A DNA stretch of 57,120 nucleotides from Sphaerochaeta sp. (GTDB lineage: Bacteria > Spirochaetota > Spirochaetia > Sphaerochaetales > Sphaerochaetaceae), in NCBI GenBank assembly GCA_004294855.1, contig SHOI01000002.1, positions 9,850-66,969 of the forward strand. The letters are read 5' to 3'. Within the stretch, counting starts at the first letter, position 1. Every line of letters begins with the position of its first letter. Positions 1 to 57,120 of the stretch are shown one piece after another. Below the pieces are notes generated by a model. It saw nothing but the letters and a program-made list of their open reading frames with translations. It was not told the DNA's origin and made no database searches. The position numbers and the translations under genes were made by a program.

Positions 1-582
1 TCGCAGGTGTTGTTCACCGAGAGAATCATAGCGATGTGAATCCACAGGGGAATCGTTATCAAAAAGTTCGCCAAGGAAAGCTCAAACCCCTGGACAAAAA
101 GCACAATCAAAAAGAGAACCGTACCTAAAAACCCGCCTGCAAACAATTCACCGAAAGGGGTTCGGGAGATCGGAAACGGACCTCCCGTGTATACGAATCC
201 GACAAACATGCAGATGCCGCCCACCGGAATGAGATACCAACTCGTCATCGAGGCAAGATACAAGCCCAACACGGCGGCGATGAGAAAGAGACTTGCCGAA
301 ATAAGCAAGGCGGAGTTGGGCGAAACCCCATCATGCACAAGAACCTTCCCGCTCTCCTTGGTGTACTCAATGCTGTCCGTACCTCGGCGGAAATCAAAGT
401 AGGTATTGAAACCGGTCGTCCCCATGTCAAAATCCAAGGTAGCGAAGAGCATGATGAAAAAAGATCGGCCAATGAACGGTCCCGGAAAGGTAATATCCAT
501 AGACGCTTGCCATGAAAAACGTGCCCATGCTGATGATCTTCGTTCACATTTCAACGATTCCAAAAAACTGAGTGCTCGTCAT
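1..582 (-). pseudogene. MenA/UbiA-family prenyltransferase, disrupted, truncated by window edge
   Basis: Minus strand reads MTSTQFFGIVEM*TKIISMGTFFMASVYGYYLSGTVHWPIFF, then in another frame IMLFATLDFDMGTTGFNTYFDFRRGTDSIEYTKESGKVLVHDGVSP...VYTGGPFPISRTPFGELFAGGFLGTVLFLIVLFVQG...VNNTC. In-frame TGA at 544-546 and a frame change at the A6 run 457-462. Confidence 0.75.
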
Positions 583-696
583 ATGGCAATCATAAATAAT
601 GCGCATAAATATGCCTAGAGGGATGACTTCAACCCTTGACAATCTCCTGCCCATTATCACATTCTACCCCTATGTCTTGTAATCCATCGGATAGAT

Positions 697-714
697 TTGG
701 TATAAATATACATT
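697..714. promoter_or_regulatory. Imperfect palindrome TTGGTATAAATATACATT upstream of the TRAP operon
   Basis: GTATA-AA-TATAC inverted repeat. Shares GTATAAATATACATTT with the site upstream of kdgT. Confidence 0.45.
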
Positions 715-801
715 TAAACGTATGTGAGCCATCAGCCGCATGCAACGACACATACAGGAGAAACCGCTATGTTTCCCTGATATACAAGGAGGAACTTCCT
801 T

Positions 802-1791
802 ATGAAAAAATCACTCGTTTTTGCAATCATCCTTGCATTCGCACTGCTTGCAACGCCCGTATTCGCTGCAGGACAGGGGGAAGCGGCCAAAAGCACCGGC
901 TTTGATAAGAGCAAGTATTTTGTCACGGTCGCGACCGGACCGACCAGCGGTCTGTATTACCCGATCGGAGGAGCATTCAGCGCCCTCTATCAAAACCGGC
1001 TCGGGTATAAGTCTTCCGCCCAGGCAACCGGAGCATCCGCGGAAAACCTCACCCTACTGAAAGACGGCCGGGCCGAGGTCGCCATTCTGATGAGTGACGC
1101 TGTCGCCCAGGCGTATGAGGCGTACGGTCCCTATGAAGGCCAAAAACCGTTCAGTGAACTGAGAGCCCTTCTCGGCCTCTATCCGAACTACGTTCAGCTG
1201 GTCACCACCGACAAGACCGGGATCAAATCGTTCTATGATTTGAAAAACAAGCGCGTCGGCGTTGGAGCCCCCAACAGCGGCGTCGAGCTGAACGCCCGGC
1301 TGATGTACGAAGCGCACGGAATGACCTATGCCGACAGCAGGATCGATTATCTCAACTATGGAGAGGCGATCAATCAGCTGAAGAACAACCAGATGGATGC
1401 GGTGTTCGTCACCAGCGGCATACCGAACGCCACGATCATGGAACTCGGGACGGTCTCGAAGATCGTATTGATCCCCATCGACGGTGAAGGATTGGCAAAC
1501 CTGATGGCAAAGTACCCGTTCTTCACTCCCGAGATCATTCCCGCCGATACATATGACATGTATGGTGATGTCGCCACCGTTACCGTTCGGAACATTCTTG
1601 CAACCACCACGGCGATGCCTGAAGAGGCGGCGTATGAGTTGACGAAAGGCGTTTTTGAACACATTGCCGATATCCAGGCCTCCCACGCCACCGCGAAGAA
1701 GCACATCTCCTTTGAAAACAGTCATATCGGTGTCGGCATTCCTTTCCACGAAGGAGCCGAACGCTACTATCGTGAGATGGGCTGGAAATAA
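802..1791 (+). CDS. TAXI family TRAP transporter solute-binding protein
   Basis: Signal peptide; VATGPTSGLYYPIGGAFSALY and VGVGAPNSGVELNARLMYEAHGM motifs; followed by DUF1850 and a fused TRAP permease. Confidence 0.93.
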   Translation: MKKSLVFAIILAFALLATPVFAAGQGEAAKSTGFDKSKYFVTVATGPTSGLYYPIGGAFSALYQNRLGYKSSAQATGASAENLTLLKDGRAEVAILMSDAVAQAYEAYGPYEGQKPFSELRALLGLYPNYVQLVTTDKTGIKSFYDLKNKRVGVGAPNSGVELNARLMYEAHGMTYADSRIDYLNYGEAINQLKNNQMDAVFVTSGIPNATIMELGTVSKIVLIPIDGEGLANLMAKYPFFTPEIIPADTYDMYGDVATVTVRNILATTTAMPEEAAYELTKGVFEHIADIQASHATAKKHISFENSHIGVGIPFHEGAERYYREMGWK

Positions 1792-2298
1792 ATGAAGATA
1801 AGAGTGGCATTGTTGCTGCTCGTTCCGGTGCTGCTTCTTCTTGGAGGAGCAGCATGCCGAATTCGGATGAGCGAGGATCCGGTGATTCGGGTCCGTGATC
1901 AGGAGCACGGCACCGTCCTCGCTTCGATGCCGGTGAAGGCAGGAGACGATCTCGTGTTCGAATGGATTCATTCCTATGAACATATTCCGTGGATTGAAGA
2001 GTATACGATCACCGAAGATCTTGCCTTCCGCCTTGATGCGATCCGGGTCGCCGGCTTTGGAGCGGGAATCCCCAACGACAAAGGGGAGACTACCGTTGAA
2101 AACGGCATGGTGGTCATGCGGAATATCAATGAAACGTTTCCCTCTTTCGCTTGGATCCACTCAGAGACCGCGTTGGTTTCGATAACGGTTGGAGGCAAAA
2201 CCCTGATTGAAGGAGGGGACCTCCCCCACCACAAAGCGGTCACGTTGACATTGGAAGGAATACAGCGCCTATGGACAAAATCTCCCTCAACAATTTGA
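1792..2298 (+). CDS. DUF1850 domain-containing protein
   Basis: IHSYEHIPWIEEYTI...GFGAGIPNDKGE motif; lies between TAXI SBP and TRAP permease genes. Confidence 0.85.
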   Translation: MKIRVALLLLVPVLLLLGGAACRIRMSEDPVIRVRDQEHGTVLASMPVKAGDDLVFEWIHSYEHIPWIEEYTITEDLAFRLDAIRVAGFGAGIPNDKGETTVENGMVVMRNINETFPSFAWIHSETALVSITVGGKTLIEGGDLPHHKAVTLTLEGIQRLWTKSPSTI

Positions 2299-4220
2299 AT
2301 CAAGAGCAGGAATTGAAACAACAAGAGATTCTCGAGCAGTTTGAGAAGGAATCGACAACGCGCAAATTCGATTCATACGCCCTCGTCAACGGAATCTACT
2401 GGATCTCGATCGCAATCGCTCTCTATCACTTCATTACCGCAGCCGTCGGCTATCCGGCGACCCACCTCCACCGAAGTCTCCACGTCGCAATGATGCTGTT
2501 CATGACGTTTTTTCTTTATCCCATTGGAAAAAAATCCAGTCGAAAAACGATTCCCTGGTATGATATCGCCTTAGCCCTCGCTTCAATCGCGGTGGCGGTG
2601 TATGTATGGGTCGATTACGTCGGGTTCATCAACCGGATGGGCTCTCCGAACCTCATCGATGTGATCTTCGGTACGATGCTCATTATTCTCGTTCTTGAGG
2701 CATCCAGAAGAATCAGCGGGTGGCCGCTGGTGATTCTTTCCCTGATCTTCATCCTGTACGGACTTGTCGGCCGAAGCCTTCCGGGAATCTTCATGCACCG
2801 GGGATACGATTGGAGGGCGATCGTCAACCACGCCTTCATCAACACCGAAGGAATCTACGGAACCAGCGTCGATGTCGCCGCTTCCTATATCTTCCTCTTC
2901 ATCCTCTTCGGTACGATTATGAACAAATGCGGAATGGGGCGGTTCTTCAACGACCTCGCCCTCGCCTTCGCCGGCTCCACCAAAGGTGGCCCCGCCAAGG
3001 TTGCGGTCATCGCCAGCGGTCTGCTCGGTTCGATCAACGGCAGTGCAGTGGCCAACGTGGTAACCACCGGTACTTTCACGATTCCGCTGATGAAGAAGAG
3101 CGGCTACTCCAAAGAGTTCGCCGGAGCGGTCGAATCCTCGGCGAGTGTGGGCGGTCAGCTGTTGCCTCCGATCATGGGCGCCGCCGCCTTCATCATGGCG
3201 GAGATGCTCGGTGTAAAATATGGAACAATCGTCATCAGTGCTGCGATTCCCGCCCTGCTCTACTACCTCGGGATCATGGTTCAAGTCCAGCTTCGGGCAA
3301 ACAGGCGCGATTTAAAAGGACTTCCGAAGGAACAATTACCGAAAGTCCGTGACGTGCTGAAGGATCGGGGACATCTCCTCATTCCGATCGTTGTTCTTTT
3401 GTATCTGTTGCTGTTCAGCGGTCTTACCGTGATTTATTCGGCATTCTGGTCGATCGTGGCGACCATCGTCGTTTCCCAAACCCGCAAATCAACGCGAATG
3501 ACGATCAGGCAAATACTTGATGCATTTGCCGAGGGGACGACCGCCACGGTCTCCGTTGCTATCGCCTGTGCGGTCGTGGGCATCATCATTGCGATCGTGA
3601 GTCTTACGGGCTTTGGTTTGAACATGGCCAACGCGATCATCCAGCTCGGTCGGGCGAACCTGATGCTTACCTTGGTTCTCACGATGGTGACTTGCATGGT
3701 TCTGGGTATGGGCCTGCCTTCCATTCCCGCCTATCTCATCACCGCGAGCATGGCTGCTCCCGCGTTGATCAAGCTCGGCATTCCGGCTCTTGCAGCCCAC
3801 CTGTTCGTCTTCTACTTCGCGATGTTCGCCAACATCACTCCTCCGGTGGCTCTTGCATCCTTCGCTGCAGCGGGAATAAGCGGGGGCGACCCGATGAAGA
3901 CCGGTCTGCAGTCGGTCCGTCTTTCCTTGGCGGGATTCATCGTTCCCTACATCTTCGTGTACAATACCGCTCTCCTCTTGTTGGACACCACGCCTCTTGT
4001 CGCTCTGAGAGTCACAATCACCGCTATCATAGGGGTATCGATGATCGGCATGGCTACGGAGGGATTCGCCCTCACGGGCATGAAATGGATTGAACGCATC
4101 CTTGTCTTTGTCGGAGCGCTGCTCCTCATCACGGCGGATCCGATCCAGGACGCAGTTGGGTTTGTCATCCTGATTGTCATTCTCTTTTTTCAATTCAGGA
4201 AAAAACGAAGAACTGCCTGA
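2271..4220 (+). CDS. TRAP transporter fused permease (4TM/12TM)
   Basis: 649 aa, many TM segments; FNDLALAFAGSTKGGPAKVAVIASGLLGSINGSAVANVVTTG; overlaps the DUF1850 3' end. Confidence 0.95.
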   Translation: MDKISLNNLNQEQELKQQEILEQFEKESTTRKFDSYALVNGIYWISIAIALYHFITAAVGYPATHLHRSLHVAMMLFMTFFLYPIGKKSSRKTIPWYDIALALASIAVAVYVWVDYVGFINRMGSPNLIDVIFGTMLIILVLEASRRISGWPLVILSLIFILYGLVGRSLPGIFMHRGYDWRAIVNHAFINTEGIYGTSVDVAASYIFLFILFGTIMNKCGMGRFFNDLALAFAGSTKGGPAKVAVIASGLLGSINGSAVANVVTTGTFTIPLMKKSGYSKEFAGAVESSASVGGQLLPPIMGAAAFIMAEMLGVKYGTIVISAAIPALLYYLGIMVQVQLRANRRDLKGLPKEQLPKVRDVLKDRGHLLIPIVVLLYLLLFSGLTVIYSAFWSIVATIVVSQTRKSTRMTIRQILDAFAEGTTATVSVAIACAVVGIIIAIVSLTGFGLNMANAIIQLGRANLMLTLVLTMVTCMVLGMGLPSIPAYLITASMAAPALIKLGIPALAAHLFVFYFAMFANITPPVALASFAAAGISGGDPMKTGLQSVRLSLAGFIVPYIFVYNTALLLLDTTPLVALRVTITAIIGVSMIGMATEGFALTGMKWIERILVFVGALLLITADPIQDAVGFVILIVILFFQFRKKRRTA

Positions 4221-4227
4221 ATATACG

Positions 4228-4253
4228 AAACCCCCTCGCTTTTGAGGGGGTTT
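4228..4253 (+). terminator. Rho-independent terminator after TRAP operon
   Basis: AAACCCCCTC-gctttt-GAGGGGGTTT hairpin. Confidence 0.85.
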
Positions 4254-4269
4254 ACTTGGCTGATCCATG

Positions 4270-4794
4270 TTATTTGGAAAGTGTCCAAATCGCCGAGTGT
4301 CCTTTTCCATCTCCGCGGCACGGTGGGAATCTTTTTCCTACAACCATTTCAACGGTTCGATCGGGGTGTTCGGAACAATGGTACGTCCCATCCTCCACGC
4401 AGTAGCGTCCGGTTCGGGTTGTGATACCGTCATCCGGCGCAGCCGCTTTTTTAGCTTTTGGTTTTTTAGCTGCTTCGGTTTTCTTAGCCTCTTCAGCTTT
4501 CTTTGCTTCTTCCGCCTTTTTAGCTTCTTCAGCTTTTCGTTTGGTTTCTTCCGGCTTCTGTTTTTCGACTGATGCTTTTGCTGCTTGTCTTGCATCATCT
4601 TTTTTGGATGTAACGTCGTCTTTTTTTAACCATTCAACAATTGCCAAAACAGCAAATGCGATGATTGTAAGGATAATCAAGATTACTTTAGCCGTTACAT
4701 TGGGGATAAAAAGTGCAAAGAGAATGATGAGGATTGCAGCACCAAGGACATAAAGTCGAGCTCGTTTGTGAAAGTGCTCTAACTGTGTTCGCAT
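4270..4794 (-). CDS. Membrane protein with Lys/Glu/Ala-rich repeat linker and C-terminal Cys/His module
   Basis: Start MRTQLEHFHKRARLY preceded by GGAGAATAAAA; two TM stretches; (KKAEEA)n; C-terminus GRYCVEDGTYHCSEHPDRTVEMVVGKRFPPCRGDGKGHSAIW. Confidence 0.8.
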   Translation of the reverse strand: MRTQLEHFHKRARLYVLGAAILIILFALFIPNVTAKVILIILTIIAFAVLAIVEWLKKDDVTSKKDDARQAAKASVEKQKPEETKRKAEEAKKAEEAKKAEEAKKTEAAKKPKAKKAAAPDDGITTRTGRYCVEDGTYHCSEHPDRTVEMVVGKRFPPCRGDGKGHSAIWTLSK

Positions 4795-4954
4795 TTTTAT
4801 TCTCCTATTTCTTGCTTTGTGCCCTAATCGATATAGTACACTCCTTAAACATAACCAATTCACACCGGAATCTCAAGGCAACTACTCCAAATTGAGTCTC
4901 TTTTGAAAAAAGCGGAGAATGATATGTCGTGCAGGAGTTGAAGGTTCCTGGATG

Positions 4955-5377
4955 TCATTCCGAAATAGACAAGGAAAGCAGGAATGGATCGCCTTCATCA
5001 TTTTCTACCCAGACGAGAAGACCGATAAGCGGCTTTGGGGAAAACATTCTAAAGGGGATTTCTACAAGTGCGCCAATTTTTACCGGCTTACCGATTTGCA
5101 GCTCCTCAGAAGGAAGATAGCTGGAGAGAAGATGGTCGTAGGTATGAACAAACCCCTGTCTCATTCCCTCGGGGATATAGGTTTCAACCCAGGCCGGAGT
5201 ATAGGGTTCTTTCAACGCTTCGAGGCTCTGCTCCTCGATACTGTTTTCTGCGGGCTCGATGATTTGACCGATGTAAAAATCCACCGGAAGCTTATAGGAA
5301 AACGCCTCTTCCAATGAAGCGGCTCCTATGCCCGGTGCGGACACTGCCAGTATGAGAAACAAAAGCACCCGTTTCAT
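4955..5377 (-). CDS. Small secreted/periplasmic hypothetical protein
   Basis: GGAGGGTGG RBS before MKRVLLFLILAVSAPGIGAA signal peptide. Confidence 0.7.
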   Translation of the reverse strand: MKRVLLFLILAVSAPGIGAASLEEAFSYKLPVDFYIGQIIEPAENSIEEQSLEALKEPYTPAWVETYIPEGMRQGFVHTYDHLLSSYLPSEELQIGKPVKIGALVEIPFRMFSPKPLIGLLVWVENDEGDPFLLSLSISE

Positions 5378-5471
5378 CCACCCTCCATCAAGTAAACAAT
5401 CATCTTTTGTGTTGGTTACATTCCTCGGGTTTCCTATCTCAATATTTCTGGACATTCTCAAGGAATGTGAT

Positions 5472-5489
5472 AATGTATAAATATACATT
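5472..5489. promoter_or_regulatory. Perfect palindrome AATGTATA-AA-TATACATT upstream of kdgT
   Basis: 8-2-8 inverted repeat about 20 bp upstream of the kdgT start; related copy upstream of the TRAP operon. Confidence 0.55.
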
Positions 5490-5511
5490 TTTCCTTCAAG
5501 GAGGTGGACCT

Positions 5512-6540
5512 ATGAAAATGGGAAAGGTTCCAATTCTCGACACGATCAACAAAATCCCGGGTGGATTGATGGTTGTCCCGCTGGTATTAGGCGTTCTCAC
5601 AAACACATTCTTTCCCGAAGTCTTGAACATTGGTAGTTTCACGACTGCCTTCTTCAAGAACGGCGCGTTGACGTTGATCGCATTGCTCTTCCTCTGCAGC
5701 GGAGCCCAGATCAACCTGAAAACCGCCGGTGTTGCGGTATACAAGGGTGTCGTCCTCAACACAAGCAAGGTGCTCTTCGGTGTTTTTCTTGGTGTCATTT
5801 TCGCAAAGGTCGCCGGTCCTCAGGCTGCCTTCCTCGGTGTCACTCCTCTGGCGATGATCAGCGCGATGTCCAACTCAAACGGAGGACTCTACACCGCTCT
5901 TGCCTCGAAGTACGGAGATGAATCCGACGTTGGTGCGATTGCAATCATCTCTTCCAATGACGGACCGTTCTTCGAGATGATGTTCATGGGAATCGCCGGT
6001 GTCGCAAATATTCCGATCGTCGCCCTGATCGCCGTCATCGTTCCGATCATCGTCGGCATGATTCTGGGCAATCTGGACGAAAAGTTCCGCGAATTCCTGA
6101 AACCCGGTATGTTCATCGCGATCTTCACCTTCTCCTTCCCCCTTGGTGCCGGATTGAGTCTGCAGACCCTCGGACAGGCGGGATTGCCGGGTATTCTCCT
6201 GGGTCTTTTAACCCTGTTGATTACCGGAGTGCCCTCCTACTTTGTCTATCGGCTCCTGATCCCCAAGAGGATGCGAGTAACCAGCGCTGTCGGAGCCGGT
6301 GTCGGAACCACGGCGGGAAACGCTCTGGCGACCCCCGCGGCGATCGCCCTTGTCGACCCCGCATGGGCTCCCTATGTCGATAAAGCGACGATTCAGGTGG
6401 CCGCTTCGATCGTTGTAACGGCGATTCTGGTTCCCTTCCTCGTCGACTTCTTCTACAAGTATGAGCTCAAGCGAGGTCTTGTGACCCGTCCCATCGCCGA
6501 TGTCGGTGGAAAGATCGAAGACCTCGGTGAGCAACTCTAG
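5512..6540 (+). CDS. kdgT: 2-keto-3-deoxygluconate permease family
   Basis: MKMGKVPILDTINKIPGGLMVVPLVLGVLTNTFFPEVLNIGSFTTAFFKNG...; SNSNGGLYTAL; RBS AAGGAGG. Confidence 0.93.
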   Translation: MKMGKVPILDTINKIPGGLMVVPLVLGVLTNTFFPEVLNIGSFTTAFFKNGALTLIALLFLCSGAQINLKTAGVAVYKGVVLNTSKVLFGVFLGVIFAKVAGPQAAFLGVTPLAMISAMSNSNGGLYTALASKYGDESDVGAIAIISSNDGPFFEMMFMGIAGVANIPIVALIAVIVPIIVGMILGNLDEKFREFLKPGMFIAIFTFSFPLGAGLSLQTLGQAGLPGILLGLLTLLITGVPSYFVYRLLIPKRMRVTSAVGAGVGTTAGNALATPAAIALVDPAWAPYVDKATIQVAASIVVTAILVPFLVDFFYKYELKRGLVTRPIADVGGKIEDLGEQL

Positions 6541-6570
6541 GATGTTCACTGAACCATGAGTATACTTTGG

Positions 6571-6595
6571 GAAGGCGGGCATAAGCTCGCCTTCT
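6571..6595 (+). terminator. Intercistronic hairpin between kdgT and larA-like gene
   Basis: GAAGGCGgGCataaGCtCGCCTTC followed by TTTA. Confidence 0.45.
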
Positions 6596-6617
6596 TTACC
6601 TTGTCAAGGAGATGCCT

Positions 6618-7967
6618 ATGAAGGTGATTAACCCGATCGATCCCATGAAGAAGGAATTAATTCTTCCTGATACAACGGCTGTGTATGCCATGAAAGCCCC
6701 GCCGGCGCTGGTAAACGCTGACAAGGCGATCATGGATGCGCTCAACAATCCGATTGAAAGCGAAAGTCTGGCTGCAATAGCCAAAGCCAAACTTGCTGTC
6801 AACAAGGATGCGACCGCCGTCATCGTCATCAGTGACAACACCCGTCCGGTTCCCTATAAAGGTGAAGGAAATATTTTGACACCGATTATTCAAGTGCTCT
6901 TTGATGCCGGATTCAAGGCGGACAGGGTCACAGCCCTCGTATCGACGGGAACCCACCGACCGATGACCGATGAAGAGCTGGAGGCGGTTATCGACCCATG
7001 GGTCTATGAACAAGGGGTCCGAGTGGTCAACCATGACTGTTTGGACGATGATGGATTGACCTACCTTGGAAAGACCGAGCGCGGAAGTGAAGTGTGGATC
7101 AGCTCCCTGTATCTTCAAAGCGACTTGAAGATCCTCACCGGCCTGGTGGAAAGCCACTTCATGGCGGGAGTGAGCGGAGGACGAAAATCCATTTGTCCGG
7201 GTTTGATCAGTGAAATGGGTACGTTCCTGTTCCATGGAGCCCCGATGATGGGTCATCCCGATTCCCGTGATCTCCTTCTGGAAGGAAACCCGGTCCACGA
7301 AGAATCCCTTGCCTTTGCAAAAATGGCGGGATCGGATTTCATCGTGAATGTTACGTTGGATCATGCGTTCAAGATCACGGGAATCTATGCCGGAGACATG
7401 GAAGCCGCTCACCTGGCCGCTTTTGAAATGATTCGCGGGTATGCAAAAATTCCCATCGAATCTGAAGCCGATATCGTCGTAACCCATGCGGGGTTCGTCG
7501 GCATCAACCATTATCAGAGCGCCAAAGCTGCGTTCGCCGCGATTGGGGCAATGAAGGAAAACGGATATCTCATCAGTATCGCCAATTATACCGACAAGAA
7601 AGATATTGTCGGATCGGTAAACTACAAAACGGTCCTGGCGATCCTGGCGAACCATGGGTCGAAGGCGCTGGTGAAGCTTCTTCACTCCCCGGATTGGCCT
7701 TTCACCCCCGACCAGTGGCAGGTGCAGAAGTGGGCTGCCGCCTTTGACAAGATTCCACTGGACCACTACTACCACTATGCTCCTCAAATTGAGGCGGGCA
7801 GGGAAGCGGGTCTTCCGGGCATCAATGCCGCCAAACTTACCGACAAGCGGGATTACACCAGTGTCGTCAAAGCGGCAATCGAGGATATCTACAGGCGCGA
7901 AGGAACCCGCGATCTGACGATTCTTTATCTCAGCGATGGTCCATACGCCATACCGTATGTGAAGTGA
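6618..7967 (+). CDS. Nickel-dependent lactate racemase (LarA) family protein
   Basis: DNTRPVP, STGTHRPMT, ESHFMAGVSGGRKSICPG and GHPDSRD motifs of the LarA superfamily. Confidence 0.9.
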   Translation: MKVINPIDPMKKELILPDTTAVYAMKAPPALVNADKAIMDALNNPIESESLAAIAKAKLAVNKDATAVIVISDNTRPVPYKGEGNILTPIIQVLFDAGFKADRVTALVSTGTHRPMTDEELEAVIDPWVYEQGVRVVNHDCLDDDGLTYLGKTERGSEVWISSLYLQSDLKILTGLVESHFMAGVSGGRKSICPGLISEMGTFLFHGAPMMGHPDSRDLLLEGNPVHEESLAFAKMAGSDFIVNVTLDHAFKITGIYAGDMEAAHLAAFEMIRGYAKIPIESEADIVVTHAGFVGINHYQSAKAAFAAIGAMKENGYLISIANYTDKKDIVGSVNYKTVLAILANHGSKALVKLLHSPDWPFTPDQWQVQKWAAAFDKIPLDHYYHYAPQIEAGREAGLPGINAAKLTDKRDYTSVVKAAIEDIYRREGTRDLTILYLSDGPYAIPYVK

Positions 7968-7981
7968 TCGTTTATAACCGC

Positions 7982-8001
7982 AGGGGGCCGAACGGCCCCC
8001 T
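7982..8001. terminator. Bidirectional terminator between convergent larA-like and pdxA2
   Basis: Perfect AGGGGGCCG-aa-CGGCCCCCT hairpin. Confidence 0.75.
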
Positions 8002-8033
8002 GATCTCTGTTATCTCTTTTTCTTCTTTTTCCT

Positions 8034-8999
8034 TTAGAGCTTCTTTCCCAACTCAATCGCCTTGAGCATGCTCTGTTCACTGGCGATCAGCTTGTCGGCG
8101 ATGTCGAACGCCGTGCCATGATCGACACTGGTCCGCACCACGTCAAGACCGACGGTGATGTTCACCCCGTCATCAAACGCCAGGAGTTTGAGGGGGATGT
8201 GCCCTTGGTCATGGTACATCACCACCACGATATCCCAATCCCCTTTGATCGCCCGGAGAAACACGGTATCGGGAGCGATCGGGCCGGTTACATCATGGCC
8301 TTCTTTTTTTGCCGCCTCGATCGCCGGAATGATCTGTCGAATCTCCTCATCGCCGAAGAGCCCGTTCTCCCCTGCATGGGGATTGAGGCCCGCCACGGCG
8401 ATCCTCGGATGAGGGTATCCGAACTTCTTCATCGTCTCCGCACCAAGCCGGATGACCTCCAGAACGCGCTTCTTCGTCACAGCGTCGCACGCGCTTCTCA
8501 GGCTTTGATGGGTTGAAACGTGGATGACCGTCAGCTTGGGACTGGAGAGGAGCATTGCGTAGGAATCCCCTTTGGCGTAGTGGGCGAAGATTTCCGTGTG
8601 GCCGGCAAACCGGTGTCCCGCCAGATGAAGCGCTTCCTTGTTCAAGGGAGCGGTGATTACGCTGCTGATCTCCTTTCTCCGGGCAAACTCGATCGCCGTT
8701 CGCACCGCTTCAAAGGCGACTTCCCCGCCCAACGCGCTCACCTTTCCGATAAGGACGTCCTCAAGCTTGACCGGATGGGGATCCACGACATTGATCATCC
8801 CCATTTTGAACTCTTCGATTGTTTCGATCACGTTGAAGGTGAAGTTCGCTTTCAATCGTTTGTTGTAATACTCCAGCACTGAAAGGGGACCGAAGAGGAG
8901 CGCTTCCCTTTGATAGGAAGGTTCCTTCAGCAACGCTTTTATGGTGACTTCGATGCCGATCCCACAGGGATCGCCCAAGGTAATGCCAAAGATTTTCAT
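8034..8999 (-). CDS. pdxA2: PdxA family 4-phospho-threonate/erythronate-type dehydrogenase (PdxA2-like)
   Basis: ITLGDPCGIGIEVTIKAL, GHTEIFAHYAKGDSYAMLL, GLNPHAGENGLFGDEE, YHDQGHIPLKLLAFDDGVNITVGL; coupled to a DUF1537 kinase. Confidence 0.92.
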   Translation of the reverse strand: MKIFGITLGDPCGIGIEVTIKALLKEPSYQREALLFGPLSVLEYYNKRLKANFTFNVIETIEEFKMGMINVVDPHPVKLEDVLIGKVSALGGEVAFEAVRTAIEFARRKEISSVITAPLNKEALHLAGHRFAGHTEIFAHYAKGDSYAMLLSSPKLTVIHVSTHQSLRSACDAVTKKRVLEVIRLGAETMKKFGYPHPRIAVAGLNPHAGENGLFGDEEIRQIIPAIEAAKKEGHDVTGPIAPDTVFLRAIKGDWDIVVVMYHDQGHIPLKLLAFDDGVNITVGLDVVRTSVDHGTAFDIADKLIASEQSMLKAIELGKKL

Positions 9000-10210
9000 A
9001 ATTGCCGTTCCTCCAAACGTCTCAGGCTATAGGTCAGTGCATCTTCCTTCCCGAAGCCCCCGGCCTTTGTAACGATTTTCATCCCCTGATAGGGTCCGTC
9101 AAGCACGAGAGTGATGGGAATTCCGATATCCACCTCTCCGATGATCTTCACTTCATTGATTCCCATCATCTGCATCAGCCCGAATGCGGTCTCACCGCCA
9201 CTGAGAAAGAGGTTTTTCACCCCGCTTGCTTTAATGATTTCCAAGGACACCTTCGAGAGGCAATCCTTTATCATCGTTCCGACAACAGCGTCCTTCAAGC
9301 CCAACGCTTTTCCCACCTCGATCGATTGTTGGAATACGGACCGATCCAGAGCTGAAGAGAGGGTGAGGATCAGATCCTCTCCCCCTTGGAGGATTTGTAC
9401 TCCTTGATCGATGATTGGAGTAAAGTCTCCCCCTTTGAGGATCGAAAGGACATCCACAGCAAGGATGGCGACCCCTCGACTCTTGGCGTAGTCAAGCTGC
9501 GCACGGCTTGCTTTGCTCAAGCTTGCGAGAATTGCAAGGGCCGGCTGTTTCGGACGGTCGTATTGGATCAGCGCTCCTGCCAAGCCGGCACTGCCGACAT
9601 ACAAAATTCGTTTATCAAGACCCCTCGCCCATTTGACCGTTTCAAAGAGATCGGCTTCATGCTCCGCGTCGCAGACGATGACCTGTACATCCTTGATGAG
9701 GGGAAATGCTTTGCTTCGGATCTCATCCACCGAGAGGTGAATGGTCGAATACTCGGAAGCAAAGAGGGTGATAAGATTATCCTCCGTTACCGGTTTGAGC
9801 GGATCGTGGGCAAACTCCGTATCCAAGAGCTTTACCGAGTTCACGAATACGGTTCCTCCGACGCAGGTTCGTCCCATCTGGCTGAACGCCGGGGCGACGA
9901 GAATAAGATCACTGTTCATTTTTTCGTCAATCGCCCGGATCTCTTCCAGAATATTCCCTCGAAGGGTCGAATCAATTTTTTTCAGGACGATGTCGTATGA
10001 GTCGATATCAAGGTCTTTGATGAGAGCCTTGGTCATCCTGTACGCCTCATCACCTTCTCTGTTTCGGGACTCCGTATCCAGGACATACGAGTCTACCGTC
10101 CCTTTCGGCGAAGAGAAGCCGATGATCGTGGAGAGCCCCCGATGAGCCAATTCAAGAGCACTGTCATTGGAACCCGTAAAATCGTCTGCGATAATCAGGT
10201 AGGTATTCAT
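8996..10210 (-). CDS. Four-carbon acid sugar kinase family (DUF1537)
   Basis: MNTYLIIADDFTGSNDSALELAHRG..., KKIDSTLRGN, LSGGETAFGLM; 4-nt overlap with pdxA2. Confidence 0.92.
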   Translation of the reverse strand: MNTYLIIADDFTGSNDSALELAHRGLSTIIGFSSPKGTVDSYVLDTESRNREGDEAYRMTKALIKDLDIDSYDIVLKKIDSTLRGNILEEIRAIDEKMNSDLILVAPAFSQMGRTCVGGTVFVNSVKLLDTEFAHDPLKPVTEDNLITLFASEYSTIHLSVDEIRSKAFPLIKDVQVIVCDAEHEADLFETVKWARGLDKRILYVGSAGLAGALIQYDRPKQPALAILASLSKASRAQLDYAKSRGVAILAVDVLSILKGGDFTPIIDQGVQILQGGEDLILTLSSALDRSVFQQSIEVGKALGLKDAVVGTMIKDCLSKVSLEIIKASGVKNLFLSGGETAFGLMQMMGINEVKIIGEVDIGIPITLVLDGPYQGMKIVTKAGGFGKEDALTYSLRRLEERQL

Positions 10211-10275
10211 TTGATACAGTATACTCCGTGACAGAGGTTTACACAAACTCATTTCATCAAGTACAGTGGCGGTAT

Positions 10276-11532
10276 ATGAGTCTTACGTACACTCGGTTTC
10301 TCACCGATTCGAGCTTCACCCACGCTCAGACCTTCCGCGATCCGCTGTGGAAGGATATTTCGATTCCAACCTATATGGCTGAGGTGGTTCAAAGCCCGAG
10401 CTTCATCAAACTGGGGAGAATCAAACAGCTCGGCGTTGCGTTTCACCTGTACCCCGGAGCGGTGCATACCCGGCTCAACCACAGTCTCGGAGTGTTTCAT
10501 CTCTCTCGGCAGATCATCGGCAGTCTGCTGAGGCGAAAGGCGGATGAAGGGTTTCTCACGATCGACGGTGTCCGGCATTTCCTTGCCGCCACCCTCCTCC
10601 ATGATATCGGACACTTCCCGTTCACTCACAGCCTCAAAGAACTGCCGCTCAAATCGCACGAACAATTGGCGACAGAACTGCTTGAAAACGACCGAATCCT
10701 CCGTACTGCACTGAAAGATGCCGCTCTGGATACAAAAATCATCGGTGACATCATCGATGAAGAGCGGCCGACGAACAATGAAGAAGTGCTCCTGTATCGC
10801 TCGATCTTAAGCGGTGCGCTTGATCCCGACAAGCTCGACTACCTCAACCGGGATGCGTACTTTGCCGGCGTTCCCTATGGAATTCAGGACGTTTCCTACA
10901 TTACCGATCACCTCTACCTCCACGAAGGAGCGCTTGCGATCGGCTTTGAGGCGCTCGGATCGATTGAACATCTTCTGTTTTCAAAGTACCTGATGTACCG
11001 GAACGTGTACTGGCACACATCCGTTCGGAGCGCAACGGCGATGATCAAGCGCTGCCTCTATGAAAACCTCAAACGGGGGACCCTTGACGAAGACGGGCTC
11101 TATGGCCTTGATGACGAGAGCTTCTTCCTGCTCAGCCAAACCGAAAGGCCATTGGTGAATCTCCTGACCCGGGTTCGGGAAAACAGGTTTTTCCAACCGG
11201 TGGTCGAAGAGCTCTTCGATGAAAAGAATCCGATCCACACCAATGCCCTCAGCCTCAGGCAACGCAGTGAGTATGAAGAACGGATTGAAAAAGACCTGAC
11301 CCTCATAGGCGGATCGATCGTCATCGATATCCCTGAACGGGTTTCCTTTGAATCCGATATCCCGGTTGTCAATCATCAAACGTTCCTGGGGAGGTTCGAG
11401 GATGTCGATCCCCTCTTCACCCGAAGCCGGGCAATGGAGTTCACCTCATCGCTGAGGACCGTTCGCCTCTTTGCCGATCCTTCCATCGATCCGACGGTGC
11501 TCCGCCATGCTTGGGAGCATATCCATGAGTGA
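10276..11532 (+). CDS. HD domain-containing phosphohydrolase
   Basis: IKQLGVAFHLYPGAVHTRLNHSLGVFH, ATLLHDIGHFPFTHSLE-type HD motif, DPDKLDYLNRDAYFAGVPYG. Confidence 0.9.
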   Translation: MSLTYTRFLTDSSFTHAQTFRDPLWKDISIPTYMAEVVQSPSFIKLGRIKQLGVAFHLYPGAVHTRLNHSLGVFHLSRQIIGSLLRRKADEGFLTIDGVRHFLAATLLHDIGHFPFTHSLKELPLKSHEQLATELLENDRILRTALKDAALDTKIIGDIIDEERPTNNEEVLLYRSILSGALDPDKLDYLNRDAYFAGVPYGIQDVSYITDHLYLHEGALAIGFEALGSIEHLLFSKYLMYRNVYWHTSVRSATAMIKRCLYENLKRGTLDEDGLYGLDDESFFLLSQTERPLVNLLTRVRENRFFQPVVEELFDEKNPIHTNALSLRQRSEYEERIEKDLTLIGGSIVIDIPERVSFESDIPVVNHQTFLGRFEDVDPLFTRSRAMEFTSSLRTVRLFADPSIDPTVLRHAWEHIHE

Positions 11533-12274
11533 GAAACTCCCCTATCAAACGCTTCTTGAGGGAGATCTTCCCCCGTGGGTGATGCGCCTGGTGAAGGCAA
11601 CGGGGAGGGCGATCAACCGGTACTCGATGATCAGGGATGGAGATACGATTCTGCTTGGTACCAGCGGCGGGAAGGACAGCCTTGCCCTCGCCTTGGCGCT
11701 TTCGCTGCGGAAGAAGTGGCTGCCGATCGACTATACCCTCAAGGCGGTGATGATCAACTGGAAGGAGCATCCGATTCCCGAAGAGTTTCGGGAAAAGCTT
11801 GCTGTGTTCTTTACCGAGCTTGGGTATGCCTTTCATATTGTTGACGAAGAACAGCGCCCTCCCTCCTTTAAAGGGGAATTCAACTGCTATTTGTGCAGTC
11901 GGAACCGCCGGCGGATCCTCTTCGATTGGGCGGAGAACGAAGGGATCGTCAAGATCGCGCTGGGACATCACCTCGACGACCTTGTCGAAACATCCCTGAT
12001 CAACCTGTGTTTTCGGGGATCATTTGACACGATGAAACCCGTTCAACCGTTTTTCAACGGGAAGATTCAAGTGATCCGTCCAATGATCGAAATCCATGAA
12101 CGCCAGATCCAACGCCTTTCTGAAATATACGATCTTCCGGTCATCAAACCGGTGTGTCCCTATGACCGGACCAATATCCGCTCCAAGCTGAAGCCGATCG
12201 TCAGGAGCCTGGTGAAGATCGACCCGTTGACCCGGGAACACATCTATAAAGCCCATCATTTCTTGGATGACTAG
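11525..12274 (+). CDS. ttcA: tRNA 2-thiocytidine biosynthesis TtcA family
   Basis: PP-loop GTSGGKDSLALAL; CYLCSRNRR; GHHLDDLVETSLINLCFRGSFDTMKP. Confidence 0.85.
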   Translation: MSEKLPYQTLLEGDLPPWVMRLVKATGRAINRYSMIRDGDTILLGTSGGKDSLALALALSLRKKWLPIDYTLKAVMINWKEHPIPEEFREKLAVFFTELGYAFHIVDEEQRPPSFKGEFNCYLCSRNRRRILFDWAENEGIVKIALGHHLDDLVETSLINLCFRGSFDTMKPVQPFFNGKIQVIRPMIEIHERQIQRLSEIYDLPVIKPVCPYDRTNIRSKLKPIVRSLVKIDPLTREHIYKAHHFLDD

Positions 12275-12438
12275 AGATCCAGACTGTCCGGATTGAGCAA
12301 GAAGTCAAACAGATTGATGATCGGAATTTCTTCTTCATTCATCCATGCAGGAGAATTTCCACCTACAACGATTATTTTTTGAACGAGTCGGGAATCTGTA
12401 GCATTGAGATATACATTTCGCTCAATGATTCCTCTATT
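12271..12438 (-). pseudogene. C-terminal remnant of an AAA/DUF4143-type ATPase gene
   Basis: Minus-strand open frame NRGIIERNVYLNATDSRLVQKIIVVGGNSPAWMNEEEIPIINLFDFLLNPDSLDL*, resembling the C-terminal ...I..IDFLL.. end of such ATPases; no start or upstream domain. Confidence 0.45.
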
Positions 12439-12769
12439 TTAAATATTTGCACATTGTGCAATAATTTTAAATACCATGCCTTGCTCTTGGTGTTTTCTCA
12501 ATAGCTGTCTTATATTTTTGCATATGTGACTTTTTTTTAAACTGGAAACCGGTTTTGACTGCAACCTTGCAGGTTCTCAACATATGAACATTCATATCTT
12601 TGTCAACCACCAACAATGCTCTGCAGCGGATCGCCGGCCATAGGTGTTTCGTTGCCCACCCAAATGCAACAATAGGATAGTGACATGAGACGGACTGCAG
12701 CTGTAATCGACTTTCCGGAAAGTGTGTAACACCTGTCCAATTCATCGGTTTAATGATATGGTACACGTA

Positions 12770-14167
12770 ATGTTCGGACGATGGAAAAAGCACTCAGTTA
12801 TATTGCTTTTCATGCTCCTCCTCTTTCCCTTTTCGGCGGGAGCGGAAGAGGTCGCTCAGCCTCCTCAAAAGGAGGGTGATTTCCGGGTACATAATCATTC
12901 CACCTCAATCACGATCCTCAATCCCCTCGATGGTTTGGGCGAGGAATCCACCGATGACGGCTTGATTCAGGCCGTCGCCCTCTCTGACGGATCCTTCGGG
13001 GTGATCATCAAGCCCGCCTTGAGCTATGGCCCTTTCTCGACCAGGCTTTCATTTCCCCTGAAAGGAAGATTCACCTTCGACCCCTTTGACTTCCAGTTTG
13101 ATTTCTCCGATTGGATTCCCCCCGAACGGGGTGCGGAAGAGTCGGCTTTGGAGTATGCCCTTCAACTCCTTCATCACTACTCTCGGTTCATCCAAGCCCT
13201 TCAATTCGGAAACCCCTATGACCCGATCTACATCCGCTACGGCAAGCTTCTCGGTCCTACCCTCGGGGACGGAGCTCTGATCAACGGATATGTCGATCGC
13301 TCCGTGGGCCTCTTGACCTCCAAGCCCGGACTGAACCTCATGATCGATGCTTCATCCTTGACCGGTGTCCAAAGCGGATTTCATTTTCTTGTCGATGATC
13401 TGTTTGATCCTGCGATGAAAGCATGGCGAATCTACTCCAATCCCTTTTATGAAAAAGCTTTTCTCTCATCCCTGCAACTCGGTTTTTCCTATGCTCATGG
13501 GATGAGAGTCATCGATGAGCGAACGATTGAACGGCACTTCTTCAGTCTGGATTTCGCCCATCCCCTTGTTGAGAAAAAAAACATCAAAAGCGATCTTTTT
13601 ATTGATGTTCTCTTTCAAGGGTTCGATATCTCGATCCCGCAGGAGGCCATCGGGATTCGGGGCGGAATCAACGGTCGGCTCGGAAGGTTGTTCACCTATA
13701 ACTTTGCACTCACCGCTCCGGTGTACGGCAACTATTACGCAAGCTTTTTCTCCAATGAATGGGCGATCGAACACGAACAGCAGATGATCCTTCCACCGGG
13801 ATCTTCTCGATTTGAATCGTTGATTTCTTTCACCTGGCCCAAACAGGAAATCTTCTTCGGCGCGAAAATTGCCAGCGATCTTACCGACGGAGTGTTTGAA
13901 AACACCCGATTGTTCGCAAATCTTCGTTTTGACCGCTTTCTCTTCAACATTCTTTCTCTGGACTTGAGGTATGAAAAGCTTTATCCTAACGAAAGAGATG
14001 GAAGCTTTTTTGATGAACTGATGGCGTTGCGCATGGTTGATATTCAAGCATTGGCCATCATCAAAGTAAAGCCATATGTGATTTCACTTGGAGTCAGTTT
14101 GGCATACGATGAAAACACTCATCTGACATCGACTATCGACGCTGTGGTGAGGATCGTCCTCCTCTAA
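12770..14167 (+). CDS. Secreted / outer-membrane beta-rich hypothetical protein
   Basis: Signal peptide MFGRWKKHSVILLFMLLLFPFSAGAEE; alternating beta-strand pattern, aromatic-rich. Confidence 0.7.
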   Translation: MFGRWKKHSVILLFMLLLFPFSAGAEEVAQPPQKEGDFRVHNHSTSITILNPLDGLGEESTDDGLIQAVALSDGSFGVIIKPALSYGPFSTRLSFPLKGRFTFDPFDFQFDFSDWIPPERGAEESALEYALQLLHHYSRFIQALQFGNPYDPIYIRYGKLLGPTLGDGALINGYVDRSVGLLTSKPGLNLMIDASSLTGVQSGFHFLVDDLFDPAMKAWRIYSNPFYEKAFLSSLQLGFSYAHGMRVIDERTIERHFFSLDFAHPLVEKKNIKSDLFIDVLFQGFDISIPQEAIGIRGGINGRLGRLFTYNFALTAPVYGNYYASFFSNEWAIEHEQQMILPPGSSRFESLISFTWPKQEIFFGAKIASDLTDGVFENTRLFANLRFDRFLFNILSLDLRYEKLYPNERDGSFFDELMALRMVDIQALAIIKVKPYVISLGVSLAYDENTHLTSTIDAVVRIVLL

Positions 14168-14188
14168 CCGGAGCGTTTAGGAGAGACT

Positions 14189-16222
14189 ATGAAACGACTA
14201 GAGACCTTTATCCTCGTAATCTTACTCACCCTCATTGCGCCGTTAAGCATCTTTGGTCAAGAGTACGTGAGCGTCATCGAAGGAGATCTTGCCTCCTTGC
14301 GCCTCTATGAACCCAACGGTAAACCCATCTCAATCGAAACAATCGATATCAACGATCTTCAGCTTGGAACGATCCTCGTCAGCGGCGACGAGCCGATCAT
14401 CTTGGAAACCAGCCGAGGAGATATCAGGCTTTTCCCTGACTCCATTCTGATTCTGGATGAGGTCAGTGCGACAAGCACTACCCTTTTGTTGATCGATGGA
14501 TCGGTAACGGCGAAAACGACCCAGGGTACCTTGTCAATCATCACCCCGGCGACCTTGTATGAACTTGACCGCGCCGGTGAAGTGTTTGTCACTTCGACCC
14601 GGAATGAGGAACGAGTCCAATCGTTTGACGTCGCAGTACGCGCCACGAACTTGATCACCCATAAGACAACGACGATCGAAGCGCTCCAGGAGCTTGAACT
14701 CTCCAATCCCAAATTGGCGAAACGAACCCTCGCTCCGGCCGAAGCCGCCGCAGGGCGAATTGTCAGACCGGCCCGGATTCCGGCACAACCCGGTGCCATC
14801 CAATGGACTGTGGGATTGGAATTCGTCGAAGAAGCTGAAGAAATCAAAGAGCTTGTCCGCTCTCTTCCTGAAAAACCGGTTGTGTTGTCCCCCAGTGTCA
14901 AAGCAATGCCGGTCGTCAAGGAAGCTGTCGCCAAACCCCGGACAACCCTTCGGGACAGTGCGCCTGCTCTCATCCAGTCCAAAGGAACCTATGGCATTGA
15001 AGCCGGATACACCCTCACCTTCCCGATAAAAAGCGCTTCCTATTGGCCGGGCCACCGCCTTGAAGTGAAGCCGTTCATCTCCTACAACTCCCTTGCCCTT
15101 CGGCTGAATGTACATGTTGAAACGGATTCCTTCACCGCATTCGATACGAACTTCCTGAACCTTGATCCATCCGCTCTTGGGATTGTTTCCTTTGTCTTCG
15201 GCATCGTCGATCATGTGAAAGTCGGTTATTCGACAAGCCCCTTCTACCTGCTGATTGAAGAGGGCGGGTATCCGGGAACGCAGCTCGCCCCCTTTATCGC
15301 TTCCACCTTCCCCTCGGGAAAGATGGCGTTGTATAACTCGATCACGATCGGCGGCTTCAAGCTTACTACCAGCTTTGACGATTTGAGATTCACGAACATC
15401 ATCAATGACAGCGGAAGTCAACTCGGTTCGACCGTGTTGGAGTACACCTTTGGCGGATCGTATCCCATGGGCATCGCATTGGGAACCTTGGCGATCTTGG
15501 ATTCACAAAGCTCCCGGATCTCCAAAGCCGAGCTCTATCCGGTGCTTGAGCTCTCCTTCCCGATCATCAATACTCGCCTGACACAGTTTTCCGCTCTCCT
15601 CTTGGCAAGCGGCTATCTGCCGGTTTACCCAAGTGTAAAGTTCGAAGAGTTCTTTGACATGAACTCCACCTATTTCTTCCCGAACCACCAGCTTGGTGTC
15701 GGACTGACGGTAAATCATAAGCCGTTCAACGGTCAGATCATGGCTTCTTTAGCGAAAGGAAAAAATCATTTGCTGCTCTTTAACGACATTGCCGAAGCCC
15801 ATGACCACATCGATCATAATGGATTTATCGATGTATATGCTTCAGGAACCTGGAAGAGCAAAAACCTCACCGCCAATGCGATTCTCAATGTTCCGTTCAC
15901 CAAGGAGTTCGCTCTCGCTACGGTGAAAGGTGAAACTCAGGACGCCGACTTCAGTCAAATCGGCCTCACCTATACCGCGGATGTGTTTCATCTCAGCTTG
16001 GGAGCGAGTCGGGTCGGATTCCTGCGTACGCTGAAAACAGCCTTTGAAGGCGGTTCGCTCAAACCCCTCTTCTACGGCAAGTGGGCCTCCACGTTTCTTG
16101 AAGCTTCCTACACCTATAAAATCTTCACCTTTACCACGCGCTTGAACGTACCGATTATTCTGAACAACCAAAAACCTTCTGTTGATATCAGTGTGAAGGT
16201 ACGATTCGATGGTGTCTTCTAG
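14189..16222 (+). CDS. FecR-like N-terminal domain plus beta-barrel-like outer membrane protein
   Basis: Signal peptide; GDEPIILETSRGDIRLFPDSILILDEVSATSTTLLLIDGSVTAKT pattern; beta-rich C-terminal half ending VKVRFDGVF. Confidence 0.65.
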   Translation: MKRLETFILVILLTLIAPLSIFGQEYVSVIEGDLASLRLYEPNGKPISIETIDINDLQLGTILVSGDEPIILETSRGDIRLFPDSILILDEVSATSTTLLLIDGSVTAKTTQGTLSIITPATLYELDRAGEVFVTSTRNEERVQSFDVAVRATNLITHKTTTIEALQELELSNPKLAKRTLAPAEAAAGRIVRPARIPAQPGAIQWTVGLEFVEEAEEIKELVRSLPEKPVVLSPSVKAMPVVKEAVAKPRTTLRDSAPALIQSKGTYGIEAGYTLTFPIKSASYWPGHRLEVKPFISYNSLALRLNVHVETDSFTAFDTNFLNLDPSALGIVSFVFGIVDHVKVGYSTSPFYLLIEEGGYPGTQLAPFIASTFPSGKMALYNSITIGGFKLTTSFDDLRFTNIINDSGSQLGSTVLEYTFGGSYPMGIALGTLAILDSQSSRISKAELYPVLELSFPIINTRLTQFSALLLASGYLPVYPSVKFEEFFDMNSTYFFPNHQLGVGLTVNHKPFNGQIMASLAKGKNHLLLFNDIAEAHDHIDHNGFIDVYASGTWKSKNLTANAILNVPFTKEFALATVKGETQDADFSQIGLTYTADVFHLSLGASRVGFLRTLKTAFEGGSLKPLFYGKWASTFLEASYTYKIFTFTTRLNVPIILNNQKPSVDISVKVRFDGVF

Positions 16223-16223
16223 G

Positions 16224-17963
16224 ATGCCCATTGCCCGCCTGAATCCGCTGGTGGCGCAACGCATCGCCGCCGGCGAGGTCATTGAACGTCCATCATCGGT
16301 CATCCGGGAGTTGATCGACAACAGTCTTGATGCAGGGTCCACCGCGATCACCGTCTCGGTGACCGAGGGGGGAATCGAAGAGATGCGAGTCCTCGATGAT
16401 GGGAGCGGAATCGCCAAGGACGATCTTCCCTTGCTCGGCGAAAGCCATGCAACGAGCAAAATCAGAGATTTGGATGACCTGTATCACATCACCAGCATGG
16501 GCTTCCGCGGTGAAGCCCTTTACTCGATCGCTGCGGTCAGCTCGATCACAATCGCCTCCAACGGATATGAGATAACGATCGATAATGGTAAACGTGGAGA
16601 GATTCTTTCATCAACGACCGCTTCAGGCACGCTCGTCATCGTGAAAGACCTTTTTGGCGAACTTCCCGCCCGCCGACAATTTCTTAAACGGGCGGCTACG
16701 GAAGCCGCGATGGTTCGAACGGTTTTACAGGAGAAAGCCCTTGCGTACCCGAACGTTGCGTTCAAGCTCATCGTCGATGGTTCTCTTCGCCTCAATCTGC
16801 CGGTCACCACGGCGAAAGATCGGGTTGTCGACGTGCTGACAATCAGTCAACGGGTCGTCAAGGAAGAGCTGATCGAACTATTGGATGACCACGGGCGGTT
16901 CAGCCTCTATGCCGTAGCTTCCTCCGCCGCCTTGTGGAGAAGCGACCGCTCCCACATCAAGATCTTCGTAAATAAGCGACCGGTTGATGAGTATGCCCTT
17001 GTTCAAGCGGTAACCTACGGCTATTCCAATCTCCTGCCCGGTGGATCGTTTCCCTACTGCTATCTCTTTATCACGATCGATCCGAGCCTGGTCGATTTCA
17101 ATATCCATCCAACCAAACGGGAGGTACGCCTTCGCAACAAGGCGGAGATCCACCACCGGGTGGTCCGGATGATCTCCTCTCAGGTCAGACGGCCCATTCC
17201 CCGGCTCCAGGAAAAAAAAGAGAGCCCCTCCCCCACGCTCTTTGAAGAGAAAAATGATCATCTTCGAACCCGTTCAACGGTCGGTGAACGCTCATTCACC
17301 TATACGCCGAAGGAACAAATCGATCCTTCCTGGTTCGCCAAAGCACGGGAAGCATTGAAAGAGCCCGCCTTCGAGACGAAGCGAACCGATGAAGAGGCGG
17401 ATATCTGGACCCTCCGGCAAAGCGATGAGACCTTCACCTACCTCGGTCAGGCGTTCAACCTCTTTTTAATCGCACAAAAGGGCGACGATCTTTTTCTGGT
17501 CGATCAACACGCCGCCCACGAGCGAATCCTGTATGATCAGGTACGAGCAAAACAGCCAATTCAAAACCTGATGATTCCCATCGTCTTCGAGGTGGAGCGG
17601 TCGATCGACGAGTACCTGATGTCAAACCTCGACAGCTATCTCAATCTGGGAATCAAACTCAGGAAGGTCGAAGACCTTGTCTGGGAACTGCTCGGCGTTC
17701 CCGCCCTTTATCGGACGATCGAGCATGAAGTCATCGCCTTTCTGCAGACGATGCGGGGGGAACCGAGCGAGATTGAAAAAGGGCTTTATTCGGTCGTTGC
17801 ATGCCATGCTGCGATTAAAGCGGGAGATCGCATCGACTCCACCGCCGCGACGGAGCTTCTGAAAAGCGTCTTTGCCCTTGAAGAGCCGATCTGCCCCCAT
17901 GGCCGAACCTTCGTCATTCGCTTGAATAAGGATGATTTGATGACCTCGGTCGGTCGAACCTAA
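16224..17963 (+). CDS. mutL: DNA mismatch repair protein MutL
   Basis: MPIARLNPLVAQRIAAGEVIERPSSVIRELIDNSLDAGS, GFRGEALYSIAAVS, DQHAAHERILYD. Confidence 0.98.
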   Translation: MPIARLNPLVAQRIAAGEVIERPSSVIRELIDNSLDAGSTAITVSVTEGGIEEMRVLDDGSGIAKDDLPLLGESHATSKIRDLDDLYHITSMGFRGEALYSIAAVSSITIASNGYEITIDNGKRGEILSSTTASGTLVIVKDLFGELPARRQFLKRAATEAAMVRTVLQEKALAYPNVAFKLIVDGSLRLNLPVTTAKDRVVDVLTISQRVVKEELIELLDDHGRFSLYAVASSAALWRSDRSHIKIFVNKRPVDEYALVQAVTYGYSNLLPGGSFPYCYLFITIDPSLVDFNIHPTKREVRLRNKAEIHHRVVRMISSQVRRPIPRLQEKKESPSPTLFEEKNDHLRTRSTVGERSFTYTPKEQIDPSWFAKAREALKEPAFETKRTDEEADIWTLRQSDETFTYLGQAFNLFLIAQKGDDLFLVDQHAAHERILYDQVRAKQPIQNLMIPIVFEVERSIDEYLMSNLDSYLNLGIKLRKVEDLVWELLGVPALYRTIEHEVIAFLQTMRGEPSEIEKGLYSVVACHAAIKAGDRIDSTAATELLKSVFALEEPICPHGRTFVIRLNKDDLMTSVGRT

Positions 17964-18580
17964 AGAGTGACCCGAACGATCGTCGCCCCCTGATCGAAGG
18001 CAAGGTAAAACTCATGATCGTCGGGAGCGAAGATGTAACTCTCCCCTTCCGCAAGATCAACATGGTCATTCCCCACTTGAAGCGTTGCACTCCGGTTCAT
18101 CACCAGTGTCCGGGCATCACTGTCAAATGACCCCCATTGGAGGGGATCGACGGTGGTGTTCGGTGAGCGGACCGGAAAGGAATAATCGATCGTCTTTCCC
18201 TGTTCATTGAGAATCACCATTGAATACATCCCTTCGGTGAGGGTGTTTCCCTTCCCCATCGATAGCGGTCCGACGGTGAACCGTCCCTGTTTATCGCGCT
18301 TTACCGAGACGACCCAGCGGGAAGTCTTATCGGGGGTGGAGACTTGCACCTCCAACACGGAATCATCGCTTGTTACTTCAAAGCTCACTGTAAGGATTGA
18401 GGCACTCGCTCCTTCAGGGAGAAAGTACAGCGCCGAGAGAGACGATTCGACATTCAAAACGTCGAACTCCTCCCCTTTGCACCCGCCAACACTGAAAACA
18501 ACGAAGAAGATCAGAAAAAGACAGAACAGTTTATGAGAGACGAGCTTGCTGAGATAAGAATGATCTGACCGGGTTTGCAT
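17960..18580 (-). CDS. Putative lipoprotein, unknown function
   Basis: Lipobox-like FFVVFSVGGC; start uncertain (overlaps the upstream CDS). Confidence 0.6.
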   Translation of the reverse strand: MQTRSDHSYLSKLVSHKLFCLFLIFFVVFSVGGCKGEEFDVLNVESSLSALYFLPEGASASILTVSFEVTSDDSVLEVQVSTPDKTSRWVVSVKRDKQGRFTVGPLSMGKGNTLTEGMYSMVILNEQGKTIDYSFPVRSPNTTVDPLQWGSFDSDARTLVMNRSATLQVGNDHVDLAEGESYIFAPDDHEFYLAFDQGATIVRVTL

Positions 18581-19664
18581 ATGCATTAAGGGCAAAGTCT
18601 CGAACCTCCTCTCGACGGAATGCAAAGCGACGCAAGAATGTCTCATGATTGAAATCACGATACTGTTCGGCGAATGTCGTGGTGTTGTTTACATGATCAT
18701 ACGCGAAATAATTGGTTGGCCAAAGCTTGTAGTTGAGATGAATCTGTCGATCGATTTCATTGGCCACTTCCTCGGGTGTGTGATACTCAGCCTCGGTCAA
18801 CGGTGTGCCGAAGGCGATATGAATTCGACCCTTGAACCCTTTCAAGCCTTTATTCATCGAAATCACATCCTCATACGGACGTTTATCGCTTTGTTTGCGG
18901 AGTTGTTCCGCTGCTTTATTCACATCCAGAGGATCGTACTCATAGCTGACCGCTACCGGAACGATGCGCGACAGCTTGATCACTTCACTGAAACTGACGC
19001 CTTTCCTTTTCTGGGACAGATGAAGCATCTTGATGATGGCGGGGTTTGTTTCATCGATTCCGTCCTTGCTCCTCCCGCTTTTTTGGGCGACCCAGATCGA
19101 TTGGTTTCGCTCGCTGATCGATTCGACGAAGTATGCGGAAAGGCGTAATGACTCAAGGTATTTCTCCCTCAGCGGAAGGGTACGTTTGACGACGATCCCC
19201 CCGTTCAGCTTGAAGAGATCGGTGACAAACTGGTTCGTCAGCAGGTTGTCGCCAATCGCCATCTCCATCAACATTTGATCCGCTTGGGCGAGCGCAAGAT
19301 CGATCAAGGCGCAATCGAGAATGATGTCGCGGTGGTTGGAGACGTACAAGTATGCTTGATCATTCGCAAGCTTCTCTGTCCCGCTGTGGGTAAATGCCGT
19401 TACCGATTTTTCCACGATCTTCGGAAGAAAGAATCCGGCGGTGATCGTGCGTTGAAACTCCTCGTACGTGGTGACGTGATCAAGCAGGGAGACGATGTGT
19501 TTCACCGACTCCTGAAGGGCAAGGCGTTCATCATTCGTCCGCGGCGGATCCAGCATAGCGATAAACTGGGCAATTGCCTTCTCATGAGCTTTGACCCGCT
19601 CTACCGCATCCAACACGTCTTGGCCGCGATAGGGGGCAATATCACGATAGGAATTGATATCCAT
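18531..19664 (-). CDS. PlsC-like acyltransferase family protein
   Basis: YLYVSNHRDIILDCALI (NHxxxxD) and GGIVVKRTLPLREKY context. Confidence 0.8.
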   Translation of the reverse strand: MDINSYRDIAPYRGQDVLDAVERVKAHEKAIAQFIAMLDPPRTNDERLALQESVKHIVSLLDHVTTYEEFQRTITAGFFLPKIVEKSVTAFTHSGTEKLANDQAYLYVSNHRDIILDCALIDLALAQADQMLMEMAIGDNLLTNQFVTDLFKLNGGIVVKRTLPLREKYLESLRLSAYFVESISERNQSIWVAQKSGRSKDGIDETNPAIIKMLHLSQKRKGVSFSEVIKLSRIVPVAVSYEYDPLDVNKAAEQLRKQSDKRPYEDVISMNKGLKGFKGRIHIAFGTPLTEAEYHTPEEVANEIDRQIHLNYKLWPTNYFAYDHVNNTTTFAEQYRDFNHETFLRRFAFRREEVRDFALNAYANPVRSFLSQQARLS

Positions 19665-19667
19665 CTT

Positions 19668-20660
19668 TTACATCCTTTGGGCCTCGAGCATCGTTTTGAG
19701 GTATTGAACTCGAATCCACTCGGAACCGTCCGCCTTGTACTTCTTGGCAAGCTTCCCGCGGAACGCCTCGATATCCTTAAATCCATGCTTCTTCATCCAC
19801 ACTTCAAGATCCCCGAGCATCTTCGCGACACTGTCCACCCCCTCCTTCATGAGGACGGAGCACAGTTGAACCGCTTTCGCACCTGCGAGAAGCAGTTTGA
19901 CGGCGGTGTCGGCGCTGTGGATTCCCGTCGCGCCGATGAGGTCGTACCGAACCTCTTCACTCATCAAGCCGACCCACCTGAGGGTAAGGGCATATTCATC
20001 TTTGCTACTGATCATCTGCGCTTGGGTTATCTTCATGTGCTCAATATCGATGTCGGGACTGTAGAAGCGGTTGAACAGAACGACCCCGTCCACCTCCTCT
20101 TCATCGAAGCGACGAAGCAGATTCGCCAATGAGGAATAGGCGCACCCGATCTTCAGACTGAGCGGGACATCAATCGACTTCCGGGCGGAGCGGACCAGTT
20201 GGAGAAACTCCTTTTCCATCTCCCTGCCCTCTGTTTCAGGATCGGCAGCAACCACATAGTAGTTCAATTCAATCGCATCCGCTCCGAGATCGATGAAGCG
20301 TTTTGCATATTCCAGCCATGTTCCATCCCGGTAGCAGTTGATCGAAGCGATGACCGGGATGGCAAGGCTCTTCTTGGCCCCTTCAAGCAAGCCCAGGTAT
20401 GCATCGATCTGTTGTTCCATCGAGGTGGCTTTCACGAACTCATAGCCATCGGTATGGCCAAGGTAGCTTTCGGCATCTTTGAGGGCGGTCATACCGTCAA
20501 GCTCGATCTGCTCTTCGAAGATCGATTTCAGGACAACGGCGCCAAGGCCGGCATCTTCCAATCGTTTCAGGGAATCCAGTGATGCGGTCAACGGGCCTGA
20601 AGCTGCTACGAAGGGGTTCCTGATCGGTAATCCAAGGTAAGTACTGGACAAATCTGCCAT
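19668..20660 (-). CDS. Dihydroorotate dehydrogenase-like protein
   Basis: MADLSSTYLGLPIRNPFVAASGPLTAS, VIASINCYRDGTWLEYAKRFIDLGADAIELNYY, GIHSADTAVKLLLAGAKAVQLCS. Confidence 0.9.
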   Translation of the reverse strand: MADLSSTYLGLPIRNPFVAASGPLTASLDSLKRLEDAGLGAVVLKSIFEEQIELDGMTALKDAESYLGHTDGYEFVKATSMEQQIDAYLGLLEGAKKSLAIPVIASINCYRDGTWLEYAKRFIDLGADAIELNYYVVAADPETEGREMEKEFLQLVRSARKSIDVPLSLKIGCAYSSLANLLRRFDEEEVDGVVLFNRFYSPDIDIEHMKITQAQMISSKDEYALTLRWVGLMSEEVRYDLIGATGIHSADTAVKLLLAGAKAVQLCSVLMKEGVDSVAKMLGDLEVWMKKHGFKDIEAFRGKLAKKYKADGSEWIRVQYLKTMLEAQRM

Positions 20661-20750
20661 CGGGTATCTTCTCCTCAATCCAAAGGTATTCATCAAACCA
20701 AGACGGGGCAAGTATACCATACCTGCCCCGATTCCTCTACCCGGTTTCGC

Positions 20751-21218
20751 TCAGAGCACGTATGGAATTCGGTAGTTTGCCGATTGATAGACTACGAATG
20801 TTTCGACTTCCAGAACCTCGCTCATCTTGGAAAGCTCTTCTTTGAAAAAATCGAGCAGACTCAGATCCTCTTCTTCGCTGAGAACCAGTTGGACGATAAG
20901 ATCGTAACGCCCCGTCACCACAACGGAAGAGATGACACCGCGCAACGTGCAAAACTCCTTTGCTTTTCGTTCCAGATCGAGCGTTGACAGTTTCACTCCC
21001 ATGAAGACGACTTGGAGACCGGGAATCATTTCGGAGCGGATCAGACCGGAGATCTGGAGGACTTCTTCATCAATCAGCTTGTTGACGCGCGAACGAACGG
21101 TGTTCTCGGTGATGCTCAACTCATCGGCGATTGCACTGAAGGGCTTCCGTCCGTCGATGAGTTGCCGAAGAATCGCTTTGTTCGTCTCATCCATTTTTAT
21201 TTTCATAAGCTTATCCAT
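20751..21218 (-). CDS. Lrp/AsnC family transcriptional regulator
   Basis: ETNKAILRQLIDGRKPFSAIADELSITENTVRSRVNKLIDEEVLQISGLI plus RAM-like C-terminal domain. Confidence 0.9.
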   Translation of the reverse strand: MDKLMKIKMDETNKAILRQLIDGRKPFSAIADELSITENTVRSRVNKLIDEEVLQISGLIRSEMIPGLQVVFMGVKLSTLDLERKAKEFCTLRGVISSVVVTGRYDLIVQLVLSEEEDLSLLDFFKEELSKMSEVLEVETFVVYQSANYRIPYVL

Positions 21219-22293
21219 GACGCGTCTCAAACTCACGCATAAATTGGGCGAGCGCTTCAACGGCGGCAGGCTCAAGCGAGTTGTACAGGCTTGCCCGCAG
21301 TCCGCCCACCGAACGGTGTCCTTTCAGGCCGAGCATCCCCTCTTTCTTCGATTCCTTGATGAACAGCTCCTCCAATTCCTCGCCGGGAAGGCGGAACACC
21401 ACGTTCATCGTCGAGCGATAGCTCGGGTCGACGGGGCTGCGATAGAAGGAAGAGGAGTCGATCACATCATAGATGAGGCTGCTCTTTGTTTCAGCCCGCT
21501 TGGCCATTCCCTCGATTCCGCCGTGGCTCTCGATCCATTTAAGTACAAGGTTCACCACCCAGATGGCGAAGACCGGCGGGGTATTCGCCAGCCCCTTGTT
21601 CTTTCCATGGAGAGCGTAATCAAGATAGGACGGAAGATTGGGATTCTGCTTTTCCAGGAGTTCTTTCTTATAGAGCACGAAGGCGGCTCCGGCCGGACCA
21701 AGGTTCTTTTGAACTCCGCCGAAAATCATTCCAAATTGATTAACGTCGAAAGGACGGCTGAAGATGTCGCTGGACATATCGGCAATCAGGGGAACCGAAT
21801 CGGTTTTGGGAAACTCTTTATATTCAATACCCCCGATCGTCTCGTTGGAACAAAGATAGAGATAGCTCAAACTCGGATCGACCCTAAGAGTCTCCATCTT
21901 CGGAAGAGTCGTATAGCCGCTCTCTTTCCCGTCCCACACGACATCGATATCTCCAAGTTTCTTTGCGTCGATCAGCGCTTTTTCCGACCACGATCCGCTG
22001 TTGATATACCCCGCCTTTCCACCCTGAGGCAGAAAGTTTATCGGTACCATGGAGAATTGCAGGGTTGCTCCACCTCCGAGAAAGTAGAAATCGAACTCAT
22101 CACCCGCCCCGATGAGGCGTTTGAAGAGCGCGAGCGTTTCATCGTACATCTCTTCAAACATCCCGCCGCGGTGGCTGGTTTCAATCATCGACAGTCCGTT
22201 GCCCTTGTAGTCGACCAACTCCTCCTGTACCTGCTTCAGCACCTCAAGCGGCAATACACTCGGGCCGGCAAAAAAGTTTTTCTTGCGCTCCAT
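21211..22293 (-). CDS. serC: Phosphoserine aminotransferase
   Basis: KNFFAGPSVLPLEVLKQVQEEL, GNGLSMIETSHRG, FGGVQKNLGPAG. Confidence 0.95.
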   Translation of the reverse strand: MERKKNFFAGPSVLPLEVLKQVQEELVDYKGNGLSMIETSHRGGMFEEMYDETLALFKRLIGAGDEFDFYFLGGGATLQFSMVPINFLPQGGKAGYINSGSWSEKALIDAKKLGDIDVVWDGKESGYTTLPKMETLRVDPSLSYLYLCSNETIGGIEYKEFPKTDSVPLIADMSSDIFSRPFDVNQFGMIFGGVQKNLGPAGAAFVLYKKELLEKQNPNLPSYLDYALHGKNKGLANTPPVFAIWVVNLVLKWIESHGGIEGMAKRAETKSSLIYDVIDSSSFYRSPVDPSYRSTMNVVFRLPGEELEELFIKESKKEGMLGLKGHRSVGGLRASLYNSLEPAAVEALAQFMREFETRHG

Positions 22294-23177
22294 CAGATAA
22301 TTCCTCCTTCCAGCAGTTCTTTGATGATATTGAATGTTTCCTGACCGATTCGTCCCAGATTCTCCACGCTGTTCGCCCCGACATGAGGAGTGAAGGTAAC
22401 CCGCTCGCAATCAAGAAGCGGATAATCGCCCGCCGGGGGATCGGTTGGGTAGACATCGGTGCAGTACCAGGATACCGAACCGCCTTTCAAGGCTTTGGCC
22501 ATATAGTCGGCATCCACGCAGAGCGCCCGTCCGGTGTTGATGACCACCGGCTTTTTCTTGCAGTGGCTGAGCAGCTCTTCGTTGACAAGGTTCGTCGTTT
22601 CATTGGTCAGCGGAAGGTGCAGAGAGATATAATCGGCGTTCTCAACCGCGATTTCGGCACTCGGAAGCATCTTTGCAAACTGATGGGTAGTTACATACTT
22701 ATCGTATGCAACGACGTTCATTCCGAATGCCTGAGCCCGCTCGGCGACTTTGCAGGCGATATTCCCCATACCGAGGAGGCAGAGGGTTTTCCCGTACAGC
22801 TCGGTGCGTTTGAGATTCTTCAGCCAATTACCCCCTTTCATCCCCTGGTGGTATTCGATCAGGTTGCAGGGAACACTGATCATCAACGCCATCGTCAATT
22901 CGGCCACGGCGATCGAGGAGGAGGTTGGAGTATTTCGTACCACGATGCCTTTACTGAGCGCATATTCGGTGTCGATGTTGTCCACACCCACTCCGCCGCG
23001 GATGATCACCTTCAGGTTCGGGGCGCCGTCGATGTACTCTTTGGTACATTTCGTTTTCGAGCGGACCAGAACGACATTCGCTTCGGAAAGACGATTGTGG
23101 TCGGTGGTGACTTCTCCAAAAACGGAGAGCCTGCCGGGCAGGGAAGCATCGAAGGCGTCCGCGACAAGTATCAGCAT
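22293..23177 (-). CDS. serA: D-3-phosphoglycerate dehydrogenase family
   Basis: IIRGGVGVDNIDTEYALSKGIVVRNTPTSSSIAVAELT, LLGMGNIACKVAERAQAFGMNVVAYD; coupled to serC. Confidence 0.9.
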   Translation of the reverse strand: MLILVADAFDASLPGRLSVFGEVTTDHNRLSEANVVLVRSKTKCTKEYIDGAPNLKVIIRGGVGVDNIDTEYALSKGIVVRNTPTSSSIAVAELTMALMISVPCNLIEYHQGMKGGNWLKNLKRTELYGKTLCLLGMGNIACKVAERAQAFGMNVVAYDKYVTTHQFAKMLPSAEIAVENADYISLHLPLTNETTNLVNEELLSHCKKKPVVINTGRALCVDADYMAKALKGGSVSWYCTDVYPTDPPAGDYPLLDCERVTFTPHVGANSVENLGRIGQETFNIIKELLEGGII

Positions 23178-23226
23178 AAGAAACACTCCTTACAGGATAT
23201 TTCCGGCACGATCCGGATTGGATGCC

Positions 23227-23255
23227 ATTCTAGCGCATTTTGGGAATTTGTTCAA
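23227..23255 (-). promoter_or_regulatory. Sigma-70-type promoter for serA
   Basis: Minus strand TTGAAC - 17 bp - TAGAAT. Confidence 0.6.
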
Positions 23256-23340
23256 AGCCTTTAGAGAAATATTTATTGATTAACCGTAAAAATATACGGT
23301 ATTTTTGTTATTTACCTAACAAATTGCGCTATATAATGAG

Positions 23341-23367
23341 AAAACCGGCAACTTTTAAAGCTGCCGG
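23341..23367 (-). terminator. Terminator after rpsU
   Basis: Minus strand CCGGCAgCTTTAAAAGtTGCCGG-TTTT. Confidence 0.7.
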
Positions 23368-23386
23368 CGGTAACACCAACTTGGTA

Positions 23387-23596
23387 TCAGTAGCCTTTGG
23401 AGCTGTATTGCTTCCGGGCTTTTTTCATCTGCTTGCGAGCAAGTGCTTTCTTTTTCCTGTTCAGGAGGGTGGAGGGCTTTTCAAAGTATTCACGACGTTT
23501 GTATTCGCGAATGATCCCCTCTTTCTCGACCATGCGCTTAAATCGCTTGATTGATTTTTCGAGCGGCTCGTTTTCGTCTACTCGGACGTATGCCAT
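23387..23596 (-). CDS. rpsU: 30S ribosomal protein S21
   Basis: [42 protein letters not shown]... Confidence 0.97.
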
Positions 23597-23687
23597 GTTT
23601 TCGTATCACCACCTTTCCCGATTACTGGGTTCGTCTTATGGATGAAGATTGCAATAAATCCGCTCATCGTGTCAAGGAGCAAAGGAA

Positions 23688-24260
23688 TCACCGGATATCG
23701 GAACTGAACCTCACCACCATGTGAACCACCGCTTCCTTGCCGCTTTGATTGGAAATCGAATGTTCGATGTCGGCGTGGTACATCAGGAAGTCTCCCGGTT
23801 TGAGGTGAGCGGAGTTCTCCCCTGCCCGGACATCGACCGAGCCTTTGAAGACCGTCAGATACTCCTGGCTACCGGCGACATGAGGCTCGCTTGCAAGGGT
23901 CGAGTTCGGCTCGAAGGTAAGGAGGTACATCTCCAGTTCTTCCACGGAAGACAGGGGGCTGAGGATTTTGATCGTGATCCCGTCCTTCCGCTTCTCGAGT
24001 TTCGATCCGTCATCGGAAGCGGGATTGAGCGAAAACACCCTTGTCGGTTCATCAACTCCTTCCAAAAGGTCGTTCAATTCGACATTCAGCCCTTTGGCGA
24101 TCTTCCATACCGTGGCAACGGTGGGATTCACCTTGTCGCTTTCGATTTGACTGAGCATCGCTTTGGAAACGCCGCTTCGCTCACTCAAGACATTGAGGGT
24201 AAGCTTGCGAGCCGTTCGAATTCGCTGAATGTTTTTACCGATCATCGGAGGGGTTTGCAT
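23688..24260 (-). CDS. XRE-family regulator with C-terminal cupin domain
   Basis: IGKNIQRIRTARKLTLNVLSERSGVSKAMLSQIESDKVNPTVATVWKIAKGL plus cupin LKPGDFLMYHADIEHSISN. Confidence 0.95.
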   Translation of the reverse strand: MQTPPMIGKNIQRIRTARKLTLNVLSERSGVSKAMLSQIESDKVNPTVATVWKIAKGLNVELNDLLEGVDEPTRVFSLNPASDDGSKLEKRKDGITIKILSPLSSVEELEMYLLTFEPNSTLASEPHVAGSQEYLTVFKGSVDVRAGENSAHLKPGDFLMYHADIEHSISNQSGKEAVVHMVVRFSSDIR

Positions 24261-24277
24261 CGGGAACTCCTTATAAA

Positions 24278-24293
24278 GTTTGACATACTAAAC
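24278..24293. promoter_or_regulatory. Putative operator 1, GTTTGACATACTAAAC
   Basis: Inverted repeat GTTT-N8-AAAC, parallel to operator 2; contains the -35 TTGACA. Confidence 0.6.
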
Positions 24294-24308
24294 CCTGTTC
24301 AATATACT
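24280..24308 (+). promoter_or_regulatory. Near-consensus promoter for tdh-kbl
   Basis: TTGACA - 17 bp - TATACT. Confidence 0.75.
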
Positions 24309-24312
24309 GAAC
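24297..24312. promoter_or_regulatory. Putative operator 2, GTTCAATATACTGAAC
   Basis: Inverted repeat GTTCA-N6-TGAAC; contains the -10 TATACT. Confidence 0.6.
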
Positions 24313-24374
24313 CTGCTTACAGATTGTAAAAGCACGCTCCGTTCCTGTCAAGAAACAAGCGGAAGGGAGGAGAA

Positions 24375-25328
24375 ATGAAGCGCATATTGATCATCGGTGC
24401 ACTCGGTCAGCTCGGCAGTGAAATCGCTCTCGAATGTCGCCGTCGCTATGGAACCGACAACGTCGTATTGGCTGATATCAGGAGCGACGTGAATCGCCCT
24501 CTGATTGAAGATGGTCCGTTTTATCTTCTTGATGCCCGCGACGGGAAACGGATCGACGAGGTCGTCCGCACCCACCGGATCGATACGATCTACCATTTGG
24601 CAGCCCTGCTCTCCGCCCGTGCCGAACAGGACCCCATGGAAGCGTGGAATCTCAATATCAACGGCCTGATCGCCGTGCTGGAGGTCGCCCGACAGAGGTC
24701 GTGCGCCGTCTTTGTTCCCTCTTCGATCGGCGCGTTCGGGCCGACGACCCCAAAAAAATTCACCCCTCAGGATACAATTCAACGCCCTACTTCGATCTAC
24801 GGTGTCACCAAGGTGACCGGCGAACTGCTTTGCGACTATTACCACCACCGCTGGGATGTCGATACCCGGGGAATCCGCTTTCCGGGGATCATCAGCAGCT
24901 TGACGCCCCCGGGAGGCGGAACCACCGATTATGCGGTGGAGATCTACTACGAAGCGATCCGGAATCAGCACTATACCTGCTTCCTCCGCGGGGATACCTA
25001 CCTTGATATGATCTACATGCCGGATGCCGTGGAAGCTGCAATCAAGATCATGGAGGCGGATCCGGCGAGGCTTCGCCACCGGAATGCGTTCAATATCGCC
25101 GCGATGAGCTTCTGTCCCGAGGAGCAGGCGGCGTATATCCGTACCCACATTCCAACCTTCACGATCAGCTATGCGATCGATCCGGTTCGCCAGGCGATCG
25201 CCGATTCCTGGCCGGATTATATGGAAGACTATGCGGCTCGGGTCGAATGGGATTTCAAACCCCGCTACACCCTCGCCTCGATGACGGAAGACATGATTGA
25301 GAAAATAAGGGAACGGGAGGGACTATGA
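24375..25328 (+). CDS. L-threonine 3-dehydrogenase, SDR/epimerase-type
   Basis: RILIIGALGQLGSEIALECRRRYG; SIYGVTKVTGELLCDYYHHR (YxxxK); coupled to kbl. Confidence 0.9.
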   Translation: MKRILIIGALGQLGSEIALECRRRYGTDNVVLADIRSDVNRPLIEDGPFYLLDARDGKRIDEVVRTHRIDTIYHLAALLSARAEQDPMEAWNLNINGLIAVLEVARQRSCAVFVPSSIGAFGPTTPKKFTPQDTIQRPTSIYGVTKVTGELLCDYYHHRWDVDTRGIRFPGIISSLTPPGGGTTDYAVEIYYEAIRNQHYTCFLRGDTYLDMIYMPDAVEAAIKIMEADPARLRHRNAFNIAAMSFCPEEQAAYIRTHIPTFTISYAIDPVRQAIADSWPDYMEDYAARVEWDFKPRYTLASMTEDMIEKIREREGL

Positions 25329-26518
25329 ACAGCCGATTGGAACGGGAACTGACCGAATTCCTCACTTCATTGAAGGAAGAAGGGCTCTATAAGGAGGAGC
25401 GGATCATCGAGAGCTCCCAAGGCAGGAAGATCCTTGTCGGCGGCAAAACGGTTCTGAACTTCTGTGCAAACAACTACCTTGGCCTCAGCGATGACAAACG
25501 AGTCATCCGAGCGGCAGCGGACGCGATGGAGACCTTCGGCTTCGGCCTTTCGTCGGTCCGATTCATCTGCGGAACCCAAACGCTCCACAAGCAGCTTGAA
25601 CAAGCGATTTCATCGTTTCTTCGAACCGAGGACACGATCCTCTTTTCATCATGCTACGATGCGAACGCCGCGCTGTTTGAACCGCTTCTGGGGGAAGAGG
25701 ATGCCGTCATCAGCGATGAATTGAACCACGCCTCGATCATCGACGGAATCCGGCTTTCAAAAGCCGGGCGCTTCCGCTACAAGCACAGCGATATGAACGC
25801 CCTTGAACAGGCGCTCAAAGCGAGCGCTTCCGCTCGCCGCCGGTTGATCATTACCGACGGGGTCTTTTCAATGGATGGCGATGTTGCAAAGCTGAAGGAG
25901 ATCTGCGCCCTGGCGGAGACTTACGACGCTCTTGTCGCAGTCGATGACAGCCATGCAACCGGATATCTCGGCGAAACAGGCCGGGGAAGCGTTGAATTAT
26001 GCGGTGTTGAAGGAAAGGTCGATATTATCACCACGACGTTCGGCAAAGCGTGCGGAGGGGCAAGCGGCGGATGCATCAGCGGACGAAAGCCGCTCATCGA
26101 CCTGTATCGCCAGCGGGCCCGCCCCTATCTCTTCTCCAACACCCTGGCTCCGGCGATCTGCGGAGGAACGCTGAAGGTGCTCTCCATTCTCCAGGAAGAT
26201 CACTCCTTGCGCAAGCGAACTCTGGCAAACGCCGATCACTTCAGGAACTTGTTGAAAACGGCGGGGTTCGATCTGATCGACGCGACTACGGCCATTGTTG
26301 CCGTCATGGTGTATAAAGAGGCGAAAGCCGTTGAATTTGCCGAGAAGCTGCTGAATGAAGGAATCTATGTGATCGGCTTTTCCTATCCGGTAGTTCCCAA
26401 GGGAAAAGCACGCATCCGCGTTCAACTGTCGGCATCCCATACGACCGAGGATATCGAACGAGCCGCGAAGGCATTTATCTCGGTGGGAAAAACGATAGGG
26501 ATCATCACAGAGCTTTAG
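25325..26518 (+). CDS. kbl: Glycine C-acetyltransferase / 2-amino-3-ketobutyrate CoA ligase
   Basis: NFCANNYLGLSDDKRVIRAA, ISDELNHASIIDGIRL, DDSHATGYLGETGRGS, TTFGKACGGASGG. Confidence 0.95.
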   Translation: MNSRLERELTEFLTSLKEEGLYKEERIIESSQGRKILVGGKTVLNFCANNYLGLSDDKRVIRAAADAMETFGFGLSSVRFICGTQTLHKQLEQAISSFLRTEDTILFSSCYDANAALFEPLLGEEDAVISDELNHASIIDGIRLSKAGRFRYKHSDMNALEQALKASASARRRLIITDGVFSMDGDVAKLKEICALAETYDALVAVDDSHATGYLGETGRGSVELCGVEGKVDIITTTFGKACGGASGGCISGRKPLIDLYRQRARPYLFSNTLAPAICGGTLKVLSILQEDHSLRKRTLANADHFRNLLKTAGFDLIDATTAIVAVMVYKEAKAVEFAEKLLNEGIYVIGFSYPVVPKGKARIRVQLSASHTTEDIERAAKAFISVGKTIGIITEL

Positions 26519-28661
26519 TCGGCTTCACATCCACGATGTTCAGCTGCAGCGTCTCATTTCCCATCCAGTAGTTTCGGGCAAGTCGAAAGAGGATGTCCAG
26601 CACACTGCCCCGGTCGAACACCTTTCCTACAAGCGGAGCGGCGAACCAATAGACCGCCGGCCAGCGGTAGTGACCGTATCCTATCGTCAACTTGACGTGG
26701 CGGTCCCCGCCTTGGCTGTTGTTCAGATAGCCGATCTCTTCGACGACCGCTCCCTGGATTTCAAATACGAGGGGTCGATTCCCTTCTCCGTACGGCTCGA
26801 AGAATTCTACCAACCGGATCAACTCGGGGTGCATCTCCTCTTCGCTGATCGTTGCATCGATGAAATACTCTTTCACTCGTTCCTCGGGACAATCGATCGT
26901 ATCCACGTATTCGTGGAGCGCCTTCATCAATTCTTCAAGCCGGTCCGATTCCATCGTGAATCCCGAGGCGTTTGCATGCCCGCCATAGTAGAGGAAATAG
27001 GAACCTTGCCGATCGAAATGCTCCAGAAAGTTTCGGGTATGGATCGTCGAGTCATTGGCGCGCATCGAACCCTTTATCCGTCCGCTACGGCTCGAGGAAA
27101 GCACCAGAGCGGGAGCATTATACGCTTTCACCAAGCGCGAAGCGAGGGAACTGGCGACGCCCATCTCGATCTGTTCATCCTGAAGGATGACCATCTTGGA
27201 GCCGGTCCGCTCAAAGCTCTCCTGAGCTTTTCCCCGGACGACGTTCCAGATCTCATCACTGAGGCGTTTGCGCTCCGTATTCATCGCAAGCACCTCGCTC
27301 GTCAGCCGTTCAATCTCGTTCGGGTCGGTGCTGAGCAGCATCTCCAAGGCGACCGCCGGAGTTCCCAGCCGGCCGGTGGAGTTGATCGGCGGGGCGATCC
27401 GCCAGGAGATCTCCGTCGATGAAATCCGTCTGTTCAAAAGCCCCAGGGAAGCAAGAAAGGGAACCAGGCTTGGCCGAGGAGCGGTGGACAGGACTTTGAG
27501 ACCCCGTCTTACCATCAGGAGGTTTTCATTTTTAAGCTCCATCAGGTCGGCGACCGTCCCGATGGCAACCAGATCCAAGAGCCGTTCATACTCGTCGTCC
27601 AATGCGGGGTGCTTCTTCAGCACATAGGCGATGAAAAGGGAGTAGAGCGTAGTAAGCTCATCCCTTCCCCCCTTGACGTAGCGAGCCGCCCGACTCAGCT
27701 GGGTCAGAGCGAAGAGGCCCCGGTTTCTTACCGCCGGAAGCACCTTTTCCAGCTCGTTTCGCAGATCAAGCAGGTGGATATCGACGCTTTTACCAAACGC
27801 TTTGCTCAATTGAGCGTGTTCAACGGCGGCATCCAGAACTAGAATCGGCACGTTGCAGGAGAGAAACGCGAGGGCTTTGCTCCGTTCGGTTTTCAGTACC
27901 CCGGGATTGATCTCCTCGATGATTCGATCGGTGACCAGCAGGTTGTTCACCTTCATCGCCTGGATGATCACTGTGTCGTTCCCCGGCTGGGCGTGGAGTA
28001 GAATGAGTTCTTGGCGATACAGATCCGTCCGGGCGAACCTCAGCGCCCAGATCGTTTTGGCGGCGACACCGACTCCGGCCAGATGGACGAAGGGATACTC
28101 CGATCCGCTCATCTTCGGATTGATGATCGCAAGAGCCGGGGGAAGCTCCTCCCCCTCGATGTGGTGATCGAGGACGATGACATCGATGCCGAGAGAGTTC
28201 GCCAGGACGATCTCCTCGATATTGCTGATTCCGCAGTCTACCGTGATCAGAAGGGTAACGCCATCGGATGCCGCCTGTTCGACGCCGCTTTGAAGCAGTC
28301 CATAGGGCTCATCCCCTGTTGGCAGTGAATAGGAAACATCAACGTTCAATCTTCTCAGCTCTTCAACAAGCAGGGCGGTTGCGGTAATTCCGTCGACATC
28401 CCGATCACCGAAGATTCTCACCTTCTCCTCTTCCTGCACTGCGTCAAGAATCCGATCTACCACATCCTCCATCTCGTCGAAGAGAAAGGGGTTGTGCAAA
28501 TAGGAAAGCTCCTGTTCCAGGAAATACTTCACATCATCCGCTTCGGTGATTCCACGGCGACTTAAGATCGTCGCCTGAAGGGTGCTGAATTGATATTCTT
28601 CCAGAAGGCGCTTTATCGCCTCACTTTCAACAGGTTCCTTCACCCACACTCTATCATCCAT
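26505..28661 (-). CDS. recJ: Single-stranded-DNA-specific exonuclease RecJ
   Basis: FGDRDVDGITATALL, VLDHHIEG, INSTGRLGTPAVALEML, GGHANASGFTM. Confidence 0.93.
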   Translation of the reverse strand: MDDRVWVKEPVESEAIKRLLEEYQFSTLQATILSRRGITEADDVKYFLEQELSYLHNPFLFDEMEDVVDRILDAVQEEEKVRIFGDRDVDGITATALLVEELRRLNVDVSYSLPTGDEPYGLLQSGVEQAASDGVTLLITVDCGISNIEEIVLANSLGIDVIVLDHHIEGEELPPALAIINPKMSGSEYPFVHLAGVGVAAKTIWALRFARTDLYRQELILLHAQPGNDTVIIQAMKVNNLLVTDRIIEEINPGVLKTERSKALAFLSCNVPILVLDAAVEHAQLSKAFGKSVDIHLLDLRNELEKVLPAVRNRGLFALTQLSRAARYVKGGRDELTTLYSLFIAYVLKKHPALDDEYERLLDLVAIGTVADLMELKNENLLMVRRGLKVLSTAPRPSLVPFLASLGLLNRRISSTEISWRIAPPINSTGRLGTPAVALEMLLSTDPNEIERLTSEVLAMNTERKRLSDEIWNVVRGKAQESFERTGSKMVILQDEQIEMGVASSLASRLVKAYNAPALVLSSSRSGRIKGSMRANDSTIHTRNFLEHFDRQGSYFLYYGGHANASGFTMESDRLEELMKALHEYVDTIDCPEERVKEYFIDATISEEEMHPELIRLVEFFEPYGEGNRPLVFEIQGAVVEEIGYLNNSQGGDRHVKLTIGYGHYRWPAVYWFAAPLVGKVFDRGSVLDILFRLARNYWMGNETLQLNIVDVKPTKAL

Positions 28662-28681
28662 CGTCATTTCCTCATCACGTG

Positions 28682-29407
28682 TTACAAAAGACCGCTCTGC
28701 AGCGTCTTCAGCGGTCCCTGGGCCAGCAGCTTGGCGTATGAAAGGGCATAGCCTTTGATTCTGGCGGTAGCCGTCTCGCTGAGCGGAACGTTCAGGCTTT
28801 CCCCATATTCGAGGGTAGAAGTCAGCTTCACATAGCGGCGAGCGCCCGGAGGCAACGAAAGATCGGCGCTTCCGCACTCCGAACAGCAGGGACTGAGCAG
28901 GTCGGTGGTGAACCGAAGCGTTTCATCATCACGGTATTTCCTGGAGCATACCGGACACGCTTCATAATCGGCATGCACCCCGAGAATCCGGGCAAGGCGC
29001 AGAACGAATTGGATCAGCACCCGATCGGCAACACCGCTCTGTAAGAGTCTCAAGCTCTGGCTTAACAGTTCATATTCGAGCTCGCTTTCCCCTCCATGGG
29101 TTTTCATGATCAATTCCGCCATAAAAAGTCCCCGATAGGTCAGCGTGATCTCCGAGCGCAGATGTTCGTTGCTCTCAATGATCGCCACATCTTTGAGCGT
29201 ATAGTGATCGCGAACCGGATTATAGTACAGATAGACGGTAGCGTTGGCAAAGACATTTGCTTTTGGCGCCCGCATCGATTTGGCCGATCCGTAGCTTATT
29301 GCTTCGATCAATCCGAAATCAACGCTCAACAACGTCAATCTTCGGTTCATCTGACTTTGTTTTTGGCTGTGCACCACGATTGCCCGGGAGGAAACATTGC
29401 GCTCCAT
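28682..29407 (-). CDS. recO: DNA repair protein RecO
   Basis: Conserved RecO-type architecture: OB-fold N-terminus and zinc cluster CPVCSRKYRDDE...CCSEC. Confidence 0.85.
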   Translation of the reverse strand: MERNVSSRAIVVHSQKQSQMNRRLTLLSVDFGLIEAISYGSAKSMRAPKANVFANATVYLYYNPVRDHYTLKDVAIIESNEHLRSEITLTYRGLFMAELIMKTHGGESELEYELLSQSLRLLQSGVADRVLIQFVLRLARILGVHADYEACPVCSRKYRDDETLRFTTDLLSPCCSECGSADLSLPPGARRYVKLTSTLEYGESLNVPLSETATARIKGYALSYAKLLAQGPLKTLQSGLL

Positions 29408-29482
29408 GTCATCAGGGTAAAGAGCGGGAAAGAAAAAATCAACCAGTTGGAAGATGGGCATTCATCTGGTATACTGCGAATC

Positions 29483-30721
29483 ATGAAACGATTGATTGGC
29501 GTAACAACACTCCTCCTGCTTTCTTTCGCTCTTTTTTCTCTCTCAGTAGTCCCGTTGGAGATTGAGCAGCCCTATGACAGCATCGAGTCGCTTTACTACG
29601 CAAACTTCGGTCCGTCGCTTGCCCAAAACCAAGAGGATTGGGTCGCCAAGACCCGCATCCAGCTCTTGACGGTAGGACCCGGGGAGGATCTCTATGCGTG
29701 GTTCGGCCACACCGCCTTGATCGTGACCCAAACCAACGGTCGAAAGATCATGTATGACTGGGGAATCTTCGATGACACGAAAGAAGGGTTCTATCGGGAC
29801 TTTGCCTTTGGAAAGATGTACTATCGAGTGAGCGTCAGTGATGCTCTCTGGCGGATCGAGGATTCGATCGCCGAAGGAAGAGATGTTCGGATCGTCGACC
29901 TGAACCTCGATCCAAGCGCTCAATTCGCATTGATCGATTTTCTGTACCATGAAATCGGCCCCACCGGGCGAACGTATCTGTATCATTTCTACGATGACAA
30001 CTGTGCGACCCGCGTCCGTGACATCCTGGACAAAGCAACCGGTGGACAATTCAAAGCATGGGCTAAAAGCCGGGAGGGCACATCACTGAGAAGTACCGCT
30101 CTTCCTTACATGGCTCATGATCCCCTTCTCGGACTCGGACTGAACCTCCTGCAAAGCTGGCGGATCGACAAACCGACGACGCTGTGGGATGAGATGTATC
30201 TCCCCGAGACACTCCATCAGGCGGTTCTCGATTTTACATTGGCTGACGGTCAGCATTTCGGCATAAACAATACGGTCTTGAATGAAGGCTCGCTTTCTCC
30301 TCCAAAACACGATTTCCTTACGATCGACGCCCTCTTTTTCGTCGGCCTGATCGCCTCGATGGTTCTGATCATCCTCGGCTTGTACCTTCCCCGCTTCACC
30401 TCGCTGCTCTATGGACTACTCTTTATCGCCCTTGCTCTGGTGGGTACCCTGCTCTTCGTGTTGATGGTTGGAACCAACATGAACGTGACCTATTGGAACT
30501 TGAACATCCTGTTCATCAACCCTCTTCTCTTCTGCGTCGCGTTCCGTCCCAAAAAACAGGGCAAGGTTCTCCTCTTCGGTCTCGGGTCGATGATCGTCCT
30601 GCTTGCGTTGGAGCTTTTAAACGCTCCGTTCCATCAGGATGCGACCCTTCTCATCGCGCTTCTGCTGCCGATCTATCTTTCACGGGCGGCCTTTCAGGGA
30701 AGAACCGAAATCAAACAGTAG
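29483..30721 (+). CDS. DUF4105 domain-containing membrane protein
   Basis: VGPGEDLYAWFGHTALIVTQTNGRKIMYDWGIFDD...FYDDNCATRVRDILDKATGG; C-terminal TM segments. Confidence 0.9.
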   Translation: MKRLIGVTTLLLLSFALFSLSVVPLEIEQPYDSIESLYYANFGPSLAQNQEDWVAKTRIQLLTVGPGEDLYAWFGHTALIVTQTNGRKIMYDWGIFDDTKEGFYRDFAFGKMYYRVSVSDALWRIEDSIAEGRDVRIVDLNLDPSAQFALIDFLYHEIGPTGRTYLYHFYDDNCATRVRDILDKATGGQFKAWAKSREGTSLRSTALPYMAHDPLLGLGLNLLQSWRIDKPTTLWDEMYLPETLHQAVLDFTLADGQHFGINNTVLNEGSLSPPKHDFLTIDALFFVGLIASMVLIILGLYLPRFTSLLYGLLFIALALVGTLLFVLMVGTNMNVTYWNLNILFINPLLFCVAFRPKKQGKVLLFGLGSMIVLLALELLNAPFHQDATLLIALLLPIYLSRAAFQGRTEIKQ

Positions 30722-31240
30722 AAGATCTTCGAGATCGAGACGTCTTGCGGCCAAGCGTGCCGGAAATCCCCCCTTCTGCGCATTAAAAAATTCAGCGCGT
30801 TCCTGATAGTGGGCCGAAGTCTTTGTCAACTCCATCTCTATCAGATACATCCGGTCAAAGTACGGTGACCAGGCGCGGTATGATGCATGTTCGACCGCCT
30901 TTCGTTGAAGAAGGGCAAGCTCATCGTCGAGGGTTTTGTAAAGAACGCTTGCTTCATCTACGGAAGCAGCTGCATCCCATCGACCGATCACTTCTTCCAC
31001 TCTGTCGGTATCCACTTGATTATCAATGATGCGAACGAGCGCCTTGGCATAGCCGAGGCGCTGTTCGATCAGTGAATAGCACGCTTCTTTAGCCGCTTCC
31101 GCTTCCCACAGATAGCGATGAAGGCGCCGGACGTTGTTGTGGTCGGTAACAACGACGGCAAAAATCAGAAGAAGAAGGATGACGACCGTTGAGACGATGA
31201 GGGATTTCAGATCGGGAAAAAATCTTTTAGCCTTTGACAA
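30680..31240 (-). CDS. LemA-like membrane-anchored helical protein
   Basis: N-terminal TM; ...MELTKTSAHYQERAEFFNAQKGGFPARLAARR resembles the LemA C-terminal helix; probable TTG start overlapping arcC. Confidence 0.5.
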   Translation of the reverse strand: MSKAKRFFPDLKSLIVSTVVILLLLIFAVVVTDHNNVRRLHRYLWEAEAAKEACYSLIEQRLGYAKALVRIIDNQVDTDRVEEVIGRWDAAASVDEASVLYKTLDDELALLQRKAVEHASYRAWSPYFDRMYLIEMELTKTSAHYQERAEFFNAQKGGFPARLAARRLDLEDLLLFDFGSSLKGRP

Positions 31241-32174
31241 TCTTCGTCCCTTTGTCCCGATAGAGCGCTCCGTGGATGTTTGCCGGGTCGGTGATCAAGC
31301 CCGTGTTGTTCGTAACTTCGACGAAATCAACGATTGCCTCGACTTTCGGAAGCATCGATCCGGGGGCGAAGTGTCCTTCTTTGATATACTGTTTCGCCTC
31401 GGTGGAGGTTATCAGGTCCAAGCTCTTTTGCGTGGGCTTGCCCCAGTTGAGAAACACTTTTTCCACCGCCGTGGAGATGACAAACAGATCGGCGTTCAGT
31501 TCCTTGGCCAGCAGGGCTGCTGCAAGATCCTTGTCGATGACCGCTTCCTTCCCTCGGAGCATTCCGTCTTCATCCCTGATCACCGGAATCCCCCCCCCCC
31601 CCGCAGCGATGACGATCGAGCCGTTTTCCAAAAGGGAACGGATCGAATCCAGCTCGACGATCCGTTTGGGCTTGGGCGAAGGAACCACCCGGCGATAGCC
31701 GCGTCCGGCATCTTCGACTACGTTCCATCCATCCTTGGTTTTCCGCTCTTCAGCCTCCTTCCGGGTCAGGAAAGAACCGATCGGTTTGGTGGGATTGTAA
31801 AAAGACGGATCATTCGCATCGACCTCGACCTGCGTTACCACCGTCACGACCGGACGGGTCACTCCGATCTCGGCAAGCTCATTGTGCAGAGCCATTTGAA
31901 GCTGATAGCCGATCGCTCCCTGCGTGTCCGCCACGCAGCTGTCAAGCGGCACCTGGTGCAGAACATCTTTGGCGATATCGCTTCGAAGCAGGACGTATCC
32001 GACTTGGGGACCGTTGCCGTGTGCGATGAGCACCCGGTGACCGGCTTGGACCAGACGGGCGATGTGGCCGGCGGTTTTACGGGCCGCTTCATATTGGCTT
32101 TGAACCGTAACGTGCTTTGGGTCCTCGATCAGCGAGTTTCCCCCGATGGCGATGACGATGAGTTTGCTTTCCAT
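31227..32174 (-). CDS. arcC: Carbamate kinase
   Basis: VIAIGGNSL, LIAHGNGPQVGYVLLRSDIA, AAGGGGIPVIRDEDG, IDKDLAAALLA. Confidence 0.96.
   Translation of the reverse strand: MESKLIVIAIGGNSLIEDPKHVTVQSQYEAARKTAGHIARLVQAGHRVLIAHGNGPQVGYVLLRSDIAKDVLHQVPLDSCVADTQGAIGYQLQMALHNELAEIGVTRPVVTVVTQVEVDANDPSFYNPTKPIGSFLTRKEAEERKTKDGWNVVEDAGRGYRRVVPSPKPKRIVELDSIRSLLENGSIVIAAGGGGIPVIRDEDGMLRGKEAVIDKDLAAALLAKELNADLFVISTAVEKVFLNWGKPTQKSLDLITSTEAKQYIKEGHFAPGSMLPKVEAIVDFVEVTNNTGLITDPANIHGALYRDKGTKIVKG
31590..31602. repeat. Mononucleotide C13 (G13 on coding strand) in arcC
   Basis: Direct count of ggaat-CCCCCCCCCCCCC-gcagc. Confidence 0.95.
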
Positions 32175-32282
32175 GGTTGTTTCCTTATGTGCAGGTATTC
32201 TATCACAAGATACCCCTTCATGGGGATGTGTATTTGACCATTACCATAACTTTGTATAGACTCAGCGCAAGTGAGGAACGCA

Positions 32283-32909
32283 ATGGAAACGTGGACAAAG
32301 AAGGATCTTTTCTTGTTTTCCCTGTATATCACGGGAATGGTGCTGGTAAATACGGTCGGCAGCAAAATAATCAGCCTTTTCGGTGTCCGGGTTTCCGTCG
32401 GAATTTTTTTCATGCCGGTGCTCTTTCTGATCACCGACATCGTCGGAGAAGTGCGCGGACGGAAGCAGGTTACACATTTCGTCCGCTTCAGCACGATCAT
32501 GCTTGCGCTCATGCTTGTTGTCACGGCGATCTTCGTTTCGGTAAAGCCCCACCCAACCTGGGATTTACAGCAACCATACCAACAGGTTTTTGGAATGAGT
32601 ATGAGAATGAGTCTGGCAAGCCTGATCAGTTTCGGAATCGGCCAGTATGTCGACGTTGTGATTTTTATGACCCTTAAGGAGCTTACAAAGAGCAAGATGC
32701 TTTGGCTGAGAAACAACGTCGGGACGATAACCAGCCAGTTCATCGATACGGTAATCTTCATGTTTATCGCCTTTTACAAGCTTACTCCCACCTTCACGGT
32801 AAGCTATCTCTTTTCCCTTATCATCCCCTACTGGCTCTTCAAGGTGGTTTTCGCCCTCATTGATACCCCGTTCTGCTACCTTGGCGTGAAGTGGCTGTCC
32901 AAGGAGTAG
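32283..32909 (+). CDS. VUT family / queuosine precursor transporter (YhhQ-like)
   Basis: METWTKKDLFLFSLYITGMVLVNTVGSKII, FLITDIVGEVRGRKQ, YWLFKVVFALIDTPFCYLGV. Confidence 0.9.
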   Translation: METWTKKDLFLFSLYITGMVLVNTVGSKIISLFGVRVSVGIFFMPVLFLITDIVGEVRGRKQVTHFVRFSTIMLALMLVVTAIFVSVKPHPTWDLQQPYQQVFGMSMRMSLASLISFGIGQYVDVVIFMTLKELTKSKMLWLRNNVGTITSQFIDTVIFMFIAFYKLTPTFTVSYLFSLIIPYWLFKVVFALIDTPFCYLGVKWLSKE

Positions 32910-32993
32910 CCGTGCCTTTCCTTTACAGGAAAGTTTGAGTACCTTTGATGCAGGCGGGCAACTCGGTTCGCCGCATGATCATTTGGAGGCGCC

Positions 32994-35462
32994 ATGAGCG
33001 AACAGGAACTGATGCCGATCGAGCAACTGCTTCCCAACAACTTGTTTATTCTACCGGTAAGCGGAAACCCCGTGTTTCCCGGCTTGTTCACGCCGTTGAT
33101 GATTACCGATAAAAGCGATGTCGAAATCGTCAACCAGGCGGTAAAGCATGGTGGATTTTTAGGGTTGCTGTTAGTCAAAGAGGACGTTGAAACGGAAACG
33201 GTCGGAGCGGAAGATCTCTATACGGTGGGAACGGTATCCAAGATTGTTAAAAAAATCAAACTCCCCGATGGGGGAATGAGCATATTCATCTCGACCCTCA
33301 AACGATTTGAGATCAAGCAGTTTTATCCCGGCGGCAAATACATCATCGCCGAAGTCACCTATCTCGAAGATATCGAAGACGACCGCGAGGAGCTCAGAGC
33401 ATGGACGCGCCTGTTGCTCAACGAGATGAAGAGCCTGACGAAGAACAACCAGCTCATCAGCGAAGAGATGCGGTTGAACATGGTCAACATCGATCATCCG
33501 GGCAAACTTGCCGACTTCATTGCATCGATTCTCAATGTCGACCGCACCGATCAGCAGGATATTCTTGAAACGCTCGTAGTGCGGAGCCGCATCGAAAAAG
33601 TGCTGGTCTTTATCAAAAACGAACAAAATATCGCCCAGGTCCAGGCGAAGATCCAGGCTCGGGTAAACAAGAAGCTTGAAAAGAACCAGCGCGATTACTT
33701 TCTCCGTGAGGAGCTCAAGTCGATTCAGCAGGAGCTTGGTCTTACCACCAACCCCAAAGCCGAATTGATCGAACGGCTTACTAAAAAGTTCAAATCGCTC
33801 CCGTTGAACGAAGAAGCCCGGGAAACGGTGGAACGGGAGTTGAGTCGCCTTGAGATGATGGAGAGCACCTCCCCGGAGTATTCACTCACCCGCACCTACC
33901 TCGAGATCATCAGCGACCTGCCTTGGAAAGATCCCAAACCGGAGACCTTTTCAATCGACAGCGCCCGAAGGATCTTGGAAAAGGACCACTACGGGATGAA
34001 GGATGTCAAAGACCGAATACTCGAGTTTCTTGCGGTTCGAAAGAAGAAACAGGACACCAAAGGCTCGATCATCTGTCTGGTCGGTCCGCCGGGAGTCGGA
34101 AAAACGAGCGTCGGAGTTTCAATCGCCCGGGCGCTGAAGAAAGAGTATTTCCGGTTCTCCGTCGGAGGGATGAACGACGAGAGCGAGATCAAGGGCCACC
34201 GCCGGACGTATATCGGTGCGATGCCCGGGAAGATCGTGCAGGGCCTGAGGATCACCAAGAGCAAGAATCCGGTGTTCCTGATCGATGAAATCGACAAGAT
34301 GGGCATCTCCTACCAGGGAGATCCTGCAAGCGCTCTTCTGGAAGTGCTCGACCCCGAGCAGAACAGCGCCTTCAGGGACACCTACCTGGATATTCCCTTT
34401 GATGTAAGCCAGGTGCTCTTCATCGTCACCGCGAACACCCTCGAAACGATTCCCCGCCCCCTTCTGGATCGGATGGAGGTGATCCGCCTCAGCGGCTACA
34501 CCAGCGATGAGAAGCTCGCGATCGGCCGGAAATACCTCGTTCCCAAGTCGTTGGAAAAACACGGCCTGAACAAGCAGGAGATCAAATACACATCCCCGAT
34601 CCTCCGAAAAATCGCCGATGAGTACGCTCGGGAAGCGGGGGTGAGAAACTTCGAGAAATCCCTTGATAAGATCAATCGGAAAGTAGCCCTGAAACTGGTG
34701 GAGCAACCCGATCTGGACACTCCGGTCGTGATCAGACAGGAGGATCTTGTCGAATACCTTGGGCAGCCGGTTTTTGTCGAAGACGAGATCCTCAAAGCGG
34801 ACAAGATAGGAATGGCGCTCGGTCTGGCATGGACGAGCATGGGTGGAGACACGTTGATCATCGAAGCGCAGAACACTCCCGGAAAAGGTGAAGTGAAACT
34901 CACCGGTCAGCTCGGGGACGTGATGCAGGAATCGGTTTCCATCGCCCACACGTACATCAAAGCCCATGCCGATCGATTCCGGATCGATCCCCTCTGGTTC
35001 GACCACAACAACGTCCACCTCCACGTGCCCGAAGGGGCGACCCCCAAGGATGGACCGTCGGCGGGAATCACGATGACCGTAGCACTGTACTCGTTGATCA
35101 CCAACCAAGTGATGGCTCCGAATCTGGCGATGACCGGCGAGCTCACCCTGAAAGGGAAAGTCATGCCGATCGGGGGATTGAAAGAGAAGATTCTGGCCGC
35201 CAAGCGGAACAAGATCAAGGAGATCATCATTCCGCAATTCAACAAGCGGGATCTGGATGAGCTGGAAGATGAGGTGAAGAAAGGGGTGGTGTTCCACAGC
35301 GTCGCCACGATCGAAGAGGTCCTCCGCCTTGCCTTCCCCGAGGATGCAAAGCGAAAGCTCAAACCGTTCCATCCTTCCCAAGAGACTTCTCAATCCCAAG
35401 CCAAGGAGGTCGTCTCAATCGCCGAAGCTGTAGCCAGAGCGGTGAAGGAAGCCCTCTCTTGA
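32994..35462 (+). CDS. lon: ATP-dependent Lon protease
   Basis: GPPGVGKTSVGVSIARAL, FLIDEIDKMG, PKDGPSAGITMTVALYSL; LTLKGKVMPIGGLKEKILAAKR. Confidence 0.98.
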   Translation: MSEQELMPIEQLLPNNLFILPVSGNPVFPGLFTPLMITDKSDVEIVNQAVKHGGFLGLLLVKEDVETETVGAEDLYTVGTVSKIVKKIKLPDGGMSIFISTLKRFEIKQFYPGGKYIIAEVTYLEDIEDDREELRAWTRLLLNEMKSLTKNNQLISEEMRLNMVNIDHPGKLADFIASILNVDRTDQQDILETLVVRSRIEKVLVFIKNEQNIAQVQAKIQARVNKKLEKNQRDYFLREELKSIQQELGLTTNPKAELIERLTKKFKSLPLNEEARETVERELSRLEMMESTSPEYSLTRTYLEIISDLPWKDPKPETFSIDSARRILEKDHYGMKDVKDRILEFLAVRKKKQDTKGSIICLVGPPGVGKTSVGVSIARALKKEYFRFSVGGMNDESEIKGHRRTYIGAMPGKIVQGLRITKSKNPVFLIDEIDKMGISYQGDPASALLEVLDPEQNSAFRDTYLDIPFDVSQVLFIVTANTLETIPRPLLDRMEVIRLSGYTSDEKLAIGRKYLVPKSLEKHGLNKQEIKYTSPILRKIADEYAREAGVRNFEKSLDKINRKVALKLVEQPDLDTPVVIRQEDLVEYLGQPVFVEDEILKADKIGMALGLAWTSMGGDTLIIEAQNTPGKGEVKLTGQLGDVMQESVSIAHTYIKAHADRFRIDPLWFDHNNVHLHVPEGATPKDGPSAGITMTVALYSLITNQVMAPNLAMTGELTLKGKVMPIGGLKEKILAAKRNKIKEIIIPQFNKRDLDELEDEVKKGVVFHSVATIEEVLRLAFPEDAKRKLKPFHPSQETSQSQAKEVVSIAEAVARAVKEALS

Positions 35463-36721
35463 GCGTCGAACTTCTGAGCCCGGCCGGGAATCTCGAAAAG
35501 CTGCGCCTTGCCTTGGAGTATGGAGCCGATGCGGCGTATCTGGGTTTTTCTCCCTTTTCACTGAGAACCAACGCCGGCAACTTCACCGACGCTGACCTTG
35601 ACGAGGTCAGCGCCCTGAAGGAAAGAACGGGGAAAAAGCTGTACTGCACGGTGAACATGCTGTTTGACCAAAATCGGTTGGCATTGTTGGAAGACCAGCT
35701 GCCAAAGATGAAAGCGTGGCCGTTCGACGGGTTCATCATCAGCGACATGGGGATCGTTTCCCTGCTCCGCAAGCATCTTGGTGAAGATGTTGAACTGCAT
35801 CTTTCCACGCAGGCTTCCTGTACCAACAGTGAAAGCGCCAGGTTCTACCGCCAAGCGGGATTCAAGCGGATCATTCTTGGGCGGGAAGCGACCCTCGATG
35901 ACATCAAGGCGATCAAGGATAAAAACCCCGACTTGGAGGTGGAGGTCTTTGTTCATGGGGCGATGTGCATGGCGTACAGCGGCCGTTGCCTGCTCAGCGC
36001 CCATCTGGCCGGTCGAAGCGGTAATCACGGGGATTGCTCCCATTCCTGTCGATGGAACTACCGCATTGCGCTGGAGGAAAAAGAACGGGAAGGAATATAC
36101 TATCCGATCGAAGAATATGAGGATTACACGACGATTCTCTCCTCCAAGGACCTGTGCATGATCGATCATCTCGATGAGCTCATCGAAGCGGGGGTCTCCT
36201 CCCTGAAGATCGAAGGGCGGATGAAGAGTTCCTACTACGTCGCCGTGGTAACCCGGGCATACCGGAAAGCTCTGGACAAGGATCCCCACTGGAAAGATTA
36301 CCGGGAAGATCTCATCGATGTTTCGCACCGCGAATACTCAACCGGTTTTTTCTTCGGATCCGGTCCGATCGATCCGACAAAAGGATCGATGATTACCAAA
36401 AAAGACTATCAACAACGCACTCTGTTCTGTGGATTCATTCGTGAACAAAAAGCGGACAACCTCTACCGCTTGGAGCTGAAGAACTCAATCCGAACGGAGC
36501 ACATCCTTGAGATCATCGCCCCCGATCTTCCCAACTTCGCCTTGGATGATTTCATCCTGTTCGACGAAGAAATGAAGAAGATTCCCCAAGGGGATCACAA
36601 CAAACCGTGCTACCTTAGGACCGATGTTGCACTGAGCGACGGGTACATTATTCGTCGATCGCTGGAGGTGAAGCCGGAAACTCCAAGAAAAACGATGGGA
36701 TTTGACGGAAAATCCTCTTAA
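35459..36721 (+). CDS. Peptidase U32 family (tRNA hydroxylation-type)
   Basis: ELLSPAGNLEKLRLALEYGADAAYLG, VFVHGAMCMAYSGRCLLSAHLAGRSGNHGDCSHSCRW; TTG start overlapping the lon stop. Confidence 0.93.
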   Translation: MSVELLSPAGNLEKLRLALEYGADAAYLGFSPFSLRTNAGNFTDADLDEVSALKERTGKKLYCTVNMLFDQNRLALLEDQLPKMKAWPFDGFIISDMGIVSLLRKHLGEDVELHLSTQASCTNSESARFYRQAGFKRIILGREATLDDIKAIKDKNPDLEVEVFVHGAMCMAYSGRCLLSAHLAGRSGNHGDCSHSCRWNYRIALEEKEREGIYYPIEEYEDYTTILSSKDLCMIDHLDELIEAGVSSLKIEGRMKSSYYVAVVTRAYRKALDKDPHWKDYREDLIDVSHREYSTGFFFGSGPIDPTKGSMITKKDYQQRTLFCGFIREQKADNLYRLELKNSIRTEHILEIIAPDLPNFALDDFILFDEEMKKIPQGDHNKPCYLRTDVALSDGYIIRRSLEVKPETPRKTMGFDGKSS

Positions 36722-36823
36722 AAACAAGCAAATCCCGCATATTTTAACGTTATTCGTATGTTTTGTGTTTGCGTTGGCATTAAATCGTGGTAAAATAACG
36801 CAACATAGCAAAAGGAGTTTTCT

Positions 36824-36997
36824 ATGACAATCCACGAACAAATCGTTGCGCAGTATGAAGCCTATTTGGAAGAGAACCGAAAGTTCACCGAAAAAGGCGT
36901 GAAAGCTGCGGCAGCACGCGCCCGCAAAGCCCTTGCCGAGCTCGGCAAGCTTGCCAAGGATCGCCGCAAGGAAATCCAAGAGGAGAAAAACGCATAA
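36824..36997 (+). CDS. Histone H1/Hc1-like small basic protein (57 aa)
   Basis: RBS AAAGGAG; MTIHEQIVAQYEAYLEENRKFTEKGVKAAAARARKALAELGKLAKDRRKEIQEEKNA*; own terminator; below the ORF-track cutoff. Confidence 0.85.
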   Translation: MTIHEQIVAQYEAYLEENRKFTEKGVKAAAARARKALAELGKLAKDRRKEIQEEKNA

Positions 36998-37033
36998 TGA
37001 GTGAGAGGCGCCTATTCGGCGCCTCACTCATTT
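36996..37033. terminator. Bidirectional terminator between histone-like gene and valS
   Basis: AATGAGTGAGaGGCGCC-tattc-GGCGCCTCACTCATT hairpin. Confidence 0.8.
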
Positions 37034-39680
37034 AGACAAGAGTCTTCAACAAGGCGATGTGTTGTTCACTCTTCTGAAGTTTTTCTTCAAACTCGACGCG
37101 CTTGGCCTGTTCCTTTGCTATCGCTTCTTCCTTGGCGTTCCGTAGAAATCCTTCGTTGGCGAGCTTCTTGAGCGTCCCTTCGAGATTCTTTTTCGTCTTT
37201 TCAATCTCCCCTTCCAATTTTGAGATCTCTTTCTCAACGTCGATCGCATCGCTGACGAAGACGAAGCTTTGGTAGCCGTTGCCGGCAACGGGAAGAGCAC
37301 CATGAATCTCGACTTCCCGGTCAACTTCAACGCTCAGCGCATTGGTGAAGAGGGACAGCAGTCGCTCATGAGCTTTGAAGAACGAGGCACCGATGAATGA
37401 ATCATCGCTTTGGATCGCAACCCGCACTTTTCGATCAAGAGGAATCTGCAGTTCACTCCGCACCGCCCTGATCGAGGTAACCGCTTCCTGAAGGCGGGTA
37501 AAGACCGTATGCTCTTCAGGAAAGACCAACGATTCGTCATACTCGGGATACGGATGGTTGATCAGCAAGCCCTTCTTGTTCGGCAGCTTCGAGTAGATCT
37601 CCTCGGTGATGAAGGAAAGATAGGGATGCATCAACGCCATTGAACGCTCGAGGAGGTCCAACAGAAGGGAGATCTGCCGATTTTTAGGCTCCTCCTCTTT
37701 GGAGTACATCCCCTCTTTCGCCGCTTCCAGATACCAGTCACAGAAGTCGTTCCAGAAGAAGTCGTAGACAGCCTGACTGCCCTCATTGAACTTGAAGAGG
37801 TTCATCGCCGCATGGACTTTCCGGACCGTTTGGTTGAAACGGTGATAGATCCACTTGTCGATCGTGTTGAGCTTGATCTCCTCAATGTTCTGCAGGGTGA
37901 CGCCTCCGATGTTCAAAAGAACGAATCGGGCGGCGTTCCAGACCTTGTTGGCAAAGCGACTGCCAAGACGGAACGTATCCATGTCGATGAGGATGTCCTG
38001 GCCTTGCGTCGCCATGTAGGAAAGGGTGAAATTCATCGCATCGGCGCCGTATTGATCGATGACCTCCAAGGGATCGATCCCGTTGCCGAGCGATTTGCTC
38101 ATCTTTCGTCCTTGCTTGTCGCGAACCAGACCGGTGATGTAGATGTCTTTGAAGGGGACCTCATCAAGGAACTCCAAGCTCGCCATGATCATCCTCGCCA
38201 CCCAGAAGAAGATGATGTCGTACCCGGTGGTCAAGCTGTCGGTGGGAAAGAATCGCTTCAAGTCCGCCGTTTCTTCCGGCCAGCCGAGGGTGGAGAACGG
38301 CCAGAGCCACGAGCTGAACCAGGTATCAAGCACATCCGACTCTTGAACAAGATCCGTTTTCTTACACTTGGGGCACTCGGTGGGATCTTCCCGACTGACG
38401 ATCAGGTGGCTGCATGCTTCGCACTCCCAGACGGGAAGGCGGTGCCCCCACCAGAGCTGGCGGCTGATGCACCAGTCATGGATATTCTCAAGCCAGTGGG
38501 TGTAGGTGTTTTCCCAATGCTTCGGATGGAACACGATCTTCCCATCCTCCAGCGCTTTGAGCGCTTTCTTCGCCATCCCTTCCATCCTCACGAACCATTG
38601 ATTGGACAGATACGGCTCGACTACGTTGTGGCAGCGATAGCAGTGTCCGACTTCGTGGGTGTACGGCTCCTCACTCTTCAGATATCCGCCCGTTTTGAGG
38701 GCTTCGACCACCTTCGACCGGGCATCATCCGCTTTGAGGTTTCTGAACTCTTTGGGCACCTCGTCATTCAGCGTTCCGTCGGCATGGAGGATATTGACCT
38801 TTGGCAGATCGTGCCGAAGGGCGGCGGCATAGTCGTTGGGATCGTGAGCAGGCGTTATTTTTACGAACCCGGTCCCGAACTCGATATCGACAAAGTCATC
38901 GGCGATGATCGGAATGATTCTATCGGTAAGGGGAAGATGAACGTACTTGCCGATGAGATGGTTGTGCCGCTCGTCGTTGGGGTTCACAGCGACCGCCACG
39001 TCTCCGAACATCGTCTCCGGGCGGGTCGTGGCGACGACGATCTCCCCTTCCCGGTCGCTGAACGGATAGGCGATCCGGTAGATCGCCGCATTGCGGCTCT
39101 GGTGCTCGACCTCGTCATCGGCCAGCGCGGTCCCGCAGGAGGGGCAGTAGTTGACCAGATACTCCCCTTTGTAGATCAAACCCCGTTCATAGAGGGTGAC
39201 GAACGCCTCGCGCACTGCGTTGCTCAATCCCTCGTCGAGGGTGAAGCGCTCATGCTTCCAATCACAGGAACAGCCGATCTTCATCAGCTGCTCCTTGATG
39301 ATTCGGTGGTGTTCCTCTTTCACCTTCCAGGTTCGCTCAAGGAATTTCTCCCTTCCCAGATCGTCCCGGGTCAATCCCTCCCTGGCAAGCTGACGTTCGA
39401 CGACGTTCTGTGTCGCTATTCCCGCATGGTCGGTTCCCGGAACCCAAAGGGTCGGAATGCCCATCATCCGATGGTAGCGGATGAGGATATCCGGCAGGCT
39501 GTTGTTCAACGCATGGCCCATGTGAAGGATTCCCGTTACGTTCGGCGGAGGCATTACGACGGTATAGGCTTTTCCACTACCCTCGACCGGCTCGAAGCTT
39601 CCCGAGTCCAACCACTTTTGGTAGATTCGTTGTTCAAAATCTTTTGGGTCATATGCTTTGCTCAATTCGACAGCCTTCAT
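37032..39680 (-). CDS. valS: Valyl-tRNA synthetase
   Basis: MPPPNVTGILHMGHALNN, DHAGIATQNVVERQL, GRKMSKSLGNGIDPL. Confidence 0.98.
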   Translation of the reverse strand: MKAVELSKAYDPKDFEQRIYQKWLDSGSFEPVEGSGKAYTVVMPPPNVTGILHMGHALNNSLPDILIRYHRMMGIPTLWVPGTDHAGIATQNVVERQLAREGLTRDDLGREKFLERTWKVKEEHHRIIKEQLMKIGCSCDWKHERFTLDEGLSNAVREAFVTLYERGLIYKGEYLVNYCPSCGTALADDEVEHQSRNAAIYRIAYPFSDREGEIVVATTRPETMFGDVAVAVNPNDERHNHLIGKYVHLPLTDRIIPIIADDFVDIEFGTGFVKITPAHDPNDYAAALRHDLPKVNILHADGTLNDEVPKEFRNLKADDARSKVVEALKTGGYLKSEEPYTHEVGHCYRCHNVVEPYLSNQWFVRMEGMAKKALKALEDGKIVFHPKHWENTYTHWLENIHDWCISRQLWWGHRLPVWECEACSHLIVSREDPTECPKCKKTDLVQESDVLDTWFSSWLWPFSTLGWPEETADLKRFFPTDSLTTGYDIIFFWVARMIMASLEFLDEVPFKDIYITGLVRDKQGRKMSKSLGNGIDPLEVIDQYGADAMNFTLSYMATQGQDILIDMDTFRLGSRFANKVWNAARFVLLNIGGVTLQNIEEIKLNTIDKWIYHRFNQTVRKVHAAMNLFKFNEGSQAVYDFFWNDFCDWYLEAAKEGMYSKEEEPKNRQISLLLDLLERSMALMHPYLSFITEEIYSKLPNKKGLLINHPYPEYDESLVFPEEHTVFTRLQEAVTSIRAVRSELQIPLDRKVRVAIQSDDSFIGASFFKAHERLLSLFTNALSVEVDREVEIHGALPVAGNGYQSFVFVSDAIDVEKEISKLEGEIEKTKKNLEGTLKKLANEGFLRNAKEEAIAKEQAKRVEFEEKLQKSEQHIALLKTLV

Positions 39681-39719
39681 CACAACCTCCGCGTGTGAGG
39701 CTATCCTATCAAAATAGTA

Positions 39720-39745
39720 AAGGCTCTACAAGAATGTAGAGCCTT
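39720..39745. terminator. Terminator between valS 5' region and anti-sigma gene 3' end
   Basis: AAGGCTCTACA-agaa-TGTAGAGCCTT. Confidence 0.75.
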
Positions 39746-39765
39746 CGTCCGGTATGTGCAAGGGG

Positions 39766-40302
39766 TTATTCAAGCGGGGTGATCGCCTTCAACTCAAGCT
39801 TCACCGCATAGCCAAGCTTGTCAAGGTGATTGATGATTTGCTCAAGGCTGAAGGAATCCAAGGAAGGACGCGGCGCGTCGCTGACTTGTCTGATATGTGT
39901 GGAATCGATCGGATCGGCAACACCGGGCAGAATCTCCTGACGTTGTTCGGGGTTGCTGGAAAAGAGGACGAATGAGGCGATGAAGACCACTACGAACGCC
40001 GCTGCGCTGGTAAGAATCGCCGGCATCAATTTTACCTGAACCCGTTTATGCCAAAAAAGCTGCTTGGTTGACTCTCCGCTGAACCGGTTCTTTTCAAAAT
40101 ATGTGAGAACCCGCTCTTTTGACGGAGCAATCTCATCATCGTTCAAGGTCGCCGAGGCGAGTCGGTTTTGAATCTCTTGAAGAGCGGAAAGGCGAAGCCG
40201 GCAGGCGTTGCAGTAGGAAAGATGTTCTTCGACCTGCGTTTTCCACGGTTCTTTCAGCTCTTGATCCAGGTACGTATTCAACAGTTGGTCATCTACACAC
40301 AT
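39766..40302 (-). CDS. Anti-sigma factor with zinc-finger (ZAS-like) and one TM
   Basis: HLSYCNACRLRL (HxxxCxxC), TM AILTSAAAFVVVFIASFVLF; directly downstream of ECF sigma. Confidence 0.85.
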   Translation of the reverse strand: MCVDDQLLNTYLDQELKEPWKTQVEEHLSYCNACRLRLSALQEIQNRLASATLNDDEIAPSKERVLTYFEKNRFSGESTKQLFWHKRVQVKLMPAILTSAAAFVVVFIASFVLFSSNPEQRQEILPGVADPIDSTHIRQVSDAPRPSLDSFSLEQIINHLDKLGYAVKLELKAITPLE

Positions 40303-40305
40303 GTA

Positions 40306-40824
40306 CTACTCCCGGTTGAGGATCGACTCGAGCATTTTCCGTGCCCGGTGGACCCTCACCTTCACGTTGCTTTCGGAAATACGGAGCACCTCGGCGATTT
40401 CCCGATATCCCATATCGGTATATTCCTTCATCACGATCACCAGACGGAACTTTTCGGGCAGCTGGCTGATCGCCTCCTGCACCTCCGCTCTGGTCTCCTC
40501 TCTGATCAGCACGTGCTCGCCGTCGGTGGTGTTTGCACGGGAGGTCGGCATCTGCTTGAGCTTTTCCACCATCCCCTGCTCGCGGACCTTCCGTTTGACT
40601 TGGTTGATCGCCAGATTCTTCGTAACCCGGATCAGCCAGTACTTGGCGTCGTCGCTTGAAGGAAAGAGCATTCCTTTGTCAAAAAACCGGATGAACGCCT
40701 CCTGACAGATCTCTTCAGCAAGATCCCTGTTGTTGGTAACGTGGTAGGCAACCCGCATGATGATTGGGAAGACTTCCTCGTATACACCCCTGAACGCTCG
40801 TTCATCGTTGCTCTGTATTTCCAT
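40306..40824 (-). CDS. ECF-type RNA polymerase sigma factor
   Basis: NRDLAEEICQEAFIRFFDKG; QLPEKFRLVIVMKEYTDMGYREIAEVLRISESNVKVRVHRARKML. Confidence 0.95.
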   Translation of the reverse strand: MEIQSNDERAFRGVYEEVFPIIMRVAYHVTNNRDLAEEICQEAFIRFFDKGMLFPSSDDAKYWLIRVTKNLAINQVKRKVREQGMVEKLKQMPTSRANTTDGEHVLIREETRAEVQEAISQLPEKFRLVIVMKEYTDMGYREIAEVLRISESNVKVRVHRARKMLESILNRE

Positions 40825-40851
40825 AAGATTAACAACTCATACGTACAATCG

Positions 40852-42267
40852 TTACATTTTTTCTTCGAGAACACTGCCGGAAGGCAGATCCTTGACCACA
40901 TATCCCATCTCAAGAAGCTCGGCGCGAAGCCGGTCGGCCAGGCCCCAATCCTTCGCTGCTTTCGCCTCGTTGCGCTCATCCAACAGGCGGAGCGCTTCAT
41001 CATTGGCCGCAACATCTTTCGGCTTGGTGATTTCATCAAAGCCGAGACCCAGGATCGTATTGAAGAAGAGCATAAGCGAGTATTGTTCGTCAATGGTCAA
41101 TCCGCTCCCCTTCACCACCGCCCAGAGCGTCGAGAGCGCTTTAGGAGTGTTGAGGTCGTTCTGAACGGCGCTCAAAAACGCTTCTTTATACTCAAGGGCA
41201 TCCTCGCCGGAAAGCTCAATCTCCTTGGCCCCCTCCTTGAGCAGGCCTTGGATGTATTTCACGATGTTGCCTCGGGCGTTCTTTGCAGCGGCGAGGTTAT
41301 CAAAGTTGAACCGCAATTGAGAGCGATAGTGCCCGCCGAGGGTGAAGTACCGGTAATCCATCGGATCGAAGCCTTTCTCCTTCAACAGGCTGAGCGTAAG
41401 AAACTCCCCTTTCGATTTACTCATCTTCCCCGTCTCATCGAGAAGGAACTCGCCGTGGAGCCAATAATTGACCCATTTCCTTCCGGTGGCCGCTTCGCTT
41501 TGAGCGATCTCGTTGGTGTGGTGGACCGGAATCGCATCGATTCCGCCGCAATGGATATCAAACTGATCACCGAGATAGGTCATGCTCATCGCCGAGCATT
41601 CGATGTGCCACCCGGGGAATCCCCTGCCCCAGGGCGAGGGCCACATCATCTCCTGTTCACCGAATTTGCTTTGGGTGAACCAGAGAACGAAGTCTTTGGG
41701 GTTTTTCTTGTGTTCATCCTCCTCCACCCCCTCCCGGACCGCCGTTTTCAGCCGATCGAGCTCGAGGCGGGCGAGCTTGCCGTAATCATCGATCGTGTCG
41801 ATCGAGAAGTACACGTTTCCCCCGCTTTGGTAGGTATGCCCCTTTTCTTTCAGGCGGAGAATCAGATCGATCATCTCCTGGATGTGGTCGGTCGCCTTGC
41901 AGGTCGTGCTCGGTCGAATCATCTTCAGATCGTCAAAGTCCCTGAAGAACGCATCGGTGTAATACTTTGCGATCTCCCACGCGCTCTTCTTCTTTTCCCG
42001 GGCGGCTTTTTCCAGTTTGTCCTCACCGTCATCGCCGTCCCCGCTCAAATGTCCGACATCGGTAACGTTCATCACGTGGGTCACCTCATACCCGCTGGCG
42101 ATGAGAACCCGCTTCAGGAGATCCTCGAACAGGAAGGTTCGAAGGTTTCCGATGTGGGCATAGTTATAGACGGTGGGACCGCAGCAATACATCCCCGCTT
42201 TTTTGGCGGTGATCGGGATGAACTCTTCGATCGAGCGACTCATTGTATTGTAAAGGCGAAGCGCCAT
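40852..42267 (-). CDS. cysS: Cysteinyl-tRNA synthetase
   Basis: MYCCGPTVYNYAHIGNLRTFLFEDLL, HIECSAMS, KMSKSKGEFLTL. Confidence 0.98.
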   Translation of the reverse strand: MALRLYNTMSRSIEEFIPITAKKAGMYCCGPTVYNYAHIGNLRTFLFEDLLKRVLIASGYEVTHVMNVTDVGHLSGDGDDGEDKLEKAAREKKKSAWEIAKYYTDAFFRDFDDLKMIRPSTTCKATDHIQEMIDLILRLKEKGHTYQSGGNVYFSIDTIDDYGKLARLELDRLKTAVREGVEEDEHKKNPKDFVLWFTQSKFGEQEMMWPSPWGRGFPGWHIECSAMSMTYLGDQFDIHCGGIDAIPVHHTNEIAQSEAATGRKWVNYWLHGEFLLDETGKMSKSKGEFLTLSLLKEKGFDPMDYRYFTLGGHYRSQLRFNFDNLAAAKNARGNIVKYIQGLLKEGAKEIELSGEDALEYKEAFLSAVQNDLNTPKALSTLWAVVKGSGLTIDEQYSLMLFFNTILGLGFDEITKPKDVAANDEALRLLDERNEAKAAKDWGLADRLRAELLEMGYVVKDLPSGSVLEEKM

Positions 42268-42318
42268 GACAAGCTCCTTTGGATTGCTTGACCCGATAAA
42301 TAGGGCTAAGATGTCTTC

Positions 42319-43224
42319 ATGCCTATCAATGTAAGCAATAGGGTTGAAAAAATCAACCTTGAACAGGATGTCAACCTAGCCAAATGCTCAACAATGAAGA
42401 GTGGCGGAACGGCGGATCTGTTTTGCTATCCAACTGATATACAAGAACTTAGAGCTGCCCTTGCATTCGCTCGTGAAAGATCGATCCCCGTTACGGTTCT
42501 CGGAGGCATGAGCAACACCCTGATCAGCGACGAGGGGATCGAAGGTCTTACCATCGGAACCGCTCGATTGAACAAGGTGAAAAAGCGGGGGAACCTCCTC
42601 TCCGTTCTTGCGGGAACACGGCTGGAAAAAGCGATCGACGGTGCGATCGAAGAGGGGTTGGGAGGCCTTGAACACTTCTATGGGATTCCCGGTACGATCG
42701 GTGGGGCGCTTTGGGGAAATGCCGGAGCTCACGATCACCAGATCAGTGAAACGGTGCTGTTTGCCGATTTTCTCGATCTTCACGGCAACCTCTTTCGAAA
42801 GCAGATCATCCAAAGCGAGTTTTCCTATCGGATGAGCCCGTATAAAGGGCGGAGCGATCTCATCCTCTATGAAGTGCATCTGGCCTTGAACCCGATCAGC
42901 GATACCCACACGCTCAAAACGATTGCCTTGGGATATAAACAACGACGGATCGAACAACAGCAGTTTCGCCACCCTTCCCTCGGCTCGATCTTTAAGAACC
43001 CGCCCGGTCATAAGGCAGGGGCGTTGCTGGAGGGGTTAGGCCTCAAGGGAACACGGATCGGAGGGGCTCAGATCGCTCCCCACCACGCCAATATGATCAT
43101 CAACGTTGATGGCAGCGCCACCTCCACCGATATCCGCAACCTGATCGATATGGCAAAAGAGAAGGTCTTTCAGAAGCATGGAATCACCCTTGAAGAAGAG
43201 ATCACCTTCGTTGGCCGATGGTGA
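42319..43224 (+). CDS. murB: UDP-N-acetylmuramate dehydrogenase
   Basis: TMKSGGTADLF, VLGGMSNTLISDEGIEGL, GIPGTIGGALWGNAGAH, PSLGSIFKNPPGHKAGALLEGLGLKG. Confidence 0.95.
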   Translation: MPINVSNRVEKINLEQDVNLAKCSTMKSGGTADLFCYPTDIQELRAALAFARERSIPVTVLGGMSNTLISDEGIEGLTIGTARLNKVKKRGNLLSVLAGTRLEKAIDGAIEEGLGGLEHFYGIPGTIGGALWGNAGAHDHQISETVLFADFLDLHGNLFRKQIIQSEFSYRMSPYKGRSDLILYEVHLALNPISDTHTLKTIALGYKQRRIEQQQFRHPSLGSIFKNPPGHKAGALLEGLGLKGTRIGGAQIAPHHANMIINVDGSATSTDIRNLIDMAKEKVFQKHGITLEEEITFVGRW

Positions 43225-44224
43225 ACCGGCTCGTGTAGGCGATGGAAAACACCCCTTTGGATGTGAGCGAAATCCGAACTTCACCCTGCTCCAAGTGAGC
43301 GGCAAACTCGTACGCAACCCCTTCTTTGGAAAGAACAAGCGATCCATTCCCGCCCTTCAGCTCGAAAGACCACCCTTCCTGTTCACGCCAGACAAGGTAT
43401 ATTCGATTCGATGCATGTTTGATTGTCGCCCGGATGCGAAGATCCGTTCGAACCATCCTGTCTTCTTTTGTTTGCAGAGTGTGAAGATAATCAAGTCCGA
43501 TGACAAAGGAGCCGATGGATATTGTTACGTTGCTTTTTTGGGAGACTCGAAGCACTTGCTCGCTTCCGCTGTAGATCGGTTCCCTACCAACGCTGAACTC
43601 ATGTGAAAGTGAAGCTTTTCCCCCTTCCAATCCGAGGGTAAGACGATAGGGAAACGCACTTGAATCAAGAACGCTCCGCATTGTGAAAGCTCCTGCATGA
43701 AGCACGACCGACCCTTGGAGCGAAAGCGGTGTGTGGGCGCTGCCTATGCAATGCACCGTGACCGGTCCTCGGGAATAGCGAAGAAACACCGTCAATCCTT
43801 GGTGTTTTCGATGAGGTAGAAACACGTTCTTCGGCTCAAGAATCGGAAGATGGATGAATATTCCCGTAAAGGCTCCCCTTTCAAATCCAAGACCGATATG
43901 CCTCCCATCCGCCCGAAAGAGGGAAAGCCTTCCCCATTGGGGGTGTTCAAGGCGAGTTTCGAACAATTCATTGGCGAAAAGAGGATGAAGTGTCGTATTC
44001 CTTACGGTGATTCGAGTCGTTTTGATTCGGAACGGGCCGAGAGCAACGGAAGGTGCAGGCATCTCCGAGGTGAAGCGGTAGGAAAGATCGAGGGACAATC
44101 CCGCAGTCTCGACCGATGCCTTGAAGGTTTTTTGCAACGGCTCAAAACACAGAAGAAGGTTCGCCTCCGCCCAAAGCGCTGCGGATGCGAAGAGAAGAAG
44201 ACAGAGAAAGGAAAAACGTCTCAT
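43202..44224 (-). CDS. Secreted beta-rich hypothetical protein
   Basis: Signal peptide MRRFSFLCLLLFASAALWAEA; alternating beta pattern. Confidence 0.65.
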   Translation of the reverse strand: MRRFSFLCLLLFASAALWAEANLLLCFEPLQKTFKASVETAGLSLDLSYRFTSEMPAPSVALGPFRIKTTRITVRNTTLHPLFANELFETRLEHPQWGRLSLFRADGRHIGLGFERGAFTGIFIHLPILEPKNVFLPHRKHQGLTVFLRYSRGPVTVHCIGSAHTPLSLQGSVVLHAGAFTMRSVLDSSAFPYRLTLGLEGGKASLSHEFSVGREPIYSGSEQVLRVSQKSNVTISIGSFVIGLDYLHTLQTKEDRMVRTDLRIRATIKHASNRIYLVWREQEGWSFELKGGNGSLVLSKEGVAYEFAAHLEQGEVRISLTSKGVFSIAYTSRFTIGQRR

Positions 44225-44297
44225 TTCTTCTTAAGGAAAAGAGTTTCCATCTCTACTTTATGTTGATTCTTCGTCTCAATAATGGTTTAATACTTTG

Positions 44298-44311
44298 TGG
44301 CACCCGTGCCA
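44298..44311. promoter_or_regulatory. Palindrome TGGCAC-CC-GTGCCA upstream of ackA
   Basis: Perfect 6-2-6 inverted repeat; TATAAT at 44321-44326, 17 bp after TGGCAC. Confidence 0.5.
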
Positions 44312-44352
44312 ACCGAGCTTTATAATGTTATATCCAAAATGAGGAGTGCTTC

Positions 44353-45687
44353 ATGGTAATTTTAACCCTGAATTGTGGCAGTTCTTCTGCAAAGTACCAA
44401 GTCTATGATTGGGAAGAAAAAGAAGTGCTTGCTGTCGGCGTGGTCGAACGTATTGGCCTTGAGTATTCAACGATTGAACACAAGGCGGTCGGTAAAGAGG
44501 AGTATACCGCCGAGTTTTCTTCCCCTACCCACAAGGAAGCGATCGAGCTGATCATCCGCATGCTCTTGGACAAAGAGTATGGCGTGATCGGGGATCTGAA
44601 AGAGATCGGGGCCGTGGGACACCGGGTACTGCACGGCGGCGAAGCCTTCAAGAAATCCGCATTGATCACCGACGAGGTCATTGCCCAGCTCAAGAGCTAT
44701 ATCCATTTGGGTCCGTTGCATATGCCTGCCAACATCATGGGCATCGAAGGCGCGGTAAAAGCGATGCCGGATGTTCCTCAGGCGATCATTCTCGATACCG
44801 CCTGGCACCAGACGATGCCCGAGGATGCATTCATGTACGCAGTGCCGTACGAATGGTACACGAAGTACAACGTCCGTCGCTACGGGTTCCACGGAACCAG
44901 CCACCTCTACTGCGCCAAACGAGCGGCGGCGATTCTCGGAAAGAAGAACAAAGACACCAACGTCATCATCTGCCACATCGGAAACGGCGCATCGGTCAGT
45001 GCGGTAAAAAACGGCATCGCCGTTGATACGTCAATGGGCCTCACTCCCCTCGAAGGTCTGGTGATGGGTTCCCGCAGCGGTGACATCGATCCTGCGATCA
45101 TTCCCTACATGATGGAAAATACCGGGATGAGCGCCCGCGAGATGGATACCGTGTTGAACAAGAAAAGCGGGCTCATCGGTCTGTGCGGCAAGAGCGACCG
45201 GCGGGATGTTCAAAAATCCGCCCGGGAAGGTGATAAAAACGCTCAGCTGGCGATTGATATGGAAGGACGGCGAATCGGCAAGTATATCGGTTCCTATGCG
45301 ACGTTGCTTGGAGGCCGCCTTGATGCGATCGTCTTCACCGCCGGGGTCGGTGAAATGGGACCGCACATTCGAGAAAAGGCGTGTGAAGGACTTGAAATCA
45401 TCGGGGCAAAACTTGATTTGAAGAAAAACAAAACAAGCTTGAGCCGAAACGGCGAGTTTGAAATCTCAACCGATGATTCAAAAGTAAAGATCCTTGTCAT
45501 TCCCACCGATGAGGAGCTTGTCATGACCGAGGATGCGTTTGCTTTGATGAACGGAACATACGATGTCCACACCAACTTCACCTATTCTTTTGAGTCAAGG
45601 GAGTATGTGAACAAAGCCCGGGCCGCCGGCTTGAAACGGGATCTCGAAAAGAATCCCGCCTTGAAGGATATTCTCGCCATCAAATGA
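44353..45687 (+). CDS. ackA: Acetate kinase
   Basis: [79 protein letters not shown]. Confidence 0.98.
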
Positions 45688-45695
45688 AGATCGGA

Positions 45696-46304
45696 TCAGG
45701 TTTTGGCTTTTAAGTACCTGTACAGTCGAGCGAAAAAGGAATCCTCCTTCGGATCGGGAAGATCGATGTCTTCAACCAAAGGAGGGTTCCCGTTTTTCGG
45801 ATAGCGCGATTCGACTTCAAGACGGATCATCTCCTCTACATCGCTCGGTGTGGCGTTTCCGTTGATCAGCCGCTCCATCAACGGACCGACGGAATCGGTG
45901 AATTCGATCAATCGATCAAGCTCCTCCTGTTGCTTGGCAAACATCTCTTCCTGCTCCTTTTTTGTAAGGGCGGTATTCTTCACCCCTTGATGAAATGCCA
46001 AGAGAGCGACGAATCTCGCCATCCGCTTTCCGTTCTTGATTCCCGAGATCCGGTAGGCTTCATATCCCCTGTCGATGCTTACCGCCGCTTCCCCGAATCG
46101 ATGAACTGCGGTCGTGCTGAGCGGATCGGGGGGCATCACCACGGTTCGGCCTTCAATCAAAGAGAAGAACTTTTCCTGTCCGGAAGGCGTATCGCTTCGC
46201 CCGCTATAGTACCTTGGAGCCTTCCCCTCCTCGTTGAGGAGGCACACTACGTACCGTCGGTCGACAATATCGACTCCCGCCACTGGCTTCTTGTTGTCAC
46301 TCAT
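45696..46304 (-). CDS. Hypothetical protein with IS110/RuvC-like N-terminal domain
   Basis: VAGVDIVDRRYVVCLLNEEGKAPRYYSGRSDTPSGQEKFFSLIEGRTVVMPPDP resembles an IS110 DEDD N-terminus; later acidic motif absent. Confidence 0.45.
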   Translation of the reverse strand: MSDNKKPVAGVDIVDRRYVVCLLNEEGKAPRYYSGRSDTPSGQEKFFSLIEGRTVVMPPDPLSTTAVHRFGEAAVSIDRGYEAYRISGIKNGKRMARFVALLAFHQGVKNTALTKKEQEEMFAKQQEELDRLIEFTDSVGPLMERLINGNATPSDVEEMIRLEVESRYPKNGNPPLVEDIDLPDPKEDSFFARLYRYLKAKT

Positions 46305-46407
46305 GGTTCAAGCGTACCCGGGGAAAGACCTCAAACCCAGTTGTAAAAATCCGCGCTTCTTTTCTTTTTCTTCGCTTCTTAGTATTCTTACTGATAGGAG
46401 GAAACCG

Positions 46408-46932
46408 ATGAAACAGAATGAACGCCTGTTGGTCGTAGTGGATATGCAGAACGATTTCGTTACCGGCTCGCTTGGAACGGAAGAAGCAAAACAGATCATC
46501 GATGGAGCGGTGGCGAAGATCAACGCGGAAAAAGGATCGGTCGCCTACACCCTTGACACCCACTTTGAAGATTACCTCTCCACTAGTGAAGGTCTTTCCC
46601 TTCCCGTCGAGCACTGCATCAAAGGCAGTGAGGGACATAAGCTGATCCCTGAGCTTCGAAGCCCCCTCAAAGATGCCAAGAGCTTTGAAAAGCACACCTT
46701 CGGCTCCGTTGAACTTGCCGAGTACATTCGAGACAATCCCCAGATCAGGGAAGTTGAACTCTTCGGTCTTTGCACCGACATCTGCGTCGTCTCCAATGCG
46801 CTGATGATCAAGGCGATGAGACCGGAACTCGTCGTTAAGGTAGACGGACGAATCTCCGCCGGAACCACCGTTGAGAAACACAACGCCGCTTTGGACACGA
46901 TGGAGTCCTGTCAAATCGTGGTAACACGGTAA
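46408..46932 (+). CDS. Cysteine hydrolase (isochorismatase/nicotinamidase-like)
   Basis: RLLVVVDMQNDFVTGSLGTEEA; FGLCTDICVVSNALMIKA; RBS TAGGAGG. Confidence 0.92.
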   Translation: MKQNERLLVVVDMQNDFVTGSLGTEEAKQIIDGAVAKINAEKGSVAYTLDTHFEDYLSTSEGLSLPVEHCIKGSEGHKLIPELRSPLKDAKSFEKHTFGSVELAEYIRDNPQIREVELFGLCTDICVVSNALMIKAMRPELVVKVDGRISAGTTVEKHNAALDTMESCQIVVTR

Positions 46933-47004
46933 TTATCAACCTTTTCATAGACAAGTTTCTTTCCTCCGAGTAGGATAGTGTATACCCTTTTGGAGGAGAT
47001 CTTG

Positions 47005-48195
47005 ATGCTGCAACCCCTATCATATGTTCTTGTTACCCCCTACACCGTTGCGAAAAGCAGAACCGGTGGTGTTTTGTCCCGCTTGCTATCCCGAATTTCA
47101 CTTGAACTGGTCGGCGCCCAAATGGTTGCCTTGGACAAAGAGACTACCGAAGCGTTCGCCCAAATTATAGAAAATCGAAATCTTGCAGCGTGCTGCGGTG
47201 CAACGCGGGACATCCTCGGTTCCTATATTCGACAAAACTTGGGCCCATCCGATGACGGTTCGCTCCACCGTTCCCTCTTTCTCGTCTTCCGCGGTGACAA
47301 CCCGACGAAGGAGCTCAGCACCGTCTGCGGCACCTTCCAGAAAGACGCTGACGACCTTGAAGCCGTCACCGGCGAATCGATTCGGGACACCTATGCGGAT
47401 CTGATCTATACCGACGAAAGCCAACAGACGCTCCGTTACTTCGAGCCGGCGGTCATCACCGCCAGTGAGCAAAAAGAAGCGGAAGCGGTCATCCGGCTGT
47501 TTGCCAAATGGCTTCCGACCCAAAACAATTTGATTCACAATCGCTTAGAGGAGTACTACAAAGGCGTTGAGCGAACCTTGGTGATCATCAAGCCGGATAA
47601 CTGGCGGTACGCTTCCTCGCGACCGGGCATGATCATCGACATGTTCAGCCGCAGCGGATTGAGAATTGTCGCAATCAAGGTCTTGAAGATGAGCGTCGCC
47701 CAGGCGGTCCGGTTTTACGGGCCGACCAAAGAAGGACTCAAAAAGCGACTCGCCCCGATCTACGGGATGCAGGCTCGCGAGCTTCTTGAGCGGGAGTTCA
47801 ATATTCCCCTGACGGAAGAGCTTGAGAAGACCCTGACGGAATCATTCGGCGACATGTACGGTGAAGAGCAGTTTGAACGGATTATTGAGTTCATGGCCGG
47901 AATCAAGACGTATGAGCGGCCCGAAGAGGAATGGGAAGAACCGGGCTTGGTAAAATCAATGATTCTCGTCTACGAAGGAAAGGATGCGATCAGCAAGATT
48001 CGAACGATCTTGGGAGCGACCGACCCGACCAAAGCCGCCGCCGGAACGATCCGACGGGAGTTCGGTTCAAATATCTGCATCAATGCGGCCCACGCTTCCG
48101 ACTCCGTCGAGAGCGCCGTCAGGGAGATGGGAATCCTCGAAGTGGAAAAAAACCACCTCGGCGGAGTTCTCCAACACTACGTGGCACATCGCTGA
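47005..48195 (+). CDS. Tandem nucleoside diphosphate kinase-like protein
   Basis: C-terminal half TLVIIKPDNWRYASSRPGMIIDMFSRSGLRIVAIKVLKM...ILGATDPTKAAAGTIRREFGSNICINAAHASDSVESAVREM; N-terminal half is a diverged second copy. Confidence 0.85.
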   Translation: MLQPLSYVLVTPYTVAKSRTGGVLSRLLSRISLELVGAQMVALDKETTEAFAQIIENRNLAACCGATRDILGSYIRQNLGPSDDGSLHRSLFLVFRGDNPTKELSTVCGTFQKDADDLEAVTGESIRDTYADLIYTDESQQTLRYFEPAVITASEQKEAEAVIRLFAKWLPTQNNLIHNRLEEYYKGVERTLVIIKPDNWRYASSRPGMIIDMFSRSGLRIVAIKVLKMSVAQAVRFYGPTKEGLKKRLAPIYGMQARELLEREFNIPLTEELEKTLTESFGDMYGEEQFERIIEFMAGIKTYERPEEEWEEPGLVKSMILVYEGKDAISKIRTILGATDPTKAAAGTIRREFGSNICINAAHASDSVESAVREMGILEVEKNHLGGVLQHYVAHR

Positions 48196-48281
48196 GTTAT
48201 CCCCGTTCAAATGCCGCCCACAGCATCAGTCAAGCCGTTCTCCACTTGTTCATCGTATAGGAAACCAAGTACAGTAGGATC

Positions 48282-49163
48282 ATGACCATAGCGCCATTCC
48301 TCCACATGCTTCCCATCCTCGTCGTGATCCTCTCCGGGTATGTGATGGGCCGCTTGTTGCCGATCGATTCAAAAACGCTTGCCACCGTGGCTGCGGATTT
48401 CTTCATGCCCGCCCTTCTGTTCATATCGATGGCGACGACGGATCTGGAGGGTTCACTCGTTTCATCCCTGATCGGCTCATCGATCTCCATCACCGCAATG
48501 CTCTTGATCGTTGCGTTCATCTGGGCGAAGCTCGCCGGGCAGGAGCCCTCGAAAACCGTTCCTTCCCTGGTCTTCATGAACTCCGGCTTTCTTGCAATCC
48601 CCCTGATGAAGCTCTATGGTGGAAACCTTGGGATGAATATGAGCGTGATCTTCGACTTCACCCAATCGTTTGCGATGTTCACGGTCGGGGTGTTCATCAT
48701 CACCGGCGGATTGAAGGCTTCTTCGGTCAAGGCGGCGTTTGCCTCCCCAATCATCTGGGCGACCGTCTCGGGTCTTCTGGTTCGCACCCTCGCCATTCCG
48801 ATACCCGAGACAATCCGAGAGATCTTCCTCTATGCCGGCGACGGTGCGCCGGCTCTTGCAAGCTTCGCCCTTGGCGTCTCCCTGAAAGACTTCAAGCTCA
48901 CCTTGAAAGTCGAGTTGATCAGCGCATTGTTCGTTCGCTTTGTCGGAGGTTTTTTGATCGGACTGTTGGCGGCGAACCTCTTCGGTCTTCAGGGAATGGC
49001 CAAAGTCGTCGTGACGGTCACAGCCGCCCTTCCCTCGGCGATCTTCACCAGCGTTCTGCCGATTCGCCACAACAAGGACGCGAACTTTGCCACCACGATG
49101 GTTCTCCTCTCCACTCTTCTGGGAGCCTTCACGATCCCCCTTTCGTTTGCCCTGATGGGATAA
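48282..49163 (+). CDS. AEC (auxin efflux carrier) family transporter
   Basis: 10-TM pattern; PILVVILSGYVMGRLLPID, FMNSGFLAIPLMKLYGG. Confidence 0.88.
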   Translation: MTIAPFLHMLPILVVILSGYVMGRLLPIDSKTLATVAADFFMPALLFISMATTDLEGSLVSSLIGSSISITAMLLIVAFIWAKLAGQEPSKTVPSLVFMNSGFLAIPLMKLYGGNLGMNMSVIFDFTQSFAMFTVGVFIITGGLKASSVKAAFASPIIWATVSGLLVRTLAIPIPETIREIFLYAGDGAPALASFALGVSLKDFKLTLKVELISALFVRFVGGFLIGLLAANLFGLQGMAKVVVTVTAALPSAIFTSVLPIRHNKDANFATTMVLLSTLLGAFTIPLSFALMG

Positions 49164-49268
49164 GGAAAGAGTTCCCTCCGGGGACAAATGTCCAAACACC
49201 ACCCATAATCGGCTTGTTTACCCCCGGTGTGTAAGCTACACTGGGTGGTAACGTGCAGAGGAGGGACT

Positions 49269-50570
49269 ATGCTTACACGGCGAGTAAAGTTTGGTTTTGG
49301 CATCGGTGACTTGGGGGGCAACCTTTTCTTCACGATTATCGGTTTCTATCTTCTCTTCTATTTCACCGATATCGTCGGCCTTAATCCCGCCTTGAGCGGA
49401 ACCGCAGTGATGATCGGAAAAGTGTGGGATGCGATCACCGACCCGATCACCGGCTACTACTCCGATCGAACCAAGAGCCGCTTCGGCCGAAGAAGACCGT
49501 ATATCTTCATCGGGGCGATCTTCTCCTTTTTCTTCATGATCCAGCTCTTCACCCCGGTCTCCATGAAGAACGAGATGAGCCTCTTCCTCTACTACACCTT
49601 GGTCTACTCCCTGTTGAACACCGCCTACACGCTGGTAAACATCCCCTACACGGCGCTGCTGCCGGAGCTCACCGACGACTATCACGAGCGGACGATTCTC
49701 ACCGGGTATCGGATGAGCTTTGCCGTCTTGGGCACCTTCGCCGGAGCGGCGTTGGTGATGCCGATCCTGAACGCCACCTCCTGGCCGGTGATGGGCGGGG
49801 TGATGGGGGGAATCATGCTGGCGTCGGCGATGATTACCGTCTTTGCGATCCGGGAGCCGAAGGAGCATTCCAAGCCCGGCGAGGACGGATTTCTTTCCAC
49901 CTTCGCCGAAGTGCTCAAGGAAAAGGTGTTTCTTCAAGCCCTTCTGCCGTGGACGTTCTTCATCACCGGTACGATGATGATCCAGGGAGGCCTCGTCTAC
50001 TACTTCACCTATATCTACGGCAACAAGGATCTGTTCCAGCTTGCCCTCGTCGGCCTGCTCTCCTTCAGCCTGCTCTGCATCCCCTTTTGGGTATCCGTCT
50101 CCAAAAAAATCGGCAAGAGAAAAGTGTATATGATCGGCATGTCGATCGTGAGCGTTGGCGTCCTGCTCTTCACCACCCTTGGAGCCGTGTTCGGACCGAT
50201 CTTCGGCATCGTGGTGATGAGCCTGGCGGGGATCGGTCTTTCGACCCACTACGTGATGCCCCATTCGATCCTGCCGGATGTCGTCGAGTATGATGCCCAT
50301 ACCAATAAAAAAGGTCGCCGGGAAGGAGTCTTTTCAAGTATCTGGACGTTCAGCAGCAAGATCGGCCAAGCGTTCGCCCTTGCCCTCAACGGCTGGATTT
50401 TAGCGATCTTCGGCTATCAGGGAGGATCGTTCCTGCCTCAAACAAAACCCGGCATCATCCTCATTGTCGGTCCGCTTCCGATTCTTTGGTACATCCTCGG
50501 TCTCCTGATTCTAAGGCACTACCCGATCGACCAGGCCTACTACAATGAGATGATCAAGCGTGGCGAATAA
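49269..50570 (+). CDS. GPH-type sugar:cation symporter (MFS)
   Basis: FGFGIGDLGGNLFFTIIGFYLLFYFTDIVGLNPALSGTAVMIGKVWDAITDPITGYYSDRTKSRFGRRRPYI. Confidence 0.93.
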   Translation: MLTRRVKFGFGIGDLGGNLFFTIIGFYLLFYFTDIVGLNPALSGTAVMIGKVWDAITDPITGYYSDRTKSRFGRRRPYIFIGAIFSFFFMIQLFTPVSMKNEMSLFLYYTLVYSLLNTAYTLVNIPYTALLPELTDDYHERTILTGYRMSFAVLGTFAGAALVMPILNATSWPVMGGVMGGIMLASAMITVFAIREPKEHSKPGEDGFLSTFAEVLKEKVFLQALLPWTFFITGTMMIQGGLVYYFTYIYGNKDLFQLALVGLLSFSLLCIPFWVSVSKKIGKRKVYMIGMSIVSVGVLLFTTLGAVFGPIFGIVVMSLAGIGLSTHYVMPHSILPDVVEYDAHTNKKGRREGVFSSIWTFSSKIGQAFALALNGWILAIFGYQGGSFLPQTKPGIILIVGPLPILWYILGLLILRHYPIDQAYYNEMIKRGE

Positions 50571-51813
50571 GGATCGGTTTCCGGCACCCGCATACTCGCC
50601 GCTCGCCCGGATGATCGTACCGCTGTTCGGGAAGCTGTATCTCCGGCTCGCCTTGGGGGTATCGGCGATCGTGCTTCTCGAGGGGGAAATTCTTCGCAAT
50701 GAGCTGCGGCGGTTCGAAGAAAGAAGATCATCCCTCATCCTTGCCTTCCGCCATACCGCGGTCGAGGACGCTCCCACGCTTCTCGTCGGCGTGAAACACC
50801 CTCATCTCCGGTTCCTCTATGGGCGGGATGTCGTCAACTGGGCCGGTTGGCCAACCAAGATCCTCTTTCCCGCCCTCGGCTTCGTCGCCGTGGAGAACCG
50901 GGGGAACAACCGGGAAGGCGCCCAATATCTCCGCAAAGAGGTGCAAAACCCCCGTTTCCCGATCGCTCTGGCTCCGGAAGGTCAGGTAACCTATCACGCA
51001 TACACATGCGCCTCGATCGAGATGGGAGCGGCGAACATCGCCTCGTGGGCTCTTGAGGGTCCGCGGGAGGAGGTCGTCATTCTTCCGATCGGCATCGGAT
51101 ATCGATATGCAAAAGACAACAACCGTTTCCTCCTTGATCTCATCACCCGCTGGGAGAAGGAAGCGAACGTCACCGTCGATCGGAGTCTTCCACCGAATGA
51201 GCAAATCCGTGCCATCGGCTATGAGACCCTGAAGCTGGTCAACACCTTCTGGAACCTGAATCTGACCTTGAAAGGCTCCTTCATCAAGCAGCGGGACGGG
51301 TTGTGTGATGCCCTGCTCCGTTACTCGGAGTCGCTGGGCGGTCTGGAAGACTCAAGCGGCTCGATCATCGACCGGCTCTTCAGAGTCCGGTACAAGGCGG
51401 TGGAAATCCTGAACGACACCGACCGGTCCTTGTTGAGCGAGGAAGAACGGCGTCTTCATGATGAAGAGGTCACAAAGCAGAAGATCTCCGACCATGCCTC
51501 CCAGGTGGTTGATGTGCTTGAATATATCGATTTGAACTATTTGGAAGGGAAACATGCCGTTCAGCGTTCGATTGAGGTGATGCTCTCCCTTCTTGATGTG
51601 CTGAATCGGCTCCAAGGTGGAATGATCAATTCGCGCTTCAGCCCCAAGGGCAAAAAGGCGTTCATCCTTGGCGGCACCCCGATTGAAGTTCGAAAAAGCT
51701 TCGGACACATCACCGGGAGAAAAGAGCGGCTGAATGCGATCAATCAGGCCCTTGAGGAGGGCTTGAACAACGTGAGCCTCACCCTTGAAGAGATAATGTT
51801 TCAGTCAACGTAA
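50560..51813 (+). CDS. PlsC-like acyltransferase
   Basis: FRHTAVEDAP (HX4D), FVAVENRG, IALAPEGQVTYH; GTG start overlapping upstream CDS. Confidence 0.8.
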   Translation: MANKDRFPAPAYSPLARMIVPLFGKLYLRLALGVSAIVLLEGEILRNELRRFEERRSSLILAFRHTAVEDAPTLLVGVKHPHLRFLYGRDVVNWAGWPTKILFPALGFVAVENRGNNREGAQYLRKEVQNPRFPIALAPEGQVTYHAYTCASIEMGAANIASWALEGPREEVVILPIGIGYRYAKDNNRFLLDLITRWEKEANVTVDRSLPPNEQIRAIGYETLKLVNTFWNLNLTLKGSFIKQRDGLCDALLRYSESLGGLEDSSGSIIDRLFRVRYKAVEILNDTDRSLLSEEERRLHDEEVTKQKISDHASQVVDVLEYIDLNYLEGKHAVQRSIEVMLSLLDVLNRLQGGMINSRFSPKGKKAFILGGTPIEVRKSFGHITGRKERLNAINQALEEGLNNVSLTLEEIMFQST

Positions 51814-52459
51814 AGGTTGGATCGAAGGTTTTGTAATATCCCTGATGGCGCTCATCCATCAACGAGGCGATGCGGACCATCATCTCATCGGCAAGAGCCT
51901 GCCGTCCTTCGGCATCCAGGCGTCCCCCATGGGCGATCGGCCGGAACACATCGCCCACCCTGATCGTGATCCTTGTCCGCCGCAATCGCAGAAGGTTCCG
52001 TCTGAAGTTTTCAAAGCCGGTTACGGCGATCGGAACCATCGGAGTCCGGTTCTTATAGGCGATGAAGGCGATTCCGCTCTTTCCCCGCTGGAGGGCGCCG
52101 TCCCTGCTTCGGGTTCCTTCGGGAGCGATCGCGAAGATCTCGCCCTTGTCAAGCACCGCAAAGATCGCATCCATCGCTTGGCGGTCGACATTGCCCCGAT
52201 CGACCGGAATCGATTCCCAAAGGTTCATCAGATACCGGATGACGGGATTCTTCCAAAGCTCCTTCTTTGCAAGGGCGTGCATCGCTCGCGGCTGGAGGAA
52301 GACATAGAGCATCGGCCCTTCGAAGACCGAGGTATGGTTGACGATCATCATCAGGGGACCTGCGAGAGGAACCTTCACCAATTCACTGCGATCTATCTTG
52401 AAAAAGAGCCTGAAATAGGTTCTCAACACGCTGTTGACGAAACGCTTGGCAAAACTCAT
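51779..52459 (-). CDS. plsC: 1-acyl-sn-glycerol-3-phosphate acyltransferase
   Basis: IVNHTSVFEGPMLY, IPVDRGN, IAPEGTRSRDG, VPIAVTG motifs. Confidence 0.92.
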   Translation of the reverse strand: MSFAKRFVNSVLRTYFRLFFKIDRSELVKVPLAGPLMMIVNHTSVFEGPMLYVFLQPRAMHALAKKELWKNPVIRYLMNLWESIPVDRGNVDRQAMDAIFAVLDKGEIFAIAPEGTRSRDGALQRGKSGIAFIAYKNRTPMVPIAVTGFENFRRNLLRLRRTRITIRVGDVFRPIAHGGRLDAEGRQALADEMMVRIASLMDERHQGYYKTFDPTFTLTETLSLQG

Positions 52460-52496
52460 GGCTCATCCTACAAAAGAGGATGAAAAGAAACAAGCT

Positions 52497-53600
52497 TTAA
52501 TGAGCGCTTTTCAGCCCCGCCCCGGTAAGGGGAATCAGGGATGTTTTATCAGCCAGCATTGGATCTTCCTTCAGGGCGACCCGGTAGCCGGCGTAGTTGG
52601 CCGCTCCGGTGTACTCCACATATACGCCCTTCTTCGCAAGGTCGCCATGCGCCTTGAGGATTTCTTCCTCCGTTACCGTAACGAATCGCCCACCCAGGTC
52701 ATGAACCGCTTGCAGGATCTCCTTTCCACGAGCGGGCTCTCCCGTCGCGATTCCCTCGGCCAGCGTCGGTGAAACCAAGACTGATTGAGGGGAAAGGGAT
52801 CCTTGCCCATAGGCTTGGGCCAGAGGGGCGCAGCCGGCCGCCTGGAGGGCGATGACAAGCGGATGGGAATCGATCAGGTTCCATGCTTTAAGCTCTTGCA
52901 ACGCAAGATAAACACCCATCAGAAGGGTCCCGTTGCCGACCGGCACGATGAGAACCTCCGGCAACGACCCGAGCTGTTCGTAGAGCTCGTAGACGTAGGT
53001 CTTCGTTCCTTCCCAAAAGAATGGGTTGAAGATGTGGCTGGCGTAAAAGATCTCGGATTTGTCCACGTAGTCGATCGTCGCCCGGGCGGTTTCATCCCGC
53101 GATCCTTCGATGGCATGGATCCTCCCGCCATGCGCTTCGATCTGGGTCAGTTTCTTAGCGCTGGTCGAAGCCGGGACGAAGACTTCCGTGGCAATCCCGG
53201 CCCGGGCGGCATAGGCGGCAACGGCGGTTGCAGCATTGCCGCTGGAGTCGATCGCACAGCGCTTCACCCCGATTTCCACCATTAGCGCGGCGAGCATCAC
53301 CGCCCCCCGATCCTTGAACGAGAGGGTTGGCATCAGATAGTCCGCTTTGCCGTAGAGGTGTTCCTCCAATCGGATAACCGGAGTCCCGCCCTCGCCCATC
53401 GTGACACGCTTGATCGTCTTTTCTTCAAACGGCGGCAAGGCCGACCGATAGCGCCACAGAAAGCGGTCGCCTCCCAAAGAGCCGAAGGCCGGAGCGGTCT
53501 TGGGATACGAGAGGTGGAACAGCGAACCGCATTCGCAGGCATAGCGCTTTGTTGAAACCGGATAGGTTTTGCCGCACTGCTTGCAGATATATGTGATCAT
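52497..53600 (-). CDS. thrC: Threonine synthase-like PLP enzyme
   Basis: CKQCGKTYP...CECG zinc-like N-terminus; MPTLSFKDRGAVMLAAL, DSSGNAATAVAAYAARAGI, VGNGTLLMGVYLAL. Confidence 0.9.
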   Translation of the reverse strand: MITYICKQCGKTYPVSTKRYACECGSLFHLSYPKTAPAFGSLGGDRFLWRYRSALPPFEEKTIKRVTMGEGGTPVIRLEEHLYGKADYLMPTLSFKDRGAVMLAALMVEIGVKRCAIDSSGNAATAVAAYAARAGIATEVFVPASTSAKKLTQIEAHGGRIHAIEGSRDETARATIDYVDKSEIFYASHIFNPFFWEGTKTYVYELYEQLGSLPEVLIVPVGNGTLLMGVYLALQELKAWNLIDSHPLVIALQAAGCAPLAQAYGQGSLSPQSVLVSPTLAEGIATGEPARGKEILQAVHDLGGRFVTVTEEEILKAHGDLAKKGVYVEYTGAANYAGYRVALKEDPMLADKTSLIPLTGAGLKSAH

Positions 53601-54352
53601 TCGACTTCATCCTTCAGCTTGGCGGGCTCGGTATGCAGGATCGCCGAGCGGGCGAGCACCACGGTGGGGTCGATAAGCGGCAGCGAAATCGTCTCCCTTG
53701 TGAGCGCCAGCGGCAGTTCCGTGCACCCGAGAATCAGGGCTTCGGCTCCCTGCTTGTGCAGCTTGTACGCCTCTTCGATCAGGATCGTCAGCGCTTCCCG
53801 GCTGACCGGCGCCCGGGCCTTGATTCCATACCGTTGATTGTAAATCGCATCGTGTACCCGCTCCCTGCTCTCCCTGTCAGGTTCGATCAGAGTGATGTGC
53901 GGATACGCAAGGAGGGCGTTTGGATAGGTTTTTAAGGCATGGGTGCCCTTTGTCGCAAGCAAGCCGATCGTTGTGGGCTCGGGAAACCGCTTGGCTATGT
54001 GCTTGGCCGTCTCTTCGATCATGTGCAGCAAGGTGATGTCGGGATGGGAATCCCTGAGCTTCTTCCTAAGCGGATCGAAGATCGGAGGAGCATGGGCGGT
54101 GTTGCAGGGAACGATCAGGGTTGAAGCGCCCAGACCGATCAATTGAAGGGCGTTTTTGTACAACCCTTCAGCGGGGTTGCTTCCCCCTTCGAGAAGAAAC
54201 TTGGTGCGGTCTCCGATCGATCTCGGCGTAGAGGTGAGGTACAGGTCGATGTGCTCTTGGTCCGTTGCGGCATTGGTATTCTCAAAAATCTTTTGCGCGG
54301 CATCCGCGCCCGCCATGGGGCCTACCCCCCCGATGATTCCGATTGCGTTCAT
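53597..54352 (-). CDS. Aspartate/glutamate racemase family protein
   Basis: IGIIGGVGPMAGADAAQKIFE, LIVPCNTAHAPPIFD, ALILGCTELPLAL. Confidence 0.9.
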   Translation of the reverse strand: MNAIGIIGGVGPMAGADAAQKIFENTNAATDQEHIDLYLTSTPRSIGDRTKFLLEGGSNPAEGLYKNALQLIGLGASTLIVPCNTAHAPPIFDPLRKKLRDSHPDITLLHMIEETAKHIAKRFPEPTTIGLLATKGTHALKTYPNALLAYPHITLIEPDRESRERVHDAIYNQRYGIKARAPVSREALTILIEEAYKLHKQGAEALILGCTELPLALTRETISLPLIDPTVVLARSAILHTEPAKLKDEVE

Positions 54353-54427
54353 GCATACAGAGTACCGCACCATTTCCTCCGCTACAAGAAGTGTTGTATG
54401 CTATAGTGGATTTTGGAGGAAGGAAGA

Positions 54428-54811
54428 ATGGCTTCAATCAGATCGATTCGGGAACGGATGCAGGAACTCTACGTCTATGATCTCTATGGGTTTCGAAGCG
54501 AAAACAAGGCGTTGGCCGGTGTTCTCTATCCCCATGAAAAGATCAACAGCTTCGCCGTCGGCCTCCATGAAGGGCTGAAGAAGATGCTCGTGGTTACCAC
54601 CCACCGCCTCATCATCATCCGATCCTCGTTTGGGAAAACCCCCGATGTCCAAGCGGTCAAGCGCGAACTGATCGAAGAACCATCCTATATCAAGCGGTTC
54701 TTCAATTCTTCGCTCTCTTTCAAGCTTCATGGTGAAACCTTCACCTTTACCATGGTCTCGCGCCGAGTCCTGGAGCTCTTTGTATGGGCGGTTGAACAAC
54801 CCTTGGAATAA
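54428..54811 (+). CDS. Small PH-domain-like hypothetical protein
   Basis: LYPHEKINSFAVGLHEGLKKMLVVTTHRLIIIRSSFG...FKLHGETFTFTMVSRRVLELFVWAVE. Confidence 0.6.
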   Translation: MASIRSIRERMQELYVYDLYGFRSENKALAGVLYPHEKINSFAVGLHEGLKKMLVVTTHRLIIIRSSFGKTPDVQAVKRELIEEPSYIKRFFNSSLSFKLHGETFTFTMVSRRVLELFVWAVEQPLE

Positions 54812-54817
54812 ACAAAG

Positions 54818-54833
54818 GGGGCCCGAAGGCCCC
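54818..54833. terminator. Terminator between convergent genes
   Basis: GGGGCC-cgaa-GGCCCC. Confidence 0.6.
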
Positions 54834-54858
54834 ACATTGGTTTACACCGGATAACGGT

Positions 54859-56232
54859 TTATTCCCAAGCTTTCTGGTCCAACAGGCCCATGTTTTTGGA
54901 AACGACCGTCGTACAGACCAAGTCTCCGGTTACGTTCAGGGCGGTTCGACCCATGTCGAGGATCGCGTCGATTCCGAGAATCATCGCATATGCGCCGGCG
55001 ACTGCGGATCCTTCGACAACCGGAAGTCCGACGGATTCGAGAACCATCAGAAGCATGATCGCACCGGCTCCGGGGACACCGGCGGTTCCGATCGATGCAA
55101 GGGTCGCCGTTACGATGATCATACCCATCTGACCCAAGGTGAAGTTGGCGCCGGTTACCGTCAAGCTGATGAAGATCGCGCAGACACCTTGATAGATCGC
55201 CGTTCCGTCCATGTTGATCGTCGCTCCGAGGGGAAGGGAGAACGAATATACATCTCTGGGAATTCCAAGTCTCTTTGCCGCTTCAATCGTTACCGGCAGC
55301 GTTCCGTTGGAAGAACGGGTAACGAATGCGGTGATGAAGGGATCTTTTGCATCATTGAAAAATCGTTTGATCGAAAGTTTGTTGACCATCAACATTCCAC
55401 CGTAGACAAGAACGACGTGAATCGTATATCCAAGGAAACATGCGATCGTCACGACCGCCAATGATCCGGCCACTTTGGAGCCCTGCTTTGCAAATACTTC
55501 GGCAACAAGAGCCAATACTCCGATCGGAGCATACTGCATGATACCCGTTACCATCCTCATCATGACTTCCGCTACACCGTCAAAGACGACGATCAGCGTT
55601 TCACCGGCGGTCTTTAAGCGTTTCTCTTTGCTGATATTCAGATAGGAAATGCCGATGCCGAAGATGATCGCAAAGAAGATTACCTGAAGCACCGTTTCGT
55701 TCACGATCGCTTGAGCAACACTCGTAGGAATGATATTGAGGAGCACCGTTGAAATGGGAGTCTTCGCCGCGGCTTTTCCTGCTGCACCGGCTACAAGAGC
55801 GCCCATTTCCGCACTCGGTCGGAAGATGGAACCCATGACCAGGCCTACAAAGACCGCAAATGCTGAAGTAACGAGGTAGAAGAGGACGACTCTGAGACCT
55901 ACCTTACCCAGTTTCGCCGGGCTGATCGATGCGGCTCCGACGACCAGTGTGGAGAAGATGATCGGCATCATGATCATCTTCAGCAGTCGGACAAAGAGAC
56001 CACCAAGGGGAGCGATCCAGAGCATCTTCTCACCAAGAATGATTCCAAGCAACGCACCAAGTACGAGACCAATCAGGATCCGATAGAGCAGGTTGAAGTT
56101 GAAATACCAACTTAACACACCCTTTTTGACCGGGGCCTCCTCCTTCTTGACCGGAGCCTCCTTTTTGACCTCTGGTTCTTTTTTCACTTCAGCTTCTTTT
56201 TTGACTGGAGTTTTCTTCTTTTCGTCTGCCAT
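54859..56232 (-). CDS. Dicarboxylate/amino acid:cation symporter (DAACS) with charged N-terminal tail
   Basis: LLKMIMMPIIFSTLVVGAASIS, TRSSNGTLPVTIEAA, LPLGATINMDGTAIYQGVCAIFI; N-terminal (VKKE)-type repeats. Confidence 0.95.
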   Translation of the reverse strand: MADEKKKTPVKKEAEVKKEPEVKKEAPVKKEEAPVKKGVLSWYFNFNLLYRILIGLVLGALLGIILGEKMLWIAPLGGLFVRLLKMIMMPIIFSTLVVGAASISPAKLGKVGLRVVLFYLVTSAFAVFVGLVMGSIFRPSAEMGALVAGAAGKAAAKTPISTVLLNIIPTSVAQAIVNETVLQVIFFAIIFGIGISYLNISKEKRLKTAGETLIVVFDGVAEVMMRMVTGIMQYAPIGVLALVAEVFAKQGSKVAGSLAVVTIACFLGYTIHVVLVYGGMLMVNKLSIKRFFNDAKDPFITAFVTRSSNGTLPVTIEAAKRLGIPRDVYSFSLPLGATINMDGTAIYQGVCAIFISLTVTGANFTLGQMGMIIVTATLASIGTAGVPGAGAIMLLMVLESVGLPVVEGSAVAGAYAMILGIDAILDMGRTALNVTGDLVCTTVVSKNMGLLDQKAWE

Positions 56233-56499
56233 ACTAACCTCCTGAGGAACATGCCAGTTTGTCGCTCAACAATTGAGCTTCTCTAATCATAACATTACAC
56301 TACCAACGGTTGGAATGAAACAAAAATCTTTGATTATGCCGATTCATTTGCTCTTTTAGAGGACATTTAGCCGTTATGTTGTGATTTTTGCTCATATTTT
56401 GAATATGTATGCTATCGTGGACTGAAGACGTTCTCCACCCTTCCGCTTCCCTTGTGCCATAAAAGAACGTCAGCTATACTTTACGATGTGAGGAATTCT

Positions 56500-57120
56500 A
56501 TGAAGACATGGCAACCATATGCCCTTGTGATACTGGGAATCCTGCTGATATTCAGCGGTTCCCTTTTTGCTGCGATCCGCTATGACTCGACGGAGATTTC
56601 CCTCGGCGCTACGCACACATTCGTGGAAGGAGATCCCGCCTATATCAAGAGCATCGGCATCGCCGTGCAACCATCCTTTGCTTCCAAAGCCCATCCAAAT
56701 GATCTGTTTTTCGCCTCCCTCCGATACTTTTACAACTTCGATCGCTACTCCAAGCTGTTTGACCCGACTCGGACTGATTTTCTTCACACCCTTGCGTTGA
56801 GTCTGGGGATAGAGCAGAAGAGAGGAATGACCTCGATTGCCTTGGGTCTCGGCGGCGAGCTCGACCTCCTTCACAAAGCTGCCGGTAACACCGTACAACC
56901 CAGCATCTTCGTTCACATCACTCCGAAACTCCTTCTTCCGATCGGAAAAACCAACTCCTTTGTCATAGCACCGGAGCTTGTCGGCCGGTTCGTGTTCGGC
57001 AAAAATCCGGCATATGAAGTTGAAGCGCGGGTAGCAATCGGCTTCCGTTTCGGCTCAAAGCCGAAAACCGCCGTTCCCCCGCCCCCGGTCGTTTTAGTCG
57101 CATCGACCCCGCTCGTCCCG
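56500..57120 (+). CDS. Outer membrane beta-barrel-like protein, partial, Pro-rich linker at window end
   Basis: MKTWQPYALVILGILLIFSGSLFAAIRYDSTEISLG...; open to the window edge at KPKTAVPPPPVVLVASTPLVP. Confidence 0.65.
   Translation, partial: MKTWQPYALVILGILLIFSGSLFAAIRYDSTEISLGATHTFVEGDPAYIKSIGIAVQPSFASKAHPNDLFFASLRYFYNFDRYSKLFDPTRTDFLHTLALSLGIEQKRGMTSIALGLGGELDLLHKAAGNTVQPSIFVHITPKLLLPIGKTNSFVIAPELVGRFVFGKNPAYEVEARVAIGFRFGSKPKTAVPPPPVVLVASTPLVP

Follow-up and report, generated by a model that had tools for sequence, protein, structure and literature searches.

Two tandem palindromes overlying the predicted promoter of the threonine-degradation genes tdh and kbl are very probably the off-switch belonging to the adjacent XRE-cupin regulator, since the family conserves the pair beside a single regulator gene. 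We hold with considerable confidence that this protein is a local autorepressor acting on the tandem operators, where it would block both tdh-kbl and its own gene (xre) until a metabolite of the pathway releases it. The window, that is the whole stretch of 57,120 nucleotides analyzed, belongs to contig C198 of genome G000, a Sphaerochaeta-like spirochaete assembly.

The locus and its predicted facing promoters

The xre gene (23688–24260, minus strand) encodes a transcription regulator of 190 residues, with an HTH domain at approximately residues 7–70 and a cupin at approximately 95–185. Pfam returns HTH_3 (4.4e-14) and Cupin_2 (5.4e-8), and this architecture of about 190 residues is that of XRE-cupin regulators, as had been proposed for the divergent gene in the initial annotation. 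The gene is divergent from tdh (24375–25328, plus strand) and kbl (25325–26518, plus strand), with the operators in between. The tdh product is predicted to be an SDR-type L-threonine 3-dehydrogenase from its full-length matches to the solved TDH enzymes 7OL1 (PDB, E = 3.9e-120), 7CGV and 2YY7 (all E < 1e-100), and kbl, which overlaps tdh by 4 bp, encodes a glycine C-acetyltransferase (NCBIfam PRK06939, 598 bits, cut-off 460). Downstream of xre the neighbor in the window is a small ribosomal S21-like gene (23400–23595, minus strand); in most relatives (e.g. L053:1-2312, L008, L120 and L126) a transporter gene, whose sequence looks MFS-like, and prfA come after xre, and in genus g18 xre is flanked by an exonuclease I-like gene and prfA. 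The minus strand at 20751–23186 carries an Lrp/AsnC-type regulator gene beside genes resembling serC and serA; this group lies 1 kb from the threonine-to-glycine operon, and serine and glycine supply genes are thus clustered in the window.

The predicted sigma-70 promoter of tdh-kbl (24280–24308, plus strand) has 11 of 12 consensus matches and a predicted start at about 24315, and the alignment shows it to be conserved. Its TTGACA hexamer (24280–24285) lies inside operator O1 (GTTTGACATACTAAAC, 24278–24293, plus strand), and its TATACT hexamer (24303–24308), after a spacer of 17 bp, inside operator O2 (GTTCAATATACTGAAC, 24297–24312, plus strand). Both operators are 16-mers with a center-to-center distance of 19 bp; O1 is an imperfect palindrome and 7 of the 8 dyad positions match in O2. 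Two similar 16-bp imperfect palindromes at this distance, enclosing a near-consensus promoter, had been described beforehand; the palindromes are correct to the base and the promoter prediction stands. Within the window, exact matches to GTTYRAYATACTRAAC are limited to the places of O1 and O2, of which O2 is the stronger (matrix score of 24.9 bits vs. 10.2 bits for O1). Part of the O1 conservation is the −35 itself, which counts against the operator reading.

A predicted xre promoter (24323–24351, minus strand; TTGACA at 24351–24346, 17 bp, TACAAT at 24328–24323; 11 of 12 matches) faces that of tdh, and the two predicted starts, at about 24316 for xre and 24315 for tdh, coincide. The alignment shows both of its hexamers to be kept across the family while the spacer varies. 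Predicted promoters facing each other within one RNA polymerase footprint are present in 45 of 52 regions, compared with 0.17% of dinucleotide shuffles, and no facing xre promoter was recognized in the distant loci L054, L056, L059, L062 and L069. In most of the family 10–14 bp separate the two −10 boxes, so that, judging from footprint size, two polymerases could not sit there together. Relative to the predicted xre transcript, O2 falls at approximately +4 to +19 and O1 at approximately +23 to +38; given these positions and the facing promoters, one bound pair should control both genes. The repressor-type layout claimed at first thus stands for tdh, with candidate operators over −35 and −10 that are conserved next to the XRE gene, whereas the facing xre promoter and the lineage-dependent register of the operators had been missed. 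An inverted repeat over the xre −10, TTACA-gat-TGTAA (24317–24329), is possibly the remnant of a third operator; such an operator occupies the same place in L134 and L137, which supports the remnant weakly in the window's genome.

Conservation of the operators with the regulator gene

The 35-bp twin pattern was searched in the whole genomes of 90 relatives, with the reversed pattern as a control. Thirty-five of them contain it, each a single time, and all 35 encode an XRE orthologue; the 46 genomes that lack the XRE gene have no twin, and the control gave no match in the 90 genomes. In the genus, both XRE and the twin are present in 24 of 26 genomes, the other two being incomplete assemblies in which neither was found. 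Across eight genomes, the window's own and those of seven near-complete relatives, the single-site pattern searched with zero mismatch matches nowhere but here. A wide regulon was rejected: with one mismatch, single 16-mer sites are about as frequent as the reversed control in complete relatives, the exceptions being tdh and, in some, asd. One twin per genome and a scan near background besides tdh, and possibly asd, describe a local regulon of one or few targets. Three genomes (G057, G063 and G068, two of them incomplete) keep an XRE orthologue with no tdh detected, so the XRE-cupin protein may have another role, which counts against the proposed one. In the other spirochaete clade, described below (L057, L058, L063 and L068), the xre/tdh pair and the operator are retained, and kbl often does not follow tdh.

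A score matrix, built from operator sites that include some of those it scored and used with a threshold of 7.3 bits (the 99% shuffle level), places an operator above threshold in all 52 distinct xre/tdh intergenic regions of the Spirochaetota sampled, and the objection that the repeats might be missing from orthologous regions falls away. No operator is seen at the homologous tdh of 41 Bacteroidota loci, none of which has xre alongside; no score there exceeds 1.8 bits. The position of O2 is conserved in every region of the window's family, and the alignment shows near-invariant GTT and AAC ends outside the hexamers, together with variable linker, flanks and neighboring spacer bases. It could be argued that the similarity of the repeats reflects promoter consensus plus chance, as the hexamers make up 12 of the 35 bp and fall inside the repeats. 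Yet the conservation of the GTT/AAC ends and of the dyad symmetry outside the hexamers, the single twin per genome with zero controls, and the operators that other clades carry off the tdh promoter render this hardly credible; chance or pure promoter consensus was rejected on the alignment, the twin counts in the 90 genomes and the 52-region matrix scan.

The tdh and xre genes are non-adjacent in four genomes (G038, G050, G042 and G074). The separated tdh loci (L142, L144, L145 and L146) retain the operator pair at tdh and lack the xre promoter, of which only the −35 (TGTCAAGG) seems left in L144. The operators therefore appear tied to the control of tdh and the facing promoter to xre. These loci also bear on the idea that a different regulator binds O1 and O2, with the XRE-cupin protein an unrelated neighbor, for which the Lrp/AsnC-type protein encoded at 20751–21275, 3 kb away and beside serA-serC, would be a candidate. 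We consider this improbable, because operator presence tracks the XRE gene genome by genome, the operators persist when xre is unlinked, and the half-site resembles that of the Escherichia coli puu locus. The XRE-cupin protein is favored as the binder by the occurrence of the twin once per genome in XRE-positive carriers (35/35, against 0/46 XRE-negative genomes and a control of 0), by the GTT/AAC ends, by the operators remaining at tdh when xre is elsewhere and missing at Bacteroidota tdh, and by the recognition-helix segment GVSKAMLSQIE, which hardly varies among 59 distinct orthologues. To these are added the matrix matches at E. coli puu and, by analogy, the XRE-cupin local repressors of Pseudomonas (PMC7901475).

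Operator register across lineages and a site at asd

Counting against this assignment, the primary operator of XRE-positive lineages outside the window's family is often elsewhere relative to tdh. Among the 32 regions of the window's family, the start of the main operator is without exception 6 bp ahead of the tdh −10; an insertion in L125 has displaced the facing promoter. For a separate clade (17 tdh entries, SH-aLRT 97), 10 regions have a main operator that starts 4 bp before the xre −10 and is often a perfect or near-perfect palindrome, e.g. GTTCACTATAGTGAAC; several regions of this clade have a weaker copy approximately 20 bp off, on the tdh −10. The strong operator in other spirochaetes is thus one register (about 20 bp) over, on the xre −10. 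L134 and L137, which belong to another family, contain three and four operators, respectively, with a spacing of 19–20 bp that cover both layouts, and L138, a member of the separate clade, has a register like that of the window's family.

The register also informs the question whether the XRE-cupin protein might be a dual regulator, or an activator under some conditions, in the manner of Rco of pLS20; it would then repress tdh, stimulate xre and make the locus bistable through the facing promoters. That plasmid provides a precedent, as its opposed promoters overlap and their master regulator is encoded divergently (PMC4207663), and the facing arrangement is conserved here. However, both operators lie downstream of the predicted xre start (O2 at about +4 to +19, O1 at about +23 to +38), which suits blocking and not activation, and the xre −10 itself is covered by the strong operator in other spirochaetes, so that dual regulation seems rather unlikely. 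The simplest reading of the change in register would be an ancestral operator array trimmed differently by lineage, on a tree that is quick and has several long branches. Sphaerochaetaceae would then have kept O1 and O2 (tdh −35 and −10), and the separate clade O2 and O3 (tdh −10 and xre −10). The main brake would have passed from the promoter of the enzyme genes to that of the regulator, the half-site and the recognition helix being unchanged.

The site scan of genus g18 and of near-complete relatives also matches the region upstream of asd, which encodes aspartate-semialdehyde dehydrogenase. In the genus, an operator-like site (e.g. GTTCACTATGATGAAC or GTTCACTATCTTGAAC) of 11–20 bits is present in 19 of 21 asd upstream regions, where its place is constant while its flanks have diverged; 1.8% of shuffles score above 7.3 bits. 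It is perfect in G042 and G074 (GTTTAATATAATAAAC), weak and degenerate in the window's own genome (L181, GGCTAATATCATGAAC, 6.3 bits), and absent from the seven asd regions examined in other families and genera, which include genomes both with XRE and lacking it. Most members of the genus have the operator-like site (GTTCACTATSWTGAAM) about 153 bp before the asd start codon (L172, also L162-L179 and L184). Directly downstream of the operator-like site, a conserved TGTTA...TAACA array (TGTTAATATAATAACATTTTGTTA) is seen in, e.g., L171, L187 and L188; related repeats also occur in genomes without the XRE gene, and the array looks like the operator array of some other asd regulator. The asd site hints weakly at a threonine-family signal and is kept apart from our main finding. 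If the protein represses tdh and high threonine releases it, one may speculate that the site would help asd expression at low threonine. A joint reading, in which an ancestral array with spacing of about 20 bp over facing promoters was retained in a lineage-specific manner and asd is also controlled in the genus, can be offered only tentatively. The same protein would act at asd from upstream of the predicted asd promoter, and threonine breakdown and threonine-family synthesis would consequently be controlled in opposite directions.

Proposed control and relation to known systems

We infer the following control by the XRE-cupin protein. Its dimers on O1 and O2 would cover the −35 and −10 of tdh-kbl and exclude RNA polymerase, and the same bound pair, at the start of the xre transcript, would repress xre as well (autorepression). 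Even with no repressor bound, the promoters of the two genes would still exclude each other. A small molecule of the pathway would bind the cupin pocket and free the operators, whereupon threonine would be converted to glycine and acetyl-CoA. As to this ligand, threonine, glycine or an intermediate can be guessed; we favor threonine, which the target degrades and in whose synthesis asd takes part. Cupin residues H127, E133 and H167 are invariant over 34 orthologues and could hold a metal. The best relative of known structure, by sequence and fold, is the Vibrio cholerae XRE-cupin protein 1Y9Q (28% identity), which is reported to have D-methionine bound in the cupin, i.e. a cupin able to hold an amino acid (PMC7901475). 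Superposition of the whole-protein AlphaFold model on full-length relatives is poor (TM about 0.5), for which a domain hinge is the probable reason.

No threonine-dehydrogenase XRE-cupin regulon, nor this spirochaete regulon, is described in the literature searched. From its sequence features, the circuit is most likely a well-conserved and apparently undescribed case of the already known local control by XRE-cupin proteins, in which the facing promoters and the lineage-dependent operator register deserve attention. It supplies a concrete candidate regulator and operator for amino-acid breakdown in spirochaetes, as well as a natural promoter series under one regulator family in which operators shift relative to two facing promoters, useful for studying how circuits are rewired without change in recognition helix or binding site. 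If true, a threonine-responsive XRE-cupin protein would be a further sensor in a family for which few ligands are known.

The most similar named family by NCBIfam is PuuR of E. coli, which governs putrescine use and is yet not an orthologue; PuuR proper was rejected (55 bits vs. a cut-off of 211). In the E. coli puu region the two best matrix matches, GTAAAATATAATGACC and GGAAAATATAATGAAC, lie at puuA/puuD, where PuuR has its locus; they contain TATAATGAAC or TATAATGACC, but lack the left half of the palindrome. What we take to be the PuuR box was compared with the E. coli puu sequence only. Facing or overlapping divergent promoters with shared operators are also found in the E. coli bio operon. 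The rco/Pc region of plasmid pLS20 combines overlapping opposed promoters and a divergent master regulator in a bistable switch (PMC4207663). As in the arrangement predicted here, the opposed promoters exclude each other and are governed from one region by a protein that one of the genes encodes; pLS20 further has looping and self-activation, of which there is no sign in our case. The XRE-cupin proteins of Pseudomonas (PsdR, PauR, ErfA and others) are local repressors that bind core-promoter palindromes adjoining their own gene, and both PuuR and PauR are responsive to metabolites of the pathway (PMC7901475). A palindromic candidate operator in the core promoter adjacent to its own gene is likewise found for the XRE-cupin protein of the window. 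Domain architecture, core-promoter palindromes, few targets and a role in small-molecule metabolism are thus common to both, whereas the spirochaete system belongs to another pathway and phylum and combines paired tandem operators with facing promoters.
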